This document shows, in pieces, positions 1 to 64,000 of a stretch of DNA of 64,000 nt. The DNA comes from a virus: positions 1-64,000 of the IMG/VR virus record IMGVR_UViG_3300050343_000220, one strand, 5' to 3'. Numbering within the stretch: the stretch's first letter is position 1; every line of letters begins with the position of its first letter. The position numbers were made by a program, and so were the translations under genes. Under the pieces are notes generated by a model, which was not told the DNA's origin, did not search any database, and saw only the letters and a program-made list of their open reading frames with translations.

Positions 1-2
1 TA

Positions 3-323
3 GACGACAGCCCTGCTGCATCTCAAAAGTTTATGGATATGTACATTGATTCCAATCGTCTGGCACAACGTGGTAATCGTAGAGAATATAATACTTACAA
101 AAATACCGATTACAGTCCCAATAATTCAGAAAGAGATTCTGAGTTAAATTCTGAATTAAAGAATTCAATTCAAGAGTCACGTGATCGTGCGGACAAAGGA
201 CGCGATGCAATATTTAAAGGCAAGAGCCCCTTCGACTTCAACTTCACTCTTCCTGAAATGCCCACACCTATTACATCAGATGCATCGAAGATTTATGAGG
301 ATACATTAAACAAAATCAAGTAG
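3..323 (+). CDS. Hypothetical protein, 5' end cut by window edge
   Basis: The reading frame is open from the first bases of the window, so the ATG at 33 is probably internal and this is the C-terminal part of a larger protein. What remains is about 107 residues, hydrophilic and rich in Asn, Ser, Glu and Arg, ending in a Pro/Thr-rich tail. It lies 26 bases upstream of the portal gene, where a terminase subunit or another packaging protein would be usual, but no motif is visible. Function not assigned. Confidence 0.5.
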   Translation, partial: DDSPAASQKFMDMYIDSNRLAQRGNRREYNTYKNTDYSPNNSERDSELNSELKNSIQESRDRADKGRDAIFKGKSPFDFNFTLPEMPTPITSDASKIYEDTLNKIK

Positions 324-349
324 TATTGAACTATAGAACAGCATGAAAT

Positions 350-2614
350 ATGCCAATGAATTCAATTAATAGCGAATTTCAACAAATACTACTAGCGGCA
401 AAGGAGAGGCGAGGAGATTTATCCGTTGACTCAATGATTGTGTCATCTCATTTGGCACAAATGAGGACATTCATGCTTCGTAGAGGCATTGAATTTTATG
501 CAGAGCAAGATTCTTTTGGTAAACGTAGGGACTTTGTAGCCAAGCTCTGCGAAGAGAACATGCTTGAAATGAAGTTCGAAAGCATTGTTGATTATTTCTT
601 GTGTGATGGCCAAGGTCTGTTTTATTTCAGGCCAGCAGGTGAAAGTTATCAGATTCTCTACTTCCCAAAAGATAGTTATCGGGCATATCGAGATCAAGCC
701 GGTGATTTAGAGTCCTTAGTACTTGTTTACTCTTTCAATATCCAACAAACTACTGGATTGGGAGACAATCTACCAGGTGCAAACGGAGCAAATGGTAAAA
801 AGAAATGGATTCAACTAAAAGTCTATAAAGATCGTATTGAACAAACCATTTCAGACGAGAAAATTGAATTCTCAAATCAAATGGGTGCAATGCCCTTTAA
901 GATGCCTGGTCAAACAGAAGTATTGACTAATAGTCTTGGGTTTATTCCTGCAGTTGAAGTGTTTAATCACATGGACTGTACAGGTGAAGCAACAGGCAAT
1001 GGAGAGTTTGATTGGTTAGCACATCAGATCCTGTATCACGATGAGTTGGTGCGTAACATCCGTAAGAACATGAAGTTCTTTGGAAATCCAACACTTATCT
1101 CCAGTCGTCCACGTCATGACATCCTTGATAGTGGTGATGACAATAGTTTCCGTCCAACCATTAGCTCTCAAGCAGGGTTTGCTCCTATTGGAGGCACTGG
1201 TAGATCCAGTACTCGTGTGAGTCAGCCCTTTGGGTCTGGAACACTTGATGGGCAGATCAAAGTTCCACGAGTTATTGCAAACCTTGAGCCAACTGATCGA
1301 GTTGGTTATATGACACCAGATAGTGTGTCTGGTGACCAAAATTTGTATGTCAAGCAGTATCGATCAGAGATTCGGCTAGCCCTTGGTGGTGTAGATGATA
1401 TTGATATTAATACCGCTGCTACTGCATATGAAATTAAGACACTGTATGGACGTGTAGCGGCAACCGCTGAAAAGAAAGCACGAGCACTGTTTACTTATGG
1501 ACTATGTCCTCTCTTCTCAATGATGATCTACGCAGAAGAGCGTAACTTTAATGATTCATTTGCGGCTGCAATGAAACTTGAAGAGCCTCTGCTGCCTCTG
1601 CCAGAAGAGTTTGAAGATAAGCAAGAGTATGAAAAAGCTTATGGTAAATATCAGGATAATTACCAGAAGTTTATCAATAAACGTGATAATGAGATGCGTG
1701 CTAAACTAGACGCAGGTGAAATACCCCCTGGTGTCACTGGCCTTGTTCCTGATGGAGCATCAAAAGTCAGTTGGCGTTGGATGGGAGAAGTCTTTGAAGA
1801 AAGTACTGAAGATCTGCTTAATAACAGTATCGTTGTTCGCAACCTTCAGGAATTGGGAGTTGATTCTATTGAAGCTCTCAAATATCTTTTCCCTGGAAAA
1901 ACTGATGAAGAACGAGCTGCAATGTTAAGCGGCTTCCCCTTCAGAATGGTCCAACAAACACAACAAAGTATTAGTAGTTTTATTAATTTACTGGGGCAAT
2001 TCTATCAACTGCCTCATCCGCAAATGCCAGATGTTCCTTTAGCATCTGACCCGAACCTTGATATGACAGGGTTCTTATATCGATCTTTAGAATTCTTACG
2101 TAAGGAGTTAAGTTACAGTGGAAGTTACAAGCCAGCAAGCACAAGCAGTATCCCCGACGAGCTCAGCAGCGCCGACCAACTACGTGCCGAGCGCGGCCAG
2201 CCAGTACGCGACGAACCAGTCCCCAACCTCCCCGGCATCAATGGGTCAGCCAATGGCGGCTCCTCAGGCACCGGTTTACCAGGCATCGGCCCAGGCCCCG
2301 CAGGCTTCGGCAGCAACTCAGGGCAATCCATGGCAGCAGGCGTTTCAGGCGCTCAGCGCAAGCCTGAATACGTCCAGCCCCTCCCAGGCCCAGGTTTCAC
2401 CCTCGGCTTACCAGACAACACCAACGCCGCAGGCAACTACTCAACCCAGTTGGGCTTCAATGGCCCCACAGGTTCAGCAGATTTCGCAGCCCCAAGTTTC
2501 AACCCAGAGCTATACGGAATCCGACGTCAGCAGCCTGGTGCAGCAAGCGGTGCAGCACGGAGCCAGTCAGGCTCAGGATCAGTACCTAAGCGGAATCAGC
2601 GGAGAAAGTCTTGA
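350..2614 (+). CDS. Portal protein (probable)
   Basis: A 754-residue protein first in the visible head module, followed by a scaffold-like gene and later by the capsid gene, which is the usual portal position. The N-terminal 550 residues are an ordinary mixed alpha/beta sequence. The length is close to the large portals of N4-like phages. The portal forms the dodecameric ring through which DNA enters and leaves the head. The last 165 residues are Gly/Pro/Ser/Ala-rich and low in complexity, and they lie over the start of the next gene in another frame. ATG at 350 and ATG at 356 are both possible starts. The call rests on size and context; no signature motif is diagnostic. Confidence 0.6.
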   Translation: MPMNSINSEFQQILLAAKERRGDLSVDSMIVSSHLAQMRTFMLRRGIEFYAEQDSFGKRRDFVAKLCEENMLEMKFESIVDYFLCDGQGLFYFRPAGESYQILYFPKDSYRAYRDQAGDLESLVLVYSFNIQQTTGLGDNLPGANGANGKKKWIQLKVYKDRIEQTISDEKIEFSNQMGAMPFKMPGQTEVLTNSLGFIPAVEVFNHMDCTGEATGNGEFDWLAHQILYHDELVRNIRKNMKFFGNPTLISSRPRHDILDSGDDNSFRPTISSQAGFAPIGGTGRSSTRVSQPFGSGTLDGQIKVPRVIANLEPTDRVGYMTPDSVSGDQNLYVKQYRSEIRLALGGVDDIDINTAATAYEIKTLYGRVAATAEKKARALFTYGLCPLFSMMIYAEERNFNDSFAAAMKLEEPLLPLPEEFEDKQEYEKAYGKYQDNYQKFINKRDNEMRAKLDAGEIPPGVTGLVPDGASKVSWRWMGEVFEESTEDLLNNSIVVRNLQELGVDSIEALKYLFPGKTDEERAAMLSGFPFRMVQQTQQSISSFINLLGQFYQLPHPQMPDVPLASDPNLDMTGFLYRSLEFLRKELSYSGSYKPASTSSIPDELSSADQLRAERGQPVRDEPVPNLPGINGSANGGSSGTGLPGIGPGPAGFGSNSGQSMAAGVSGAQRKPEYVQPLPGPGFTLGLPDNTNAAGNYSTQLGFNGPTGSADFAAPSFNPELYGIRRQQPGAASGAARSQSGSGSVPKRNQRRKS

Positions 2615-3110
2615 AGTTCTTGAGCACTTTGGTGCTGAAGCCCCTGCTCTCCTGAACACATATGCCTGTGCAGTTGAAGATGCTCTGATCGAGCAAGTTC
2701 AGCGCGGCAACAATGTCCTCAGTGCATTCGAAGCTTCTACCGAAGAGAACGGTGCAATGAACCTGATGCTCACCAACCCTGATGTGTTGGCTGATTACGT
2801 CAATGAGTTCTTCGGTCCACAGGGTCCATACCCAACTGAGACCGCTGAAGAGACACAAGTCCGTCAGCAGACAGAAGCTCGTGCACAGTTCGAAGCTGAG
2901 ATCCAAGCTCAAGAGCAAGGTCAAGTCCCACAGAACTTCCAGCGTCCTCAAATGGACATGCCTACCCCTGGCCGTCAGGTCAACCAGGCAAATGACTTCT
3001 GGGGTTCCTTCAGCGAAATGATGGATAGCTCCCCTGAGAACGCATGGCGTTACCTCTCACAGGCTCCTCAAGGTGCTCTGCAAGCTAAGGCCCTTATTCA
3101 AGACATGTAA
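2118..3110 (+). CDS. Scaffold-like Ala/Gln/Pro-rich head protein, overprinted on portal 3' end
   Basis: A 330-residue protein beginning with GTG at 2118, with a strong ribosome binding site (TAAGGAG, 2101-2107) ten bases upstream. The first 150 residues are almost only Ala, Gln, Pro, Ser and Thr. The rest is acidic, helical and Gln/Glu-rich and ends in a short helical tail, a layout typical of capsid scaffolding or assembly proteins. The first 497 bases overlap the portal gene in a different frame. Codons here are rich in CAG, GCG and CAA, as expected of a translated frame. It lies directly after the portal, where scaffolds are usually found, and its stop overlaps the next start (TAATG). The scaffold role is inferred. 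Confidence 0.6.
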   Translation: MEVTSQQAQAVSPTSSAAPTNYVPSAASQYATNQSPTSPASMGQPMAAPQAPVYQASAQAPQASAATQGNPWQQAFQALSASLNTSSPSQAQVSPSAYQTTPTPQATTQPSWASMAPQVQQISQPQVSTQSYTESDVSSLVQQAVQHGASQAQDQYLSGISGESLEVLEHFGAEAPALLNTYACAVEDALIEQVQRGNNVLSAFEASTEENGAMNLMLTNPDVLADYVNEFFGPQGPYPTETAEETQVRQQTEARAQFEAEIQAQEQGQVPQNFQRPQMDMPTPGRQVNQANDFWGSFSEMMDSSPENAWRYLSQAPQGALQAKALIQDM

Positions 3111-3472
3111 TGGGATACAACTCTGGCGCACGTGCAAGAGAACTAGGCATCGGCTCTCCGGGGTCGCTGCCTTCTAATCCAGATTTGGATTATGTCTTTC
3201 ACGGCAAACTAACTCCTGAGGTCTTAGAAAAGGTCTTAGGTCGTAAGCCAACGTCAGAAGATATGGCTCAGGCTCTAGAGCTTGCCTCTAGACCTGAGAA
3301 CAAAAACCTAGACATTTTTGTCAAAGAGCTACTTAAAGAAGGTGGTGCATACGCCTTAAAGAAAGACAAGGAAAAGCGAATGGCTGGAGAAGTTCTAGCC
3401 GGAGCTGGTGGACTAGCTGGTTTACTGGCAGCTATTGATTACGTAGATGGTCCTGAACAAGGACGTATTTAA
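3110..3472 (+). CDS. Hypothetical protein with C-terminal glycine-rich hydrophobic segment
   Basis: A 120-residue protein whose ATG overlaps the stop of the preceding gene (TAATG), so translation is probably coupled. The middle is charged and helical. Residues 90-110 form a Gly/Ala/Leu stretch that could insert in a membrane, followed by a short acidic end. It may be a minor virion protein because it is cotranscribed with the portal and scaffold genes. No family recognised. Confidence 0.6.
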   Translation: MGYNSGARARELGIGSPGSLPSNPDLDYVFHGKLTPEVLEKVLGRKPTSEDMAQALELASRPENKNLDIFVKELLKEGGAYALKKDKEKRMAGEVLAGAGGLAGLLAAIDYVDGPEQGRI

Positions 3473-3478
3473 TTTACG

Positions 3479-3492
3479 TACAATATAGATAA
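3479..3492 (+). promoter_or_regulatory. Candidate TAnAATAG-type promoter element
   Basis: TACAATATAGATAA sits 24 bases before the next ATG, in the gap between two + strand genes. It resembles the -10 box family seen before many other late genes here; no conserved -35 box is visible. Confidence 0.4.
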
Positions 3493-3515
3493 CAGAATTA
3501 AAGTTAATTGTAGAC

Positions 3516-3812
3516 ATGCTTAACTCACAAGAATTTCAACAAGGTATTCAGGCCCAGCAACTTGTTAGTAATGCTGGTCAACAAGCAATGACCAATGAAA
3601 CCCAAGGACGGGTTGCACGGGAGGGTATGCAAAAGGTTCAAGGACTTAGTGCTGCACAAATTGCAAACCAGCAAAAGTCAGGTCATGTGGCTATGGCAAT
3701 TCTTGCTTCAAAAGGACAAGACAGTGAAATGGCAAGGATGTCAGATCCAAACTACGCAGCAGCAAAAATGGCGTCTGTTGCACAACAGTCGCGACTTAAA
3801 GGATTAGCTTAA
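3516..3812 (+). CDS. Hypothetical Gln/Ala-rich protein
   Basis: A 98-residue, Gln-, Ala- and Met-rich protein predicted to be almost wholly helical. It has its own candidate promoter at 3479. Possibly an internal head or assembly protein by position; no family recognised. Confidence 0.55.
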   Translation: MLNSQEFQQGIQAQQLVSNAGQQAMTNETQGRVAREGMQKVQGLSAAQIANQQKSGHVAMAILASKGQDSEMARMSDPNYAAAKMASVAQQSRLKGLA

Positions 3813-3822
3813 TAGCAATTGA

Positions 3823-3833
3823 TAGAATAAATA
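3823..3833 (+). promoter_or_regulatory. Candidate TAnAATA-type promoter element
   Basis: TAGAAT followed by AAATA, 25 bases before the GTG start at 3854; a weaker match to the element found before other late genes. Confidence 0.3.
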
Positions 3834-3853
3834 GAGATTCATAGTGTTGCCAA

Positions 3854-4144
3854 GTGAATACAAGAAAGGCTGGTGAACTAGCAAGTGATCCTGATATTTT
3901 TCAGGCTATTTGGAAACACCTAAAATCTGATGGTGTAGAAGATCAAGCTGCTAATCAAATGGCAGCAGAGATGGTTCACCATGGTGAAGACTTTGAAAGT
4001 TCGATTGAGCAATACGAACGTAATCTCACAAATTATAAAGAGAAAGGATATAACGAACATGCTGCACAAGCAATGGCAGTTGAATCTCTTGAGTCAGGAG
4101 AAAATCCAAAAGAGAGTACAAGATTTGCAGGAATATATAGTTGA
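3854..4144 (+). CDS. Hypothetical acidic helical protein
   Basis: A 96-residue protein with GTG start. It contains two similar stretches of the form 'DGVEDQAANQMAAEMV' and 'KGYNEHAAQAMAVESL', suggesting an internal repeat of a helical unit. It lies directly upstream of the sigma factor gene. No known family. Confidence 0.5.
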   Translation: MNTRKAGELASDPDIFQAIWKHLKSDGVEDQAANQMAAEMVHHGEDFESSIEQYERNLTNYKEKGYNEHAAQAMAVESLESGENPKESTRFAGIYS

Positions 4145-4163
4145 TAAATAACAATTAGGCTGA

Positions 4164-4174
4164 TAGAATTAAAT
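4164..4174 (+). promoter_or_regulatory. Candidate promoter element before sigma factor gene
   Basis: TAGAATTAAAT lies 22 bases before the sigma factor ATG and fits the TAnAAT core seen elsewhere. If real, the sigma factor would be expressed with the late class. Confidence 0.3.
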
Positions 4175-4191
4175 ATAAGCGAAAATCAAAT

Positions 4192-5133
4192 ATGGCATCT
4201 ACAAAGAGTACAGGAGATTCTGTCCGTGCATATCTCCGTGATATCGGACGTATTCCTTTACTTGAGCATGACGAAGAGATTTTGTTGGGCAGGCAAGTAC
4301 AACGAATGATGGAGATTAGAGCTTGCGAAGACTTACTGCATAATCCCAGTAAAGATGAGTTGGCTAATTCTCTAGAAATGACAACAAAAGAACTTCGCAA
4401 GCAATTACGTGATGGAGAAAAAGCCAAAGACAAAATGGTTACTGCCAATCTCCGGCTTGTTGTATCAGTCGCCAAAAAATACACTAAGCGGAACATGGAT
4501 TTACTGGATATCATCCAAGAGGGCACCATTGGCCTGGTTCGCGGTGTGGAGAAGTTTGATCCTGGTCGTGGTTACAAGTTTTCTACTTACGCCTACTGGT
4601 GGATCCGCCAAGGGATCACTCGCGCTATCGCTGAAAAATCGAGGGCGATTCGTTTACCAATCCATGTTACTGAGAACCTCAACAAACTTAAGAAAGCCCA
4701 GCGTGAACTAAGTCAGATCAATGGGCATTTGCCAAATGTTTTTGAACTATCTGAATATTTAAACTTAAAGGTAGATGAAATTAAAGATTTAATGTGCAAG
4801 GCTCGTCAACCTACCTCTCTAGAAATTAAAATTGGAGAGAATAGGGATACAGCATTGATTGATCTATTAGAAGATAAAACTCAACTGCCAGAAATGCTTT
4901 TGGAGCAGCAGTTTATTAAAGATGATATCCGTGAACTAATTACCGAGTTGCCTGAGATGCAAGCAGCTGTAATTAGTATGCGCTATGGGATTGGTGAAGA
5001 TATTCTTGAACCAATGTCAATGACAGCTATTGGTCAAGTTTTAAACATGAGTCGTGATCGTGTAAGGACACTTGAACACAAGGCTCTAAAGAACCTGCGT
5101 GAAGAATCAGAATCTGTCAATGACTATCTTTAA
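4192..5133 (+). CDS. Sigma-70 family RNA polymerase sigma factor, cyanobacterial group 2-like
   Basis: A 313-residue sigma factor, about the length of cyanobacterial group 2 (non-essential RpoD-like) sigma factors. Region 1.2 is at the start (DSVRAYLRDIGRIPLLEHDE). Region 2 spans about residues 85-155, with the core-binding helix (NLRLVVSVAKKY) and the -10-recognition part (YKFSTYAYWWIRQGITRAIA). Region 3 covers about 160-230. Region 4, with the -35-binding helix-turn-helix, is at 240-305 (LNMSRDRVRTLEHKALKNLR). All regions look intact, so it should bind host core polymerase and redirect it. It is placed among head genes, which suggests a role in late transcription; the TAnAATAG elements nearby are candidate targets. 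Similarity points to acquisition from a cyanobacterial host. Confidence 0.93.
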   Translation: MASTKSTGDSVRAYLRDIGRIPLLEHDEEILLGRQVQRMMEIRACEDLLHNPSKDELANSLEMTTKELRKQLRDGEKAKDKMVTANLRLVVSVAKKYTKRNMDLLDIIQEGTIGLVRGVEKFDPGRGYKFSTYAYWWIRQGITRAIAEKSRAIRLPIHVTENLNKLKKAQRELSQINGHLPNVFELSEYLNLKVDEIKDLMCKARQPTSLEIKIGENRDTALIDLLEDKTQLPEMLLEQQFIKDDIRELITELPEMQAAVISMRYGIGEDILEPMSMTAIGQVLNMSRDRVRTLEHKALKNLREESESVNDYL

Positions 5134-5147
5134 TACAATAGAGATAA
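5134..5147 (+). promoter_or_regulatory. Candidate TACAATAG promoter element
   Basis: TACAATAGAGATAA starts directly after the sigma factor stop and 29 bases before the ATG at 5163. One of the best matches to the repeated element. Confidence 0.45.
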
Positions 5148-5162
5148 AGAAGTGGTTCGACA

Positions 5163-5852
5163 ATGGACGTCACAACTCAATTACTTAAGCAATATCAAAC
5201 ATATTCTGCGAGTGACAATACTAATCCAGATAGATATGCATCTAGCAAGTCACTAAACTATGCGACTGGTGCAAGTATTTCTAAAGCGGAAATCGCTGAA
5301 GTCAGTACTGTGCCCGTTACATTACAGTATGCAGATGCTGTTGGATTATATGGCGTTGAAAATCATTTCATTAAAGTCAACTTAAATATCATTGGTGACA
5401 ATGTGCAGAAAGAGTACATGGAACCAGGATACATTAAAGCTGATATTAATTTTTTTGAGGAAGAGAATGATGTAGATTTCACAACTAGCAACCTTGACCA
5501 AGCTGGACCCGAGTTAGATGTAGGCTATAACTCTGCCGCAACTCCGCCTAATAGGCTACCTGCGATTGGTTTAGATGCTTATTTAAGTATTGACTTAAAA
5601 AACCTCAAAGCATCAAACATGTATAACAATGCATACTTAGACGTTCGTTTGTACACAAGCGAACATGAAGAGCATCCCCACGACCTGATGTATATCAAGC
5701 CACGTGACTTCTTTTATGTAGGCGTACACGCCAGAAACACTAGGCGCTTGCCATACAACATTCAGATTGATATTGGTAATGAATATAAATCACTCGAATC
5801 GATAAGTGACAAGAGTTATATCATGAAAACTTCTGACCGTCCTAGTTTCTAA
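5163..5852 (+). CDS. Hypothetical virion protein
   Basis: A 229-residue protein with a beta-rich middle part, preceded by a good candidate late promoter and lying between the sigma factor and the capsid gene. Its composition (Asn, Asp, Tyr, Ser) and position suggest a head or neck protein. It is convergent with a minus-strand gene, overlapping it by 4 bases at the stops. No family recognised. Confidence 0.55.
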   Translation: MDVTTQLLKQYQTYSASDNTNPDRYASSKSLNYATGASISKAEIAEVSTVPVTLQYADAVGLYGVENHFIKVNLNIIGDNVQKEYMEPGYIKADINFFEEENDVDFTTSNLDQAGPELDVGYNSAATPPNRLPAIGLDAYLSIDLKNLKASNMYNNAYLDVRLYTSEHEEHPHDLMYIKPRDFFYVGVHARNTRRLPYNIQIDIGNEYKSLESISDKSYIMKTSDRPSF

Positions 5853-6346
5853 TCTTCTTTTTTAATAGCAGACTTATATTCTTTAGTAACTACTTTTTTT
5901 GAAGACTTTGTTTTTGGTGGAGTTGGTGCCTTAACCGCTTGCTTAATTGCAAAGGTAGGTTTAGTCGCTGCATCATGAGGCTTGACCGTCATGACCTTGC
6001 CACCACTCATAGTTGGCAGAACATAATGCTCTACAAGCTGTAGATCCTGAGTAAACAAGGCTGCACGCGTTACATTGCGAGATGCATAGAACGCAAAGTT
6101 CAATTCACCGTCGTGGTCAATACGCACAAAAGTACCGTTCGTAGACGCAACAGCAAGTTTCATCTTCTCGCCTTTTGCTGTCACATCAAAAATGGTGCAG
6201 TCAACATACTGAACTCCATTTGTTCCGTGCCACCATTCTTTGATCTTGTGAGTATCACCACCCCGCTTGGGACGAGTAAGCAAGAGTTCCTTGCCGGTGT
6301 GTTTTTTAACATCTTTCACACCATTAAGAATAAGACTATCAGCCAT
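5849..6346 (-). CDS. Hypothetical protein with basic C-terminal tail
   Basis: A 165-residue protein on the strand opposite to the surrounding late genes. The first 120 residues look globular and beta-rich. The last 35 are rich in Lys, Pro and Thr and may bind nucleic acid. Its start overlaps the end of the HNH gene by 8 bases, so the two form a small operon inserted between two virion genes. Function unknown. Confidence 0.5.
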   Translation of the reverse strand: MADSLILNGVKDVKKHTGKELLLTRPKRGGDTHKIKEWWHGTNGVQYVDCTIFDVTAKGEKMKLAVASTNGTFVRIDHDGELNFAFYASRNVTRAALFTQDLQLVEHYVLPTMSGGKVMTVKPHDAATKPTFAIKQAVKAPTPPKTKSSKKVVTKEYKSAIKKED

Positions 6347-6716
6347 TTTTGCTATTACAACTTTCTTCTATTTTAGTCCATTTAAGATTACAAGCAGAGT
6401 TGTTGTGTTTATGTCCGTCAACGTGTGCGACACGACTACATGCTTTTGTTCTACCAGGCATTGTCAGTGGAGGTTTTAAAAATGCGAGGGCAACTAATTT
6501 ATGCACTGTGACAGTTACGGTTCTTTTTCTCCCAATCCTTTGAGTAAGATTGACCTGCATATAACCGTTCTTATTTTTACGTTGCTTTAGAAGCTTTTCG
6601 GCCTTACCTTTTGTGCTTTTGATTTCACCTACTGAGTTGATGTAATACTCAATGCAGCATTCATATCCAGGAAGGAGATGTATAGGTGTCCAAATTTTAT
6701 CATCTATAAATTCCAT
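6339..6716 (-). CDS. NUMOD4/HNH homing-type endonuclease
   Basis: About 125 residues. The first part matches the NUMOD4 pattern (IWTPIHLLPGYE, then YYINSVGEIKS), a DNA-binding module found in homing endonucleases. The second part is HNH-like (VHKLVALAFL, then VAHVDGHKHNNSACNLKW), with the conserved His-Asn-Asn residues. Such enzymes cut DNA at one site and spread by recombination. The ATG at 6716 is preferred over an upstream GTG. It is oriented against the capsid operon, about 110 bases from the capsid start, as expected of a free-standing mobile nuclease next to a conserved gene. Confidence 0.8.
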   Translation of the reverse strand: MEFIDDKIWTPIHLLPGYECCIEYYINSVGEIKSTKGKAEKLLKQRKNKNGYMQVNLTQRIGRKRTVTVTVHKLVALAFLKPPLTMPGRTKACSRVAHVDGHKHNNSACNLKWTKIEESCNSKNG

Positions 6717-6777
6717 AACCACAAAATATTGGGGTATATAGTTAAAAGTATAGCAATAACAAGTACTATCGTTATAT

Positions 6778-6796
6778 GTGACTAAGTCGAAGTCAC
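6778..6796 (+). promoter_or_regulatory. Stem-loop in capsid gene leader
   Basis: GTGACT and AGTCAC form a perfect 6-bp inverted repeat with a 7-base loop, 32 bases before the capsid ATG and upstream of its GGAG ribosome binding site. It could protect or regulate the abundant capsid messenger; the role is inferred. Confidence 0.3.
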
Positions 6797-6828
6797 TTAT
6801 AAACTTTTAGCTTACGGAGTATTAATCC

Positions 6829-7977
6829 ATGTGGATTGATAATGATTTTCCGAAGCTTCTTGGTGCAGAACTTTACCGTCCTCATCCTGCCTACATCATT
6901 GAGATGGCAGTTGAGCCAGTAGTTGTACACGATTTCTCTAAGCAGCCCGGCCAGACCGTACAGCTTGATCGTTACCGCTTCTGGGGTAAGCCTGGTACTA
7001 AGGAGTCCCGTGAGCGGACTGCTGATCAAACACTTGGATCCGCCTCCGCACGCAACATCGTTAAGGACAAAGTGCTCGTGACTCTTCGTGAGTACACCGG
7101 CCCTGCTGATTCTCGCGATGCTTCACAGCCTTCTACTTTCAAGGTGGCTCGTGAAACCCTGATCACTGCTCAGCGTCTGCTGCTTGATACCGGCAACCTG
7201 AATGTCTTCCACCAGAGCATTGGTTCTTTGACCTTGCTGGATGACTATCGCCGTTGGCGTGATCGTGTCTTCGCAAACGAACTGCTGAAGGCAGAAGCTG
7301 CTGGTCAAGCCAGCAAAGATCAAGGTGGTTACTACCTGCCCGGCGGTAAGGCCAAGGGCGGTGCTGGTGGCACCTTGGGTGTGACTTACGCCGCTGGCGA
7401 GTCCGCCAAATTCGATGTCAAGACTGACCTTCTCGAAGTGGTCAAGGACATGCGTAAGCGCAACGTTCCTACCTTCGCTGATGGTTACTACCGCTGCATC
7501 GTGGATCCAACCGCAATGATGCACCTGCGTCAGAACGCCGACTTCCGCGAGATTGCACGTTATCCGGGTCAAGGGATTGTTAATCCTATGAACCCTGCTG
7601 AGGCTCCCAACGCCAACTTCTACCAAGGTATGGGACCTGCTTACGGTCAAGCTGGCTTTGTTGCCGGTCAGCCCGTTATGCCTACTGGCTTCCTCTTTGA
7701 GGGTGTCCGTTGGTTCGAGTCCACCAACCTGCCAGAAACTACTTACAACCTGGTTGTAACTGATGAGGCCGGTGGCGCTGCTGATTACACAGCTTCGCAA
7801 CTTGTCTTCTTCGGTCCTCAGGCCGTGGGTGTGGGTATTGGTGGTAACAACGCTCAGATTCTGTTGAACAACAACGACGACTTCAGCCGTTTCATCATCA
7901 TGATCTGGTCGCTGTTTGCCGGTTTTGAAACGCTTAATCGCGATTTCATTACGGTTGGTTACTCTTTCGTTTATTGA
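6829..7977 (+). CDS. Major capsid protein (N4 gp56-like)
   Basis: A 382-residue protein forming the icosahedral shell. It has the layout of the N4 gp56 capsid family, with an N-terminal arm, a central Gly-rich insertion (about 165-190) and a well-kept stretch around YYRCIVDPTAMMHLRQNADF. The gene is clearly more GC-rich, with C-ending codons, than its neighbours, as expected of the most highly expressed late gene. A GGAG site lies 8 bases before the ATG. The next gene follows after 16 bases, and a terminator closes this two-gene unit. Confidence 0.85.
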   Translation: MWIDNDFPKLLGAELYRPHPAYIIEMAVEPVVVHDFSKQPGQTVQLDRYRFWGKPGTKESRERTADQTLGSASARNIVKDKVLVTLREYTGPADSRDASQPSTFKVARETLITAQRLLLDTGNLNVFHQSIGSLTLLDDYRRWRDRVFANELLKAEAAGQASKDQGGYYLPGGKAKGGAGGTLGVTYAAGESAKFDVKTDLLEVVKDMRKRNVPTFADGYYRCIVDPTAMMHLRQNADFREIARYPGQGIVNPMNPAEAPNANFYQGMGPAYGQAGFVAGQPVMPTGFLFEGVRWFESTNLPETTYNLVVTDEAGGAADYTASQLVFFGPQAVGVGIGGNNAQILLNNNDDFSRFIIMIWSLFAGFETLNRDFITVGYSFVY

Positions 7978-7993
7978 TAGGAGCTAACTAACT

Positions 7994-8635
7994 ATGTCCG
8001 TAATTTTTCCCGGTAATTATGTAGCCCACCTGAACGCATATCGCGAACAGGGTGTTGAGGCTCTCCCAGGTGTTGAGTTCTACCGCATCGTCGGTGCACT
8101 CGTCCTAGATCCTGACAACGCTGGAACTCTTTCCGGTGGTGTTCTGTCAGCTGGCACCTACAACCTGAAGGTTCTGTCCCCTGACCTCCGTCAGGATGAC
8201 AAGCCCCGTACTGATAAAGCATTCGTGATCCCTAAGGATTCCGTTGTTTATCGCACTGCATTGAACGCACCTGGCGTCAAAGCTGCTGCATCTGGTAACA
8301 CCGTCAAGATCGTTGCTCTTGGTAGTAACGCTCCTGGTGACACTGGTAGTGAAGTAACTCTGACCGCAGGCACTGACAAGTTCTTCCCTGCGAATGGCGC
8401 TGCCTCCGCAATGTTGGGCATTATCAATGGCACTGCAGTCAGCACCTCTGCTGACACTGCTGTTCAAGTCATCACTTCTGCCAACTTCACTGCTGAGCAG
8501 AACCCTTCTGCCGGTGCAGACCGTAATAGCCCCTCCGCCATCTTGGTCGAGATTTGCTACTACCGTCCCGCTCCCGCACCTGACACCAGTGATGCTCATA
8601 TTCCTTTCGGAATTGAAGCTGGTCAAGGCACCTGA
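7994..8635 (+). CDS. Head protein cotranscribed with capsid (decoration protein candidate)
   Basis: A 213-residue protein starting 16 bases after the capsid gene, with an AGGAG site. It shares the capsid gene's high GC and optimised codons, so it is probably made in similar amounts. The sequence is beta-rich, with many Gly, Ala, Thr and Ser and no long helices. Abundance, position and the shared terminator suggest a decoration or cement protein on the capsid surface. That role is inferred. Confidence 0.6.
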   Translation: MSVIFPGNYVAHLNAYREQGVEALPGVEFYRIVGALVLDPDNAGTLSGGVLSAGTYNLKVLSPDLRQDDKPRTDKAFVIPKDSVVYRTALNAPGVKAAASGNTVKIVALGSNAPGDTGSEVTLTAGTDKFFPANGAASAMLGIINGTAVSTSADTAVQVITSANFTAEQNPSAGADRNSPSAILVEICYYRPAPAPDTSDAHIPFGIEAGQGT

Positions 8636-8655
8636 TAATCAATATCAGATAACAA

Positions 8656-8682
8656 GAGCGTCTCTTATGAGGCGCTTTTTTT
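8656..8682 (+). terminator. Rho-independent terminator after capsid operon
   Basis: An 8-bp stem (8657-8664 with 8669-8676, one G-T pair), a TTAT loop and a run of seven T close the capsid and decoration unit. Confidence 0.85.
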
Positions 8683-8687
8683 GTGCC

Positions 8688-8697
8688 TATAATATGA
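8688..8697 (+). promoter_or_regulatory. Candidate promoter element
   Basis: TATAATATGA just after the terminator, 23 bases before the ATG at 8717. It is a consensus -10 box and would restart transcription after the capsid unit. Confidence 0.4.
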
Positions 8698-8716
8698 AAA
8701 GGAATACCCCAAAAAT

Positions 8717-9151
8717 ATGGCTGAACAAAAGTTATTTCAAGATAGTAAGACTGGCAAACTAGTTGAGTTTATCAGTACTCACGATAAAGAATTTGCGATG
8801 GTAAAAGATGCTGGAGGTAACGTCACATTTATGACATTGGAACAACTTGTACCCTATGACCGTGAAAAAGGTCGGATGGTCAAGATTGCACAATTAGAAC
8901 AGGAACTACCAGAAGAGCCACTGCCTGATCCAATTGTTCCTATTGAAGATATGCGATTGAATCTGAACGCAGCTCCTGCTGAACAGATTGCAAAACGCCT
9001 ACCTGGTGTGGGCTTTGCTACAGCTAAAAAAATTGTTGAACTACGTATGTCTTTGAGTGGCGAACGCTTTGCTAATCTCAAACAACTTGAGAATATTCCA
9101 CGAGTTAACTGGGACCAACTAATTGAAGAGGACTTAATCTTTATTAGTTAA
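8717..9151 (+). CDS. Helix-hairpin-helix domain protein
   Basis: A 144-residue protein. Residues about 75-144 match the ComEA-type helix-hairpin-helix domain (LNLNAAPAEQIAKRLPGVGF, then KIVELR), which binds DNA without sequence specificity. The first 60 residues form a separate small beta-rich part, and an acidic Pro-rich linker joins the two. It follows the capsid genes, so it could be a head or neck protein that contacts packaged DNA. The domain call is secure; the role is inferred. Confidence 0.75.
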   Translation: MAEQKLFQDSKTGKLVEFISTHDKEFAMVKDAGGNVTFMTLEQLVPYDREKGRMVKIAQLEQELPEEPLPDPIVPIEDMRLNLNAAPAEQIAKRLPGVGFATAKKIVELRMSLSGERFANLKQLENIPRVNWDQLIEEDLIFIS

Positions 9152-9178
9152 ACTAGTATTACCAAAGAAAGTGTGGTA

Positions 9179-9619
9179 ATGGCAATTAACCTAGAAGATG
9201 CGTTACTAGCTAAGGCGCAATTAGATCAACAAAACCAAATGGGTATGGGAACTGCTGCCTTATTAGGTGGTGGTGCTGGTGCTTTAGTAGGCGCTACTGC
9301 AGGCGCTGTCCCACATTCCATTGGACTACAAATTAATAAATTAAAAGATCGTCTAGCAGAAGGGCAAGGACTAGTACGAGGTCCAATGCAGAAAGTAAAA
9401 ACAGCAGTAAGACCAGGTCCTCGCATGGCAGGTGGATTAGTCGGTGCACTCTTAGGTGGTGGATTAGGGGCAGCTGCACAACAAGCTGCTATGCAAAATT
9501 CACCAGCTGCCGTGCTGTTAGCCAAACTACAGACCGAGGGATCACTAAGTCCGTCTGAAACTCAGCAACTTCAATCTGTTCTTGCTGATACGTACAGCAA
9601 CATCACAGGAATTGCGTAA
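9179..9619 (+). CDS. Hypothetical protein with glycine-zipper membrane segments
   Basis: About 146 residues from the ATG at 9179 (a GTG two codons upstream is also possible). Two Gly/Ala-rich hydrophobic stretches, at about residues 22-50 and 85-110, look like glycine-zipper membrane segments. Such proteins in late operons are often ejected with the DNA or form a channel, but nothing here proves that. Its stop overlaps the next start (TAATG). Confidence 0.55.
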   Translation: MAINLEDALLAKAQLDQQNQMGMGTAALLGGGAGALVGATAGAVPHSIGLQINKLKDRLAEGQGLVRGPMQKVKTAVRPGPRMAGGLVGALLGGGLGAAAQQAAMQNSPAAVLLAKLQTEGSLSPSETQQLQSVLADTYSNITGIA

Positions 9620-10116
9620 TGGAACTAGACGATTATCTAAAATCAAAAACTAGATTTCACCTTGGATTTAATGCAGGAGCACAGATCCCTGCAGGTGATC
9701 GCTCTCGTTTAGAAGAGGCCATGGCGCTTGTACCAGATAACTATTGGTATGAGCAGATTGCTTATCACATCAAACGTTGTGACATTGCATGGAGAGCGAG
9801 TGCTGCCATTCCAGATGACTACTTTGATGCAGGTGGTAGAAGGACGCTCAACCCATCACGTCAAGAGATTATTTCTGGAGACGTAGATCGAGTAATTAAT
9901 ACTTCTGATCCTCTTAAAGGTGATGAGTATTTTCGAGAAATTTATTTGCGAGAAGTAGATCGATTAGCAGAAACCTTGTACGTTCCAAACTATCGACGAC
10001 CAGAAACAAGACGATATGCATTTGAACGTGCTGGTGCAGAGTTTATCTTGGCAGTACCAGGCCCTGCAGATACAGCAGTTGGCACAAGGATGATGCTAAG
10101 CACAAGTTGGTGTTAA
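9619..10116 (+). CDS. Hypothetical virion protein, possible head-tail connector
   Basis: A 165-residue helical protein rich in Arg, Asp and Tyr, translationally coupled to the upstream gene. Size and position, between capsid and tail genes, would fit a head-tail connector or adaptor. No signature supports a firm call. Confidence 0.5.
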   Translation: MELDDYLKSKTRFHLGFNAGAQIPAGDRSRLEEAMALVPDNYWYEQIAYHIKRCDIAWRASAAIPDDYFDAGGRRTLNPSRQEIISGDVDRVINTSDPLKGDEYFREIYLREVDRLAETLYVPNYRRPETRRYAFERAGAEFILAVPGPADTAVGTRMMLSTSWC

Positions 10117-10119
10117 GTG

Positions 10120-10131
10120 TAGAATAGTCTT
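10120..10131 (+). promoter_or_regulatory. Candidate TAnAATAG promoter element
   Basis: TAGAATAGTCTT lies in the gap 21-32 bases before the ATG at 10152 and matches the repeated element. Confidence 0.4.
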
Positions 10132-10151
10132 AGGATTTAAACCATACAATT

Positions 10152-10457
10152 ATGCATGCCGTAAATACACACGGTGCTCCTAAAATTACCATGAATAGTC
10201 AGGAAGCTGACTATCAGATGAAGCTTAAGCAAGCACAGGCTCAAGCAGACGGTAATCCTTATGTTGGAGGAGTACAACCAGAAACAAGCACTGGTGAACC
10301 CATGCCTGACGAAAGGTTTGAAAAACCTCAATCTGAAGCACCACAACAAAATGATATGGCTTCTGACGCATTAGACAGAAAGCTGGCTATGTATCGGAAT
10401 GCTGTTGGTAATTCAGATGATGGTAACAATGATCGTCAACAAACTACGAGGATTTGA
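10152..10457 (+). CDS. Hypothetical hydrophilic protein
   Basis: A 101-residue protein rich in Gln, Pro, Asn and Asp and probably largely disordered. The next gene starts 2 bases after its stop. No family recognised. Confidence 0.5.
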   Translation: MHAVNTHGAPKITMNSQEADYQMKLKQAQAQADGNPYVGGVQPETSTGEPMPDERFEKPQSEAPQQNDMASDALDRKLAMYRNAVGNSDDGNNDRQQTTRI

Positions 10458-10459
10458 TA

Positions 10460-10978
10460 ATGGCTAGAAGTAAAGTACAACAGAACTCAATCAACCTAGA
10501 TCCTAATCGGGAGAAGATCTCAGTCAATATGTCATTGACACCTGGAGATCCTTCAACACAGATGAACAATCCAGACAACGTTCTTAATTTTGGTCCACAG
10601 CTTAGTGCTATGCCTCAGGGACCAAATGGATTGACTGTGAATAAGTTTCCTTATCAAGATAAGGGTCTAGTCAATGCAACTCAATTGGGAGCTATTGACC
10701 CTGCAATGGTCGGACGTTCACAAGTTCCTACGTCAATGCCACTTGGCCGTGGCTATCAAGGTAATACACCATTTGGAGCCGTGAACACTTTGCAAGCTCC
10801 TGCCGACTATATGGCAGCAGTAGGCATTAACACAGGGCCAGGAATGGCAGATAAACCACAAAGTGCAATGGGCCTAACTGGTCAGCCAGCAATGATGCCG
10901 GATCCAATGGCAATGGTGCCTGGTAGCACTAAAACAACTATTGCCAAGAAAGGTAAATCAAACAAAGGTAATGCATAA
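10460..10978 (+). CDS. Hypothetical Met/Pro/Gly/Asn-rich virion protein
   Basis: About 172 residues. The ATG at 10460 is preferred because an ACGAGGA ribosome binding site ends 7 bases before it. Low-complexity sequence rich in Pro, Met, Gly and Asn with a short basic C-terminus (KKGKSNKG). Its stop overlaps the next start (TAATG), so it belongs to the same translation-coupled tail operon. Function unknown. Confidence 0.5.
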   Translation: MARSKVQQNSINLDPNREKISVNMSLTPGDPSTQMNNPDNVLNFGPQLSAMPQGPNGLTVNKFPYQDKGLVNATQLGAIDPAMVGRSQVPTSMPLGRGYQGNTPFGAVNTLQAPADYMAAVGINTGPGMADKPQSAMGLTGQPAMMPDPMAMVPGSTKTTIAKKGKSNKGNA

Positions 10979-11487
10979 TGGCTTCTACATCTACTAATAA
11001 GCAACCGTTACTAGTCGATAATGTATTGCATTCAATCGTTGACCTACAAGGTGCAACTGTTGAACAAACATCCGTAATCACAATTGGTGGTTCGAACGGT
11101 GCAAAATTAATTGTTGATTGTACATCAAATGATGGAGCTATCATCGGTGAAATATATGCACTAGCTCGTCAGACAACTACTGCATATACCATTAATTTGT
11201 ATTTTGCAAGCACAACAACACAGCTATCGCCCGGTGATGCGTTGTTCGTTGGAACCTTTAATGGTGGGACAACTGAAGGAATTAAAACAGTATATGGCGC
11301 ATTGCCATATGTTTTAAATCCAGTGCCCGGAGTAGGTTCAACGGATTCAGGTATTGTAATTGGAACACAATTTCAAGCACTGTACATACCTAAAGGCAAA
11401 GCACTATGGGCTGCAGTTAAGAAACAAAGTGCTAATGACACTGCTACCGAAGCTCCACTGCTTGGTGCACACGGAGGATTCTATTAA
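10978..11487 (+). CDS. Hypothetical beta-rich virion protein
   Basis: A 169-residue Thr/Ser/Gly/Val-rich protein with alternating hydrophobic residues throughout, suggesting a beta-sandwich. Start and stop overlap those of its neighbours (TAATG on both sides). A tail or decoration protein is plausible from composition and place. Confidence 0.55.
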   Translation: MASTSTNKQPLLVDNVLHSIVDLQGATVEQTSVITIGGSNGAKLIVDCTSNDGAIIGEIYALARQTTTAYTINLYFASTTTQLSPGDALFVGTFNGGTTEGIKTVYGALPYVLNPVPGVGSTDSGIVIGTQFQALYIPKGKALWAAVKKQSANDTATEAPLLGAHGGFY

Positions 11488-13376
11488 TGCCAAGAAAGCA
11501 AAACGGCTTTGGTAACCCAAGTAATTTTGCTTTTAAATCCTTTGGTCGTTTAGATAAAGGCAAAGGAGCTGGTGCTGTAGGGTATTACCCTGGTGACCGT
11601 CAATTTGGTTCAATTGTTCAACGCTCTGTCATTGAGAAATGGAACTTAGATAGTGATTGGGTAAAATGGCGCAAAGGGTTTGAAATATACAATAGAGCTG
11701 CTTGGGAACGATTAAAAATCAAAGATCCAACATATAATCCATTTGCAGAGACTACAGAGACAAATAAGCCTTTTAAAAATGCATTAATAACCTCAACCCT
11801 GTTTAAAGGATTGCCGTATGAAATAGAGAATACATTTGTGGGGTATGAGTATCCAACAGCAAATGCTGATTCAAATACTTATTATGTAGTCAAGAAAAAT
11901 CAAGAGAGCAAAACTCTTGGGACAATTACTAGTATTTACAATAATCCTCAAACCTATCCTGACAACAGGTTGAATCATGAGGTGTATGTAAAAATAAATC
12001 CAGACGCAACAAACAAAAGTCTTCTAGTCCAAATGATTGGTGATCGCTTATCAGATGGACCATTAACGCAAAACAATAGAACCGAGGCAACACTTAAGAG
12101 AGTGCTCACTTCCGATGAATTACCAAGTGTATATAACGGTAAGACATTGCTAAAAATCCAAGAGAACACAATTAACTTTACTCAAGAAAAAACAACCATT
12201 AAAGTAAAAATCCCTATATCAGACATATCATTATCATCAAGCACTGGAGAGTTCACTCCTAACCAGGGTATTAACTACAGGGAAAAGGACGATCCAGCCC
12301 AACTTGATATATTGAATAATCCAGAATTGCTTGATGGACGAGTGATTTACGTCGATAATTTTTTTATTGAAAAACAGATAGCTAATTTAGACATAGCCAC
12401 CTATTCGGATGACAGCTATTATTTTCAGTTGAAACTAAAGGAAACTGAATCAGGACAAAAATTAGTTGCTTTAGATCAAGGTGTTAACGCTTTGCCTCCT
12501 GCAATGCTTGACCTCACAGGGCTGCCCACAGTCTTTAGTACTACAAATGCAGAGCTAACAATTGAGGGTTCGTATGTGTTTAATAAGGCTGATTATCAAC
12601 GATACTTTCCCGGTATTTATTTTGATGCAGCATTTATTGGAGACAAAGTAGAATCAATTTCATACTCGATACTTCCATTTATAGTTAAAAAAAGTGATAT
12701 TGTAAATGGTAATTTTATCTTTGAAGCAATACCGTATTTCTCGGAAATTAGTTTGTACCCAAGTTTAGATGATGGAACGACATTAGTTTTCTCAGACAAC
12801 AGTTTTGCTAAGACTTTTACGACTGATACTAAATGGACGAACTTAGACACGGATGTAGATCCTTGGATGGATGATGTGTTTTCTATAGGTGCAACCCTTA
12901 CACCTGCAAATATGTATTCTTGTAGTTGTCCGAATTTTTCGCAATCATTATTGAGCATGCCTCAATCAAATCAGAATGAGGATACACGAAAAACAAATAG
13001 ACAGAATCGTTATCCCTTACCAACAGCACAAAGTCAAAATGACTATCAAGCCTCTGGTCAATCAGTTGTAGCTGGCAAAGCAAATAGCTGGGAATCAGAA
13101 GCGCATCGCTTAAGTTTTAAACTATGCAAGCATACAATTGCCACGATGTTCAATGAGAATATCAAAGTCATAGAACCAAATAAATATCCTACGTTAGAAG
13201 CGCGTGAGGGTTTTGAGGAGAAGCTTGCAAAAAATATACAGGAAACATATGATAACTTTGATCGCTCATATAGGCGCACGGGTATTTCTATATCAGAGAT
13301 AGTTTTTTCATTATCAAAAGCTTTAAATCTAAACTCTACTAAAACTGCTTATATGGTGTTTGATGGCAAGCAATAA
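11487..13376 (+). CDS. Large virion protein with split SWIM-like zinc finger
   Basis: A 629-residue protein coupled to the upstream gene (TAATG). Most of it is beta-rich, with no family recognised. Near the end, C479-x-C481 (CSCPNF) and C547-x-H549 (CKHTIATMF) match the two halves of a SWIM zinc finger (CxC...CxH). The 65-residue gap is far longer than usual and is filled by a Gln/Asn-rich linker. SWIM fingers bind DNA or proteins. Position before the fibres suggests a tail, baseplate or tube protein. It is unlike its neighbours in size and in carrying a metal site. Confidence 0.6.
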   Translation: MPRKQNGFGNPSNFAFKSFGRLDKGKGAGAVGYYPGDRQFGSIVQRSVIEKWNLDSDWVKWRKGFEIYNRAAWERLKIKDPTYNPFAETTETNKPFKNALITSTLFKGLPYEIENTFVGYEYPTANADSNTYYVVKKNQESKTLGTITSIYNNPQTYPDNRLNHEVYVKINPDATNKSLLVQMIGDRLSDGPLTQNNRTEATLKRVLTSDELPSVYNGKTLLKIQENTINFTQEKTTIKVKIPISDISLSSSTGEFTPNQGINYREKDDPAQLDILNNPELLDGRVIYVDNFFIEKQIANLDIATYSDDSYYFQLKLKETESGQKLVALDQGVNALPPAMLDLTGLPTVFSTTNAELTIEGSYVFNKADYQRYFPGIYFDAAFIGDKVESISYSILPFIVKKSDIVNGNFIFEAIPYFSEISLYPSLDDGTTLVFSDNSFAKTFTTDTKWTNLDTDVDPWMDDVFSIGATLTPANMYSCSCPNFSQSLLSMPQSNQNEDTRKTNRQNRYPLPTAQSQNDYQASGQSVVAGKANSWESEAHRLSFKLCKHTIATMFNENIKVIEPNKYPTLEAREGFEEKLAKNIQETYDNFDRSYRRTGISISEIVFSLSKALNLNSTKTAYMVFDGKQ

Positions 13377-13418
13377 AGATATACGTTATCGTGAGGAATA
13401 AGAGTAAGATAGATTCTT

Positions 13419-13649
13419 ATGTTTAAGTCAGAAGATTATCAGCTTCCGCTTGAAAAAGTACTTACACTAAGAGTAATTACTGATGATATTGAGTCATGCA
13501 AAGACGTTGGGGTACTACAGAATAGTCTGAAAGATACGACCAAATTACTAATGACTTATCAGCATATGCTTGGAAAGGTCTTGCAAGATCAGATACATGC
13601 AAATTTAGCCAAGATGTTTGATGAAGATAGTATAAATGATAAAAGCTAA
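13419..13649 (+). CDS. Hypothetical small protein
   Basis: A 76-residue, mostly helical protein between the large virion protein and the first fibre. TAAGATAG ends only 7 bases before its ATG, so transcription from it would be nearly leaderless. No family recognised. Confidence 0.5.
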   Translation: MFKSEDYQLPLEKVLTLRVITDDIESCKDVGVLQNSLKDTTKLLMTYQHMLGKVLQDQIHANLAKMFDEDSINDKS

Positions 13650-13658
13650 AATAGATAT
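13647..13658 (+). promoter_or_regulatory. Candidate TAnAATAG promoter element
   Basis: TAAAATAGATAT overlaps the stop of the preceding gene, 28 bases before the fibre ATG at 13687. A good match to the repeated element. Confidence 0.4.
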
Positions 13659-13686
13659 ATCAAGAAGATAGTCTAGGGCGTTCTCG

Positions 13687-16131
13687 ATGAAGATTCAATT
13701 AAAGCACTCTAATGTTTTAGACAGTAGTTCGGCAAAACAACCAACAGCACCAAACATGCTGGATGGTGAATTAGCTGTTAATTTTAATGCGAACGATCCT
13801 GCAATCTTTATCAAAGATAGCAATGGTAATATTGTACGAATTGCTGGTAAAGATAACCTATCATTTACTGGATATGAAGCAGCAATACAAGCTGCTTCGA
13901 CACCCCCTGCAGGGCTAGAAGCAGGTAATCTATATTTTGATACTGATGATAATAGACTTTACTATTACTACAACAATGGCACAACTACCCAGTGGGTAGA
14001 TGCTAGTACTGAGAAATTTGATACAAACCTAATACCTGATCCATCAAACTTAAGTCACCAGTCAGGGACATTAGATGACCGTTACGTGAATTCTAACGGT
14101 GATACGATGACAGGAAATCTTGTCTTGAATGCAGGCGTAAATCTAAATTCATCGGATGTATATCTCAACAACGGTAAGGTGGTGTTTGAGGGGGCAAATG
14201 CAAATGCGCATGAGATTCGATTAACAGTTATTGAACCTACTGCTGACAGAGTTTTATCACTGCCTGACACAACGGGAACTCTGGTGTCTACAGGTGATAC
14301 AGGTACTGTCACCAGTACAATGATTGCAGACGGCACACTGCAAGATTCAGATGTAAGTAGTAGTGCAGCTATAGCGCTTTCTAAGTTGGCAACAGGGAGC
14401 CTTCCAACAGGTATTACTGTAGCTAGTTCAAATATTGCCGATGGAACAATTGTAGATGCAGATATAAATTCATCAGCAGCGATTGCTTTAACTAAGCTTG
14501 GCACGGGAGCATTACCTTCAGGGATCACGATTACTTCCTCTAGTATTGCTGGTGGTGTATCTCCAAGTGATATTGCTGCAGGAGCATTGCCAAACAATGT
14601 AACGATTACATCAACTAATATTGTCGATGGCAGTATTGTCAATGCTGATATTAGTGGTTCTGCTGACATTCAAGTTAGTAAATTAGCTGACGGCAATGCC
14701 TATCAATTACTTCAAACAAATGCTGCTGGCAACGATGTTGAGTGGTCATCCAACATTGATGTGCCTGGGACACTTGATGTAACAGGAATATCTACGTTTG
14801 ACAGCAACGTGAGCGTGGCAGGTAATTTATCTGTAACAGGTTCGACAGTTTCGCTGGATGCAAATATCGTTACGATCAAGGATGGAAATATACAACTAGG
14901 TGTTGTTACCACACCTACAGATACAACTGCCGATGGCGGTGGAATAACACTAAAGGGATCTACAGATAAAACGTTGTCATGGGTAAACAGCACGAATGCC
15001 TGGACATCCAGCGAACACTTTAATTTAGTTTCAGGTAAAGCTTATTACATTAATGGTTCTGAAGTCTTAAATACCTCGTCCCTTGGTAGTGGTGTTACAG
15101 GATCAAGCTTGACTGGACTAGGCACAATTAGTACAGGCGTATGGCAAGGCTCCCAAATTGTCGATACTTACTTAGCAACGATTACAGCAGCAGGTAAAAT
15201 TGCTAATTCGGCTACAACCGCAACGAATTTGAATTCAGGAAACGCAATTGTTTCACGCGATGGTTCAGGTGATTTCACTGCTCGTAATATTACTGCAGAC
15301 TTAATAGGAAATGCTTCAACTGCTTCTACACTTGAAACTGCAAGAACCATATCTCTTACTGGAGATCTAACTGGTTCAGTGAGTTTTGATGGTTCAGCTG
15401 ATGTCTCTATCACCACAAGTGCCACATTTCTTGGAACAACAAACCTTTCTTATGACATAGCTAATAGACAGGTTAAATCAGACACCGGAACTGATGCCAC
15501 AATTCCAGTTTTTAGTAGTAGTGCTGCAGGTCTTACAGGAGCTTCCGGTGGGGGATCAGTTAATTACTTAAGAGCGGATGGTACATGGGCCTCACCGCCA
15601 GGAACGCCTACTAATCTAGGTTTTACTACAGGCACATCCACTATTACATCTAGTACGGGTACTGGCGTTGCACTTCCTACGTTTACTTCAACGATCAACG
15701 GTTTAGTCCCATACTCAGGTGGAGGAACACAGAAGTTTCTGCGTGCTGACGGTAGCTGGATTACTGTTGGTAGTCGTCAAACATTTGTTGGTACAGCTGC
15801 TCCCTCATCAGCAAATGAAGGTGATCAGTGGTATGACTCGGATGAGGGTCGAACGTATATTTACTACGTGGATACAGATTCAAGCCAATGGGTCGAAGGA
15901 AACCCAAGTTGGAACGGTGGTATTCCGATTGGGTCAGTTACTCCTAGTTACTTAAGCACTGGTGGTCCGAACTGGGATACATCCGGTAATGTTGGAATTG
16001 GTACAACTACACCCGGAGATAAACTAGAAATTGATGGTGATGGAGCCGGTATTATTATTAGATCTCCAGACAGTACACGATATAGGATCACTGTGAGTAA
16101 TGCAGGTAGTCTTACAGTGGCAGCAGTCTAA
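13687..16131 (+). CDS. Tail fibre protein with repeat region
   Basis: An 814-residue fibre that probably reaches the host surface. The N-terminal 50 residues (beginning MKIQLKHSNV, then DGELAVNFNANDPAIFIKD) resemble the attachment domain common to cyanophage fibres. Residues about 215-335 hold repeated units of the type 'IADGTIVDADINSSAAIALT' followed by a short LPxGITI stretch. The rest is Ser/Thr/Gly-rich, beta-fibrous sequence with collagen-like spacing, ending in a unit with GNVGIGTTTPGDKLEIDG, common in fibre C-termini. It opens the adhesin block of the window. Confidence 0.8.
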   Translation: MKIQLKHSNVLDSSSAKQPTAPNMLDGELAVNFNANDPAIFIKDSNGNIVRIAGKDNLSFTGYEAAIQAASTPPAGLEAGNLYFDTDDNRLYYYYNNGTTTQWVDASTEKFDTNLIPDPSNLSHQSGTLDDRYVNSNGDTMTGNLVLNAGVNLNSSDVYLNNGKVVFEGANANAHEIRLTVIEPTADRVLSLPDTTGTLVSTGDTGTVTSTMIADGTLQDSDVSSSAAIALSKLATGSLPTGITVASSNIADGTIVDADINSSAAIALTKLGTGALPSGITITSSSIAGGVSPSDIAAGALPNNVTITSTNIVDGSIVNADISGSADIQVSKLADGNAYQLLQTNAAGNDVEWSSNIDVPGTLDVTGISTFDSNVSVAGNLSVTGSTVSLDANIVTIKDGNIQLGVVTTPTDTTADGGGITLKGSTDKTLSWVNSTNAWTSSEHFNLVSGKAYYINGSEVLNTSSLGSGVTGSSLTGLGTISTGVWQGSQIVDTYLATITAAGKIANSATTATNLNSGNAIVSRDGSGDFTARNITADLIGNASTASTLETARTISLTGDLTGSVSFDGSADVSITTSATFLGTTNLSYDIANRQVKSDTGTDATIPVFSSSAAGLTGASGGGSVNYLRADGTWASPPGTPTNLGFTTGTSTITSSTGTGVALPTFTSTINGLVPYSGGGTQKFLRADGSWITVGSRQTFVGTAAPSSANEGDQWYDSDEGRTYIYYVDTDSSQWVEGNPSWNGGIPIGSVTPSYLSTGGPNWDTSGNVGIGTTTPGDKLEIDGDGAGIIIRSPDSTRYRITVSNAGSLTVAAV

Positions 16132-16141
16132 CTTAGATAAA

Positions 16142-16153
16142 TACAGTAGAATC
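16142..16153 (+). promoter_or_regulatory. Candidate promoter element
   Basis: TACAGTAGAATC, 20 bases before the ATG at 16174, is a weaker match to the repeated late element. Confidence 0.3.
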
Positions 16154-16173
16154 TTTATAGCTGATTTATATAA

Positions 16174-16371
16174 ATGCCTTGCAAAAAAACAGATCTTATA
16201 TCTGCTATTAATTCATTTGGTGCCGCAAGAGCAAGTGGTGATAATACATTACTAGCATTTAGCGTAAACCTAGTGCAAAGCCTGATTGATACTCTTGACT
16301 TTGCAGGAGAAACTGAGATAACGAACACTCAAGTTAAAGATCAAAACGAAACCAAAGAGGAAGTCGAATAG
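16174..16371 (+). CDS. Hypothetical small protein
   Basis: A 65-residue protein: a helical N-terminal half with two cysteine/lysine residues at the start, and a very acidic Thr/Glu tail. It lies between two fibre genes. Function unknown. Confidence 0.45.
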   Translation: MPCKKTDLISAINSFGAARASGDNTLLAFSVNLVQSLIDTLDFAGETEITNTQVKDQNETKEEVE

Positions 16372-16430
16372 CAAATTTAGATATACTAAAGATACATTGT
16401 TGATGTCATCGACCTGCAGGGAGTGCAATA

Positions 16431-16922
16431 ATGGCCGCTATTCAGTTTCCAAATAATCCTAGTGCAGGCGATCTATTTGTTGCTGGCAATGGTATTCGCT
16501 ATACGTACGATGGTGAAAAGTGGAAAACACTTGGAACTTCGACTGTTGGAACAGAAGGTCAATTTCTAGAGACACCTACAGTACTTACAATTAATAAGGT
16601 CATTGCTGCTAACACCAATACAGGTGCAGTAGGGGCTCTTGCAATTAACACAGGTGTTGTATTAACAGTTCCTTCGAGTTCTACTTTTAGAACTCTTACA
16701 GGTAAGTCTGGGACAGGAGGAGGTGCAGATGGTCTACCAATTACTGGTGGAACAATGACAGGGTTTCTAACCCTCAATGGAGATCCAACAGCAATTCTGC
16801 ACGCTGCAACCAAACAGTACGTTGATTCAAAAGCTGTACTTGTTGCCGATGGTGGCAACTTTGATAGTGGTGCTTCATTGGTATCAACATCAACAACATA
16901 TGACGGAGGTTCGTTCGACTAA
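16431..16922 (+). CDS. Short tail fibre protein
   Basis: A 163-residue beta-rich protein. Residues about 103-135 match the phage tail-fibre repeat pattern GGTMTGFLTLNGDPTA followed by HAATKQYVDSK. An N-terminal stretch (PSAGDLFVAGNGIRYTYDGE) is common in fibre or receptor-binding proteins. Its stop overlaps the next start (TAATG), so it is made with the two following adhesins and may be part of the same fibre. Confidence 0.7.
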   Translation: MAAIQFPNNPSAGDLFVAGNGIRYTYDGEKWKTLGTSTVGTEGQFLETPTVLTINKVIAANTNTGAVGALAINTGVVLTVPSSSTFRTLTGKSGTGGGADGLPITGGTMTGFLTLNGDPTAILHAATKQYVDSKAVLVADGGNFDSGASLVSTSTTYDGGSFD

Positions 16923-17455
16923 TGCCTACACCTACTAATAGAACTCCTCTGCGGATTGCACGAGGTACATATGCAAATTTAAACGGATCAGTATCTGATA
17001 TCCAGGAAGGGGAGATCTGTTACGCAACTGATCAAGACAAGCTATACGTAAAGGAAGGTGCAGCCTTAGTTTCTACACAGGCAAATGTGCCTGCTGCAGT
17101 GGCTGTAACAAACGCTGCACAGACATTCACTGCTGCACAACGTGGAACAATTACTACATTGACAGATGGGGCAACTGTTACTCCAGACTTTGCTGTTACT
17201 AACAACTACAAAATTGAGTTAGGCGGAAACAGGACACTAGCTAATCCTACAAATCTTACTGCTGGACAATCAGGCGTAATTGTAATTAGTCAAGATAGTA
17301 CAGGTAGTAGGACATTAGCGTTTGGAAGTTATTGGAAATTTGCAGGTGGTACAGCACCAACACTTACTACGACAGCGAGTGCATCTGATGTAATCGTGTA
17401 TTTCGTGGACTCTACAACTCGCATTACTGCACAAGTACTACTGAACGTATCATGA
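16922..17455 (+). CDS. Tail fibre component, paralogue of the 22722 gene
   Basis: A 177-residue protein. The first 50 residues carry the pattern GEICYATDQDKLYVKEG, seen at the base of phage adhesins. The last 110 residues (TFTAAQRGTITTLTDGATVT onward) recur, about two thirds identical by eye, at the end of the protein at 22722-23441. The downstream giant fibre starts inside its stop (ATGA), so both are made together. The same pair of genes occurs twice in this window. Confidence 0.7.
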   Translation: MPTPTNRTPLRIARGTYANLNGSVSDIQEGEICYATDQDKLYVKEGAALVSTQANVPAAVAVTNAAQTFTAAQRGTITTLTDGATVTPDFAVTNNYKIELGGNRTLANPTNLTAGQSGVIVISQDSTGSRTLAFGSYWKFAGGTAPTLTTTASASDVIVYFVDSTTRITAQVLLNVS

Positions 17456-20400
17456 TTCCAGGATCTGCTAATCCATTACTTCTAGGTCAAACTGGCACTG
17501 GTGGCTACGAGATCGAACGTAGTCTTAGGTTTAACTCAGGTGATTCTGCGTATTTAAATAGAACCCCAAGTTCTGTAGGTAATCGTAAGACTTTTACGTT
17601 GAGCGCATGGGTGAAAGCACCTGCCATAGCTAACACTCAACAAATAATTCTTAGCTCAAGCTCAGGGTCAACTCCTTACACATCGATCGACTTTAGGGAT
17701 AATAACCTCAGGGTTATCGAGTGGGATGGATCTAATATTACATATCAGCTTAAAACAAATGCCGTTCTACGTGATGTATCAGCCTGGTATCACGTTGTAT
17801 TTGCAGTAGATACTACACAATCCACTACTGCAGATAGAGTAAAAATTTATGTAAATGGCGTTCAAGAAACAAGTTTTGCAACTACTAACTACCCATCACA
17901 AAACCACGATACACACATCAATAACAGCACACTTCACTATATAGGAAGTAATGCTGCTACCTCGTATAACGGTTTTCTTAATTGTTACCTAGCCGACGTA
18001 CATTTCATTGATGGTCAAGCATTAGCACCAACAGATTTTGGTGAGACTGATGACAACGGTGTGTGGCAGCCGAAGAAGTTTGCTGGGACGTATGGGACAC
18101 CCGCATCCACTGTTCTTGTAGGATCACCCTCTTATCCCTCTAGTTTTACATCTAGTGGAAACAAAACAAGCGACCAAACTGGCTTGTCATTTGGTTCATG
18201 GTCAGGAACGTACACAGGTGCAGAAACAAAAATTTTTAAAAATAGCAATACAGCCGCGTTCTCATTGCAACTTAGTTTGGCTGGACCGACAACTGATCGT
18301 TTACTTTGGTATTCAGATAATGCAACTGACTGGACATATGTTGGCAATGTATCAAGCTTAAGTAATCCATACACTTTGTCTGGACATAAGTATTATGCTA
18401 CTTCAGAAGGAAGTGGAGGTGCAACTGTCACAGCATCAAGTCCAGCTACTGGAGTAAACTCTTTCTACCTGCCGTTTACAGACAACAGCAGCGCTGGAGC
18501 CCTTGGATACGATGCTGCGGTAACCGCTCCAACGCTAAATCCCAAAGGCGGGATGGACGTGGTGACCTACACAGGCACAGGTAGCACACAATCAATATCG
18601 TCGCTCGCTTTCCAACCAGATTTCATCTGGTTGAAGAATCGCGATGATGCTAATGGCTGGCATCAGTTTCGTGACGTTGTAAGAGGCGGCGACAAGAATT
18701 TGGCAAGTAATTCTACTATTGCCGAAACAGATGCAAGCAGCAAAAACGTAATTTTCAATTCAAATGGATTTACATTAACTGGAACGACAGGATCAGCAGA
18801 TGACAATCAGTCTGGCGATGACTATGTAGCCTGGTGTTGGAAGGCTGGTGGCGCTGCAGTATCAAACACTGACGGAAGTTTGAATAGTCAAGTAAGTGCA
18901 AACAATGACTATGGATTTAGTATTGTTAGCTATACTGGTGGCCGTTCAAGTGCTGGCAATAACACCGTAGGCCACGGCCTTTCAAGTGCTCCAAAGCTTG
19001 TCATAACTAAATCTAGAGCCTCTAATTCTGATTGGGTAATTCAAAGTCCCCTCCTTTCTGCCAATAAAGTTTTATTCTTTAAAGACTGGGCCGAATACGA
19101 TATTTCGTCAGGTGGTTCGCTATCAGACCCAACTAACAGTGTTTTTAGCACAAATTATTTTACAGGCTTAGATACTTCAGGCGATAACCTAATTGCATAT
19201 TGCTGGTCTGAAGTTGCCGGATTTAGCAAGTTTGGATTGTTTACTTCGGCAACAAATGGCACGACTGTAGATTGTGGGTTCAAGCCTAGATATATTTTAA
19301 TTAAATCAACAGGCACCGGGAGTTGGGCAATCCACGATGTAGCAAGAAATAACTTTGGCAGCTATTTATTGCCAGACACAAACGGGGCAGAAGGTAGTAA
19401 CAGTGATTTTACTGTTACTGACACAGGCTTTACGTTTGACAACAACTCAAACGGAACAACATTTATCTACGCAGCATATGCGGACCGGCCAGGAAACAAC
19501 TGGACGCCGAATAACTTAAGTGCTGGCATTGACCTCAACCCAACAGCCAAGCAAAACTTTGATGTTGTTACTTACACCGGCAATGGTGGCACACAGTCAG
19601 TTACAGGATTATCGTTCCAGCCAGATCTTATTTGGTGCAAAACAAGGAGTAATGCTGTTGATCACAAACTGGCCGATTCGGTTAGAGGCTTTACCAAAAT
19701 TCTTGAGTCCAACCAAACTCGTGCTGAAGTAACTGATACTAATGCCATTACGGCGGTTGGCTCCAGTGGGTTTACTCTTGGTTCTGGCGGGGATTACAAC
19801 AGCAATGGCAGGACATATGTAGCCTGGTGCTGGAAGGCCGGTGGAGCGCTGCGGTCGTCAAATACAGATGGAACGTTAACAAGTTCTGTAAGTGCAAATA
19901 CGACTTACGGGTTTTCAGTTGGAACTTATACAGGCAGCTATTCATCACAACCAACTTCGCTTGATACAGTTGGGCATGGCCTTGGGGCGGTGCCTGCGCT
20001 CATCATATCTAAGTCTAAAAGCGGCGCATCAAACTGGCATGTTTGGCATAGCTCCTTAGCCAACAATGAATACATTAGGCTTAACAGCGGTGATGCAAAA
20101 GCAACAGCCTCCTCTGGCGCGGGAGGATCAATAGCGACAGCACCTACCTCAACTGTTTTCCCTACTTATTACATTGGAGGAAGCAATAATGGTTCAAGTG
20201 ATAATCTTGTGTTCTACTGCTGGTCTGAAGTTGCCGGATTTTCCAAGTTTGGATCGTACACAGGTAATGGTTCTTCAACAGGCCCAGTAGTAACGACCGG
20301 CTTTAAGCCAAGATTGCTGATGGTGAAAGGCTCTTCTCATGCGAGTAATTGGAACATTGTTGATACGGCTAGAAGCCCATCAAATCCTCAATCAAATATC

Positions 20401-22659
20401 TTGCGCGCTAATTCTTCTGCTGCCGAGTTTTCTACTCCTACGGGTCAATATGGTCTCGCCTTTGACGCATTAGATGATGGTTTTCAGTTGAAAAGTGGCA
20501 GTTCCACGAACGATGTCAACCAGACTGGCGAGACTTACATCTACGCAGCATTTGCGGCGTCAATTCCTGGTGATCCAGATAACGACTCCCTAGTTGACAC
20601 CCCAAGCAACGCGGCAGATCCTACAGACACTGGAGCGGGCGGCGAAGTAACAGGCAACTATGCGACATTAAATCCTTTAGCAAAGGCTAGTGGTCTTGGC
20701 ACAAGTAACGGAAACTTAGATGCATCTGGAAGTGCTATTCACGGTTGCGTTGCATCTACAATTTTTGCACATTCTGGAAAATACTACTGCGAATATACGT
20801 TAACTGCTTATCAAAATGATACCGCTGTTGGAGTTGTTTCAACGGATGTAAACACCAGCGAAGACTGGGTAGGTGAGCAGAGTTATACCGTTGGGTATCT
20901 TGCTGATGGTCGTGTTTTTCAAAATGCATCAGCAACAACTTACGACTCGTACTCAGCGGGTGATGTTATTGGAGTCGCATTTGATGCAGATACTGGTAAG
21001 GTGTGGTTTGCTAAAAACAATAGTTGGCTTAACTCAGGTAATCCTTCTGCAGGTACCAATGAAGTTAAGACTATTACTGGAGGTAAACCTCTTGGTGTTG
21101 CCTTCCGTGGGGTAGGCGGAACCGGATCGTTTAACTTCGGTCAACGGCAATTCGCCTTTAGCGCCCCTACTAATTTCCAAACTTTAAATACTGCTTCGTT
21201 ACCGACCCCAACGATTGCGGATGGTAGTAAGTATTTTGATACGAAATTATTTACTGGCACGGGCTCAACACAAGCCTTAACTATGGCTAATTCTGCGCTG
21301 TCACCAGATTTTGTGTGGATAAAAAATAGAAACTCTACATACCAACATCTTTTGTTTGACGCAGTCAGGGGCGCTACAAAGTACCTTAAATCTGATGCGA
21401 CATCAGCAGAGCAAACAAATGGATCAACACTTGCATCTTTTGATTCAAATGGTTTTACCTTAGGAGGAGACAATGAAATAAATCGCAGCTCTTATACATA
21501 CGCGAGTTGGGCCTGGGACGCCGGAGATTCCAACACAACGATTGCTGCTAGTAGTTTAAATAGCTCGTCGTATAACCAGAGTGCCGTTTGGAGTGGGATG
21601 TTCTCACCTGCCGTTTCTACAAGTGGTCAAGAAACTCGTGCCTTTGATGGCACCATCGGTGCCCAAGGTGGCTATTTGAATGGTGGTGGCAGTTGGGTTC
21701 CTACTGGCGGACTTACTTATTACTCAACAGTTGAAGTTTACGACGCTGTAGACCAAAAATACGCAATTAACGGTGGCACGCAATCAGCGATTGCTCTTAA
21801 TCAATGGGTCACTATTGCATCAACTTCTAACTCTAGTGGTGCAACTCTTACTTCAATTGATTTTACTCGTATATCAAGTGCATCTACGACTCATACTCCT
21901 GCAGGTATCAGAATTGATGGCAAGCTTCTTGTGGACCAAGGAGTGTCAGTAACGAACCTCCCATCAATCGCATCAACAGTCAGAGCCAACCCAAGTGCTG
22001 GGTTCAGTATTGTTACTTATACCGGAAATGGCACAGGTGGAGCAACATTCGGCCATGGTTTAAATGCGGACCTAGGCATGTGTATCATTGCTTGTCGCAA
22101 TACAACAAATTATTGGGATACTTGGCACTCTGGATATTACGTTGCTGGAAGTAAAAATTATATAAGATTGCAGTCAACTGCAGCTGCAGGATACGCTTCC
22201 GATATGTTTGGAACGCCTACATCTTCGGTTGTGACTTTAGGGTCGTCCGGATCAATGAATGGGAGCGGCAACACTTACGTCGCCTACTGCTTCGCACCTG
22301 TCGAAGGGTATAGCGCAATGGGTAGCTACGAAGGTTTAGGTACGGCTGGAGGAGCATTTGTATTCCTAGGTTTCCGACCTGCGCTATTAATTGTAAAAGA
22401 TGTTGATGGTACTTGGGACTGGTATATGTATGATGCTGTTAGAAACACTTATAATGTTGTCAATAATGTTTTAAGACCAAGTGGTAGCAACGCAGAAGAA
22501 TCACATGGAACAAATAACACGTTTGATTTTCTTTCGAATGGCTTTAAAGTAAGAGGTTCTACTTCTCAATCTGAACCTACTAACTACTCGGGTCACACGT
22601 ATATTTATTATGCCGTAGCAGAAAACCCGTTCCAGGCTAATGGCGGTCTTGCTCGTTAA
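17452..22659 (+). CDS. Giant tail fibre / receptor-binding protein with LamG and SPRY domains
   Basis: A 1,735-residue adhesin. Residues about 25-200 form a LamG/concanavalin-type lectin domain (RTPSSVGNRKTFTLSAWVK, later YHVVFAVDTT and KIYVNGVQE). Residues about 1085-1245 form a SPRY-like domain (GKYYCEYTLTAYQND, then IGVAFDADTGKVWFAKNNSW). The rest is three rounds of about three related 100-residue units recognised by phrases such as VVTYTGNG, GFSIVSYTG with VGHGL, and YCWSEVAGFSKFG. Each unit may be a separate carbohydrate-binding or fibre module. It starts in the stop of the upstream gene (ATGA). Confidence 0.85.
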   Translation: MIPGSANPLLLGQTGTGGYEIERSLRFNSGDSAYLNRTPSSVGNRKTFTLSAWVKAPAIANTQQIILSSSSGSTPYTSIDFRDNNLRVIEWDGSNITYQLKTNAVLRDVSAWYHVVFAVDTTQSTTADRVKIYVNGVQETSFATTNYPSQNHDTHINNSTLHYIGSNAATSYNGFLNCYLADVHFIDGQALAPTDFGETDDNGVWQPKKFAGTYGTPASTVLVGSPSYPSSFTSSGNKTSDQTGLSFGSWSGTYTGAETKIFKNSNTAAFSLQLSLAGPTTDRLLWYSDNATDWTYVGNVSSLSNPYTLSGHKYYATSEGSGGATVTASSPATGVNSFYLPFTDNSSAGALGYDAAVTAPTLNPKGGMDVVTYTGTGSTQSISSLAFQPDFIWLKNRDDANGWHQFRDVVRGGDKNLASNSTIAETDASSKNVIFNSNGFTLTGTTGSADDNQSGDDYVAWCWKAGGAAVSNTDGSLNSQVSANNDYGFSIVSYTGGRSSAGNNTVGHGLSSAPKLVITKSRASNSDWVIQSPLLSANKVLFFKDWAEYDISSGGSLSDPTNSVFSTNYFTGLDTSGDNLIAYCWSEVAGFSKFGLFTSATNGTTVDCGFKPRYILIKSTGTGSWAIHDVARNNFGSYLLPDTNGAEGSNSDFTVTDTGFTFDNNSNGTTFIYAAYADRPGNNWTPNNLSAGIDLNPTAKQNFDVVTYTGNGGTQSVTGLSFQPDLIWCKTRSNAVDHKLADSVRGFTKILESNQTRAEVTDTNAITAVGSSGFTLGSGGDYNSNGRTYVAWCWKAGGALRSSNTDGTLTSSVSANTTYGFSVGTYTGSYSSQPTSLDTVGHGLGAVPALIISKSKSGASNWHVWHSSLANNEYIRLNSGDAKATASSGAGGSIATAPTSTVFPTYYIGGSNNGSSDNLVFYCWSEVAGFSKFGSYTGNGSSTGPVVTTGFKPRLLMVKGSSHASNWNIVDTARSPSNPQSNILRANSSAAEFSTPTGQYGLAFDALDDGFQLKSGSSTNDVNQTGETYIYAAFAASIPGDPDNDSLVDTPSNAADPTDTGAGGEVTGNYATLNPLAKASGLGTSNGNLDASGSAIHGCVASTIFAHSGKYYCEYTLTAYQNDTAVGVVSTDVNTSEDWVGEQSYTVGYLADGRVFQNASATTYDSYSAGDVIGVAFDADTGKVWFAKNNSWLNSGNPSAGTNEVKTITGGKPLGVAFRGVGGTGSFNFGQRQFAFSAPTNFQTLNTASLPTPTIADGSKYFDTKLFTGTGSTQALTMANSALSPDFVWIKNRNSTYQHLLFDAVRGATKYLKSDATSAEQTNGSTLASFDSNGFTLGGDNEINRSSYTYASWAWDAGDSNTTIAASSLNSSSYNQSAVWSGMFSPAVSTSGQETRAFDGTIGAQGGYLNGGGSWVPTGGLTYYSTVEVYDAVDQKYAINGGTQSAIALNQWVTIASTSNSSGATLTSIDFTRISSASTTHTPAGIRIDGKLLVDQGVSVTNLPSIASTVRANPSAGFSIVTYTGNGTGGATFGHGLNADLGMCIIACRNTTNYWDTWHSGYYVAGSKNYIRLQSTAAAGYASDMFGTPTSSVVTLGSSGSMNGSGNTYVAYCFAPVEGYSAMGSYEGLGTAGGAFVFLGFRPALLIVKDVDGTWDWYMYDAVRNTYNVVNNVLRPSGSNAEESHGTNNTFDFLSNGFKVRGSTSQSEPTNYSGHTYIYYAVAENPFQANGGLAR

Positions 22660-22683
22660 TTATATACATAGACTAATATCTAC

Positions 22684-22697
22684 TACAATAGATTTAG
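22684..22697 (+). promoter_or_regulatory. Candidate TACAATAG promoter element
   Basis: TACAATAGATTTAG lies 24-38 bases before the ATG at 22722; one of the clearest copies of the repeated element. Confidence 0.45.
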
Positions 22698-22721
22698 AGA
22701 ATTGATGCCTAGTATTTAATT

Positions 22722-23441
22722 ATGGCTTACGGGAAAATTAAAGTTGATACCTTAGTTTATGACAACAGTGGAAGCGATGTAGAACTGTCGGTATCTGCTA
22801 TTACAGCAGGTGGAAGTCTAAGTAACTACGCACTTCTTGCAGGGGCTACATTTACTGGAGACGTCAACTTTGACGGAGAGCTTGTAGCTAAAGGTGATGC
22901 AACAAATGGCTCCGGCCAAATTACCTTGAATTGTGAAAATAACTCACACGGTGTAAAGATTAAAGGACCCCCACATAGTGCAGCTGCCACATATACTTTA
23001 ACCCTTCCGAATAACACAGGTACTAATAATCAGTTCCTCACTACCAACGGTAGTGGCGTACTCTCTTGGAGTAGCCCTGCTGGTGGTGTATCACTATCAG
23101 TTGCAAATACTTGGACTGCAGGACAACGTGCAGAAATTACAACACTTACAGATGGGGCAACCATCACGCCAGATCTAAATGATTCTAATAACTACGTTGT
23201 AGTTCTGGCAGGCAATCGAACAATTGCTAATCCAACGAACATTACAGCTGGACAATCAGGTTCAATCTTTGTAACACAAGATGGAACAGGAAGTCGTACA
23301 GCAAGTTGGGGCTCTTATTGGGATTGGGCAGGCGGTACAGCACCCACACTTTCAACCGGAGCCAGTCAGGTAGATCGTATCGATTACATCGTACGTAGCT
23401 CTACATCAATTCAAGCCGTCGCTACCCTTAATTACTCATGA
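22722..23441 (+). CDS. Tail fibre component, second copy
   Basis: A 239-residue fibre protein. The N-terminal half is distinct (LVYDNSGSDVELS...). Residues about 130-239 (TWTAGQRAEITTLTDGATIT onward) are paralogous to the end of the 16922 gene. It has its own candidate promoter, and its stop overlaps the start of the broken second giant-fibre copy (ATGA), repeating the arrangement at 16922-17455. Confidence 0.7.
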   Translation: MAYGKIKVDTLVYDNSGSDVELSVSAITAGGSLSNYALLAGATFTGDVNFDGELVAKGDATNGSGQITLNCENNSHGVKIKGPPHSAAATYTLTLPNNTGTNNQFLTTNGSGVLSWSSPAGGVSLSVANTWTAGQRAEITTLTDGATITPDLNDSNNYVVVLAGNRTIANPTNITAGQSGSIFVTQDGTGSRTASWGSYWDWAGGTAPTLSTGASQVDRIDYIVRSSTSIQAVATLNYS

Positions 23442-23644
23442 GTTTCGTAGGAAGCAATATACTCGCTGGTGCCTCTGGACAAGGAGGCGCAGGTGGCTAC
23501 GAGATCGAACGTAGTCTTAGGTTTAATGGGTCAGGTGATTCAAGATGGAGTTGCGTATCTCTTGTAATAAATGCATTAAATAGAACCCCAAGTTCTGCAG
23601 GTAATCGCAAGACGTGGACTTGGAGCAAAATGTTGGTTGGGTAA
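23438..23644 (+). CDS. N-terminal fragment of broken fibre copy
   Basis: 68 residues starting in the stop of the upstream gene (ATGA). It carries the leader GGYEIERSLRF shared with the intact fibre and stops shortly after GNRKTWTWS, where the LamG domain should continue. A short insertion interrupts the leader. Confidence 0.4.
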   Translation: MSFVGSNILAGASGQGGAGGYEIERSLRFNGSGDSRWSCVSLVINALNRTPSSAGNRKTWTWSKMLVG

Positions 23645-24743
23645 AGTAACTCACTTTATCTTAACAGCTAGTGCTGGTAGTCCACAGTGGTACACGGTAA
23701 CTGGAGTTAGTAATCTTACTTCAATTGGCATCGGTAATAATGGAACCAGATGGTCATCACTACATAAGATTGAGGTTGACGGAACTGTTCTTACAGACGC
23801 TACCGTTGGACGAAACTCCTTCCACCTCCCCTTCACTGACAACAGTTCAAACGCTGCGCTTGGTACGGACACAAGTGGCAACAGCAATACGTGGACTGTT
23901 AATAACTTAATTGCAACTGGTGGTGCATTAATTTCCAAAGTAAGTGGCGGCAATACAGCTACCAGTGATAGTGCAACAAGTCTTTTTAATGGAACTACAT
24001 CAGGTACTTATATACACCCCTCCGCTGGCAATGATGTAGTATTTACTAACTTTGCTATTTCTAATGCAAGAATTTATTCTTTTAATGGAAATTATCAAAG
24101 TAATTATGCAAACGGAAAAGTTTATACTAATTCGACAACTACGCCTGTTTTAACACTTTCTCATGACAACCAGTGGCAGTGGTATTCATTACCTGCAGAC
24201 GCTACATTACTCTATAAATTAGAAGGTGCAATTGGGGCTGGAAACCAAGCTTTTGGTACGCACGCTATTGAAAGTGGAGGGGTAATATTATCGGATAGTT
24301 CTGCATCTGGTACCGACTCCCTCCGTGACTCCCCATCGCAAATTGCAGACCAGACAGATTCTGGAGCGGGCAGTGAGGTTGTTGGTAACTATGCGACGTT
24401 GAATCCTCTTGCTAAGTCAAGTAATTTTGTCACGACTAATGGAAACCTAGCAATTGGAGCTTCTGGTGGAGTAGGAGCATGCCTCGCCACTATTGCTTAT
24501 CCAAAATCAGGCAAGTGGTATCACGAAATTGTATTTGATACCGTCCCTGGGTATAACCATGTTGGGATAGCACGAGAGGATACTGTACTAACCGGAAATC
24601 CTGGATATGACACAATTAGACAGTGGACTTATTGGCAAAATGGAAACAAGACCAATAACGTAGGTTACGAACTTCGGCCAACGTGCCTTCGCGTATACCG
24701 CACCAAGCGGATACAAGTCATTAAACACCGCAAACTTACCTGA
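23637..24743 (+). CDS. Fibre fragment with partial SPRY-like domain
   Basis: An open frame of 368 residues with no good start (TTG at 23637). It has fibre-like sequence (NSFHLPFTDNSSNAALGTDT) and a SPRY-like part (SGKWYHEIVFDTVPGYNHVG). The last 25 residues are out of frame: shifting near 24670 restores NFGQRAFAYTAPSGYKSLNT, as in the intact gene. Part of the pseudogene. Confidence 0.45.
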   Translation: MGKVTHFILTASAGSPQWYTVTGVSNLTSIGIGNNGTRWSSLHKIEVDGTVLTDATVGRNSFHLPFTDNSSNAALGTDTSGNSNTWTVNNLIATGGALISKVSGGNTATSDSATSLFNGTTSGTYIHPSAGNDVVFTNFAISNARIYSFNGNYQSNYANGKVYTNSTTTPVLTLSHDNQWQWYSLPADATLLYKLEGAIGAGNQAFGTHAIESGGVILSDSSASGTDSLRDSPSQIADQTDSGAGSEVVGNYATLNPLAKSSNFVTTNGNLAIGASGGVGACLATIAYPKSGKWYHEIVFDTVPGYNHVGIAREDTVLTGNPGYDTIRQWTYWQNGNKTNNVGYELRPTCLRVYRTKRIQVIKHRKLT

Positions 24744-25012
24744 GCCAACGATTGCGGATGGCAGTAAGTATTTTGATACGAAGTTATATACGGGCAACTC
24801 TAGTACAAATACAATCACAAGTTTGCAATTTAGCCCGGATCTTGTATGGCTAAAATCTCGCGGAAATGCAATAGTACCATCAACTTTTGACACCATCCGT
24901 GGCGCAACGAAAGCATTATTTAGCAACTTGGCAAATGGTACAAGTACCGAAACAACCGCCCTCACTGCATTTAATAGTGACGGATTTACTCTTGGCGCTG
25001 ATCTTGGCCTAA

Positions 25013-25627
25013 ATGCAAATGGAAATGGTCGCTCACGTAGCCTGGGCGTGGGACGCCGGATCTTCCAACACAACAATTGCTGCTGGTAGTTTAAATAGCT
25101 CGGTGTATAACCAGAGTCAAAACTGGACAAATTTAATTTCATTTAATGCTGGTGCCTGGAACGGTAATGGTACCAACCCTTTCGATGCTGATGCTACTAA
25201 CTACGACTACGGAAACACTACCCGTGCAAACGGTGGTTATGCCACATTAAACATTTCCTCACTAACAGGATCTAGAGTCATTTCAGTAACATCACAGCAA
25301 ACTGAAGTAACCATTACTCATGATGGAGGAACAACAACTTTTACCCCTCCACATACAAGTCAAATCACCCACACATTTGGTGCAGTCACTAACCCAACAA
25401 GCATTAAATTTGACGGGTTAAATGGTAATTCGCAATTTGTTTTAGTTGGCGTTTCTGTTGATGGTGCAAGGCTAATTAATTCAGGAATCTCACTATCCAA
25501 TGTCCCAAGCATCGCATCAACAGTCAGAGCCAACCCAAGTGCTGGGTTCAGTATTGTTAGTTATACAGGTGTTACAGGTAACCAAACGGTTGGCCACGGT
25601 CTTAATGTAAAACCAAAATTTATTTAA
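25013..25627 (+). CDS. Fibre fragment with C-terminal repeat units
   Basis: A 204-residue open frame. From about residue 9 it matches the intact fibre around 21500-22060 (AWAWDAGSSNTTIAAGSLNS) and contains a 49-base tract identical to it. It ends at a TAATAA at 25625, where the homologous gene continues. Part of the pseudogene. Confidence 0.45.
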   Translation: MQMEMVAHVAWAWDAGSSNTTIAAGSLNSSVYNQSQNWTNLISFNAGAWNGNGTNPFDADATNYDYGNTTRANGGYATLNISSLTGSRVISVTSQQTEVTITHDGGTTTFTPPHTSQITHTFGAVTNPTSIKFDGLNGNSQFVLVGVSVDGARLINSGISLSNVPSIASTVRANPSAGFSIVSYTGVTGNQTVGHGLNVKPKFI

Positions 25628-25705
25628 TAAAAAACAGAAGCAACTCAGCTGATTGGTTTGCAATGTTTGACACAGGTGCCACTCATTATCAGCATGGGTA
25701 CTTAA

Positions 25706-25936
25706 ATGGTACATCTACAGTTTCACAGTGCAACTGCACAGCCAGTTACAAGTTCAACAATTACTTATGGCAATAATAATTCCATGTTTGGCAATGGTGA
25801 TAATTACGTCGCCTACTGCTTCGCACCTGTCGAAGGGTATAGCGCAATGGGTTCGTACACCGGCAATGGATCGAGCGATGGTCCGTTTGTATTTACACCG
25901 GGTTTACCCAGCTGGTTAATATTTAAACGCGTATGA
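25706..25936 (+). CDS. Last fibre fragment of the broken copy
   Basis: A 76-residue open frame matching the last repeat of the intact fibre (DNYVAYCFAPVEGYSAMGSY) including a 49-base identical tract. It stops at 25936, while homology continues in other frames to 26173. Part of the pseudogene. Confidence 0.35.
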   Translation: MVHLQFHSATAQPVTSSTITYGNNNSMFGNGDNYVAYCFAPVEGYSAMGSYTGNGSSDGPFVFTPGLPSWLIFKRV

Positions 25937-26195
25937 GCGGACAGCTAGTGACTGGACTATTTATGATACTGCACGAGATACATAATGTTGCTGGAGACAA
26001 ACTAGAGCCAAATGGTAATGATGCTGAAGTGCAGAAGGTGCTGTAGTAGATTTTCTTTCTAATGGTTTTAAATTTAGAGACAGATGTCTTTACCAAAAAA
26101 TGGAGGAAATGATCAACTTACATATATATGCCATTCGCAGAACACCCCTTCAAAACTGCACGCGCACGCTAACTAATTAATTAATTTTAAAACGC

Positions 26196-26207
26196 TAAAA
26201 TAGTAAC
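26196..26207 (+). promoter_or_regulatory. Candidate TAnAATAG promoter element
   Basis: TAAAATAGTAAC, 15-27 bases before the ATG at 26223, matches the repeated element. Confidence 0.4.
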
Positions 26208-26222
26208 ATCAGAGAAATTGTC

Positions 26223-26795
26223 ATGCTTATCTTAGACGGACGTCCACTATCTTACGATCGTGCATTTACACATGCAGGTATTCAGTATCCAGCAAATTGG
26301 CTGAGGTTGTCTTCATATGAAGAGAAAACAGCCATTGGAATTACCGAAGTTCCTGATGCTCCTTGGTATGACCAACGCTTCTACTGGGGTCCAGAACTTC
26401 CGAAAGATCACGAAGGTCTAGTTACTCTTTGGATTGATAACACCAATCAAACTGCATATACATTGCTTGCTCCTAGCGATTGGTATGTCATTCGTAAGCA
26501 AGAAACTGAAGTAGCAGTTCCTCAAGATGTTCTTGATCGTCGTGGTGAGATTCGTACTTACTGTGACACCAAACGTGAAGCCATCAGTGCAACAACAACG
26601 ACTGATGAACTAGCTGCATATATTACATCCGCTGCTTATTCAGAGTGGGAGCCACCAGCACCTACACCTGAGCCAACACCAGAAGAAATCGTTGAAACTC
26701 CAGAAGGTGAAGACTCAATCATCTTTAGCGGTGGTGTCACTTCAGCCGGTATTCTTGATGGTTCGTCCGGTGACGACGTAATCAGTTTTGGTTAA
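26223..26795 (+). CDS. Hypothetical fibre-associated protein
   Basis: A 190-residue protein following the fibre block. Residues 1-140 are globular, rich in Tyr, Trp and charged residues. A Pro/Glu-rich linker (about 140-165) leads to a short Gly/Asp/Ser-rich C-terminus (GGVTSAGILDGSSGDDVIS) that resembles fibre tips. A tail-fibre chaperone or a fibre tip protein is possible; neither is proven. Its stop overlaps that of the convergent endolysin gene. Confidence 0.5.
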   Translation: MLILDGRPLSYDRAFTHAGIQYPANWLRLSSYEEKTAIGITEVPDAPWYDQRFYWGPELPKDHEGLVTLWIDNTNQTAYTLLAPSDWYVIRKQETEVAVPQDVLDRRGEIRTYCDTKREAISATTTTDELAAYITSAAYSEWEPPAPTPEPTPEEIVETPEGEDSIIFSGGVTSAGILDGSSGDDVISFG

Positions 26796-27541
26796 TTACC
26801 AGGATACGGTAGACCTAATACTTCAAAAGCTTTTTTAGAATACAGACGTCTGTCTTCATAGCCATTGGGCAAATACTTACCATTCACTCGTTGACCAACT
26901 TGATCAACGGGTGGTTTTATTTTGCAAAAATCATTCATATTATTTGCGTACCACCAGTATCCGCTTATTGACCACGGATATTTTTCGCTTGTATGTGTCT
27001 TTCCAACTTCCATAATTTTTTCGTCAAACGTTCCACTCTTTTGTAGATAATCTGAATACTGTTGATGCCAATATCTGCCGGTTACTTGAATCCAACCAGT
27101 GCCAGCGAACTTCACGCCATCGCCAGGATAAAGATTACCTAGATCAGTCCTGAACTCGTAATTTTCTCCTGATGCAATTTCTACTGGATACCTGAGCCCT
27201 GCTGATTCATGACCGCATTGACCTAAGAAATATGCAATGCTGCTGCGATCCATTTGATAAAGATCTACGCATCGAGCAAAGTCATCCATGAGTGAGTCGG
27301 GAAGACTTTCAGTACTACAGTTCATGATGAGCCCCATTTGCACCTTAGTGATGGGCCATTGCTTTGTTTCTAACTCTTGATCTTTCAGTTGATCACGGTA
27401 CTGAAGAATCCATTCGCAATTATTTTCTAGTGCATCTAATGGAATTAACTTATACAGCTTTTCAATAGCAAGTTGTTGATGTGATTCTCCCTCATAAAAT
27501 TTAAAGAAGTTCTTGAAACTCTCTACGGATATCTGTGCCAT
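26792..27541 (-). CDS. Endolysin, glycoside hydrolase family 19-like
   Basis: A 249-residue protein with the GH19 lysozyme/chitinase pattern. FLGQCGHES (residues 105-113) contains the likely catalytic Glu112. It is followed by a second acidic region (Glu121 and Glu129), the substrate-binding stretch FAGTGWIQVTGRYW (about 145-158) and a C-terminal NGYEDRRLY. It should cut peptidoglycan glycan chains at lysis. No signal peptide is visible, so a holin or similar would be needed. It is transcribed against the late operon and divergently from the 27601 gene. Confidence 0.85.
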   Translation of the reverse strand: MAQISVESFKNFFKFYEGESHQQLAIEKLYKLIPLDALENNCEWILQYRDQLKDQELETKQWPITKVQMGLIMNCSTESLPDSLMDDFARCVDLYQMDRSSIAYFLGQCGHESAGLRYPVEIASGENYEFRTDLGNLYPGDGVKFAGTGWIQVTGRYWHQQYSDYLQKSGTFDEKIMEVGKTHTSEKYPWSISGYWWYANNMNDFCKIKPPVDQVGQRVNGKYLPNGYEDRRLYSKKAFEVLGLPYPGN

Positions 27542-27572
27542 AATGTCTACATATCTCTTCAGGTATTCTATC

Positions 27573-27584
27573 TACAATAGTAAT
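27573..27584 (+). promoter_or_regulatory. Candidate TACAATAG promoter element
   Basis: TACAATAGTAAT in the 59-base gap between the divergent endolysin and 27601 genes, 16-28 bases before the latter's ATG. Confidence 0.45.
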
Positions 27585-27600
27585 ACTTAGGGTTCTAATT

Positions 27601-27873
27601 ATGACCGCAGAAGAACGCAAACAATTCTGGCAATCAGTAGAAAGTGGAGACAATCCGCTTCTATCTGTAATGTCGGGCTTGGTTGAAAAGTGGGGAATGC
27701 CTGCAATCATCATGGCCCTAGGTGATGTTGCAGTAGTGCTTTCAGAAGATGCTATTGATGCAGACAATCTCACGCCAAATCAACGCGGCTTGATTATGAG
27801 CTGCTGCGCTCAGGTGTCAAATCTTAGTGACCTTATGCATGCAGAGATGGATCACATTGCAGCCAACCAATGA
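27601..27873 (+). CDS. Hypothetical protein
   Basis: A 90-residue helical protein with a central hydrophobic stretch (MPAIIMALGDVAVVL). Its stop overlaps the next start (ATGA). Lying next to the endolysin it could be involved in lysis, but it has no clear membrane segment. No family recognised. Confidence 0.55.
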   Translation: MTAEERKQFWQSVESGDNPLLSVMSGLVEKWGMPAIIMALGDVAVVLSEDAIDADNLTPNQRGLIMSCCAQVSNLSDLMHAEMDHIAANQ

Positions 27874-28007
27874 GCGACGAAGAAAAAGCCAATTGGCAAA
27901 AGATCAAAGATGTGATGGAAGAAAAAGGTACAACAGATAATTTCTTTTATAAACGTGCTTGTGCAATCGTTAGTGGTAAACCTGATCCTTTAGAACCGTT
28001 AAAATAA
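27870..28007 (+). CDS. Small hypothetical protein (45 aa)
   Basis: A 45-residue charged protein starting inside the stop of the 27601 gene (ATGA). It begins MSDEEKANWQKIKDVMEEKG and ends in PLEPLK. The coupling supports translation. Function unknown. Confidence 0.5.
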   Translation: MSDEEKANWQKIKDVMEEKGTTDNFFYKRACAIVSGKPDPLEPLK

Positions 28008-28028
28008 TAGAAGGATTATGTAGATAAC

Positions 28029-28325
28029 ATGGCTACATCTGCTCGCGTTAAGGCAAAGTGTAAAGCTTGTGCCCACAAAAAGAAGAAAGGTGCCATGAAG
28101 GGTGTAACTGTCAAGAGTGGCGGCAAGCTGTCAGTCAAGAAGGGTGCAGGCCTAACTAAAAAAGGTCGCGACAAAATTAACCGTGAAACCGGTAGTAATT
28201 TGCAAGCGCCTGCCCCTAATCCTAAAACCAAAAAAGATGCTGCTCGTCGTAAGTCATTCTGTGCACGATCTCGTGGATGGACAGGTGAACGAGGAAAAGC
28301 TGCTCGTAAAAGGTGGAACTGCTAA
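28029..28325 (+). CDS. Lysine/arginine-rich small protein (DUF6321-like)
   Basis: A 98-residue, very basic protein. CKACAHKKKKGAMKG at the start is followed by a stretch of the form KKGAGLTKKGRDKINRETGS and then SFCARSRGW, a pattern shared by small proteins of marine phages and some large eukaryotic viruses (DUF6321-like). The charge suggests DNA or RNA binding, perhaps in packaged DNA. It opens a run of basic genes with overlapping starts and stops. Confidence 0.65.
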   Translation: MATSARVKAKCKACAHKKKKGAMKGVTVKSGGKLSVKKGAGLTKKGRDKINRETGSNLQAPAPNPKTKKDAARRKSFCARSRGWTGERGKAARKRWNC

Positions 28326-28468
28326 TGCGTTTAGCCGGTCAAGTATGGTTTCCACCAGCAAATTTGCAAGGTGCAGGATGTGCCAAGCAACCTGAGACAT
28401 ATCCAGCTCAACCCAAGCAGGCTATGAGTCACGGCGATCAACGTAAACAAATACCCTTTAAATCATGA
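28325..28468 (+). CDS. Small hypothetical protein (47 aa)
   Basis: A 47-residue Gln/Pro-rich protein (MRLAGQVWFPPANLQGAGC at the start) whose ATG overlaps the previous stop (TAATG) and whose stop overlaps the next start (ATGA). No family recognised. Confidence 0.5.
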   Translation: MRLAGQVWFPPANLQGAGCAKQPETYPAQPKQAMSHGDQRKQIPFKS

Positions 28469-28647
28469 GTGACAAGAAATCAAAAGTTAATGAAGCTGGC
28501 AATTACACAATGCCAGGTATGCGTAAAAAACTATTTGCGCAAATTAAAGCGAGTGGTAAAGGAGGTAAGCCTGGTCAGTGGTCTGCTCGTAAAGCACAGA
28601 TGTTAGCCAAGCAATACAAAGCAAAAGGTGGGGGTTATAAGGACTAA
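28465..28647 (+). CDS. Small basic protein, DUF5872-like half domain
   Basis: A 60-residue basic protein with KSKVNEAGNYTMPGMRKKLF and then GKGGKPGQWSARKAQMLAKQ. The pattern recurs in proteins of phages and giant viruses (DUF5872-like). It overlaps both neighbours (ATGA at its start, TAATG at its end). Nucleic-acid binding is likely from charge; the role is unknown. Confidence 0.65.
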   Translation: MSDKKSKVNEAGNYTMPGMRKKLFAQIKASGKGGKPGQWSARKAQMLAKQYKAKGGGYKD

Positions 28648-28901
28648 TGGCTAAAGCAAAATCACAAAATTCTCTAGATAGTTGGACTAAAGAAGATTGG
28701 GGTACTAAGTCAGGTAAAAACAGTACTCAAGGTAAGAAAGCAACTGGTGAACGCTACCTGCCTAAGAAAGCTAGGGAAGCTTTGACTGATGAAGAGTATG
28801 CAAGAAGTACTGCTAAAAAACGTGCTGCTGCTCGTAAAGGTCAGCAGTTTAGTAAGCAACCTAAGGATGTTGCCAAGAAAACTTCTAAGCATCGTTCGTA
28901 A
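28647..28901 (+). CDS. Small basic protein, DUF5872-like half domain
   Basis: An 84-residue basic protein with SWTKEDWGTKSGKNS and GERYLPKKAREALTDEEYAR. In other viruses this pattern is joined to the one in the preceding gene, so the two genes may make one split functional unit. Coupled on both sides by TAATG overlaps. Confidence 0.65.
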   Translation: MAKAKSQNSLDSWTKEDWGTKSGKNSTQGKKATGERYLPKKAREALTDEEYARSTAKKRAAARKGQQFSKQPKDVAKKTSKHRS

Positions 28902-29137
28902 TGTCAAAAGAAACTCGCAAGCAAGCAAAAGGATTAGCTAAGGCATTTAAGAAAATGTCGCATGGCAAGAAAGGTGGAACAAAGGGAACGTTCACTGCTG
29001 CAGCAACAAAAGCTGGACATCCAGATACCCCAGAAGGACGTAAGGCTTATGCAAATGCTGTACTAAAAGATCCAGGTGCATCATCTAAAATGAAGAAGAA
29101 GGCAACCTTCTATAAAAACATTATCAATAAAGACTAA
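28901..29137 (+). CDS. Small lysine-rich protein
   Basis: A 78-residue protein with about one quarter Lys. It contains HGKKGGTKGTFTAAATKAGH and PEGRKAYANAVLKDP. It is the last of the basic set and overlaps the next start (TAATG). Likely nucleic-acid binding from charge; family uncertain. Confidence 0.6.
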   Translation: MSKETRKQAKGLAKAFKKMSHGKKGGTKGTFTAAATKAGHPDTPEGRKAYANAVLKDPGASSKMKKKATFYKNIINKD

Positions 29138-29514
29138 TGGCCGGTGCAATTACAATTACAGGACTGCATTCTTTTGAAGATCAATCAGGAGATCTTACGT
29201 TTGTAAGTCCTAAAACTACGGATCGTCCAGTTAATTACTTCAATGTCCCTAGATGGTGGTGGAACGGAGATAACACAATCTATGAGAGCTGCGTGCGTGT
29301 TGACAATAGTGACAATAGTCAGTCGGTTTACATCTCTGTTTCAGACTCCAACCCACATTTGAAGATTGAATGGACGGGCTCTGCTTATGTTTTTGACAGT
29401 GATGACAAACGAAAATACGTCGATCGGATTTTTGTTACCTCTGATGCCGCATTAAAAGTTGGCACTGACTACCGAGTACCTCTGCGTGGTGCAGCAATTA
29501 CAGCAGTTAGTTAG
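29137..29514 (+). CDS. Hypothetical beta-rich protein
   Basis: A 125-residue protein with many Trp, Tyr, Asp and Ser and alternating hydrophobic residues, suggesting a beta-sandwich. It is coupled to the basic gene set upstream, and its stop overlaps the GTG of the next gene. A minor virion protein is possible. Confidence 0.5.
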   Translation: MAGAITITGLHSFEDQSGDLTFVSPKTTDRPVNYFNVPRWWWNGDNTIYESCVRVDNSDNSQSVYISVSDSNPHLKIEWTGSAYVFDSDDKRKYVDRIFVTSDAALKVGTDYRVPLRGAAITAVS

Positions 29515-29786
29515 TGAGTAAAATTCTTTATTTGCATAGAACAGGAGATAACTCCTGCGTTTCCCACGACGGCTACATACAAATGGGAGCCATGTGCCAT
29601 TCAGTTGAGAGGCATATTGAATTAAATCCTCACGTCACCTGGGTAGAAACGCACTGGATACCGGACATATTTATGCACCGTTACAAACGAGCAACGTTTC
29701 AGGCGCATGAACGGGTGTCTGGTGGAAAGGACAGTATTGAAGCTAGGCCAGGCCACGAGACTTTTGAGTTTCAAACACCCAGATGA
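29514..29786 (+). CDS. Hypothetical protein
   Basis: A 90-residue protein with a GTG start overlapping the previous stop (TAGTG). Rich in His, Arg, Tyr and Cys in its middle (HDGYIQMGAMCHSVERHIEL). It could bind metal, but no family is recognised. Confidence 0.45.
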   Translation: MSKILYLHRTGDNSCVSHDGYIQMGAMCHSVERHIELNPHVTWVETHWIPDIFMHRYKRATFQAHERVSGGKDSIEARPGHETFEFQTPR

Positions 29787-29820
29787 AGGTGACCTCTATT
29801 GATAAGCACAGAGGACTTAA

Positions 29821-29880
29821 CTACGCTACGCTGGCTCCTATATACTGTTTATAAATAATAGATGTATAGGAGCTACGTAG
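29821..29880 (+). repeat. Non-coding inverted-repeat element
   Basis: Between genes, CTACG (29826-29830) and GCTCCTATA (29834-29842) are mirrored by TATAGGAGC (29865-29873) and CGTAG (29876-29880). The element resembles one at 60503-60606, with the same order of arms. The rest of the 175-base gap holds only the candidate promoter at 29933. Confidence 0.5.
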
Positions 29881-29932
29881 TATTAACGATATAGGTATAT
29901 AGAAAACCCCGTAGTTTGTGTAGCAAAGTAGT

Positions 29933-29944
29933 TACAATAAAATT
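29933..29944 (+). promoter_or_regulatory. Candidate TACAATA promoter element
   Basis: TACAATAAAATT, 17-29 bases before the ATG at 29962, after the inverted-repeat element. Confidence 0.4.
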
Positions 29945-29961
29945 AACTTAGATATATAACC

Positions 29962-30105
29962 ATGGGTATTATTGAGTCTCCAATTTTTTGGATTATTATT
30001 GCTGCTTCTAGTGAGATCATTGCACTGACTCCTTTGAAGTCAAACTCTGTTGTACAGCTAGTGCTTTCTGCAATCAATGCGATTAAGCCTGCAAAAAAGG
30101 CTTAA
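29962..30105 (+). CDS. Small membrane protein (47 aa)
   Basis: A 47-residue protein with a hydrophobic segment at residues 2-20 (GIIESPIFWIIIAASSEII) and a basic C-terminus (KPAKKA). One membrane helix is predicted. It has a candidate promoter and clear intergenic space upstream. A role in lysis or membrane change is possible but unproven. Confidence 0.55.
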   Translation: MGIIESPIFWIIIAASSEIIALTPLKSNSVVQLVLSAINAIKPAKKA

Positions 30106-30158
30106 GCAATATACCGTCAGACGGGAAATGGATTTACCAGTTCAATAGCCGCAGTCCA

Positions 30159-30359
30159 TTGGAAACTGTCAGACGGAAAATACAAGCAAAGAAATTTTAT
30201 ACAACTCTGCCGCACAAGATAAATGGTGCGGTGGAGGATTTTAAGCGTTCAACACCAGAGCCTGATCCTGAGCTGGATTGGAAATTTGAAGAGGTGGGAG
30301 AGTTTGGCCAAGACGGCTGGACAATTTCTTATACACACAAATCAAAGAAAGACAGTTAG
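30159..30359 (+). CDS. Hypothetical protein, start uncertain
   Basis: A 66-residue protein if it starts at the TTG at 30159, which has no ribosome binding site. The frame stays open back to 30087 with protein-like sequence (GKWIYQFNSRSP) but no ATG, GTG or TTG. The true start may be an unusual codon. Charged, Trp-containing sequence. Convergent with the SET gene, overlapping it by 4 bases. Confidence 0.4.
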   Translation: METVRRKIQAKKFYTTLPHKINGAVEDFKRSTPEPDPELDWKFEEVGEFGQDGWTISYTHKSKKDS

Positions 30360-30757
30360 TAGTCTCCGAAGTCGCATTCGTCATCTTCATATCCATAGTC
30401 AATAAAGATTTCTGAACCGGCTGGAATATCTTCTGTTGCATAGTGGCGCATGACTTCATTAACAGTGTCTAACTCGTAAGCAGCGTTGTTATTAGAAGAG
30501 TGATTATAAAGCGCAGCAAATCCGAAACCTAGGACAACATCACTTGCTCCTGGGTTGTCTGATGAATCGTAAGTATAACGAACAACAATATCTGCTTTTT
30601 TACGTAGCTCCTTCATTGTAAAAGTGCAGTAAGGTGACTCTTGCAATACATCATGCTTGGCAATAGCTTTATGGGCAAATACACCCCATCGATGAACATC
30701 AGAACTTGCAATAACTAAGTTCGGATTCAAAAAAAGTTCAGTGAGTTCTAAGTTCAT
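30356..30757 (-). CDS. SET domain protein (lysine methyltransferase-like)
   Basis: A 133-residue protein that is essentially one SET domain. RWGVFAHKAI (23-32) is the N-terminal S-adenosylmethionine-binding strand. GFGFAALYNHSSNNN (77-91) has the NH(S/x)xxxN core, and EIFIDYGY (116-123) has the likely catalytic Tyr121. SET proteins transfer methyl groups from S-adenosylmethionine to lysines, mostly in eukaryotes, with scattered cases in bacteria and viruses. The target here is unknown. It lies alone on the minus strand among late + strand genes. No post-SET cysteines are seen. Confidence 0.8.
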   Translation of the reverse strand: MNLELTELFLNPNLVIASSDVHRWGVFAHKAIAKHDVLQESPYCTFTMKELRKKADIVVRYTYDSSDNPGASDVVLGFGFAALYNHSSNNNAAYELDTVNEVMRHYATEDIPAGSEIFIDYGYEDDECDFGDY

Positions 30758-30809
30758 ATATCATTTAAATCTAATATGAGTCTACAGATATAATGAAATT
30801 TATGTGAGA

Positions 30810-30821
30810 TACAATAGATAA
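30810..30821 (+). promoter_or_regulatory. Candidate TACAATAG promoter element
   Basis: TACAATAGATAA, 22-34 bases before the ATG at 30844; one of the best copies of the repeated element. Confidence 0.45.
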
Positions 30822-30843
30822 AAAGCCTAGTGCATATGTGGTT

Positions 30844-31086
30844 ATGGTTGAGTCAATTGTCAGTGCAGGGCTAGCAGTTGTAACTGGAGGATTTATTTTA
30901 ACTTCTAGGATTAACAGTAAAATTGATAGCGTAGATAAACGTATTGATGAAGTAGAGCTGTGCATGGCACGCTCATATATATCAAAAGCAGATTTCGCTA
31001 CTACTTTAGAAAGAGTAGAAGCGCATATGATCCGCATAGAAGATAAGTTAGATGAACTTGTGTTAACTCAAACCAGGGGACGTTGA
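30844..31086 (+). CDS. Membrane-anchored coiled-coil protein
   Basis: About 80 residues (ATG at 30844; a GTG at 30838 is also possible). Residues 5-20 form a hydrophobic segment (VSAGLAVVTGGFIL), followed by a long charged helix with heptad spacing, probably a coiled coil. This layout fits spanin-like or holin-associated proteins, and the gene lies in the short-gene block after the endolysin. The function is inferred only from layout. Confidence 0.5.
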   Translation: MVESIVSAGLAVVTGGFILTSRINSKIDSVDKRIDEVELCMARSYISKADFATTLERVEAHMIRIEDKLDELVLTQTRGR

Positions 31087-31151
31087 TACTTAAATACACA
31101 CAAAGAACGCAGTCCCGTTACATTCGTAGTAAGTTCCTTAAATAAGAACGA

Positions 31152-31604
31152 ATGGGTATTGCTGAAGACTGGTCGGACCTACTGTTTGACCTCACTTGCT
31201 TATCTAAGCAAAGTGCCAAGCGAAGATTTAAAAAGTCAATTAAATATGGTTGGGGTGGCCTCTGTGGATACTGCAGATCAAACCGAGCAACCACTTTGGA
31301 TCACATCAAACCTAAGTCAAAAGGCGGAGATAGCTTACGAAGCAATCTGTTGCCTTGTTGTCTAAAATGTAATCACTCCAAAGGTACTGAGCCTTGGTTA
31401 GTATGGTTTAAACGCCAATCGTTCTATAACGAAGTAGCACAAGAATTAATTGAAGAATGGATTACAAACAAGAGATTTATTGAGGAAGAATTAGATGACC
31501 AACCAACTTACCATCGAACAACGGTTTGCTCTCACACGAGCAAGATACGAAGTAACTCGAATGAGCAGGCCAGCACTGGAAAAAACGGCCTTACGCCTGC
31601 TTAA
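31152..31604 (+). CDS. HNH endonuclease
   Basis: A 150-residue protein with a complete HNH motif: C38-x2-C41 (CGYC), D50-H51 (LDHIKPKSKGG), N65 and C70-x2-C73 with H75 (CLKCNHSKG). Two CxxC pairs bind a structural zinc; the DH...N...H residues form the metal-dependent active site. HNH proteins of this size act as homing nucleases or help the terminase in packaging. The last 36 codons overlap the next gene in another frame, and this tail looks non-conserved. Confidence 0.85.
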   Translation: MGIAEDWSDLLFDLTCLSKQSAKRRFKKSIKYGWGGLCGYCRSNRATTLDHIKPKSKGGDSLRSNLLPCCLKCNHSKGTEPWLVWFKRQSFYNEVAQELIEEWITNKRFIEEELDDQPTYHRTTVCSHTSKIRSNSNEQASTGKNGLTPA

Positions 31605-31830
31605 GTCACGGATGGAACAAAAGAACGGAGTTCAGCAAGCACTAATGTCTAGCGGCATCGTTTTTAAAATTGATGAGCAACAAGCTGGATTGCCGGAAAT
31701 CATTTCAGAAGAAACGTTCTGTGATCTATTAGAACTGTCAGTAGATAACTCAGAAGAGATGCCAACAGACATTATGGATGAAGGTTGGGAGGATGATGAT
31801 CTAGAAGATGATGGCCTGCAATTTGTTTAA
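31495..31830 (+). CDS. NblA-like protein (phycobilisome degradation adaptor candidate)
   Basis: A 111-residue protein. Residues 5-55 follow the two-helix pattern of NblA: LTIEQRFALTRARYEVTRMS, then a second helix with ALRLLKSRM, an Asn and a final ALM. NblA is a small adaptor that feeds phycobilisomes to the Clp protease. Host NblA is about 60 residues; this protein has an extra acidic tail (about 75-111, many Asp/Glu). Phage NblA is known in some cyanophages. Its first 110 bases overlap the HNH gene. The match is by pattern, not by search, so moderate confidence. Confidence 0.5.
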   Translation: MTNQLTIEQRFALTRARYEVTRMSRPALEKTALRLLKSRMEQKNGVQQALMSSGIVFKIDEQQAGLPEIISEETFCDLLELSVDNSEEMPTDIMDEGWEDDDLEDDGLQFV

Positions 31831-31863
31831 TTGAGCTAGACTTTAGTCAGTTAATTAATATCA

Positions 31864-32091
31864 ATGGAATATATTATTGGACCAGTATTGACATTGCTAC
31901 TTGCAATGAAATTTACTGATTATAGACAGAAAAACATTGAAAGTAAAGTAACTGCAGTGCAAGAGCAAATGGCACTTGTAGAAAAGACAATGGATCAGCG
32001 AGAGACTGAACTTCCAAAAAAACTTGTAGCAACCATGGTTCCGCTTGCAAAAGCTGTGAAGGTATTGAACCAGCAAGTAGGCATACAGTGA
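31864..32091 (+). CDS. Membrane-anchored coiled-coil protein
   Basis: A 75-residue protein with a hydrophobic N-terminus (residues 3-16, YIIGPVLTLLLAMKF) followed by a charged helical region. The layout resembles the 30844 gene. Its stop overlaps the GTG of the next gene (GTGA). Confidence 0.5.
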   Translation: MEYIIGPVLTLLLAMKFTDYRQKNIESKVTAVQEQMALVEKTMDQRETELPKKLVATMVPLAKAVKVLNQQVGIQ

Positions 32092-32270
32092 AAAAAGTCA
32101 AGCTTTTAAAGTACTTTAGAAAGTTCACTGATAATCCTCATCACTTAGCTGCTATATCAATGCTTCAGGCGGAACTACCCGATCATCTGTTGAGTAGGGA
32201 AGCTGACTGGATAGTATGCTTTGAAGCTGAAGAAGAATGTAAACAAGGGTTTCCAAAGTATAATAGATAA
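32088..32270 (+). CDS. Hypothetical small protein
   Basis: A 60-residue protein with GTG start overlapping the previous stop. Basic N-terminus and acidic, Cys-containing C-terminal half. No family recognised. Confidence 0.45.
   Translation: MKKVKLLKYFRKFTDNPHHLAAISMLQAELPDHLLSREADWIVCFEAEEECKQGFPKYNR
32259..32270 (+). promoter_or_regulatory. Candidate TATAATAG promoter element
   Basis: TATAATAGATAA overlaps the end of the previous gene, 19-31 bases before the GTG at 32290. Perfect -10 core plus the AGATAA extension. Confidence 0.45.
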
Positions 32271-32289
32271 GTATTAGTAGGAATCTATA

Positions 32290-32556
32290 GTGGTTGATAG
32301 AAGACGCTTACGTGCAGGTGATTCCTATACTCCAAAAAGTAGAGGACCTGCAATAGCTAAGCAGCGTGCTGCTCAATACAGATTTAATGCACAGCGTCAG
32401 CCATTCAGAACTGAGCAAAGTCCAGGTACAGGTGGCTTTGGATCAGGACTTGAAACACAAATTATGCGTAATCAAGAAGCTTCATATGACAAGGCAAGGT
32501 CTGAATCATATCGACCAGAAACATTTAAATATAAAAACGTTAGGCAACTTGATTGA
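32290..32556 (+). CDS. Hypothetical basic protein
   Basis: An 88-residue Arg/Gln/Tyr-rich protein with GTG start, preceded by a good candidate promoter. Last + strand gene of the late block; its end overlaps the convergent kinase-like gene by 17 bases. Function unknown. Confidence 0.5.
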   Translation: MVDRRRLRAGDSYTPKSRGPAIAKQRAAQYRFNAQRQPFRTEQSPGTGGFGSGLETQIMRNQEASYDKARSESYRPETFKYKNVRQLD

Positions 32557-33220
32557 TCTTTTGCAGGCGACTGAAACCTTGTTTAGCAAGATCCAAGCCT
32601 TGAGCAATATCGCCACCTTCGATGTAATCCATAACAGTGGCTCGTAGAATGTGCCCCATTTCAGGAATGCCTGCAGCTGCAAAACCTTCAGCAGTTACGT
32701 GAGTTAACCAAGCGGCTTTTTGTGAATCATCTTCCAGCTTCCCTGAAATACCAAAGTCAATTTGCATTGGCCTTCCAGTCATTTTGTTATACATAATGTT
32801 GCCATTATGCCTGTCTTCTAATTGAATCCCTTTAAGTGCCATCTGCCCAAGCTGTTGATTTACGCGAACAGCATCCATTCCGGTAGGGAAAGTATTTGGA
32901 TCTCCACGTAGTTCAAAGTTATCTCTGACGTCTTCCATTTCAATACGATTTCCAATACCTCCTTGGAATTTCTCTAGACCAGCAACTTTAGGCGCAATAC
33001 CCATTTCCGCAGCTATGGCTTGCATATTGACTTCGTTTTCAAGACTGCGCTCAAATATACTTTCATCCTTTTGAGTTTGCTTCATTACATTTCCAGGTGT
33101 GTCAGATTCATAAACAACACCATTAGCACCAGAACCAATAGGAGTAGTCCGGTTCGAAGCCAACTTCTGTTCTCTTAAATTCTCACCAAAAGCTCTAAAT
33201 AATTCACCCGCGTATCGCAT
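32540..33220 (-). CDS. Atypical protein kinase-like protein
   Basis: A 226-residue protein with the elements of the kinase fold in order. They are a glycine-rich loop (IGSGANGVVY, 28-37), a candidate ATP-binding Lys47, a helix-C Glu63, and a catalytic loop EDRHNGN with Asp136 and Asn141, using the DxHxxN spacing seen in aminoglycoside-phosphotransferase and RIO/Bud32-like kinases. The DFG triad is at 155-157 (QIDFGIS). All the residues needed for phosphate transfer seem present, though it is small. It could phosphorylate a host or virion protein or a small molecule. It has a candidate promoter and a gene-free upstream region. Confidence 0.65.
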   Translation of the reverse strand: MRYAGELFRAFGENLREQKLASNRTTPIGSGANGVVYESDTPGNVMKQTQKDESIFERSLENEVNMQAIAAEMGIAPKVAGLEKFQGGIGNRIEMEDVRDNFELRGDPNTFPTGMDAVRVNQQLGQMALKGIQLEDRHNGNIMYNKMTGRPMQIDFGISGKLEDDSQKAAWLTHVTAEGFAAAGIPEMGHILRATVMDYIEGGDIAQGLDLAKQGFSRLQKINQVA

Positions 33221-33244
33221 CTATCTATTACATAGTCTTTATCC

Positions 33245-33250
33245 ATTGTA
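33245..33250 (-). promoter_or_regulatory. Candidate promoter element for kinase-like gene
   Basis: On the minus strand TACAATGGATAAAG begins at 33250, 25 bases before the ATG at 33220. It is a close match to the element seen before the + strand late genes. Confidence 0.35.
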
Positions 33251-33263
33251 TAAATATAAAAAC

Positions 33264-33290
33264 ATAAAAAAAGACCCCCAATAGGGGGCC
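33264..33290 (-). terminator. Rho-independent terminator
   Basis: CCCCC (33275-33279) and GGGGG (33284-33288) form a stem with an AATA loop. On the minus strand it is followed by a run of T. It ends the secreted beta-barrel gene. Confidence 0.8.
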
Positions 33291-33303
33291 AATGTATTAA
33301 CTA

Positions 33304-33675
33304 TCAGAAGCGATAGATAGCACCTACTTTAGTGCCAAGTGCAAGATCATCAGAGTTAAACTCTTGATCAGCGGTGATGAATGAGACTTCACCATACAGA
33401 TTGAAGTCTTCGTTCAAGTCGGCTGAGATTCCGACTTTGCCAGATACTTCCGTTTGAGTATCAACGTCTTCAACATAAACAAATGCAGGGCCTGCCTGAA
33501 CATAGATCAGGACATCTTCACCTGCTTCAAATTCATAACCAGCGTGAACCTCGGTAATACCTGCTTCTAGATCCGTACCAAGCCAAGCAGCATTGTTCTC
33601 GACGTTTGCATAGGGGCCAGCAAAGGCAGGGGCAGAAAGGGCACACAATGCGCCTGCAGCAATAATAGATTTCAT
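33304..33675 (-). CDS. Secreted outer-membrane beta-barrel-like protein
   Basis: A 123-residue protein with a typical signal peptide (MKSIIAAGALCALSAPAFA, cleaved after residue 19). About eight amphipathic beta strands follow, and the last residue is Phe in GAIYRF, the usual signal for outer-membrane insertion. It looks like a small host-type porin or surface protein. Similar proteins are known in marine cyanophages; the role may be to change the infected cell's surface. Bounded by a promoter-like box upstream and a terminator downstream, so separately expressed. Confidence 0.7.
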   Translation of the reverse strand: MKSIIAAGALCALSAPAFAGPYANVENNAAWLGTDLEAGITEVHAGYEFEAGEDVLIYVQAGPAFVYVEDVDTQTEVSGKVGISADLNEDFNLYGEVSFITADQEFNSDDLALGTKVGAIYRF

Positions 33676-33721
33676 AATTACAGTTACTAAGTTATAGCGA
33701 TTAATACTTATCGCTTCAGTT

Positions 33722-33727
33722 ATTATA
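33722..33727 (-). promoter_or_regulatory. Candidate -10 box for the secreted protein gene
   Basis: TATAAT on the minus strand, starting at 33727 and followed by AACTG, 47 bases before the start at 33675. Confidence 0.35.
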
Positions 33728-33741
33728 TGAGTTAAATAAAC

Positions 33742-33770
33742 AAAAAAAGACCCCCGCTGATAAGCGAGGG
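33742..33770 (-). terminator. Rho-independent terminator
   Basis: A stem of 8 positions with one mismatch (33751-33758 with 33763-33770), a GATA loop, and a T run on the minus strand. It closes the DUF4278-like gene. Confidence 0.75.
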
Positions 33771-33791
33771 ACAGAAATATAATTGTATATA

Positions 33792-33974
33792 TTAGTGGCA
33801 GTAACTAACACCACGATAAGTAAAACAACCGTGATGTTCTTGTACGTCTGTTGATTTGATTGTGGGAATGCCACGGTAGCGTGTTTCAGACAGACGATGA
33901 ACACGGAGTTCATTCTGTGCACGACGGTATTCTTTACGTGCATTTTCGACAGCACGAGCTTGTATTTGGGTCAT
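33792..33974 (-). CDS. Small protein with DUF4278-like C-terminus
   Basis: A 60-residue protein if it starts at the ATG at 33974, which has a GGAG site 6 bases upstream; an ATG at 33986 is also in frame. The N-terminal half is a charged helix. The second half has two YRG motifs (RYRGIPT and YRGVSY), a pattern of the cyanobacterial DUF4278 family. Function unknown. Confidence 0.5.
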   Translation of the reverse strand: MTQIQARAVENARKEYRRAQNELRVHRLSETRYRGIPTIKSTDVQEHHGCFTYRGVSYCH

Positions 33975-34071
33975 TGGAAACTCCATAGTGAGGTGGTAAG
34001 TTTCCCGTTCCTTCCCTCCATTCATGAGGTACTTGCGTCCCCTTATGTGAGGGGATGAACGTATTTATATT

Positions 34072-35748
34072 CTAATTGATTCCTAATCCTTCTGAGAATC
34101 CAAACTCAGGAAGTGTAAGACCGGCAAATCTAAAACGTCCTCCGCGTTTTCTGGCAGCATTGACACGTTTGTCACCGGCTTCAGATTCTTTTTTACGTTC
34201 GGGATATAAATTAGGGACAGTTGCTTGCATTCCAACTGATTGGGATACAGCACCTGCACCTCCAAGCGGTGCCATAGTTCTTGGCATAGACATTGCTTGA
34301 AGCGCAGGACCAAAGTTACCTGATTCTACAGCAAGTTCACGTGCATTCTTACCTGAAGCAAGAGTACTAATAGTATCAATAACACCAACACCAGTTAGGG
34401 GAGTAGCAACAACACTGCCTAAGCCAGCAATAATATTAGGAGCTTGAGTAAGGCCACGCTTAACAAGCTGGTCAGTAGCAAAGCGAGTAACTCCACCAAA
34501 TGCTTCACCTGCTCCATATCCAAGACCTACAAGACCTGCAGCTTCACCTGGCTTTCCTTCCCGTAACAACTTTGCAGCTTCAGGGGAAGTCGCAAAAGCC
34601 CCTGCTAAACCTAAACCTCTGCTATTTACAAATCTACTATATGGAGATGTTGGAGGCTTAGCTGCTTTAGGTGTTAGTTGAATGTGAGTGTCAGTATCAT
34701 AAGACAATGGTATATGTTTACGATTAAAAGGGTCAGTATTTTTTTCAACTAAACTGCCCCAGCCACTTTGTGCAGCTTGGTCTGGTGTCATATTTTTAAG
34801 AGTGTACTTTTTAATAGTTGGTACTTCTCCTGTAACTCTTCCTGGATTGCCAGATACCGGATGTGGAGAAGCTAGTTCTTGCATAAGTTCAAATTCACCC
34901 TTACCTGTAGCCTTGGATATTTTTTTTGTAAGATCTTCTAAGTACGTGGAATTATTGACGCTACCTTTGGCAGGAGGATTGAGTCCTAATTCATCAGCAT
35001 ATTTATATAAGTCAGCGGCTGTTGTTAAACCTCCTATACGTCTAGTATCACTATTGAACATAATATTGCCAGTGCTTTTTTCTACTCCCCATGTTGGACG
35101 AATACCTTTCGCAGCTGATTCATTAGCACCACCTGTATAAAGATATTTACCTTTTTGTTCAGGCAGAAGTTCTGCACCACTAAAGTGAACAGAAGGATCA
35201 ACAGTATTTAATGTGCCCGCAGAGTAATTATTGTCTGCATAGGAATAAACAGGATGTGTGCCATGGCCCCATATTGTTTCGGAAGCTGCTGCGCCAGCTT
35301 TATTAGCTGATTCTTTAATTGCTCCGAACCGTGATGAAGCTGCTGTAGGTGTTACTGTTGCGACTGAATCGAGATTTTTATGATTACGTAGATTTTTTAA
35401 GTATCCTCCACGTTGACTTGTATCTGGTTCAATAAATTTAGTACCTTCATATGGAAATTTAGCAGCTGGATTATAAAATTGTCCACCTCTTTTGACATAA
35501 TCTTGTTTTAGGTCTGGATCTAAGCCTGAAATAGAATCAGCAAAGTTTTGACGATCAAAAGGATCTAAGTAGTCTTGATTGCCCCTTGTTTGATTGAACA
35601 ACTCAGCTGCTCCAACCCCCATACCTCCTATCAAACCAGTAATGGCTTGCTGTTTAGCATTGTCTTGAAAATCTTTTATACGTTTACGTGCTTCAGGAGA
35701 CTGCCCCGTACCTTTTGAAAATATAAAACCAAAAGGTTGTTTAGGCAT
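34072..35748 (-). CDS. Large hypothetical protein, possible ejected virion protein
   Basis: A 558-residue basic protein with three Gly/Ala-rich hydrophobic segments (about residues 37-50, 370-425 and 435-460) and a basic, Arg/Lys-rich tail (KKESEAGDKRVNAARKRGG). Such Gly/Ala segments occur in internal virion proteins that enter the cell with DNA. It is on the minus strand between late and replication genes. No enzyme motif seen. Confidence 0.5.
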   Translation of the reverse strand: MPKQPFGFIFSKGTGQSPEARKRIKDFQDNAKQQAITGLIGGMGVGAAELFNQTRGNQDYLDPFDRQNFADSISGLDPDLKQDYVKRGGQFYNPAAKFPYEGTKFIEPDTSQRGGYLKNLRNHKNLDSVATVTPTAASSRFGAIKESANKAGAAASETIWGHGTHPVYSYADNNYSAGTLNTVDPSVHFSGAELLPEQKGKYLYTGGANESAAKGIRPTWGVEKSTGNIMFNSDTRRIGGLTTAADLYKYADELGLNPPAKGSVNNSTYLEDLTKKISKATGKGEFELMQELASPHPVSGNPGRVTGEVPTIKKYTLKNMTPDQAAQSGWGSLVEKNTDPFNRKHIPLSYDTDTHIQLTPKAAKPPTSPYSRFVNSRGLGLAGAFATSPEAAKLLREGKPGEAAGLVGLGYGAGEAFGGVTRFATDQLVKRGLTQAPNIIAGLGSVVATPLTGVGVIDTISTLASGKNARELAVESGNFGPALQAMSMPRTMAPLGGAGAVSQSVGMQATVPNLYPERKKESEAGDKRVNAARKRGGRFRFAGLTLPEFGFSEGLGIN

Positions 35749-35769
35749 ATTACTTAATTTGCAATAACT

Positions 35770-35955
35770 TTATTTTAACGAACGACTTAGGTCAAATTCA
35801 AATATAGCTCCTTGTAAAAAATGCTTTAGTTTAAAAAGTTCTTCTTGATCTACTTCACCTTGCCCTGTCCATTTCTCTAGTGTCATTGACACAGCACAAT
35901 GAAGCGCACGTATTGTACGCTCATCAAACTCAACTGCAATATGTAAATCTTCCAT
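35770..35955 (-). CDS. Hypothetical small acidic protein
   Basis: About 61 residues from the ATG at 35955. The frame continues upstream to a GTG at 35976, but a TACAATAG box lies in that part, so the ATG is preferred and the messenger would be nearly leaderless. Helical; no family recognised. Confidence 0.45.
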   Translation of the reverse strand: MEDLHIAVEFDERTIRALHCAVSMTLEKWTGQGEVDQEELFKLKHFLQGAIFEFDLSRSLK

Positions 35956-35983
35956 AGAGACTATTGTATCAACCACAAATTAT

Positions 35984-37309
35984 CTAATGAGTGGCTGCCC
36001 AATTATCACCATGGTCTGCAGCGGCAGTAATCGGAACACGGAAGTTGTAGTAACGCCCTGCTTGAGGAGCAGCAGCCACTAGGAGCTCTTTGACACGATC
36101 TACTTCTGCTGGTACTACAGATAGTTGAACCTCATCGTGGACGTAGGCACAACGGGTGTAGTCGTTGTCATAGGCAAGCCCTGCTTGATCAAGTAAGTCT
36201 TGACCGATGACACACCACCGCTTACTCAAAATCGCACCACATGACTGAAGCAGGAAGTTGAGTGAACTGTGTTCTGCTCGGCAGAAGATAGGACGCCCAT
36301 CTAATGCTTTGAGCTGACCGGCGCTACGGACCTTTGCTTTGACTGCATCAACCAGTGGTTCTAGACCAGGGATAGCGTCAAGAAACTTACGTCGTAGTTC
36401 TGTACCTAGTGATTTCTTCTGAGCGTCACTCAGTTCAGGATGCAAAATGTGACCTAACTTCACATCTCCAGCCCCATAAATGAACCCGTAGACCAGCGAC
36501 TTGACCTCAGATCTTGTACAACCAACGCGCTCTGCATTCTGCGTATGAATGTCACCGTTGACTACAACATCAGCAAAAGCTCCCTCATCGAAGACGGCTA
36601 GGTAGTGCCCGAGCGCCCGAAGTTCGAGTCCTTCTAAGTCAGCACCAACCATGACCATTCCAGGGTGTGGAATGAATAGCTGACGTGCCCATGGAGCACT
36701 TACGACCTGGCCCAAGTTGGGACCCCGATGCGCATTTCTACCGCTGATCGTTGCTAGTGAACAGCTGTGGTGAATGCAGCCGTCATCTTCAATGGTGTTG
36801 AACCATGAGTTAGATCCTTCAGACAACTGTCCCATCCACTTCTGCAAAGTAAGCAGGCGGATAAACATCTCACACTCTTCATGCAACTTGGTATTCCCTT
36901 GCTGCAGTGCGGTGTCTCGTAGTTCAGACAGAGTTGCTTCGTCAACCTTAGGCTTACCTGTCTCAGTGACTTTGATAAACCGAGCTTTGCTGAAGTTCTG
37001 TAGAGCCCACGCAATATGCTGACGGCTCGTTGGATTGAAGTCGAGCAGCTTTGTCATAGGAGCACCTGCGAAAAAACCTTTGGTTTTATTTGAACGCTTA
37101 GGTGTATAGACCTTGCCAGGAACATAAATAAAACGTTTAGAGATTTGATCTTGTAGATCAGACATCTCTTGTTCAAACTCACCACGTACCCGTTCTGCTG
37201 CTGCTATGTCAAAGCGGAAACCACTTGCCTCCTGTTGGGCCATGATGCTGGCCATACGCATTTCAAGTGTGACGGAATCAATCAGTTTCATCTTTGTCAG
37301 TACCCTCAT
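35984..37309 (-). CDS. DNA polymerase A family, polymerase domain
   Basis: A 441-residue polymerase of the T7/Pol I type without its exonuclease. Motif A is GADLEGLELRALGHYL with Asp224 and Glu229. Motif B is RSEVKSLVYGFIYGAG with Arg266, Lys270 and Tyr274. Motif C is HDEVQ with His391 and Asp392. Tyr at the position of E. coli Phe762 is common in lytic phages. The 3'-5' exonuclease is a separate gene at 37528, with a small gene between. Phage thioredoxin, encoded at 51078, might be its processivity partner as in T7, though the thioredoxin-binding loop was not checked. A second start (ATG at 37291) is possible. Confidence 0.92.
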   Translation of the reverse strand: MRVLTKMKLIDSVTLEMRMASIMAQQEASGFRFDIAAAERVRGEFEQEMSDLQDQISKRFIYVPGKVYTPKRSNKTKGFFAGAPMTKLLDFNPTSRQHIAWALQNFSKARFIKVTETGKPKVDEATLSELRDTALQQGNTKLHEECEMFIRLLTLQKWMGQLSEGSNSWFNTIEDDGCIHHSCSLATISGRNAHRGPNLGQVVSAPWARQLFIPHPGMVMVGADLEGLELRALGHYLAVFDEGAFADVVVNGDIHTQNAERVGCTRSEVKSLVYGFIYGAGDVKLGHILHPELSDAQKKSLGTELRRKFLDAIPGLEPLVDAVKAKVRSAGQLKALDGRPIFCRAEHSSLNFLLQSCGAILSKRWCVIGQDLLDQAGLAYDNDYTRCAYVHDEVQLSVVPAEVDRVKELLVAAAPQAGRYYNFRVPITAAADHGDNWAATH

Positions 37310-37535
37310 CTGAATCAGTTGTTTTATTAAATCCGAACTTTTCTTTGACAGATTCTTCTCGTTTTTTCATGCGCTCTTTCTGAGCTAACTTAGCTATGTT
37401 TTCCATAACTTTCAACGTATCTTCAGTAGATGCCTTATCTGGCATACGCTCATCAACAATATTGAAGAGTGGAAAAAAGATATCTGCTGCTTCTGTAATT
37501 TCTTCAGAAGTCAATGGTGCATTTTTATCAGGCAT
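37278..37535 (-). CDS. Hypothetical protein between exonuclease and polymerase genes
   Basis: An 85-residue charged, Lys/Glu/Asp-rich helical protein. Its start overlaps the end of the exonuclease gene by 8 bases, and its end overlaps the polymerase gene by up to 32 bases, so all three are translated together. It may hold the two polymerase parts together or be an insertion; no family recognised. Confidence 0.5.
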   Translation of the reverse strand: MPDKNAPLTSEEITEAADIFFPLFNIVDERMPDKASTEDTLKVMENIAKLAQKERMKKREESVKEKFGFNKTTDSDEGTDKDETD

Positions 37536-38052
37536 AGTCGCTCATTCTCCGTTGCATAAGTTGCCATAGTTTGAGGGTGACCTCAGTGTCTTGGATGCAG
37601 TAATCCAACATTTCAGGTGTATAGACAGCCCAGTTGCCGTCATGCTTGCCAAAGTCACCTTTGAAGCACTTCAACCTGTAGCCCCAGGCTTCTAGTGAAT
37701 GTCTGCCGTAAAGGCGTTGGGGCATGCCTAGTGGACGTCGTTCGTGATCTCTATCCATGATGTGTGGATAGAACAAACGACTAAGCACAAGAGTATCCAT
37801 TGCTTGACCTTTAGGTGCAAAGTCGGGGTACTGTTCTTTAAGTAGTGGGATATCGTATCCAATAATATTGTGACCAATGATTACATCAGCTTCTTCGAGT
37901 TGCTTGATACCTTGAATCAATGAACGTTCAGGCTGATGATCAAATACGTGAGTGCTGCTATCGACAGCATCACGCATAACCATGCAGTGGATAGTAGATC
38001 CACGTCGTAGTAATCCAGTAGATTCAAGGTCAAATAGGAGTTGTGTCTTCAT
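37528..38052 (-). CDS. 3'-5' exonuclease (polymerase proofreading subunit)
   Basis: About 174 residues from the ATG at 38052, which is in frame just before the first motif. Exo I is LLFDLESTG (Asp and Glu), Exo II is IGHNIIGYDIPLL and Exo III is YCIQDTEVT, with the DEDD residues of the DnaQ/T7 type. Length and order match the N-terminal exonuclease of T7 gp5. It is encoded apart from the polymerase domain and is probably its proofreading part in trans. The start overlaps the deaminase-like gene by 23 bases. Confidence 0.85.
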   Translation of the reverse strand: MKTQLLFDLESTGLLRRGSTIHCMVMRDAVDSSTHVFDHQPERSLIQGIKQLEEADVIIGHNIIGYDIPLLKEQYPDFAPKGQAMDTLVLSRLFYPHIMDRDHERRPLGMPQRLYGRHSLEAWGYRLKCFKGDFGKHDGNWAVYTPEMLDYCIQDTEVTLKLWQLMQRRMSDYA

Positions 38053-38590
38053 CGAAGGTATGTGTTGCATTGTTTGGATCATATTCATCTGGCGCAAACG
38101 GGTTTGCTTTCGGGAAGAGAGTTTCGTCAATATCTCTGTCATTTGAATTCTTAGTAAATCTTGGGTCTTCATCTTCAAACATTGGCTCAATAGCAATGTT
38201 TAATTCACGAGCTAGACGTGCAGAACGTCTGAACTCTTCTTTGTAATACGGTTCCCAGTCATGGGCAAGTAGAACAATCTTTTTGATACCCATCATGTGT
38301 GCTTGAAACACTGATGTTGAAAATGGATATCTGGTTGTATAGATCACACCACCAATAGCAGGAGTCCCTGCTTTGGCTGCAGCTGCGACTGCATATGAAA
38401 TGCAATCGATTTCAACCATGCTATCCGTCAGTATGCTTCTACCATCTCCAATAATCTCTCTATCACGAACAATGATACATCCACCTGGACATTTTGGATG
38501 TGTTGATGCTTGGCCAATTGCCTTTGCAACATTCATGTAGAATCGTTCTTTATTTTTGATGTAAGTCGGGTCACCTTTAGGGCTCGGCAT
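38030..38590 (-). CDS. Deaminase-fold protein lacking zinc ligands (pseudo-dCMP deaminase)
   Basis: About 186 residues (ATG at 38590). It keeps the dCMP/cytidine deaminase frame: CPGGCIIVRDREIIGDGRS, then a helix after EIDCISYAVAAAAKAG, then VIYTTRYPFSTSVFQ and an IKKIVLL strand. The residues that hold zinc are gone. The HAE motif is EID (residues 62-64 of the longer form), and PCxxC is PFSTS (91-95). It is therefore probably not an active deaminase and may have a structural or nucleotide-sensing role. It lies in the operon with exonuclease and polymerase. The C-terminal 60 residues are acidic and variable. Confidence 0.6.
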   Translation of the reverse strand: MPSPKGDPTYIKNKERFYMNVAKAIGQASTHPKCPGGCIIVRDREIIGDGRSILTDSMVEIDCISYAVAAAAKAGTPAIGGVIYTTRYPFSTSVFQAHMMGIKKIVLLAHDWEPYYKEEFRRSARLARELNIAIEPMFEDEDPRFTKNSNDRDIDETLFPKANPFAPDEYDPNNATHTFDEDTTPI

Positions 38591-38654
38591 ATCCACAATA
38601 TATGATTCCAGTTCCTATATTAAGTAAGGAGTAATCAATACGCGAGACAAACTC

Positions 38655-38972
38655 ATGAACGAAAAGAATAGCTTTTTTAGCAACGGTGATTATATTTCTG
38701 GGTTTAGTAATACCAAATTCAGTACTTGGGAATATACAGAACCTGTCACAACTGACATGGTAAATAGCCCAGCTCATTACACGGCAGGACGCCATGAAGC
38801 AATCGAAGTAATTGAAGATGCAATTGATAAAGCTCCAAGCTGTAAGCAAGGATTTTTGCAAGCACAAGTTCTCAAATACATCTTGCGTATGTGGCATAAA
38901 TCAAATAGCAAAGAAGATGCAGAAAAAGCACAGTGGTATCTCACTAGATTGATAGATTCGCTAAACTATTAA
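38655..38972 (+). CDS. DUF3310 protein
   Basis: A 105-residue protein. From about residue 35 it follows the DUF3310 pattern: SPAHYTAGRHEAIEVIED, then FLQAQVLKYILRMWHKSN and AEKAQWYLTRLI. DUF3310 proteins are common in phages of many hosts and are sometimes labelled nucleotide kinases, without proof. It is a single + strand gene inside the minus-strand replication block, with its own gap upstream and a hairpin downstream. Confidence 0.75.
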   Translation: MNEKNSFFSNGDYISGFSNTKFSTWEYTEPVTTDMVNSPAHYTAGRHEAIEVIEDAIDKAPSCKQGFLQAQVLKYILRMWHKSNSKEDAEKAQWYLTRLIDSLNY

Positions 38973-38992
38973 AGCCGCAGATAAGCGGCCTT
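38972..38992 (+). terminator. Hairpin between convergent genes
   Basis: GCCGC (38974-38978) and GCGGC (38985-38989) pair around AGATAA. It lies between the convergent 38655 and 38997 genes and could end both; the T runs are weak. Confidence 0.5.
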
Positions 38993-38996
38993 GTTG

Positions 38997-39410
38997 TCAG
39001 CAGCGTTGAAAGAATAGATAATCTTTTCTTAGTTCAAGTGTCTCATGATCTTGGATGTGTGGCAATAAATTCTTATATGTAAAATCGAGATCATGTGAAC
39101 TGTGTGTAAAGCATACAGATATACCTTCACTTAGTTCAGGATTGAAAGGCTGATACCAACCTCTAATAGTAAAAGAGTTCCAAGGCTCTAATCCTTGTGA
39201 TATCCAACTGTTCAGTTCCTCTAGGCGCTGAGCAGTTTTTATTATGTGCCTTTCATGTGCAACGGATTTTGGGATACATGTAAGTCTATCTTCATAGAAG
39301 AGAGCATGTTTCCACATCAGTGTTCCATCTTTCAATATCAAACGAGAGGGATGAACCCGATCGTTAGAAGGAAGAGTTAACAGGCAGTCCGGTGCAATAT
39401 GTTTTGACAT
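38997..39410 (-). CDS. Hypothetical protein
   Basis: About 137 residues from the ATG at 39410, which overlaps the stop of the upstream gene (TGATG). It has several Cys, His and Trp residues and no long hydrophobic parts. Translationally coupled to the Dam-like gene. No family recognised. Confidence 0.5.
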   Translation of the reverse strand: MSKHIAPDCLLTLPSNDRVHPSRLILKDGTLMWKHALFYEDRLTCIPKSVAHERHIIKTAQRLEELNSWISQGLEPWNSFTIRGWYQPFNPELSEGISVCFTHSSHDLDFTYKNLLPHIQDHETLELRKDYLFFQRC

Positions 39411-40078
39411 CAAATACTACCTTTGTTTTCTTCGTAGTACTCAAGATCTTTAATCCAACCATCTCCTGCATATTCACTGTAGATAACACGACCAAGATCT
39501 CTAAAGCTGTCATAGAACAGAGAGACTTTGTCAATGTCAGTCAGTGCTTGACTAATTGGAGGACCATATACAATTAGATTCCAAGTAGAAGGTGATACAG
39601 GCTCAAAGCCAGTAGCTGTGGCACGTAACTGCTTTACTCGTTTAAACGGAATACAGATTGGATAATCCCATACAACAGGTGCAGCCCGTAGTAGTTCTGA
39701 AGCACTGCTGAATAAAACAAAACTATTAATATATCCATTGCGATATTCACTCAGTGTTTTGTTTAGCCAGATTCGGCAGTCACGTACAGCACCTTTGGGT
39801 GCAACCCAAACATTTCCATGCCAATGCTCTTGCAAAGGATTGACTTCAATGCTCGGTACGGATGTTGCATCAACTAGAACCTGTTGAACAGGATCTGAAG
39901 TTGGATCAAAGTCAATGCTGCCCATGACGGCACGTGCTCTATCAATGATCTGAGGTGTCGGATATAACGGAAGCTTTAATCCTTTGGCGGCAAGCTTATC
40001 CGATAAATTCTTCTGCGAGCGCTCTAAGGCCCTCTTGGCACCGACCTGCTTCGACTGCAAATGTTCTTGTTCCAGCAT
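39410..40078 (-). CDS. Degenerate phage Dam-like (N6-adenine methyltransferase) protein
   Basis: About 222 residues (ATG at 40078). The middle follows the phage Dam family (PF05869 type): TPQIIDRARAVMGSIDFDPT, then WHGNVWVAP, then PICIPFKRVKQLR. The catalytic (D/N)PP(Y/F) motif expected after VWV is replaced by APKG, so methylation is doubtful. The first 30 residues form a basic helix. It overlaps the upstream gene by 83 bases. It could still bind DNA or S-adenosylmethionine. Confidence 0.55.
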   Translation of the reverse strand: MLEQEHLQSKQVGAKRALERSQKNLSDKLAAKGLKLPLYPTPQIIDRARAVMGSIDFDPTSDPVQQVLVDATSVPSIEVNPLQEHWHGNVWVAPKGAVRDCRIWLNKTLSEYRNGYINSFVLFSSASELLRAAPVVWDYPICIPFKRVKQLRATATGFEPVSPSTWNLIVYGPPISQALTDIDKVSLFYDSFRDLGRVIYSEYAGDGWIKDLEYYEENKGSI

Positions 40079-40418
40079 CACTAATTAATGTTATTAATAC
40101 ATTTGTTGACCAGTCATTGTTTTCAATTTCTTCGAGCAGATCGCGAAGGAAGTCAACGATTTCCTCGTCTTCTTCTCGCTCAGCTGTTTTTAAATCGAAT
40201 TCAATGGATTCAGGCCACATGAACGTCGTAGAGTCATTCATTAGGTTGATGACTAAAGAGCCAGTTCCCCGTTTTTCTACACCATTAAGCGCAATATTAA
40301 TCAGGTCAGAAAGAATTAACTCTGCAGTAGCCATAAGGAACTCCTGCTCTTGTTTCTTTTCAGGACCAAATTTCTTTGATGAAATTAGTTGTTGAATAAG
40401 ATCGCTTCGTCTTGACAT
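39996..40418 (-). CDS. Hypothetical acidic protein
   Basis: A 140-residue protein with a very acidic middle (AEREEDEEIVDFLRDLLEEI). Its last 83 bases overlap the Dam-like gene in another frame. No family recognised. Confidence 0.5.
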   Translation of the reverse strand: MSRRSDLIQQLISSKKFGPEKKQEQEFLMATAELILSDLINIALNGVEKRGTGSLVINLMNDSTTFMWPESIEFDLKTAEREEDEEIVDFLRDLLEEIENNDWSTNVLITLISDAGTRTFAVEAGRCQEGLRALAEEFIG

Positions 40419-40450
40419 ATTCTTATGACTCTTTACTAAGGATAGATTAA

Positions 40451-41248
40451 TTAAAAGTTTTCTGTGGTATTTTCCTCGTCATCTTTAAAAAGACTATTAG
40501 GATTTTGATTAGATTGACTTGGGTGACGACCACTCAGCATATCTTCTACAACAGCTTGGAATCTGTCAGAGAAATTTGAGTCAGGTTCGAACAAAAGATT
40601 TGATCGATCTTCAAGCTCTTGTTGAGTAATCAGCTTCTCTTGTTCTTTCATTGCTTCTTCTAGGTTGTATTCAGCAATCTGCTGCTTAAGCGTATGTAGC
40701 TCACAAGCAAGCTCAAAACTTTCTAGATAAGAATCGCAGTCAACAAAAACCCCAATCTTTTGGGGTATTAGATGAAAGGGATTACAGCAATACTTGTTTC
40801 CACAGGTTGACTTAACACCAGTGTATCCAAGATCTCCCCATGTAAACCACATTGCTACACGTTGAGGGTGATGCTGTGTACTTGTACTAATACCTGGCCG
40901 CCTCCATGGGAATTGAGGCATACCATTGGTTTTACACCTGTAGCCAAGCCATTCCCAGCAGTCATCAGGTTGACCTATATCAACCTTTGACCAAAACTTT
41001 AGAGCACGTTTACGTTCTTTTTTGAGAAGTCGATCGATATTAAAAGAGATACGTCCTTCTCTTGCAGCAGCTACACAGCGCACACAAGCTTGATGACTGT
41101 CATAGCGCATTGATGATGAGCTAAACCTGCCTATCGAGTGACCGCTATAGAGACAGAGTGCTCCCTCTTCTGCGGTGTTAGACATATTCAAGTTTCTACG
41201 ACCGTAGGTGTGGCCACCTACTTTCTTACTGGGTTGTGACTCAGGCAT
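40451..41248 (-). CDS. HNH-type DNA-binding/nuclease protein
   Basis: A 265-residue protein. Residues about 80-165 match the HNH variant FWSKVDIGQPDDCWEWLGYR, then HPQRVAMWFTWG and CGNKYCCNPFHLIP. The Cys and His residues form the zinc site and the NPxHL end is typical. A Cys pair near residues 55-58 (CVRC) may bind a second metal. The C-terminal 80 residues are acidic and hydrophilic. It lies in the replication operon, coupled to the 41248 gene (TAATG). Nuclease activity is likely but not certain. Confidence 0.7.
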   Translation of the reverse strand: MPESQPSKKVGGHTYGRRNLNMSNTAEEGALCLYSGHSIGRFSSSSMRYDSHQACVRCVAAAREGRISFNIDRLLKKERKRALKFWSKVDIGQPDDCWEWLGYRCKTNGMPQFPWRRPGISTSTQHHPQRVAMWFTWGDLGYTGVKSTCGNKYCCNPFHLIPQKIGVFVDCDSYLESFELACELHTLKQQIAEYNLEEAMKEQEKLITQQELEDRSNLLFEPDSNFSDRFQAVVEDMLSGRHPSQSNQNPNSLFKDDEENTTENF

Positions 41249-41484
41249 TAAAAATCACCATCAGGTTTTACATGACTACCACCGTGTGCTTTGTATTGAT
41301 ATTCGACAGGCAGTAGATCTAGTTGATGATTGAGTTTGTATTCAAACCTAGTACTATTTTCAAACTTGATACGCACCAAGCGTGCACGCGGTGTGTAATA
41401 CTCTGGTTTGCCTACGATCAATGCAATTCGATTATGTGGCGCAACAAATACTCGTTGGCCAATCTTGATATCTGTGGATTTCAT
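41248..41484 (-). CDS. Hypothetical small beta-rich protein
   Basis: A 78-residue basic protein, with a first part (IKIGQRVFVAPHNRIALIVG) that resembles small SH3/KOW-like barrels. It is coupled to the HNH gene by TAATG. Function unknown. Confidence 0.5.
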   Translation of the reverse strand: MKSTDIKIGQRVFVAPHNRIALIVGKPEYYTPRARLVRIKFENSTRFEYKLNHQLDLLPVEYQYKAHGGSHVKPDGDF

Positions 41485-41522
41485 TTAACTTAAAAATATG
41501 TATTTACTTAATTAAAGTGTAG

Positions 41523-43769
41523 TTAGAAGTCGTTAAGAATGTGATCTTCTAATAGAGGATCATTCTTAGGACGTTGCCACACACGTACAGACTTGGACTT
41601 ACCCGTTGCCGAATCTTTCCTACTTGTTACTAGTCTTCTCCAACCCATAGATTGAAGAACATCAGCTACACGTCTGCCTTCTCTACGACCTTGATTACGA
41701 GGATCTAATTCGAGAGCATTTGTAAGTACATCTGCTGCAGTTACTTCCTCTCGGATAGCTACATAAGATGCGATCTTATCTAACCAAGGGTCTGGATCAC
41801 CAAACTCTTGGATGTATTCATATATAGCAGCGATCTCACCACTTGTAAACTCATAGCCTTCATTGTTGCGATACGCAGCTACTGCAGCTGCCCACAAACT
41901 ATCTCGCACATTGCACAGCTCTTTCCATGGAATTTGGAAGCCAGCTCCAAGTTCTAGAGGGACAAATCGACGGTTGCCTGTGCTATCAACTAAGAATTGA
42001 TTACGGTTCGTAGTACCAATAAATACAAAGCGCCTAGGTAGCTTGCTAGGTAGAGATGCGTATGGATAGCGCACTTCATCTACGCGAGTAGTAACTAGGT
42101 TTTTAAAGTTCTCAATGTTCCTTGTATTGAAGTAGTTATCAATTTCTGGCAGCTCTAGCAGCCATGCCACGTGCAATCGATATTGCTCACGCATGAGTGT
42201 ATCTAAAGGTGTTGTGATCTCAGAGAACAGTGCAGGAGGCACAAGGCTTCTGGAGAACATTGATTTACCAGCACCTTGAGGGCCTACCAGGATTGGTAGC
42301 CAAGACATGGTGCAGCCTGGGTCATATGCCCTAGCTACTGCACCAATCATCATGCGCTGCATTGCAGTAGTAGAAATGTTGTGCTTATTTCCTAGGAAGA
42401 TTTCTCCAATGTTGTCCCAGTCAGGATGTGGGTCAGCCGTGTCAGCACATTTGTCTAGGTAAGTCCGAATAGGACAATACCTATTTTGATTTGCTGCATA
42501 TTGAATTGCAGACTTGATCCGCTGCTCAGGAATGAATACACCGTTTTCACAAGCAAGCTTGGTAGTCATAAGATCTAGGTCTTGACCTTGAAGAAAGACA
42601 GCTTCACCACCTGGCTGTGTGTACTCAATCGCTCCTGTGAGTTCATTCTTTCGTAGGTTGAGAAGAATCTCTTTGACCTTTTGAACATCTGATTCACGTT
42701 GCTTAGCTAAGTCATCGTCATTCTTTTTAGGGCGACCACGCTTTTTGACTTGGTTTGAATCAGGTAAAGGCTCTGGAACAATGGATTCATCTGAATTATT
42801 CATTGATTTGCTACTACTCCTTGTTTGTAAATGATCTTGAACTATCTGATCAATATCTTGTACTGGATCAAATTCTGTATATCCAGCAGCTGCACCTACT
42901 GCACCAAATCTAAGATGTGGTGGTAGCTTGTGTGCCCAGTCTGCATCTTGCTTTTTAGCAAGTGAATACAGTGTAGTTGGACCTGAAAAGTTACCGAGAC
43001 CACGCCATTTAAATGGTTGTATATTTTCAGGTTTTTCACCGTGATGGCCTTTTAATACCCAGTTAACCCATGCGTCGAATACAGGCTCACCGATGCCTGC
43101 ACAAGCTGCCATGACTGGTACATAGTAAGTTTCATACTGTCCATCATCAGAAGGCGTTAGAAAGCTTTCTAGTAACCACTGGCATCGTTGTACGTCTACT
43201 TCAGTTACATCTGAGGAAACAAAGTTTGATGACTCGTCATATGCAATGTCATTGAGAAGAAACTCTGGGACTGGTTCAAATTCTGCATTCTTTTGAATGT
43301 CAGCATTGGTGTTACCAAACCAAAGTCGTTCAGGTTTCTGCCCACAGTTGTCAGCAAGCTCATTGAGCTCTAGCTCTGCAAGTAAACGATTGACGATTAG
43401 CCAATAAGCACCCTTGTGTTCAGCAGTAGATAGAAGCTCTTTGCCAAGCGGGAACAAGGCTCTAAACCTGTGCTCACTTTCTGTATGACTAGCTGACGTG
43501 TAAGTGGCTACACACCATTGACGGGCAGTATCACTTGACCAAAATCTGGCAAGAGTAGTGTCGCCATCAAAGTCAATGACGACCATGTTCGAGCCCGCCG
43601 AGTTATCAGCTTTTCGATGACGAGCTTTGAAGTGTGTGGCACACCATCCATAGCCATTTTGAACCCAACCTAGTAGCCAATCAATATCTTCTAATATATT
43701 TTGCCAATCGCGTGCAGGTTTACTCTGCTTGTTCTTGCAACTTTTGTGTACTGCAATCCGTAGTTTCAT
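41523..43769 (-). CDS. Primase-helicase (N-terminal primase-polymerase-like, C-terminal VirE-type helicase)
   Basis: A 748-residue replication protein. The N-terminal 170 residues have the look of an archaeo-eukaryotic primase-polymerase: VVIDFDGD around residue 63 is a likely catalytic acidic motif, and HRFRALFPLG follows. From about residue 430 the protein is a VirE-like superfamily 3 helicase, with Walker A GPQGAGKSMF (about 495), Walker B VAWLLELPEID and sensor FIGTTNRNQFLVD. The C-terminal 100 residues probably form a winged helix. It would unwind DNA and prime the polymerase A system. The start overlaps the nuclease gene by 50 bases. Confidence 0.85.
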   Translation of the reverse strand: MKLRIAVHKSCKNKQSKPARDWQNILEDIDWLLGWVQNGYGWCATHFKARHRKADNSAGSNMVVIDFDGDTTLARFWSSDTARQWCVATYTSASHTESEHRFRALFPLGKELLSTAEHKGAYWLIVNRLLAELELNELADNCGQKPERLWFGNTNADIQKNAEFEPVPEFLLNDIAYDESSNFVSSDVTEVDVQRCQWLLESFLTPSDDGQYETYYVPVMAACAGIGEPVFDAWVNWVLKGHHGEKPENIQPFKWRGLGNFSGPTTLYSLAKKQDADWAHKLPPHLRFGAVGAAAGYTEFDPVQDIDQIVQDHLQTRSSSKSMNNSDESIVPEPLPDSNQVKKRGRPKKNDDDLAKQRESDVQKVKEILLNLRKNELTGAIEYTQPGGEAVFLQGQDLDLMTTKLACENGVFIPEQRIKSAIQYAANQNRYCPIRTYLDKCADTADPHPDWDNIGEIFLGNKHNISTTAMQRMMIGAVARAYDPGCTMSWLPILVGPQGAGKSMFSRSLVPPALFSEITTPLDTLMREQYRLHVAWLLELPEIDNYFNTRNIENFKNLVTTRVDEVRYPYASLPSKLPRRFVFIGTTNRNQFLVDSTGNRRFVPLELGAGFQIPWKELCNVRDSLWAAAVAAYRNNEGYEFTSGEIAAIYEYIQEFGDPDPWLDKIASYVAIREEVTAADVLTNALELDPRNQGRREGRRVADVLQSMGWRRLVTSRKDSATGKSKSVRVWQRPKNDPLLEDHILNDF

Positions 43770-44493
43770 TATCTATTTCATGGAATTGTTGACAACGTTT
43801 CAGGAAACGTGATTCATGCAACGCAAGTTGATCTCCATCGATGAAGATGCCTTGAGTTGTCTCAGGTGTTGAGACAATAATCAGGGCAACATCACATAGA
43901 AAACCAGTTCTCTCGTTTAATGCATATCTGTATGCAGCCATTTGCTGCGCACACTTCGTATATTTTCGGTAACCACCGAATCCAATTCGATCTCCACGAT
44001 CAGGAAAAGAAGCGCAGTAAGGAGCATTGCTAGTTTTGAAGTCAGCAATAACTCGTACTCCACCGATTTCACCAATGAGGTCAGGACATCCAGCATATTT
44101 GTGCTCTGTACTCCAGACAAATGCGACTTCTCTATCATCACTTCTTAGATGGTTCCAATCGGGACGCAAAGGACGCTCCGACCAATGAATTGTATCAAAC
44201 CAATCAAGGTAAGTAGACATTCCATTCCAGAAATCTAGATAATCTTCAGGAACTCCTGGATCTAAACCACGGAGATAATTTTCACAACCTAAATGAATAG
44301 CCGAGCCGCGAGTTGATGCTGCCTCTAGCGCACCCGGATTATTCTTTTGCCAGTTGCGAAGACCAGCTTTGGACTTTTCGCTTTCAGTAGCCGAGAGAAC
44401 AGTAGTTACACTCGGCATATAAATGCCGGAGCATAGATACTTTCTATGTCCGGCGGAAGTTTGGATTCTGTATGGAAGATCAGAAGTCACCAT
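43720..44493 (-). CDS. PD-(D/E)XK nuclease (RecB/Cas4-like exonuclease)
   Basis: A 257-residue nuclease with RGSAIHLGCE (the first helix with His and Glu), YAGCPDLIGEIGG with the catalytic Asp, VIADFKTSN with the D-x-K residues, and QMAAYRYAL with the conserved Gln and Tyr. This order defines the RecB/lambda-exonuclease type PD-(D/E)XK family. It probably degrades or processes DNA ends in phage recombination or host DNA breakdown. It is coupled with the neighbouring replication genes by overlaps. Confidence 0.85.
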   Translation of the reverse strand: MVTSDLPYRIQTSAGHRKYLCSGIYMPSVTTVLSATESEKSKAGLRNWQKNNPGALEAASTRGSAIHLGCENYLRGLDPGVPEDYLDFWNGMSTYLDWFDTIHWSERPLRPDWNHLRSDDREVAFVWSTEHKYAGCPDLIGEIGGVRVIADFKTSNAPYCASFPDRGDRIGFGGYRKYTKCAQQMAAYRYALNERTGFLCDVALIIVSTPETTQGIFIDGDQLALHESRFLKRCQQFHEIDNETTDCSTQKLQEQAE

Positions 44494-44827
44494 CTACACC
44501 CTGTTGCGTTTGATAATTTGAGCTGTAATCTGTAGTTTCGGTTTGTGCTTGAAAGAGTTGGTATAACTCTCCTACAGCCTGACCAACAGCTTCTACAACT
44601 TGACCAGTTGCAAAAACTTGTTGGGACAGCTGTGACACTTCTTGGCGCAAAGCAATCGTATGATCCATTAGGGAAGGAGCCCGTGTAGGAACTTGATTAC
44701 TTTGTACACCACTATTGACAGCAGTATTAGCTGTATTAGTAGGAACAATGGCATTCGCTTGTGTAAGAATATCGGCTAACCGTGCCTGCATTTCAGGAGG
44801 CAGGTTTTGAAGATTTGGGTTTGTCAT
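44480..44827 (-). CDS. Hypothetical Gln/Thr-rich protein
   Basis: A 115-residue protein with a helical, Gln-rich middle and an acidic GVDGDF end. It starts at a TAATG overlap and runs into the nuclease gene. The acidic, Phe-ending tail recalls single-strand-binding partners. Unproven; no family recognised. Confidence 0.5.
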   Translation of the reverse strand: MTNPNLQNLPPEMQARLADILTQANAIVPTNTANTAVNSGVQSNQVPTRAPSLMDHTIALRQEVSQLSQQVFATGQVVEAVGQAVGELYQLFQAQTETTDYSSNYQTQQGVDGDF

Positions 44828-45567
44828 TAGAATTCAGATTCTTCTTCTTGTTTTTTAGATGTTGCTTTAGTCGGAAGCACCGTGCTTCCTCGTTTGTCCA
44901 CCCCACCAGCAGGGATACCTTTTTCGTCAGTTTGCTTCCCGTCAAAAGGATCCTTTCCTTCAAAGAAATTTGGAAGCCAGATCGTGTTCTTGGTATCGGC
45001 CCATTCTTTTGCAATTTTATCTGGTACTTTACGTACCTTCGGGAGAATGCTATATGAAGTTTCAAGGCCAGCACCTTTACGTGTGATCTTGATTGAGAAA
45101 TTAGCCAGGCCATCTTCAGTCCAGGTATAGTCTTCTATTTCTTGTAGGATTTCAGTGAGTTGGTCACGCAAGGATTTCTGTTCGATAAACAGAACTTCCA
45201 TTCGACTGCGAGATGCAGAAGTACCGACCCAAGCTAAAAACCGACGTGGCTTGACGTAGGAGCCATCAATTTTTGGTCGGTCGGGCTTAGACCAGTCGGT
45301 TTCACGAGCAATGTCGTCAGGGCTACCAGGATGAGTACGAGTGACAACGTAACCGTTGAACTTAAGTTCACCGTCATTTCCTCGTGCTTCGGATGCATAT
45401 TGCCATCCCATGATTGCGTGTCCTGTTTCGTAGCATCCGAGCAAGCGGAACTCTTCACTTTCTCCATCTTTGAGTGAGCTAGGTTTCCAATATGGTTGGG
45501 GTTCTTTAGTTTCAATTCTGTCTTTAGGTGCCTCTAGAAGTTCAGGAGGCAATACTTGTAGGGTCAT
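44827..45567 (-). CDS. Candidate single-stranded DNA-binding protein
   Basis: About 246 residues from the ATG at 45567. The core is beta-rich. Its end is a charged, low-complexity acidic tail finishing in EEESEF, similar in kind to the tails of SSB and T7 gp2.5, which recruit replication proteins. It lies in the replication operon upstream of the nuclease and primase-helicase. No signature residues were identified, so the function is inferred from shape and place. Confidence 0.4.
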   Translation of the reverse strand: MTLQVLPPELLEAPKDRIETKEPQPYWKPSSLKDGESEEFRLLGCYETGHAIMGWQYASEARGNDGELKFNGYVVTRTHPGSPDDIARETDWSKPDRPKIDGSYVKPRRFLAWVGTSASRSRMEVLFIEQKSLRDQLTEILQEIEDYTWTEDGLANFSIKITRKGAGLETSYSILPKVRKVPDKIAKEWADTKNTIWLPNFFEGKDPFDGKQTDEKGIPAGGVDKRGSTVLPTKATSKKQEEESEF

Positions 45568-45601
45568 ATGTAGTAAATATCGACCTTTCAAATATAGTTA
45601 C

Positions 45602-45613
45602 TACAATAGTTAA
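45602..45613 (+). promoter_or_regulatory. Candidate TACAATAG promoter element
   Basis: TACAATAGTTAA, 18-29 bases before the + strand ATG at 45631; a close match to the late element, here inside the minus-strand replication block. Confidence 0.45.
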
Positions 45614-45630
45614 ATGTGAGATAATTACTA

Positions 45631-45825
45631 ATGCTAGTAAATCGATTTGCAGATCTTTCCGGTGGATTATTAGGTGAACTCACAGGTAAAAAAGACATTG
45701 CATCTACTGGACTTGTAGGATTAATTCCAGGAGCACCTAATCCAAATAATGCATTTGGAGTAGCAGGGATGATTGCAGGACATGAAAAACCACTACATGA
45801 ATTACTGGGCTTGCCAGGTTTTTAA
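45631..45825 (+). CDS. Small + strand protein in replication block
   Basis: A 64-residue Gly/Leu/Pro-rich protein. It has a good candidate promoter, so it is probably expressed although it is alone on this strand. Short hydrophobic stretches around residues 10-16 and 27-47. Function unknown. Confidence 0.5.
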   Translation: MLVNRFADLSGGLLGELTGKKDIASTGLVGLIPGAPNPNNAFGVAGMIAGHEKPLHELLGLPGF

Positions 45826-45911
45826 TTCATTGAGTAGTGGCTTACTTGGTTAGTTATTTATAGACCGGTGCATCCCAGCCAGTCTTACCTGACTGAAGAT
45901 GCCTGCTTCGA

Positions 45912-46571
45912 TCAATAGTCCGGCGTCGGATCCACCTCTGAGTAACCCGCCGCTGAACCGTTCGTTTGTGGATTCCGTTGAGTTCGCTCTTTATCCTTTC
46001 GAGTAGTGAAGTCAGAAGCGACGATAGCTCTATAAGGACTGTCACTCCCGTCTTTGCGATATTCGCGGAGATAGCCTTGAACGCAGATAGGGCGTCCGCT
46101 ACGGATTCGATCTGTAAGTTTTTTGCGACGTGATTCATGTGTTTCAAGAAATAGCCATGTAACAATTTCTGAGTTATCTAGTGTTGTACCAATTTTGACA
46201 GCGACTTGATCGTTCTTACGATCTTTGATTTCATTAGATCCAAAGAATGCATTACCAAGTACAACTTGATTGCAATAAACATTGTCTGGGATTGAGGGCT
46301 CAATCGTTGTGACAATGAGATCAAGAGGTTTAGTCACATCATCTGAGAAGACAATGTTGCCTGTAATCAATGCTCGTGTGCCTTCTTTCCATTCTTTGAA
46401 GAGTGATAGCTTGGCACCTTCTCGGTTGTAGCAGAGGATTCGAAGCTGGACCTCTGAAGCACCACTACCAGCGGGCACAACAGCGTTAGCCCCGCAATAG
46501 TCAAGCCCATAAGCATTGATTGGATCTGAAATGAAGGATCGTAATTCAATCGTTGCAGCGATAAAGTTCAT
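45912..46571 (-). CDS. Single-stranded DNA-binding protein (SSB-like)
   Basis: A 219-residue protein that seems to hold two OB-fold-like regions. The second (about 135-190) has the SSB pattern VTWLFLETHESRRKKLTDRI, RSGRPICVQGYLREY and then AIVASDF. The C-terminus is disordered and ends acidic (SEVDPTPDY). SSB coats single-stranded DNA during replication. It lies next to thyX in the replication and nucleotide operon. A second SSB-like gene is at 63338. Confidence 0.7.
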   Translation of the reverse strand: MNFIAATIELRSFISDPINAYGLDYCGANAVVPAGSGASEVQLRILCYNREGAKLSLFKEWKEGTRALITGNIVFSDDVTKPLDLIVTTIEPSIPDNVYCNQVVLGNAFFGSNEIKDRKNDQVAVKIGTTLDNSEIVTWLFLETHESRRKKLTDRIRSGRPICVQGYLREYRKDGSDSPYRAIVASDFTTRKDKERTQRNPQTNGSAAGYSEVDPTPDY

Positions 46572-46607
46572 TATGACTGTATGTTTTTCCAGTCTTCATC
46601 TTAGAAC

Positions 46608-47240
46608 TCATCCCCACATTGCGCGAGATATTTGTGGAAGTTCCGTATCAAGTATTTCGCCAACACTTCGAGCAATGGACATATGCTCCTTCTGAGTGCC
46701 ATTATCACCACGCAGGGCGACATAGTGAAGCCAACTACGAATAGTACCTGACATATATAGCTTAGTAACTGTATTGATTGGAAGTACAGATCTAGCACAC
46801 TCTTTAGCTACACCAGAATGCAACAGTGACTCATACAAACGTACTGACTCTCTGAAGTGATCATCAATACGTTGCTGATAATACTCTTGAGTTTCTTCTT
46901 CTAGATCATCAATAGAGTTTTGACGATTGTCATAGTCTTGACGCCTTAGTTCAGGAAGTACTGTAGCAAAAGTGTCAGTAGGTATTGCATACCGTTGACT
47001 AAATTCTTGAAAGGTAAACGAGCGATGCCGCAAGATTTGGGGTGAAATTGCTCTAGTAGTATCAATTTGTACACACATAGATGCCATTTCGAATGGACTC
47101 CAATGCTTGTGCTTAATTAAATACTTAATTAGTTTTTCAACTTCAGGATTTTCTTCATTGCTTGGGTTGGATACACGCGCAATTTTGCCTATTAAAGCTT
47201 CTGCATTTGGTGTAATCCAAACGAGTTTTGCTGAATGCAT
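46608..47240 (-). CDS. thyX: Thymidylate synthase ThyX (flavin-dependent)
   Basis: A 210-residue enzyme that makes dTMP from dUMP with methylene-tetrahydrofolate and FAD. The signature RHRSFTFQEFSQRY fits RHRxxSxxxxSxR. Conserved stretches HWSPFEMASM and LRGDNGTQKEHM are also present. The length is usual for ThyX. It lies beside the ribonucleotide reductase genes and completes the supply of DNA precursors. ThyX is frequent in cyanophages. Confidence 0.95.
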   Translation of the reverse strand: MHSAKLVWITPNAEALIGKIARVSNPSNEENPEVEKLIKYLIKHKHWSPFEMASMCVQIDTTRAISPQILRHRSFTFQEFSQRYAIPTDTFATVLPELRRQDYDNRQNSIDDLEEETQEYYQQRIDDHFRESVRLYESLLHSGVAKECARSVLPINTVTKLYMSGTIRSWLHYVALRGDNGTQKEHMSIARSVGEILDTELPQISRAMWG

Positions 47241-47242
47241 GG

Positions 47243-47371
47243 TCAGTTGGGAAAATGTTTTGAGTGAAGTAGTTTTAATTGTCTAATAGTTAGTTTATTA
47301 ATCTTGGCTTCAATACGAGCAAGCAATTCTTCGACATGCTCACTCTTTGTTTTAGCCTTTGATTTTGCCAT
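47243..47371 (-). CDS. Small basic protein (42 aa)
   Basis: A 42-residue Lys/His-rich helical protein (starts MAKSKAKTKSEHVEELLAR). Its ATG lies inside the end of the 47352 gene, and it ends 2 bases before the thyX start. The arrangement supports translation. Function unknown. Confidence 0.45.
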   Translation of the reverse strand: MAKSKAKTKSEHVEELLARIEAKINKLTIRQLKLLHSKHFPN

Positions 47372-47636
47372 ATAAAATAGGTTTAATTCTTCCAAGACCA
47401 GATCTTATATCTGTTATGGTTCCAATACTCTTAAGTTTATCGTAGTAAGCATCAAATATATCAACTTTTGTATAAGCTCGTACAGCATCGTAATATGTCT
47501 CTCCAGCCACTGTGTATGTAATGATGTGAACATCAGTGGGAAGTTCTTTGTCATTAAAGGTGGCTGGACAAATCTCTTGTTCTAGTATTTGAACTTTAAG
47601 TTTATCTGTAGGTAAAAAAGTTATTTTTGTATCCAT
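47352..47636 (-). CDS. Hypothetical small protein
   Basis: A 94-residue beta-rich protein with several Tyr and Lys residues and a Gly/Lys-rich end. It lies between ribonucleotide reductase and thyX genes, so a role in nucleotide metabolism is possible. No family recognised. Confidence 0.5.
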   Translation of the reverse strand: MDTKITFLPTDKLKVQILEQEICPATFNDKELPTDVHIITYTVAGETYYDAVRAYTKVDIFDAYYDKLKSIGTITDIRSGLGRIKPILYGKIKG

Positions 47637-47651
47637 AGTATTGCTTGAATA

Positions 47652-48383
47652 TCAAGCGTATTGAGGCAGGTTTTGATTGGCAGTCTCGAAGAAAGCTGGC
47701 ATACGACTAGCGCGTGTTTCAGCTAAGCCTTCAGCCTTGCCTCTGGTGTATAGAGAATCTGAACTCGCAAGCCAGAAGTTGCTGGAGAGATGCTTGTGAT
47801 CAGCTTCCCCTTGGAGGGACTGAAGGCACCATGCGACCGTAGCGCGGCGGAGATTGTTGAGGGTCTTGTCAGATTTAAGTCCAAGCGCTTCACATACGAG
47901 TGTGTTTGCCGCGACGTGGGTCTGTTCGTCTCGTGAGATGTCGGCGCTTGTCGTGCGTAATCCTGTATCTCCGAGGAATCGGAAGATCGGTAAGAGAACG
48001 AAGAAGACGGATCTCTCCAATACAACGGCTTTAAGGACAGGGTGCCTATCCAATTCAAGCCATGTTTTACAGATGTGCGCAGCTTCTTTCTCAAACTTAG
48101 GGGAGACTCCATGCGCAGCAGCTGCGAAATTGAGTGCAATATCATGATTTTCTTCATCAACAACGTTAGAAGCAAGTAGCTCCTTACAGCCTTTGACGTC
48201 AGGTAGATCACCTTTCATAGCATCACTAATGAAGTCACCTACTGGGATTTCAAGACAACGGAGTGCAAGTGCACGTTGAATTACATCTTCACCACCAGTC
48301 AATAGTTGACCAGCAGATACTTGAACCGGGGTCCATGTACGCTTGCGCTGATGAAGATGAATGTAAGGAGTTTCTGCTTTCAT
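47652..48383 (-). CDS. Ribonucleotide reductase beta subunit (class I, NrdB-like)
   Basis: A 243-residue ferritin-like protein. The metal ligands typical of class I beta subunits are visible as E77-x-x-H80 (DEENH), Glu123 and E153-x-x-H156 (DEQTH), with Glu45 a candidate first ligand. At 243 residues it is much shorter than the usual 320-370, as in the compact cyanophage type. It makes the radical or metal-centred oxidant for the alpha subunit, encoded directly upstream. The presence of a beta gene argues against a class II enzyme, the older label for this cyanophage family. Confidence 0.8.
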   Translation of the reverse strand: MKAETPYIHLHQRKRTWTPVQVSAGQLLTGGEDVIQRALALRCLEIPVGDFISDAMKGDLPDVKGCKELLASNVVDEENHDIALNFAAAAHGVSPKFEKEAAHICKTWLELDRHPVLKAVVLERSVFFVLLPIFRFLGDTGLRTTSADISRDEQTHVAANTLVCEALGLKSDKTLNNLRRATVAWCLQSLQGEADHKHLSSNFWLASSDSLYTRGKAEGLAETRASRMPAFFETANQNLPQYA

Positions 48384-48401
48384 TTGTATAAATAATTAGG
48401 T

Positions 48402-49820
48402 TTACTCGGCGCACCCTACGCAGGATGCGGGGTCGTTAAAGACATCTAAAATGTCATCGTCGGCATCGTCATCATTGAATCCAAACATCTCACCGAAGTT
48501 TCCATCTAAAGCAGCAAGAGCATCGTCTTTTGCTTGAGTGTTTTGCATAACCTGCAATGAATAATACATAGAGGTTTGCGGGGAACTGAGCCAGGATTCA
48601 ATGAATTTATCGTCGTATTGAACTACGTCTGACCAACTATTGAAACTATATCCGTGGTTGAGGCCAGTTTTAGACAACATTGTCATGATTCCATTTACTA
48701 CTCGGTAGTAAGTGTCCCACCCAACAGATTCAGCTGTTTCAACATCACCGTAGTCAAATGTTTCGACACCGAATGTAGAGCTGTCCCTATCAACTGTACG
48801 CCCGATTGGCGGTGCAAGTTCGGGGGTAGTTGTATAGCCTGCTCTGTCTTTGTAGCGATAAGAACAAGACGCCGTAGGTGCAATAGCAAAGCAACGGTCC
48901 ATATTGGCACGGCTTGCAATAGCAGCAGCGGAATCAATTCCTAATTGAAGTGCTTTAACTATATTACGTGCTTCAGGAGTCACGATGTAATCACCTAATG
49001 GGTAGAGGTGTTCATTCAATGCTTCTCCGAACTGAGCGTACGTAACTCCTTCCAGTGAGAGCAAATTGGCGAGACCAAGCATTCCCAGGCCGACTTGGCG
49101 ATCTTCTTCTTGAGAAAGATACTCGCCAGTTTTCTCAACACCAGTTTTACCATGTAAATCAATTAGTTCTTCCATGCCACAGATAAATGCAGCAGGCAAA
49201 TCTTCAGGACGGCAAGCACCCAAATTTATGTGCTCCAAGAGACAAGTGCCCCTGCTTTTGAGAAAAACCTCCAAGCACACGTTCGCGAAAATCCTTTCAC
49301 CGTGTTGATCATGCCTAATCTTGGCAAGCCAAATGTCACCACGAGCAATACCTTTGATGATTGCATCCTTGACTGCAGGGATTGCCATATCCCACATTAC
49401 GTTGGACAAGTTGACACAACGTTTTGCCCACGGAATTTCATGCCGAGGCATGTTTACAAACTCAAGAATATCTTTGTGGTTTAAATCAAGGTGCAGTACG
49501 ACAGCACCATTTTTATATACACCACCTCTACGTAGCTGTTCATTCAAACAACTATAGATTTTGCCAAACGAACAAGGCCCAGAACTTACTAGCCCTTTAC
49601 CGTTGTCATGACCAGCAGGGCGCAGATTGGATAGGTGTACAGCAACCCCTGCTCCATAACGCAGTCCGTGACTGACATAGCGCCAGCTAGCTTCAATCCC
49701 GTTTGGTCCTTCCATACTGTCTTCAACTACAAAAACTGTGCAGCTGACGGGCAGGCGACTTGTAGGATCGTCAATCCAATTTTGCACTCGACCTGTGCGA
49801 GCAATTACTTTATTTTCCAT
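48402..49820 (-). CDS. Ribonucleotide reductase alpha subunit (class I, compact cyanophage type)
   Basis: A 472-residue catalytic subunit that reduces ribonucleotides to deoxyribonucleotides. N180-x-C182-x-E184 (NVCLE) is the thiyl radical site, C27 (PVSCT) and C193 (GTCLL) are the reducing pair, and PTASCSYRYKD matches the phosphate-binding loop. The C-terminal CVGCAE pair takes electrons from thioredoxin, which this phage encodes at 51078. No N-terminal ATP-cone is present, so feedback control may be lost. Smaller than the usual 700-plus residues. Start overlaps the MazG-like gene. Confidence 0.88.
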   Translation of the reverse strand: MENKVIARTGRVQNWIDDPTSRLPVSCTVFVVEDSMEGPNGIEASWRYVSHGLRYGAGVAVHLSNLRPAGHDNGKGLVSSGPCSFGKIYSCLNEQLRRGGVYKNGAVVLHLDLNHKDILEFVNMPRHEIPWAKRCVNLSNVMWDMAIPAVKDAIIKGIARGDIWLAKIRHDQHGERIFANVCLEVFLKSRGTCLLEHINLGACRPEDLPAAFICGMEELIDLHGKTGVEKTGEYLSQEEDRQVGLGMLGLANLLSLEGVTYAQFGEALNEHLYPLGDYIVTPEARNIVKALQLGIDSAAAIASRANMDRCFAIAPTASCSYRYKDRAGYTTTPELAPPIGRTVDRDSSTFGVETFDYGDVETAESVGWDTYYRVVNGIMTMLSKTGLNHGYSFNSWSDVVQYDDKFIESWLSSPQTSMYYSLQVMQNTQAKDDALAALDGNFGEMFGFNDDDADDDILDVFNDPASCVGCAE

Positions 49821-50250
49821 TTGTGTCGTAGTAGTTAAGTTGTGGACGTGGCAGACAATCAGCTAAGTCAGGTGGCACATAGTTAGGTCCTTTGAGTACC
49901 TTCCCATCTTCACGATAAATTGGCTTTCCTTGTTCATCTAGTTTACTGAGATTAGATTCAAAGACGAGGGTCATCGCCTTGTCTAAATCAATACCATAAG
50001 TAGCTGCAAACTGATAACAAACAAAGACAAGATCGGATAATTCTTTGACAACTTCTTCACGTGCTGCAGGGTTTTCGGGATCAGCGAAACACTCTTCAGC
50101 TGCCGCTAAAAACTCATTAGATTCTTCTCTAATGAGACGAGTTTGCATGTCCCATAATTTCTTCTTAATGAAACCATAGCGTGAGATATTTGGCAAAATT
50201 TCTTGACCAAAGATTTCACGAAACTTACATGCTTGTTCTAGTAATGTCAT
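49810..50250 (-). CDS. MazG-like nucleotide pyrophosphohydrolase
   Basis: A 146-residue all-helical protein. The MazG/all-alpha NTP hydrolase acidic residues appear as RLIREESNEF (EExxE) and KELSDLVFVC (ExxD). The end KVLKGPNYVPPDL is typical of the phage family. These enzymes remove pyrophosphate from NTPs or dNTPs; in cyanophages MazG-type enzymes have also been linked to ppGpp control. It sits in the ribonucleotide reductase operon, right before the alpha subunit. Confidence 0.75.
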   Translation of the reverse strand: MTLLEQACKFREIFGQEILPNISRYGFIKKKLWDMQTRLIREESNEFLAAAEECFADPENPAAREEVVKELSDLVFVCYQFAATYGIDLDKAMTLVFESNLSKLDEQGKPIYREDGKVLKGPNYVPPDLADCLPRPQLNYYDTNGK

Positions 50251-50478
50251 TTATTTTTCTCTAAGTGTGATGCGTCCACGACCTAGGTCATATGGACTTA
50301 GTTCAACATGCACACGATCACCAACAAGAAGTTGGATTTTCCGTGTAATTAATTTACCAGAAGCTCTACATAAGCACTGATGTTCTGCTGGTTCATCCAA
50401 TTCAACATTGAAATAACCGTTGCCACTTTCTTTGAAGATTACACCTTTAGCTTCAACAATATTCGTTTTTTTGCTCAT
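50251..50478 (-). CDS. infA: Translation initiation factor IF-1
   Basis: A 75-residue protein that matches bacterial IF-1 along its length: VEAKGVIFKESGNGYFNVEL, ASGKLITRKIQLLVGDRVHV and ELSPYDLGRGRITLREK. IF-1 binds the ribosomal A site on the 30S subunit during start-codon selection. The fold (OB) and the SPYDLxRGRIT end are intact, so it should be active. A Cys-rich variation (EHQCLCRASG) replaces the usual EVLAHISG. A phage copy is unusual and suggests control of translation during infection. It is cotranscribed with MazG and ribonucleotide reductase. Confidence 0.9.
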   Translation of the reverse strand: MSKKTNIVEAKGVIFKESGNGYFNVELDEPAEHQCLCRASGKLITRKIQLLVGDRVHVELSPYDLGRGRITLREK

Positions 50479-50626
50479 ATGCTTTTACCGTTTTGAAATA
50501 TAATTTGTTGTACTTAACAATCATTTCTTGAATAACTTCACGATCACTAGTTTGACCAACAGTTTGTAGATGTTGAGAGCAACCGTGAAGTTCACCTATA
50601 AGTAATAGATACATCTCAGGAGGCAT
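50453..50626 (-). CDS. Small hypothetical protein (57 aa)
   Basis: A 57-residue helical protein. Its ATG overlaps the stop of the upstream gene (TAATG) with an AAAGGA site before it, and its end overlaps the IF-1 start by 26 bases. The overlaps support translation in the operon. No family recognised. Confidence 0.5.
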   Translation of the reverse strand: MPPEMYLLLIGELHGCSQHLQTVGQTSDREVIQEMIVKYNKLYFKTVKAYEQKNEYC

Positions 50627-50832
50627 TAAAATCCTTTTACTTTCTTGTGTTTCTTTTTATCTTTTTTATAAAGATTTGGAGGTCCAATTTTGCACAGTTG
50701 TTCATCACTTTCTCTAGCAAGTATAGTGCACATTTGGTCTACAGCCATAGCAAATATACCAGCATGGGAGAGCTTGCCAACCATATGACTAGATAGATCA
50801 AAGATGAACTCTTCGCGTTCACTTTCAGTCAT
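50626..50832 (-). CDS. Hypothetical small protein
   Basis: About 68 residues from the ATG at 50832, overlapping the end of the upstream gene by a base or two. Helical, with a very basic tail (KKDKKKHKKVKGF). No family recognised. Confidence 0.5.
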   Translation of the reverse strand: MTESEREEFIFDLSSHMVGKLSHAGIFAMAVDQMCTILARESDEQLCKIGPPNLYKKDKKKHKKVKGF

Positions 50833-50833
50833 T

Positions 50834-51073
50834 TTATTCAATCTCAGCGTGTGTGTGATTACTAAAGTATTTAGTTAGTATTTGTACACGTTCTTCTTCG
50901 TGAGCGATTACATCAATCTGATCTTGAATAGCGGCAAGCACATCAGGGTGTTCACCGATGCCAACAGGATTGTGTAAGTAAACTTCTGCGTTCATTCGTG
51001 CTTTCTGTATTTTGCCCTCGCTATCAGCGATAAGGGCATTGAGAATATCTTTGCGTAGTGATCGGCAGGACAT
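50834..51073 (-). CDS. Hypothetical acidic helical protein
   Basis: A 79-residue helical protein rich in Glu, His and Ile; it starts 4 bases after the thioredoxin-like gene. No family recognised. Confidence 0.5.
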   Translation of the reverse strand: MSCRSLRKDILNALIADSEGKIQKARMNAEVYLHNPVGIGEHPDVLAAIQDQIDVIAHEEERVQILTKYFSNHTHAEIE

Positions 51074-51077
51074 TTGA

Positions 51078-51425
51078 TTAATCAGGATGTGCGTATGTAT
51101 ATGCGTCTAGGGTTGCATGTAGATGTTTAATAATTGAGTTGGCACCTACAAAGCGTTCTACTGATTGTTCGACATAGTCACAATCTTCGTCTCCATCGGC
51201 ATCTAGCCGACAAGAGACTTCCTCGTGGACGACAACGAGCGTCGGTGACAGTTCCACCGATAAGTCCTCCGCCAGCGCTGTAAGGCTGCCTGAGGGTGCT
51301 TTAAGAGGCACAAAGTCGAGCTCAGCTGCTTCGTCTTGCGTGAGAGTTTTGACGTGGTCCTTGAGACGATCGCAAGGAGTACACCCGTCTTGGGTAAATA
51401 CATAAAGCTTGTAGTTTTTCATCAT
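51078..51425 (-). CDS. Thioredoxin/glutaredoxin-like protein
   Basis: A 115-residue protein with the thioredoxin active site C15-T-P-C18 (VFTQDGCTPCDRL) and a later Pro (ELSPTLVVV) in the position of the conserved cis-Pro. Four further Cys/Asp-rich residues follow (CRLDADGDEDCDY). It probably reduces the C-terminal cysteines of the ribonucleotide reductase, encoded in the same operon. It could also serve as polymerase processivity factor as in T7. Two ATG codons are adjacent at the start. Confidence 0.8.
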   Translation of the reverse strand: MMKNYKLYVFTQDGCTPCDRLKDHVKTLTQDEAAELDFVPLKAPSGSLTALAEDLSVELSPTLVVVHEEVSCRLDADGDEDCDYVEQSVERFVGANSIIKHLHATLDAYTYAHPD

Positions 51426-51428
51426 TAT

Positions 51429-51737
51429 TTAGGCAGGTGTTCCATCGGTGTAATAAAAACCGCCGACGCAATTGTCTTGATTAGATATTACTAAATGCCT
51501 TGCGTGTTGATAACATCTCATACCCATATGATAGGAAATCATGACAGGATTACCCGGAACAACTGTATCTAATCGATCACAAAGAATCAAACGAGCAGCA
51601 GGAGCCTTACGTTTGTACTGGATCTCTGCCATGTAGGCATAATGAGGATCTTGTTCCTGTGTATCAGGATTAAATACCGTCATCATTGTGGGAGCAGTCT
51701 CGACGATTGCTTCCATCTCAGACATCATTTTGAACAT
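51429..51737 (-). CDS. Hypothetical protein
   Basis: A 102-residue protein starting at a TAATG overlap and ending 3 bases before the thioredoxin-like gene. It has Met-rich N-terminal and Tyr/Gly-rich C-terminal parts. No family recognised. Confidence 0.5.
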   Translation of the reverse strand: MFKMMSEMEAIVETAPTMMTVFNPDTQEQDPHYAYMAEIQYKRKAPAARLILCDRLDTVVPGNPVMISYHMGMRCYQHARHLVISNQDNCVGGFYYTDGTPA

Positions 51738-51898
51738 TAGTCGTTAAACATGGATTTGGGATAACAGCGAATGACACGACGACAATCGGGACAAAGCTCG
51801 ATAGTGTTGGCAATCGCTGTGTTGACATCAATAGCGGTAACTTCAAAGTCTTGCTTGTCACCTTCTTTGTCTATATAAACTACGTCGTAGTCTTTCAT
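51737..51898 (-). CDS. Small protein with Cys motif (53 aa)
   Basis: A 53-residue protein coupled at both ends by TAATG. It contains LCPDCRRVIRCYP, half of a zinc ribbon, near its end. Function unknown; metal binding is possible. Confidence 0.5.
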   Translation of the reverse strand: MKDYDVVYIDKEGDKQDFEVTAIDVNTAIANTIELCPDCRRVIRCYPKSMFND

Positions 51899-52131
51899 TA
51901 ACTGTTAGGTAGGTGTAGTTTTAAAGGTGGCAGATACTTCTTTTCAGCAAGGTACACTTCGACTTCCTTGCGCTGATCGCTAGTGAGATAACCAAACATG
52001 ATGTTGAGTATCTGGTTGAGATAGACCGTAGGAAACTCTGGTGAGTCTTGGGCCAATGCTGCGTGACACAGCAATACGACATCGAGGACGTCATAGTCAG
52101 GAACTTTTTCTAGTTGTGAATTGGTTGTCAT
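51898..52131 (-). CDS. Hypothetical small protein
   Basis: A 77-residue helical, Leu- and Pro-containing protein. It overlaps the upstream gene by 35 bases and is coupled to the downstream gene by TAATG. No family recognised. Confidence 0.5.
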   Translation of the reverse strand: MTTNSQLEKVPDYDVLDVVLLCHAALAQDSPEFPTVYLNQILNIMFGYLTSDQRKEVEVYLAEKKYLPPLKLHLPNS

Positions 52132-52291
52132 TGAGAAGTTCTAAGTATTCATCGGGGTAAGCAGAGAAATGATCAAGCATTACAAGTAATGTTGCAATGC
52201 TTGTCTCAGTTGGTTGAATAGGTAGGTTAAGCATCATTGAAGTGATGTACCTACGTGTTGCTCTTAAATGAGCAATTGAATCCATTGTCAT
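52097..52291 (-). CDS. Hypothetical small protein
   Basis: A 64-residue helical protein (a second ATG at 52285 is possible). It overlaps the acidic 52288 gene by 4 bases. No family recognised. Confidence 0.45.
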   Translation of the reverse strand: MTMDSIAHLRATRRYITSMMLNLPIQPTETSIATLLVMLDHFSAYPDEYLELLNDNQFTTRKSS

Positions 52292-52464
52292 TCGATAGGT
52301 TCTTCTTCTTCTTCATTTAAAGTTTCTTCAAGTTCATCATCATATTGACCGTCATTGTAGTTAGATACAATTTGGTCAATTTGATCATAGACACTTGAGT
52401 AATCAAATTTATAAGTAATTAATTCAATCAAGTAGGGCAGTTCATCTTCATCGAATCCCATCAT
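52288..52464 (-). CDS. Small acidic protein (58 aa)
   Basis: A 58-residue protein beginning MMGFDEDELPYLIELI, with an Asp/Glu-rich end (EEEEEPIE). It overlaps the next upstream gene by 17 bases. It resembles the 52571 gene in a middle phrase (SVYDQIDQIV compared with SIHDQIDDWV). Function unknown. Confidence 0.45.
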   Translation of the reverse strand: MMGFDEDELPYLIELITYKFDYSSVYDQIDQIVSNYNDGQYDDELEETLNEEEEEPIE

Positions 52465-52549
52465 AATTATCTTGAAGATATTCTTCTAAGTCTACATAAA
52501 CGAGTGAGTCAATATCTTCTTCGTCGTCAGCATCTGTGTTTTCTGTCAT
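52448..52549 (-). CDS. Very small acidic protein (33 aa)
   Basis: A 33-residue protein with over a third Asp/Glu (begins MTENTDADDEEDID). The overlap with the next gene and its position in a run of coupled genes support it, but at this length it could be chance. Confidence 0.35.
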   Translation of the reverse strand: MTENTDADDEEDIDSLVYVDLEEYLQDNYDGIR

Positions 52550-52570
52550 GTCATCTTCATCTCATCTGTA

Positions 52571-52824
52571 TCAGAAGAAGTCTTCTAAAATAACTTCTGG
52601 ATTTGATTCGGCATATTCATACACCCAATCATCAATTTGATCATGAATTGAATCATAATCAAAGTCTTCATCATTTTGACAAAGATGCCAAACAGATTGT
52701 CTGTTTTTTGCAGTCAGCGTTGGAAGTTTTCAATTAAATATTCATTGACATCAATTGTTAGAAACGGATCATAAGCATCATCCGCTTCTAACAGCAATGC
52801 ACGACGTTCAGATGCAGCTCCCAT
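52571..52824 (-). pseudogene. Small gene broken in two frames, or CTG-start gene pair
   Basis: A 36-residue frame (52714-52824, MGAASERRALLLEADDAYDP at the start) is coupled to the upstream gene by TGATG. Its stop is followed by a 48-residue frame (52571-52717) with protein-like sequence (NRQSVWHLCQNDEDFDYD) but no ATG, GTG or TTG. A CTG overlaps the first stop (CTGA). A -1 shift would join the two into one protein of about 85 residues. Confidence 0.45.
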
Positions 52825-53465
52825 CAGAAGTCACCTCCAACAGTCTCTTCAACTTGAACATCAACTGCTTCAACAACAGTGTCTGGTTCGGTTGCAGTGT
52901 TCAATGTATCTTTCAATGTAGTAACAATGCTAGACATAGATAACTCATATGATTCCCATGCTTTTTCCTTGCGGTCAGCATTGAGAATTGCATAGAGTTC
53001 TTTGTCAGAGTAAACATCTCCACATCGAATAGAAGCAAAGATAGGCTTGCGGCCCATGTTGCCTCGATATGAATCAAGGTTGAATGACTCAGTGATCATT
53101 CCATTTTGGAACAATCCATACAAACCTGAGATGACACACATAGACCACCAAGTTTGGATACCTGAGGTAACCAAGATCTTGTTGCCACTGTGTAACTCAA
53201 GAATGACATTGAGCTTTGTGGCATTTTCTGTGCCAATTCCAGTAACAATATCGATATCGACAAGCTTGACATTTGCAAGACGAGTCAAAGGCTTTCCAGC
53301 TTTTGTCATCAAGGCAGCAGGCTTTTCATCGTTGCCAATGTAGTGAAACAGTACAGCTTCGCTTTCTTTGACTACACCGATGCCGATCATCATATTGATT
53401 TCAGGTGCTTCTCCACCTGATACGAGGTCAGCAACAATTGCAGAACTATCTACGAGCATGGTCAT
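52824..53465 (-). CDS. Hypothetical protein with acidic C-terminal tail
   Basis: About 213 residues from the ATG at 53465 (ATG at 53459 also possible). A beta-rich first part is followed by a helical region and an acidic tail ending in VGGDF. The tail recalls DNA-replication accessory proteins, but no motif confirms it. It heads a run of small coupled genes and follows a hairpin. Confidence 0.55.
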   Translation of the reverse strand: MTMLVDSSAIVADLVSGGEAPEINMMIGIGVVKESEAVLFHYIGNDEKPAALMTKAGKPLTRLANVKLVDIDIVTGIGTENATKLNVILELHSGNKILVTSGIQTWWSMCVISGLYGLFQNGMITESFNLDSYRGNMGRKPIFASIRCGDVYSDKELYAILNADRKEKAWESYELSMSSIVTTLKDTLNTATEPDTVVEAVDVQVEETVGGDF

Positions 53466-53510
53466 GTGAATTTGTAAGTAAGTGACAAAGCCCAAAAGGG
53501 CATTAGAAAA

Positions 53511-53534
53511 TACAGCCGCTGATAAGCGGCAGTA
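53511..53534 (-). terminator. Hairpin, terminator-like
   Basis: GCCGCT (53515-53520) and AGCGGC (53525-53530) pair around GATA, with a weaker outer stem. It lies after the 53558 gene on the minus strand and is followed there by a moderate T run. Confidence 0.55.
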
Positions 53535-53557
53535 TTGTTATTTATTTCGTACTGGAT

Positions 53558-53701
53558 CTAAAGACTCAAGTCGATTAGCTTGCGTTGACATAAGTCAGCA
53601 CAAGTTTGATAGACAGCTTGAGGATCTTCAGCTTCATGCTGGATTATTAGCTGTTCAAGGAAATGCAAAACAGCCCTGAAAGTTCTTTTGTATCTATTCA
53701 T
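53558..53701 (-). CDS. Small hypothetical protein (47 aa)
   Basis: A 47-residue helical protein (begins MNRYKRTFRAVLHFLEQLI) coupled to the upstream gene by TGATG. No family recognised. Confidence 0.45.
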   Translation of the reverse strand: MNRYKRTFRAVLHFLEQLIIQHEAEDPQAVYQTCADLCQRKLIDLSL

Positions 53702-53868
53702 CAAACAGGTGCAAGCTCACCTCTTAGTTCAGCAAGCTTTGTTGCTGCTTGACATTCGACAAGTATCCAAGCTAGTTCGCCGGATACGACATGTTGATCA
53801 CAGAAGTACTGAACAGTATCTTCAATGACTTCTTGGATCTCTTGGCTTAGTTCTCTGGATATTTCCAT
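53701..53868 (-). CDS. Small hypothetical protein (55 aa)
   Basis: A 55-residue acidic helical protein (begins MEISRELSQEIQEVIED), overlapping the next start by TGATG. Clear gap and hairpin upstream. No family recognised. Confidence 0.45.
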   Translation of the reverse strand: MEISRELSQEIQEVIEDTVQYFCDQHVVSGELAWILVECQAATKLAELRGELAPV

Positions 53869-53911
53869 TGATAGATATATAAACTACGGAGCTCTGCTCC
53901 ATTCCATAAAT

Positions 53912-53933
53912 ATAGCCGCCAATCGGCGGCTAT
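53912..53933 (-). terminator. Hairpin after protamine-like gene
   Basis: A perfect 9-bp stem (53912-53920 with 53925-53933) with an AATC loop, downstream of the 53972 gene on the minus strand. The T run after it is short. Confidence 0.55.
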
Positions 53934-53971
53934 GGTTGCTTTATTAGATTTGTTTAACTAATTAAAGATAT

Positions 53972-54856
53972 TCAACGCCTCATCCGACGTCCACCTCTAC
54001 GTGACATACGTCGTGAACGCATTGGCCGTGACCTACGCATTGGTCGTGACCTACGCATTGCACGTGAACGCATAGGAGCTGAACGCATTGGCCGTGACCT
54101 ACGCATTGGTCGTGACCTACGCATTGGCCGTGCACGATTCATCGCTTTACGAGATGAACTCATACGTGCTGGCCTACCCTGTGCTTTTCTCCGGCGTGCT
54201 TTTACACGTTTAATCTTAGCTTTAAGACGCATTAACTTCATTGAGTTTCCAGAAGCTTTAGCTGCTTTTTTACGAGCTCTAATCTTTCTGATCTTTGAAG
54301 TTAATTTATCTTTTTTCCTGTTATTTTTCTTCGTGGTAATCCGACGAGGCGACTTGGGTTTTGGCTTATCACCTTTACGTTCACCCATAGTTGGTTTTGG
54401 TTTGCGATCAGGTTTTTTCGGATCACTTTTAGGTGATGGCTTTTGAACAGCTGGTGTACTTTTCCCACCGGTAGTTCCTTTACCTCCACCGGTAGTTGCT
54501 TTACCACCACCGGAGTTGCTTGTACCGGAGTTGCTTGTACCGGAGTTGCTTGTACCGGAGTTACTACTACCCGCAGCAGCCATCATCATCATCACGGATG
54601 TGCCGGTGTTATTTTTTGCCATTCCACTTGCACTATTGCTTGTGGATTTAGTTGTATTAGAGTTAGAAGATTTATTCTTATTCGTAGAAGTGTTTCCCGA
54701 ACTCTTAGATTTATTGTTGTTAGTAGAAGTATTTCCCGAGCTTTTTGAAGTGGAACTGGAATTACCTACATTACTAATAGTAATGCTATTTTTATTTACA
54801 GTACCCTTTCGTGCGACACCTCGCATTTTTCGGGTATTTTCTTCTGCAGCTGACAT
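53972..54856 (-). CDS. Protamine-like Arg/Met-repeat protein
   Basis: A 294-residue, extremely basic, low-complexity protein. Residues 30-75 are Ser/Asn/Thr/Lys-rich, and 95-115 are NSGTS pentapeptide repeats. Residues 130-230 are Lys/Arg/Pro-rich with helical stretches. The last 60 residues are repeats of the type RRSRPM. The DNA carries the repeats exactly: a 46-base block at 54015-54060 recurs at 54081-54126, and a 15-base unit is repeated three times at 54511-54555. Such composition fits a protamine- or histone-like DNA condenser. It was not recognised as a known family. Confidence 0.65.
   Translation of the reverse strand: MSAAEENTRKMRGVARKGTVNKNSITISNVGNSSSTSKSSGNTSTNNNKSKSSGNTSTNKNKSSNSNTTKSTSNSASGMAKNNTGTSVMMMMAAAGSSNSGTSNSGTSNSGTSNSGGGKATTGGGKGTTGGKSTPAVQKPSPKSDPKKPDRKPKPTMGERKGDKPKPKSPRRITTKKNNRKKDKLTSKIRKIRARKKAAKASGNSMKLMRLKAKIKRVKARRRKAQGRPARMSSSRKAMNRARPMRRSRPMRRSRPMRSAPMRSRAMRRSRPMRRSRPMRSRRMSRRGGRRMRR
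54015..54126 (-). repeat. Tandem repeats in protamine-like gene
   Basis: A 46-base block occurs twice without change, 66 bases apart, and is itself built of 18-base units that encode Arg/Met/Ser/Pro. Likely to expand and contract by slippage. Confidence 0.8.
54511..54555 (-). repeat. 15-base tandem repeat
   Basis: Three exact copies of CGGAGTTGCTTGTAC, with partial copies at both sides, encoding the pentapeptide repeat NSGTS on the minus strand. Confidence 0.8.
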
Positions 54857-54897
54857 AATGCAATATAAATACTACATTTAGTTTAACAATGTAATAA

Positions 54898-55023
54898 TCA
54901 GTTTTCCTTGGATGCTGGAGTTGTATCTTCTACTTTTGCTGGTGGAGTAGGAGGTTGTACAGGAATTACTTCTCTACGATCACCACGAGTGTTCCGTTGT
55001 GCTGCTTCGTCACCTAATGCCAT
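54898..55023 (-). CDS. Small Pro/Thr-rich protein (41 aa)
   Basis: A 41-residue protein with an Arg-rich N-terminal half and a Pro/Thr/Lys-rich end (VQPPTPPAKVEDTTP). Lies between hli and the protamine-like gene. Function unknown. Confidence 0.45.
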   Translation of the reverse strand: MALGDEAAQRNTRGDRREVIPVQPPTPPAKVEDTTPASKEN

Positions 55024-55067
55024 TGTATTTTCTCTCAATAATGTATTTAATAATGATTATAAGTTAA

Positions 55068-55259
55068 TTACCAAATACCTGGGATGATTTGGCCGGTAAG
55101 AGCATATGCACCAATAGCAGCAATTACTCCTAGCATTGCAATTCGACCGTTTAACATTTCAGCTTTTTCGTTGTGTGTCACAGTGATCTCCATTACTTGC
55201 ATTTGTGGTTCTTTGGCAAAGACATTTTGACGTCCTTGATCTTCATTAGTTACAGTCAT
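55068..55259 (-). CDS. hli: High-light-inducible protein (Hli)
   Basis: A 63-residue thylakoid membrane protein with the Hli/ELIP signature EKAEMLNGRIAMLGVIAAIG, the chlorophyll-binding helix, and a short end (GQIIPGIW). Hli proteins bind chlorophyll and carotenoid and protect or help repair photosystem II. It is a well-known cyanophage host-derived gene and lies 1 base after talC, near psbA. The N-terminal 28 residues are hydrophilic. Confidence 0.95.
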   Translation of the reverse strand: MTVTNEDQGRQNVFAKEPQMQVMEITVTHNEKAEMLNGRIAMLGVIAAIGAYALTGQIIPGIW

Positions 55260-55260
55260 T

Positions 55261-55935
55261 TTATTTATATTCCTTAATAAAGTTTACACTATTGCACTTA
55301 ATTTGTGCGATATCTTGTTCAAAGATTTCTAATCCAGCATCAGTAAGAATATGCTTATACATATCCTCAAATACTGAGGGAGGCATAGTCACAACATCAG
55401 CTCCGTTATAGAAGGATCTGACTGCTCTATGCACACTACGAATTGAAGCAGCTAGAACTTGTGTGTCCACATGTTTTGCCGCATACAATCCTTTGATACC
55501 TCTTACAACTTCAAGACCAGACACTTGTTGGTCATCTAGTCTTCCAACAAATGGTGATACGTATGTTGCTCCAGCTTTTGCTGCAAGAATTGCTTGAGGA
55601 ATTGTAAAAACTAACGTGACATTAGTTCTGATGTGATCTTTTGATAGCTCTTTACAAGCAAGTAGACCACACCTTGTCATAGGTAGTTTGATTGTGGCAA
55701 CGCCATTAAATTCGTGAGCAAGCTGTTTGCCTGTCTCATACATTTCATGAGCACTACCATACACTTCCATGCTGATATCACGTACACCTATTTGAGAGAG
55801 TTCTTTGTAGACATCAGTTGGTTCTTTGCCAGACTTTCTGATCAATGTTGGATTAGTAGTAACTCCATCAATTAATCCAGTGATAAAGTGTTTGGCTACA
55901 TCTTCGATGTTTGCGGTATCAAGAAAGATTCGCAT
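55261..55935 (-). CDS. talC: Transaldolase, cyanophage TalC type
   Basis: A 224-residue transaldolase of the short, fructose-6-phosphate aldolase-like group. Start MRIFLDTANIEDV, then DGVTTNPTLI, then the Schiff-base Lys83 in TIKLPMT, and later YVSPFVGRLDD. It transfers dihydroxyacetone units in the pentose phosphate pathway. In cyanophages TalC is thought to push carbon to NADPH and pentoses for nucleotide synthesis. It is followed by hli and preceded by a small coupled gene. Confidence 0.95.
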   Translation of the reverse strand: MRIFLDTANIEDVAKHFITGLIDGVTTNPTLIRKSGKEPTDVYKELSQIGVRDISMEVYGSAHEMYETGKQLAHEFNGVATIKLPMTRCGLLACKELSKDHIRTNVTLVFTIPQAILAAKAGATYVSPFVGRLDDQQVSGLEVVRGIKGLYAAKHVDTQVLAASIRSVHRAVRSFYNGADVVTMPPSVFEDMYKHILTDAGLEIFEQDIAQIKCNSVNFIKEYK

Positions 55936-56071
55936 TATGTTTTTCTTTTGCTAGTAGCTTTAATATATTTGAATAATCCTCATAGCGAGGATTGTTGATG
56001 CTTACATGATGGTATTGATAGTACCTGACTGCATGCATCACATCTTGTAGTTGTTCAACTGACAAGTCCAT
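55919..56071 (-). CDS. Small hypothetical protein (50 aa)
   Basis: A 50-residue helical protein (begins MDLSVEQLQDVMHAVRYYQ) overlapping talC by 17 bases and the upstream gene by 17 bases. His/Tyr-rich. Function unknown. Confidence 0.45.
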   Translation of the reverse strand: MDLSVEQLQDVMHAVRYYQYHHVSINNPRYEDYSNILKLLAKEKHNANLS

Positions 56072-56240
56072 TATCTAGATCCTGCTGAGGCATATTTTTC
56101 TGTTGCAACTTTAACAAAAGCTTTGATGAAATTACAGATGGATCTTTGGTTAATGCGCGTACACGCATACGGACAGATCTAGTCTTCCACATGCCAAGTG
56201 ACATGGCAAGACATTTGACTTCTGGAAGAAGTTTAATCAT
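56055..56240 (-). CDS. Hypothetical small protein
   Basis: A 61-residue basic protein with an amphipathic helical start. It overlaps the LAGLIDADG gene by 8 bases. No family recognised. Confidence 0.4.
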   Translation of the reverse strand: MIKLLPEVKCLAMSLGMWKTRSVRMRVRALTKDPSVISSKLLLKLQQKNMPQQDLDNGLVS

Positions 56241-56562
56241 TTTTATTTTCGTATGTATCTAGGCAATCAAGTACTTTGTGAGCACGGCGATCTCCGAGGA
56301 GAGGAAGCATCTTTAAAACAATTCGAGTAACTTCAGTTTTACGGGAACAAGTCCAGCGATAACAAGCTTTGCGTCCAGTAAGGATACGACTTGGTTGACT
56401 ACTTTCATCGTGAATTTTGCCACCAGTGCCCATGACATCTGCAAACATTTGAACAACGTCTTTATCTGTCATACGCATTTGTAATGTCCAAGTATTACTA
56501 CGTTTGTCTTTATAGAGTGATCCTTCTCCTTCGAAGAGCCCTACGGCCCATTCGAAAGACAT
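56233..56562 (-). CDS. LAGLIDADG-type homing endonuclease-like protein
   Basis: A 109-residue protein with one LAGLIDADG helix near the start (FEWAVGLFEGEGSLYKDK), followed by the typical LQMRMTDKDVVQMFADVMG and a basic C-terminal half with RRAHKVLDCL. Single-motif enzymes work as dimers. It lies directly downstream of psbA, on the far side of the psbA terminator. Free-standing homing nucleases near psbA are known in other cyanophages, there usually of HNH type. psbA itself has no intron here. Confidence 0.7.
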   Translation of the reverse strand: MSFEWAVGLFEGEGSLYKDKRSNTWTLQMRMTDKDVVQMFADVMGTGGKIHDESSQPSRILTGRKACYRWTCSRKTEVTRIVLKMLPLLGDRRAHKVLDCLDTYENKND

Positions 56563-56588
56563 AAAAAAGGAGGTTTATTAGACCTCCT
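56561..56588 (-). terminator. psbA terminator
   Basis: AGGAGGT (56568-56574) and ACCTCCT (56582-56588) pair, with a TTATTAG loop and a run of T on the minus strand. It lies 37 bases after the psbA stop and reaches the start codon of the next gene. Confidence 0.85.
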
Positions 56589-56625
56589 AAATCTAGCCAA
56601 TGCGCCAGTAAATTGTGAGAATTAA

Positions 56626-57708
56626 TTAACCAATAGATGGTGCAGTTAAGGCTACAGATGTAGTCTCAGCAGCAGCTAAATCTAACGGAAAATTATGAGC
56701 ATTTCTTTCGTGAATCACTTCGAGCCCAAGTCCAGCGCGATTAAGAATATCGCCCCAGGTATTGATAACACGTTTGTTGCTATCAAGGATGGACTGGTTG
56801 AAGTTGAAGCCATTTAGGTTGAACGCCATGGTTGACACGCCAAGGGCAGTGAACCAAATACCAACAACAGGCCAGCTTGCTAAGAAGAAGTGCAGTGACC
56901 GGGAGTTGTTGAATGAGGCGTATTGGAAGATCAGGCGACCGAAGTAGCCATGTGCTGCCACGATGTTGTAAGTCTCTTCTTCTTGACCGAATTTGTAGCC
57001 ATAGTTCTGTGACACTTGCTCTGTGGTTTCACGCACGAGAGATGATGTAACAAGAGAACCATGCATAGCAGAAAATAAACTTCCACCGAAGACACCAGCC
57101 ACACCAAGCATGTGGAACGGATGCATGAGGATATTATGTTCTGCCTGGAACACCAACATATAGTTGAATGTACCTGAGATGCCCAAAGGCATTGCGTCAG
57201 AGAAGGATCCTTGTCCAAAGGGATAGACAAGAAACACGGCAGATGCTGCTGCTACAGGTGCGCTATATGCGACGAAGATCCATGGGCGCATACCTAACCG
57301 GTAGCTAAGTTCCCATTCTCGTCCCATGTAAGCGTAGATACCGATAAGGAAGTGAAAGACGACGAGTTGGAAAGGACCGCCGTTGTAGAGCCATTCGTCC
57401 AACGAAGACGCTTCCCAGATTGGGTAAAAATGCAGTCCGATTGCATTTGAAGACGGGACAACTGCTCCTGAAATAATGTTATTTCCGTAAAGGAGCGATC
57501 CAGCAACTGGTTCACGTATGCCATCGATATCAACAGGGGGTGCGCCAACGAAGGCGATAATGAAACAAATAGTCGCTGCGAGGAGCGTAGGGATCATGAG
57601 GATTCCAAACCAACCGACATACAGACGGTTGTTGGTGCTCGTAACCCACTGACAAAACTCTTCCCAGTTACTCTTAGCGCCGGAGCGCTGCATAACAGTT
57701 GAAGCCAT
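56626..57708 (-). CDS. psbA: Photosystem II D1 protein
   Basis: A full-length, uninterrupted 360-residue D1. It carries the five membrane helices, the [20 protein letters not shown] region, [20 protein letters not shown] around the quinone site, and the C-terminal NAHNFPLDL with residues that bind the manganese cluster. A short processed extension ([16 protein letters not shown]) follows. D1 turns over fast in light, so a phage copy keeps photosynthesis working during infection. A strong terminator follows and a gene-free 100-base leader precedes, so it is probably expressed as its own unit. Confidence 0.99.
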
Positions 57709-57808
57709 TTGATTAATAGTGCGGTGTATTTGTGGGTATTACTCAGCTTAAAAAGCCTACTAGTATATATTAAGTTATGAAACAAACATATACTGTAGGC
57801 ATATGTGC
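57709..57808 (-). promoter_or_regulatory. psbA leader and promoter region
   Basis: A 100-base gap before psbA. On the minus strand a TATATACTAGTAGG stretch lies about 50 bases before the ATG. Several weak AT-rich boxes could serve as the -10; none is decisive. An inverted repeat (GCTCAA and TTGAGC, 57807-57823) just beyond may end the upstream gene. Confidence 0.35.
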
Positions 57809-57967
57809 TCAATATTCTTGAGCGGGAATAAATGCAAGTCCAGTCAAAGTTTCGATGTCAGTCAACATACGTGCTTTACCTTCTCTTGCTTCTCTACGAA
57901 TCTTGCGAAGCTTGCTTACTTGATCAAGAAATCCTTGAGTCTTTTCGTGCTTGACAGATCTAGACAT
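57809..57967 (-). CDS. Hypothetical basic small protein
   Basis: About 52 residues from the ATG at 57967, chosen for its GGAG site 5 bases upstream. Very basic, helical start (MSRSVKHEKTQGFLDQVSKL), then KIRREAREGKARM. Upstream of psbA. No family recognised. Confidence 0.5.
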   Translation of the reverse strand: MSRSVKHEKTQGFLDQVSKLRKIRREAREGKARMLTDIETLTGLAFIPAQEY

Positions 57968-58049
57968 AATTTCTCCGATTAACGTATAGCCTTCTACAAA
58001 AGTGTAAATAGGCTTGCATTTACTATATATTGAAATCAACAAATTTGTG

Positions 58050-58394
58050 TCAGATATGGCTGACAGAAACATAGTCAACTCCTGGCTTGATTAGTCCGAT
58101 TGCTGATGCTGCTCCGAAAGAGAGATCAAGCTCACGGCTACCAATGTAAGGACCACGATCGTTGATACGTACATCCACGCATCCTTGATAGCAGACACGT
58201 AGCTTTGTACCGAAAGGTAGCGTTTTATGTGCGGCGGTAAGTCCGTACATATTGTAAGTTTCACCGTTCGCTGTAGTCCTGCCGTGGAAATATCCACCGT
58301 ACCAGGAAGATAACATTGAGTTTGTGGCACTAGCTGATGTGCTGACACTGAGGAGGACAGCAGCAGCAATAGTGCTGATTGATTTAATAAACAT
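58050..58394 (-). CDS. RlpA-like secreted double-psi beta-barrel protein
   Basis: A 114-residue protein with a signal peptide (MFIKSISTIAAAVLLSVS, cleaved near residue 23) and one RlpA domain: SSWYGGYFHGRTTANGETYN, then LTAAHKTLPFGTKLRV, then VDVRINDRGPYIGSRELDL. Bacterial RlpA enzymes cut peptidoglycan glycan strands lacking stem peptides. The His and Asp residues used there (AAHKTLP and INDRGP) are present. A secreted phage copy could weaken the wall during lysis or reshape the envelope. Confidence 0.8.
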   Translation of the reverse strand: MFIKSISTIAAAVLLSVSTSASATNSMLSSWYGGYFHGRTTANGETYNMYGLTAAHKTLPFGTKLRVCYQGCVDVRINDRGPYIGSRELDLSFGAASAIGLIKPGVDYVSVSHI

Positions 58395-58471
58395 ATAAGG
58401 TTATTCTTAGTTTGCATGAAGATATAAAGTAACAATTAGAGGGCACTCATGCGTACCCTCAATGTTAACGA

Positions 58472-59242
58472 TCAAGCCGTAACTAGTTCTTGTGCAATAG
58501 AGAAAGCTTTCTTGCTTATCTGTGCACCCAGACCGAAAGTACCACGTGCAAATTGTGCACGAGACTTAGCAGCAGTTTGATTACGTGTGCTTGTTTCTAG
58601 CTGTGTAATGGCATTGAAGCCATTCCATAGGCTGAATGAAGCGAATTCAGAACCATATCCAACACGGAATGCTTGCTCAAGCTTCTGTCGTTTACGAAGG
58701 ATGTCACCTTCATTTACGTTATACACTTCATCGACATAGTCGTTGAAAGCACTCATGCTCATAGCGGTACGTGAGAACTCACGCATTAGCTCGCACTCAG
58801 TTACAAAGTCCTGACGTGATACGTCAATGCTGTTGATAAGAGCATCGAAGTTAGCGTTAGCAGTTCCCTTGTGAGTGATGCTTGAAGAAGCACCAGTTCC
58901 AGATAGGGCTGCAGTCAAAGTGTTTTGGCAAACCACACGGATGTTTGTGAACTTTGCTCCACAGCCGGTTTTACCGTCGTGGCCCAAGTAACCAACAATT
59001 CGTCGTTTGACGGTGTCTCCAGGGACGATGTCCGTCTCCGCACCACGGAGTGTGGCGGTAAAACAGACTTTGGCTCCGTCTGATAGAACGATGACGCAGT
59101 CCATGTCTGCCTCTTCACGGATGAACTCCGCCATGCGTAGGAGCGATTCGTTTTGGACGATCTCGTATTGCTTGGTGACAACTCCGAGCAAGGCTTGGGT
59201 GTCAGTTCGGACAACTCCGAAGACGCCTGCGGGTGCTGTCAC
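58472..59242 (-). CDS. DUF932 protein, C-terminal part
   Basis: A 256-residue protein matching the middle and end of the DUF932 family: VRTDTQALLGVVTKQYEIVQ near the start, then CGAKFTNIRVVCQNTL and LWNGFNAITQLETSTR. DUF932 proteins are common in phages and plasmids; their function is unknown. Its GTG start overlaps the stop of the frame that holds the usual N-terminus, so the gene is split. Confidence 0.75.
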   Translation of the reverse strand: MTAPAGVFGVVRTDTQALLGVVTKQYEIVQNESLLRMAEFIREEADMDCVIVLSDGAKVCFTATLRGAETDIVPGDTVKRRIVGYLGHDGKTGCGAKFTNIRVVCQNTLTAALSGTGASSSITHKGTANANFDALINSIDVSRQDFVTECELMREFSRTAMSMSAFNDYVDEVYNVNEGDILRKRQKLEQAFRVGYGSEFASFSLWNGFNAITQLETSTRNQTAAKSRAQFARGTFGLGAQISKKAFSIAQELVTA

Positions 59243-59433
59243 AAGGACTTGGATTCGGTTGTATCCAAGTGATTGCTCTTGGGGAAGGAAAGCTCGCGCT
59301 TCTCGACAGAAAATAGTGCGTCTGCTGTTTCAAACGCTTCTCGCGCTGGGAGTGTGCCAGGGGTGACAACCCCTTGCCCGTGCCATGCACGTTCTCCATT
59401 GCCGAGCCAGCCAGATGTGAAATTTGAGGGCAT
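59239..59433 (-). CDS. DUF932 protein, N-terminal part
   Basis: About 64 residues from the ATG at 59433 (a TTG at 59487 would add 18). It holds the N-terminal DUF932 features (WLGNGERAWHGQG, then AREAFETADALFSVEKREL). It ends in TGA inside the GTGA that starts the second part. A -1 shift would give one protein of about 320 residues, near the family length. Confidence 0.6.
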   Translation of the reverse strand: MPSNFTSGWLGNGERAWHGQGVVTPGTLPAREAFETADALFSVEKRELSFPKSNHLDTTESKSL

Positions 59434-59610
59434 TTGGTTGTAGCCATGTATTGGACACCAGTTGTGAAAGTCGCTGCTAAGCGACAATCAAAGTATGGTT
59501 ATTTCACACATACGTGCAACGTTTCCATTGATACATTTATTGGATTAAATATATTGAGACATACAGATATCAATCGTCTAACTTATTGTTAAGCTTCTAG
59601 GCAAAAAAAA

Positions 59611-59928
59611 TTATGCTTGCAGATTAATATACTCAGATACTTTTTCAGCCATTTCCCAGCCACCTTTGTATTGTCCTGTTTTACAAGCAACTAGGTGCTC
59701 ACAGGCAAAACAAGGATGTCCATAACATTCTTTGGTAAGTCGTTTGTCAGCTTTTATACGTCTAAATGTAAACAATGAACTGATGTATCCACAGTTTTCT
59801 GAATGTTTGTGCATAAAGCAGCGAGTGGCTTCATACATCACTTCAGACATTGTCATGCCCCAAGCATTGGCGTAGTCCTTTAATACTGCGTGACACGGGT
59901 CAGGCATTTGAACTTGAAGTTTTTTCAT
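59611..59928 (-). CDS. Cys-rich protein with helical N-terminus, tandem copy 2
   Basis: About 105 residues, ATG at 59928 overlapping the stop of its neighbour (ATGA). It is paralogous to the 59925 gene. Both share VLKxYxxxWGMTM(S/G)E(L/V)MYEA, which looks like a ribbon-helix-helix or similar DNA-binding start, and a Cys/His cluster of the form CYGxxCxxCxHxxACxTGxYK before a WE(M/I)AEK helix. The cluster could hold zinc or an iron-sulphur centre. Not a family I recognise. Confidence 0.6.
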   Translation of the reverse strand: MKKLQVQMPDPCHAVLKDYANAWGMTMSEVMYEATRCFMHKHSENCGYISSLFTFRRIKADKRLTKECYGHPCFACEHLVACKTGQYKGGWEMAEKVSEYINLQA

Positions 59929-60272
59929 GAGGTACAACTGTCACATGGACATCTTTTGACGTGTTGCTTCAACAAATGCTCGTGTTTTTCAGCAATCTCC
60001 CATTCGTTTTTATAAAGGCCAGTTCTGCAGGCAAGCTGATGTTTGCAGCACCGGCATAACCAGCCATAGCAGTGCTTTGCTGAGCGTTTGTCAGGAATCA
60101 TCCCCTGCTTACGCAAAAGACCATCTGCAAGCGCACACACTTCTGCGGAAGCGTGTACGTGCTGTTTCGCTGCTTCGTACATGAGTTCTCCCATAGTCAT
60201 GCCCCAGTAGGCGCAGTACTCTTTGAGAACAGCAGCGAATTTTTCGTCAACGGGAACGTCGATACGCTGCAT
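59925..60272 (-). CDS. Cys-rich protein with helical N-terminus, tandem copy 1
   Basis: A 115-residue paralogue of the gene that follows it. N-terminal helices (VDEKFAAVLKEYCAYWGMTM), then the conserved Cys/His cluster CYGWLCRCCKHQLACRTGLY and an extra Cys pair at the end (CPCDSC). Starts at the edge of the 370-base non-coding region, so it is probably the first gene of a unit and may regulate it. Function unknown. Confidence 0.6.
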   Translation of the reverse strand: MQRIDVPVDEKFAAVLKEYCAYWGMTMGELMYEAAKQHVHASAEVCALADGLLRKQGMIPDKRSAKHCYGWLCRCCKHQLACRTGLYKNEWEIAEKHEHLLKQHVKRCPCDSCTS

Positions 60273-60640
60273 GAAGGCGATCTCACTGCGGTTAAATTAC
60301 CTATGAAAAGGGACAAATAGAGCATTGTTGCCAATTTTGGGCTCGGTTACGATTTGTAAATTTGTGCTATTTGTACGTTATTTGTGCATATGACCAAAAA
60401 ACATAGGGTTTTGTAGTAGTTTTTAAAAGGCGTTTTTTTGCTCGAATGTCCTTGCGCCGCAATTAAAAATGCGTTTATTGGGGTACAAGGCAAACTACGT
60501 AAACTACGCAAAACGCATAAGTTCCCTATATATTCCTTTTTTTATTACGTCTTCCCCTCTCTTATTACTATCTTTTTAAAAATGCACATATAGGAAAGTA
60601 GCGTAGCAAGTGTAGCTTTGTAGTTTTAATGATGAATTAT
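60273..60640 (-). other. Gene-free region with repeats, candidate origin or control region
   Basis: This 368-base gap has no credible gene. ATTTGT occurs four times between 60352 and 60385, spaced 8, 9 and 11 bases, like weak iterons. An imperfect inverted repeat pairs CTACGC...TTCCCTATAT (60504-60531) with ATATAGGAAAG...GCGTAG (60588-60606). AAACTAC occurs twice in tandem (60492 and 60501). The AT-rich stretches between would melt easily. It could be a replication origin, an operator or a promoter cluster. Confidence 0.5.
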
Positions 60641-61306
60641 CTACGAAAAGCTCCTTAGGTTTAGCTTGCTGCCAAGATTTAACTTGAAGTCATCAAGAAA
60701 CATGCGACTACTGTTATCAGATTTATTGACTCGACTGTCAATTGACTGTTTGATTGCATTGCTTTGGGAGACAACGTTGTTGTCGCCCGTAACAGTTTGA
60801 GGGTTAGCTTGTGTAATCGGTGAATTAATACTGTTATCACCTTCAGCAGTACCATAGTTTTGAGCAGTAGGTATCTCTACTTCTGCTTTGGTTGATTCAT
60901 TCTTAATATTTTTGTCAATATATTCGTCTAGGAATTTCTTAGGCTTATCTTCTTTCTTTTCTTTAGTTTGAGTAGGTCCATTTTGAATAAGATCAATGAT
61001 CTGCCTAACTTCAGATTTATCATTGACATTGCCAATGTCTAAAGACTTAGCAGCATCTCGGACTTGTCCGTATGAATAGTCATAAAGGGGGTTTGTATAT
61101 TCGTAGGCGTTTTTACTTACATTATCTTCAGCACTGCCAGAATCTCCACGATAGTTTGCTTGAATAGCATCGTTAGCCTCTGGATTAGTTGGATCACGGT
61201 ACCAAAAGGATTTACCGTCGATACTTAAATCTTTGGTGCTATATTTACCGGATGTAGCTTTACGTCCATTGTCAGGTAAGTATAAGCCAGATTTCTTTTT
61301 ACCCAT
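60641..61306 (-). CDS. Hypothetical hydrophilic protein
   Basis: A 221-residue Asn/Ser/Asp/Lys-rich protein with little predicted core; residues 80-110 (QVRDAAKSLDIGNVNDKSEV) could form a small SAP-like helical unit. Possibly a virion protein; no family recognised. Confidence 0.5.
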   Translation of the reverse strand: MGKKKSGLYLPDNGRKATSGKYSTKDLSIDGKSFWYRDPTNPEANDAIQANYRGDSGSAEDNVSKNAYEYTNPLYDYSYGQVRDAAKSLDIGNVNDKSEVRQIIDLIQNGPTQTKEKKEDKPKKFLDEYIDKNIKNESTKAEVEIPTAQNYGTAEGDNSINSPITQANPQTVTGDNNVVSQSNAIKQSIDSRVNKSDNSSRMFLDDFKLNLGSKLNLRSFS

Positions 61307-61338
61307 AGCTAATAATTTATATGCTATGGATATTTTAC

Positions 61339-61461
61339 TTAATTATTAATAGTGGTTGATTCGAAGATAGAAGGCCATGCAGGGATAGCAGGTAGCTCAT
61401 CTTCTTCACGTTCTAGTTCTTCGATGTCATCGAAAGGGAACTTCTCAGGTTGTTCAGTCAT
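61339..61461 (-). CDS. Small acidic protein (40 aa)
   Basis: A 40-residue acidic protein (begins MTEQPEKFPFDDIEELEREE) starting 10 bases after the ferredoxin gene. No family recognised. Confidence 0.4.
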   Translation of the reverse strand: MTEQPEKFPFDDIEELEREEDELPAIPAWPSIFESTTINN

Positions 61462-61471
61462 AAATTTTAGG

Positions 61472-61765
61472 TCAGAGTTGGTCTTCAACATCAGAGATCA
61501 TTTTTACGTCAGAGGTTGGATAAGCAACACAAGACATAAAGAAGCCTTCTGCTTGTTGGTCATCATCCAAGTAGCTTTGATCTGATTGATCAACAGTGCC
61601 AGACACCAGCTTGCTTACACAGGTTGAGCATGCACCAGCACGGCATGAATAGTTGAGTTCAACGCCCGCTTCTTCCGCAGCTTCAATGATGTACTGGTCA
61701 CTTTCACAAGGGAAAGTAAAGTTGCCACCATCTTCAGTAGTGACTTCGATTGTGTAATTAGCCAT
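61472..61765 (-). CDS. petF: Ferredoxin, plant-type [2Fe-2S]
   Basis: A 97-residue ferredoxin with the cluster ligands Cys41, Cys46, Cys49 (YSCRAGACSTC) and Cys79 (FFMSCVAYP). The start (YTIEVTTEDGGNFTF) and length are those of photosynthetic ferredoxins. It carries electrons from photosystem I to NADP reductase, bilin reductases or other acceptors. A phage copy may feed ribonucleotide reduction or keep electron flow going. Acquired from cyanobacteria. Confidence 0.95.
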   Translation of the reverse strand: MANYTIEVTTEDGGNFTFPCESDQYIIEAAEEAGVELNYSCRAGACSTCVSKLVSGTVDQSDQSYLDDDQQAEGFFMSCVAYPTSDVKMISDVEDQL

Positions 61766-61930
61766 GGTGAATCTTTTTGAGTGTATATATGTGATCGAGT
61801 AAGGGACCGAGCCACCAAAAGGGGCGACCCGGTTAATTACTCAGACAGAAACAGCAAAAATGTCTGAAACCTAATTGAGTGTCCCTGCCGCTGTTCTTCT
61901 ACGGGAACACCTACATATCGTAGGAAATAA

Positions 61931-62152
61931 TCATACTAAATGTGATTCAAGTGATTGAATCGCATCACGCATAGTAGCTCCTGCGAATCCAGATGATCCT
62001 GAATAGAACTCAGTCGGTTCTGCGTAGATATCAGTTTCCGCATTAAACGGAAAAGATGATCGTGCACGTCTGCAATAACCCTCAGCACGCTGAAGATTAT
62101 CGAGGATGCGCTCAATCTCAGGTTTAGAGATCAGGATCATTTGTTGTTCCAT
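61931..62152 (-). CDS. Hypothetical small protein
   Basis: About 73 residues from the ATG at 62152 (a TTG at 62167 is also open). Helical start and Ser/Tyr/Phe-rich middle. The 165 bases between it and ferredoxin hold no gene. No family recognised. Confidence 0.45.
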   Translation of the reverse strand: MEQQMILISKPEIERILDNLQRAEGYCRRARSSFPFNAETDIYAEPTEFYSGSSGFAGATMRDAIQSLESHLV

Positions 62153-62185
62153 AGATCTAAGTGTCAAAGGACACTAAAACATAGA

Positions 62186-62201
62186 GCCGCGAGTCAGCGG
62201 C
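62186..62201. repeat. GCCGC/GCGGC hairpin
   Basis: GCCGC and GCGGC pair around GAGTCA in a gene-free stretch between divergent genes. It belongs to the family of GCCGC hairpins seen in other gaps; no T run marks it as a terminator. Confidence 0.4.
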
Positions 62202-62286
62202 AAGTTAGATATAGAAATTAAATACAATATTTAAAGGAGATGTTACTTATGTAATCAATAAACAACACATAGGTATATAGATATGG

Positions 62287-63012
62287 GTGTATAACAGGAA
62301 ACAATTTCCAGATCCAAGGTTATTTGATGTACTGGTATCAAGCCCAGAACATTTTAAAAAATATAACAACGTTAAAGACTCACAAAGCGTGCAGCTTAAT
62401 TCTCTTTATCCTGTAACAAAAAAAGGAGAATCAAATGTAGATACTCGTGCAACTAATGAATTAGTGCAAAAAGTTCTTAGGCCTGAGTCAGGAGATCAAG
62501 TTCACCATAAAAATGCTCTTAGTTTAATTGGAATTGCATTAGACAATGCAGACGATGCAGGTAAAGCACAAATATATAATCTTCTTGAACACAACGGTGT
62601 CAATATTGGCGATGATATCTATAACTTAATTAATTTACCTCAGCGAGTACATGAAGATCATCATCGATTTACAAGAGATCAAGGATTAGAAATGCAAGGT
62701 AGAGGCACAAAAGGACTTGCTAGACGAATAAAAGATTCTTCTAACATAGATGAAACATTAGAATATGTTCAAGACTATATTGACTATGGTATTCCTATGA
62801 TTAGAGAAAATATAGATGATTTATTGACGGAATATCATGGTTCAGCTGGTGCTGGCAAAAGATTTGCAGATAAATCTGTATTAGATGCATATCGTCAAGC
62901 CATTGACGGTGATATCAATACATCTGATCAAGGCAAGGCCGTCAATATCTTTGCTGACACAGTGCTCATGGAGAAAGGTATTAACGGTAACGGTAAAAAC
63001 GGCAAGCACTAA
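62287..63012 (+). CDS. Possible HNH/AHH-superfamily nuclease
   Basis: A 241-residue protein with GTG start. Residues about 70-125 show SGDQVHHKNALSLIG and, further on, NLINLPQRVHEDHHRF, a spacing of His residues and Asn-Leu-Pro like that of the AHH/HNH nuclease superfamily found in toxins. The rest is helical and acidic. It is a + strand gene alone among minus genes. Nuclease activity is inferred from the motif only. Confidence 0.45.
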   Translation: MYNRKQFPDPRLFDVLVSSPEHFKKYNNVKDSQSVQLNSLYPVTKKGESNVDTRATNELVQKVLRPESGDQVHHKNALSLIGIALDNADDAGKAQIYNLLEHNGVNIGDDIYNLINLPQRVHEDHHRFTRDQGLEMQGRGTKGLARRIKDSSNIDETLEYVQDYIDYGIPMIRENIDDLLTEYHGSAGAGKRFADKSVLDAYRQAIDGDINTSDQGKAVNIFADTVLMEKGINGNGKNGKH

Positions 63013-63257
63013 AGCTTTCCGTCCACTACACCCTTACGTGGTGTTGATGTGTACCCATCAAATTCACCTTTCATGACAGGTATGTGAATGCTGTCCGTGA
63101 CTTCACGAACACCTTCTTCTGTCATTCCGGTGACCATACGGGTACCGTCAGTAAGAGTAGATATATAGAGACCATACTTGCTTTTAGTAATGTCATATGT
63201 CCAATCAGTCCTCTTGGACTTTCGTGAGGACGTAGCAGTAGATTGCGAACGTGGCAT
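63009..63257 (-). CDS. Hypothetical basic protein
   Basis: An 82-residue Ser/Thr/Lys/Arg-rich protein with a beta-rich middle (YDITKSKYGLYISTLTDG). It overlaps the convergent 62287 gene by 4 bases. No family recognised. Confidence 0.5.
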   Translation of the reverse strand: MPRSQSTATSSRKSKRTDWTYDITKSKYGLYISTLTDGTRMVTGMTEEGVREVTDSIHIPVMKGEFDGYTSTPRKGVVDGKL

Positions 63258-63283
63258 AGATAGTTAGATAGATTGCGATGTCC

Positions 63284-63330
63284 ATAGTTTAAAAAAAGAA
63301 AAAACCCAGCCGTGGGATACACGGCCGGGA
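63284..63330 (-). terminator. Rho-independent terminator
   Basis: A GC-rich stem around GGATA (63306-63328, one mismatch) followed on the minus strand by two T runs. It closes the SSB-like gene at 63338. Confidence 0.75.
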
Positions 63331-63337
63331 GTTGTTA

Positions 63338-63826
63338 TCAATAAAGAGCTACAAGCTCTTCTTCTGCTGTCTCTTCAACAGGCTCCATAGATGGAGTTTC
63401 GTCAACCTCAGGCGTTCCCACTTGAGTGATGACAGTGCCTGCTGCAAGACGCTGTGCCTGTCCTTCTGCGTTAGGCATAGGACCAAGGCCACCATCGAGC
63501 ACGTTTACGCCTGTGAGGTGGATTTCAGGTCGCCTACGCATGCGAACTTCACCAGTCTGTGTGGTGTAAACCTCAGAGACGTTGTGAAGGTGTCCAGTGA
63601 TAGTGACTTGACGGCCTTTGCAGAAGTAACCCTTCTCAAAGAGGCTCATCAAGCCATTGGAGTTGTTGAAGGTGTAGACCAAGTCAGCGCCATCTTTGGA
63701 GGCAGTGCTGATTACGGATACACTCAAGAACTTGTTGTCTTTGAGCTCTACGATCTCAGCATTGAAGATGCGACCGGTAACGGTGAGAGCGTTGAACTGA
63801 GCGTAGCGAGGTGAAGTGTTGTTCAA
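63338..63826 (-). CDS. Single-stranded DNA-binding protein (OB-fold, SSB-like)
   Basis: A 162-residue protein with the SSB layout. FNALTVTGRIFNAEIVEL at the start, LSVSVIS and KGRQVTITGHLHNVS make an OB fold. The C-terminal 50 residues are disordered and acidic (VEETAEEELVALY). The TTG start at 63826 has an AAAGG site 6 bases upstream and no ATG is in frame. It seems paralogous in fold to the protein at 45912, so the phage has two SSB-like genes. It lies between two terminators. Confidence 0.65.
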   Translation of the reverse strand: MNNTSPRYAQFNALTVTGRIFNAEIVELKDNKFLSVSVISTASKDGADLVYTFNNSNGLMSLFEKGYFCKGRQVTITGHLHNVSEVYTTQTGEVRMRRRPEIHLTGVNVLDGGLGPMPNAEGQAQRLAAGTVITQVGTPEVDETPSMEPVEETAEEELVALY

Positions 63827-63849
63827 AGGGAACCTTTGATAAAGAACAT

Positions 63850-63877
63850 GTAAAAAGAAAGCCGCTGTTAAGCGGCT
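63850..63877 (-). terminator. Rho-independent terminator
   Basis: A perfect 7-bp stem (63860-63866 with 63871-63877), GTTA loop, and a T-rich run on the minus strand; it ends the gene cut by the window edge. Confidence 0.8.
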
Positions 63878-63887
63878 ATTGAGGCAA

Positions 63888-63998
63888 TCAGTTGCCAGAT
63901 GCTGTTACATATGGGTCATCAGGACCACATGAGATAGTCGTAAGAATGTTCATGACTGCTTGTAATTTGCCAGCATCACGAATCCACGCATGAGATGT
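63888..63998 (-). CDS. C-terminal end of a gene cut by window edge
   Basis: An open minus-strand frame from the window edge to a TGA at 63888-63890, giving 36 residues (HAWIRDAGKLQAVMNILTTI within). A terminator follows, which supports a real gene. Too little remains to name it. Confidence 0.5.
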   Translation of the reverse strand, partial: TSHAWIRDAGKLQAVMNILTTISCGPDDPYVTASGN

Positions 63999-64000
63999 AT

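Follow-up and report, generated by a model that had tools for sequence, protein, structure and literature searches.

The viral record IMGVR_UViG_3300050343_000220 (69,137 bases) encodes a translation initiation factor IF-1 that is fixed across a whole uncultured virus lineage, in which it lies beside the genes for ribonucleotide reductase (RNR). The gene was found in the window, that is, the whole stretch of 64,000 nucleotides analyzed (positions 1 to 64,000 of the record), and is a real gene and not a chance open reading frame. We consider it likely that the product is a working IF-1 of the bacterial type, made together with the enzymes of nucleotide metabolism and sustaining initiation during infection. 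Phage IF-1 as such is already known from huge phages (PMC7162821); new are its lineage-wide presence in a mid-sized group of marine cyanophages, its fixed position in the RNR cassette, and a diverged loop.

The IF-1 gene and its setting

The preliminary description had proposed a full-length IF-1 of 75 residues with the C-terminal end ELSPYDLxRGRIT. The end is present in the product, and the profile search against IF-1 models that had been suggested gave scores above the cut-offs of both Pfam eIF-1a (PF01176; E=1.8e-14, 53.5 bits vs. 30.2) and, narrowly, the NCBIfam infA equivalog TIGR00008 (63.8 bits vs. 61.15). All twelve top sequence matches in a phmmer search of the PDB were IF-1, as were 12/12 top Foldseek matches of an AlphaFold2 model (pLDDT 84.2, built from 31 viral sequences), including the 30S-bound 9fco, 9h9h, and 1hr0. 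The model consists of a single OB-fold domain and matches IF-1 4ql5 with a TMt of 0.94 and an rmsd of 1.0. In PHROGs, the product matched phrog_30201 (E=1.2e-13), a family labelled "unknown function" which thereby gains a likely one. The description had also raised another small OB-fold protein as the outcome that a profile or structural match might favor, and the N-terminal domain of RsgA is one such protein. A weaker Pfam match to RsgA_N (1.7e-7, 31.3 bits) was indeed observed, and YjeQ/RsgA appears among the lower-ranked Foldseek matches, but the scores of the IF-1 models are far above it, no GTPase domain is attached, and the best structures are all IF-1, with RsgA and eIF1A-type OB folds ranked below. 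Because IF-1 comes first in the profiles, the PDB sequences and the fold search, the product is an IF-1 homologue, and the chance that it is a different OB-fold protein is close to nil.

Table 1. The IF-1 gene and its neighbors (positions in the window)
Feature	Position	Strand	Matches and remarks
thyX, flavin-dependent thymidylate synthase	46608..47240	-	PF02511 3.4e-44
nrdB, class I RNR beta subunit	47652..48383	-	phrog_6799 1.8e-100
nrdA, RNR large subunit, cyanophage type, 472 aa	48402..49820	-	PF02867; phrog_367 2.7e-40
MazG/PRA-PH-like nucleotide pyrophosphohydrolase	49810..50250	-	PF01503 1.1e-7; phrog_671 1.4e-31
infA-like gene (IF-1)	50251..50478	-	75 codons, ATG start, TAA stop (coordinates include stop)
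Small upstream gene (DUF7212/phrog_741)	50453..50626	-	3' end overlaps IF-1 start by 26 nt
Thioredoxin-like gene upstream of IF-1	51078..51425	-	weak Thioredoxin matches; phrog_22

The placement of the gene in an RNR operon, as described earlier, agrees with the arrangement in Table 1, where the TAA of the IF-1 gene directly abuts the ATG of the MazG-like gene, followed by nrdA, nrdB, and thyX. The packing is tight throughout the lineage, the spacing between the IF-1 stop and the mazG ATG being −4 to +44 nt in 59 relatives. Judging from the neighboring genes, expression is probably early to middle. On the upstream side, the thioredoxin-like gene is kept in 55/61 relatives, and the DUF7212/phrog_741 gene was seen in only 10/61. 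Compared with standard class I/II enzymes, the RNR large subunit appears to be missing the N-terminal part, although its gene stands beside that of a class I beta subunit. MazG, nrdA, and nrdB are found in identical order in cyanopodoviruses such as S-CBP3, whose RNR shares 68% identity with the nrdA product; a tblastn search found no IF-1 in any cyanopodovirus record, S-CBP3 included. IF-1 thus seems to have been added to a cassette that is itself widespread.

By its gene content, the record is a psbA-bearing cyanophage with head proteins akin to those of Synechococcus phage S-EIVl (KJ410740). Besides RNR and thyX, the window carries psbA, talC, and a chlorophyll-binding (hli-like) gene, and the single match of the portal-like protein in the phage collection was S-EIVl, with 47% identity; further identities to this phage were 66% for the head protein, 48% for thyX, and about 35% for polA. 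In contrast, no match to IF-1 or RNR was found in S-EIVl. With head genes, psbA, and RNR as its company, and with this context repeated in about 60 viral contigs, the IF-1 gene sits in a genuine phage genome; the synteny rules out host-DNA contamination as its source. Several other genes of the window were recorded. A full sigma-70 factor (regions 1.2 to 4) is encoded at 4192-5133 (+), and a SET-domain protein, unusual for a phage, at 30356-30757 (−; Pfam SET 2.7e-11). The gene at 32540-33220 (−) gave weak matches to kinase-like families, PI3_PI4_kinase (2.4e-5) and ABC1 (7.8e-4), neither of which reached the cut-off. A low-complexity protein with Met-Arg-Ser repeats (RPMRRS) at 53972-54856 (−) and a small gene beside psbA at 56233-56562 (−), homing endonuclease-like by eye, each occur in only 2/61 relatives.

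Distribution and conservation

Scans of IMG/VR gave 60 and 61 IF-1 loci in marine contigs, with 68-89% identity. The cassette is kept together in nearly all of the 61, with nrdA and nrdB near IF-1 in 60, a MazG-like gene in 59, and thyX in 58. Conversely, IF-1 was present in 45/46 nrdB relatives having enough upstream sequence, and the sole exception has 56% identity and a polA neighbor. Among the best 80 head-protein relatives, those of at least 67 kb carry both IF-1 and RNR (5/5); the shorter fragments that lack IF-1 lack RNR as well, so the region was simply not assembled there. A 35.9-kb contig has IF-1, RNR, and replication genes in common with the window and no matching head genes were seen on it; the pair of IF-1 and RNR may therefore occur in a second lineage. 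The relatives form a monophyletic cyanophage IF-1 clade (SH-aLRT 92-99) that is under purifying selection, with a median pN/pS of 0.18 and a dN/dS of 0.12 in 30 unsaturated pairs. In IMGVR_UViG_3300046171_000298 (2875-3110) a frameshift interrupts the IF-1 gene and may be due to misassembly. The only match in a search of genome contigs was a contig with a phage-like IF-1, FZLS01000191 (86% identity), in a Rhodobacteraceae bin, where it is probably contamination of the bin. Matches to IF-1 in "phages" of Listeria, Enterococcus, Staphylococcus, and Acinetobacter appear to stem from host DNA within the deposited sequences and were excluded from the counts.

Reports of phage-encoded initiation factors come mainly from huge phages that possess an extensive translation toolkit. 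IF1 and IF3 were reported from huge phages in 2020, and a redirection of host translation was proposed for IF1 (Al-Shayeb et al. 2020, PMC7162821). The remark in the preliminary description that phage IF-1 is rarely noted was thus fair, although that publication precedes it and 218 IMG/VR stretches, many of them on large contigs and with phage status checked for only some, encode an IF-1 relative. In the collection of papers searched, no cyanophage paper names IF-1, the one text with both terms concerning a Clostridioides difficile phage. The IF-1 of Lak phages shares about 42-43% identity with the window IF-1. The present relatives differ from the huge and Lak phages in being mostly 67-107 kb when long and in forming a separate IF-1 clade. 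In addition, and unlike in huge phages, the 64,000-nt window holds no tRNA genes, and no second translation gene was found among the window proteins tested. A mid-sized marine cyanophage in which IF-1 is the sole translation factor found, with a spread in its lineage equal to that of the adjacent RNR genes, offers a simple system for asking whether a phage benefits from providing or modifying a single initiation factor, in an ecologically important group of hosts.

Ribosome-contact residues and origin

The phage protein has its length, OB fold, GRIxxR C-terminus, and most residues of the 30S face in common with bacterial IF-1 (InfA, TIGR00008/PF01176), and shares 49% identity with the IF-1 of C. 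difficile and 40% with that of E. coli over aligned positions. It differs in having a two-residue insert before strand 3, in the replacement of R41 and R46, and in its position in a phage RNR cassette. In C. difficile IF-1, K39 and M42 touch the 530 loop, R41 and R46 touch the flipped-out A1492/A1493, and H35, Y60, R64, and R66 face S12 (PMC10913371); E. coli IF-1 requires the C-terminal Arg (PMC4611024). The cyanophage clade retains K/R39, Y/F60, R/K64, R66, and R70, with R at position 35, so that five of the seven contact residues (K39, R41, R46, Y60, R64, R66, and R70, C. difficile numbering) are kept or conservatively changed. In 53/53 distinct clade sequences, I/V takes the place of R41 and Q/H that of R46, and with T-R-K fixed at 42-44 the loop reads (I/V)TRKI(Q/H), with little or no variation among the 53. 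Among 71 other IF-1s, mostly from viral contigs, R41 is present in 61 and absent in 10, and Q is found at position 46 in 11. As far as these sequences go, R41 is thus not strictly defining for IF-1. The replacement of both arginines means that 30S binding or activity could differ, and three readings suit the loop: compensation through the R-K pair, a loop of the host type, or a change in function.

The second of these readings touches the origin of the gene. A provisional picocyanobacterial IF-1 sequence has the two-residue insert and a CLCRA motif in common with the clade and lacks R41. This provisional host sequence shares 62% identity with the window protein and is sister to the cyanophage clade (SH-aLRT 96). 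The phage IF-1 was probably captured from a picocyanobacterial host, a lead that depends on the provisional sequence. No picocyanobacterial IF-1 was found among 397 genomes of the family of the Rhodobacteraceae bin, among plasmids, or in the literature search.

Proposed function and alternatives

In the proposed mechanism, the phage would co-produce IF-1 with the nucleotide-metabolism enzymes, and the OB barrel would most likely bind the A site of the host 30S subunit alongside IF-2 and IF-3. Once host gene expression is shut down, the phage supply would replace that of the host, and initiation on phage mRNAs would be sustained, and possibly tuned, by the phage IF-1. This reading has the best support, from the IF-1 profiles and structures, the retained residues of the ribosome face, purifying selection, and the stable place of the gene in the lineage and in the mazG-nrdA-nrdB cassette. 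As a counterpoint, S-EIVl, the nearest cultured relative, lives without IF-1.

An RNA chaperone activity of IF-1 has been published (Croitoru 2006, as cited in PMC10913371), and the OB fold likewise agrees with a protein whose main task is not initiation and which serves phage RNA as a chaperone of the cold-shock kind or as a transcription antiterminator. Such a role is very unlikely here, as the sequence carries no specific pointer to it and both profile and fold group the product with IF-1. The loss in the clade of both arginines that contact A1492/A1493 would fit a decoy or inhibitor, which by unproductive occupancy of the 30S A site lowers host translation. This is improbable, if slightly less so: phage translation depends on the same ribosomes, the remaining contact residues are conserved, and the gene is packed among genes for nucleotide metabolism and not among takeover genes.

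A working IF-1 could also be a specialized one, in which the (I/V)TRKI(Q/H) loop alters the hold on A1492/A1493 or on the 530 loop and favors phage initiation regions over those of the host. We regard this as possible but doubtful. The near invariance of the loop in the clade, as opposed to the prevalence of R41 in other IF-1s, and the lineage-wide retention of the gene argue for it, whereas the occurrence of Q at position 46 elsewhere argues against it; the provisional picocyanobacterial IF-1, which also lacks R41, suggests moreover that the loop may be near the host type. That the redesigned decoding-centre loop of a lineage-fixed IF-1 reprograms picocyanobacterial start-site selection toward phage mRNAs is likewise a tentative proposal, with the odds against it. 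The start sites themselves, as given by a simple ORF caller, and the Shine-Dalgarno (SD) motifs before them also speak against a role in start choice. The preliminary description had suggested that IF-1 biases initiation to phage messages with GTG or TTG starts or weak ribosome sites, which the window sequence does not support: ATG is the start of 60/67 window genes (about 90%). SD motifs of at least four bases precede 22% of window genes (random 17%), the corresponding shares being 23% vs. 22% in S-EIVl and 16% vs. 23% in S-CBP3. Since these two phages are equally SD-poor without IF-1, SD-poverty is no explanation for IF-1 in the present lineage. Cyanobacteria are likewise low in SD usage (PMC5397173).
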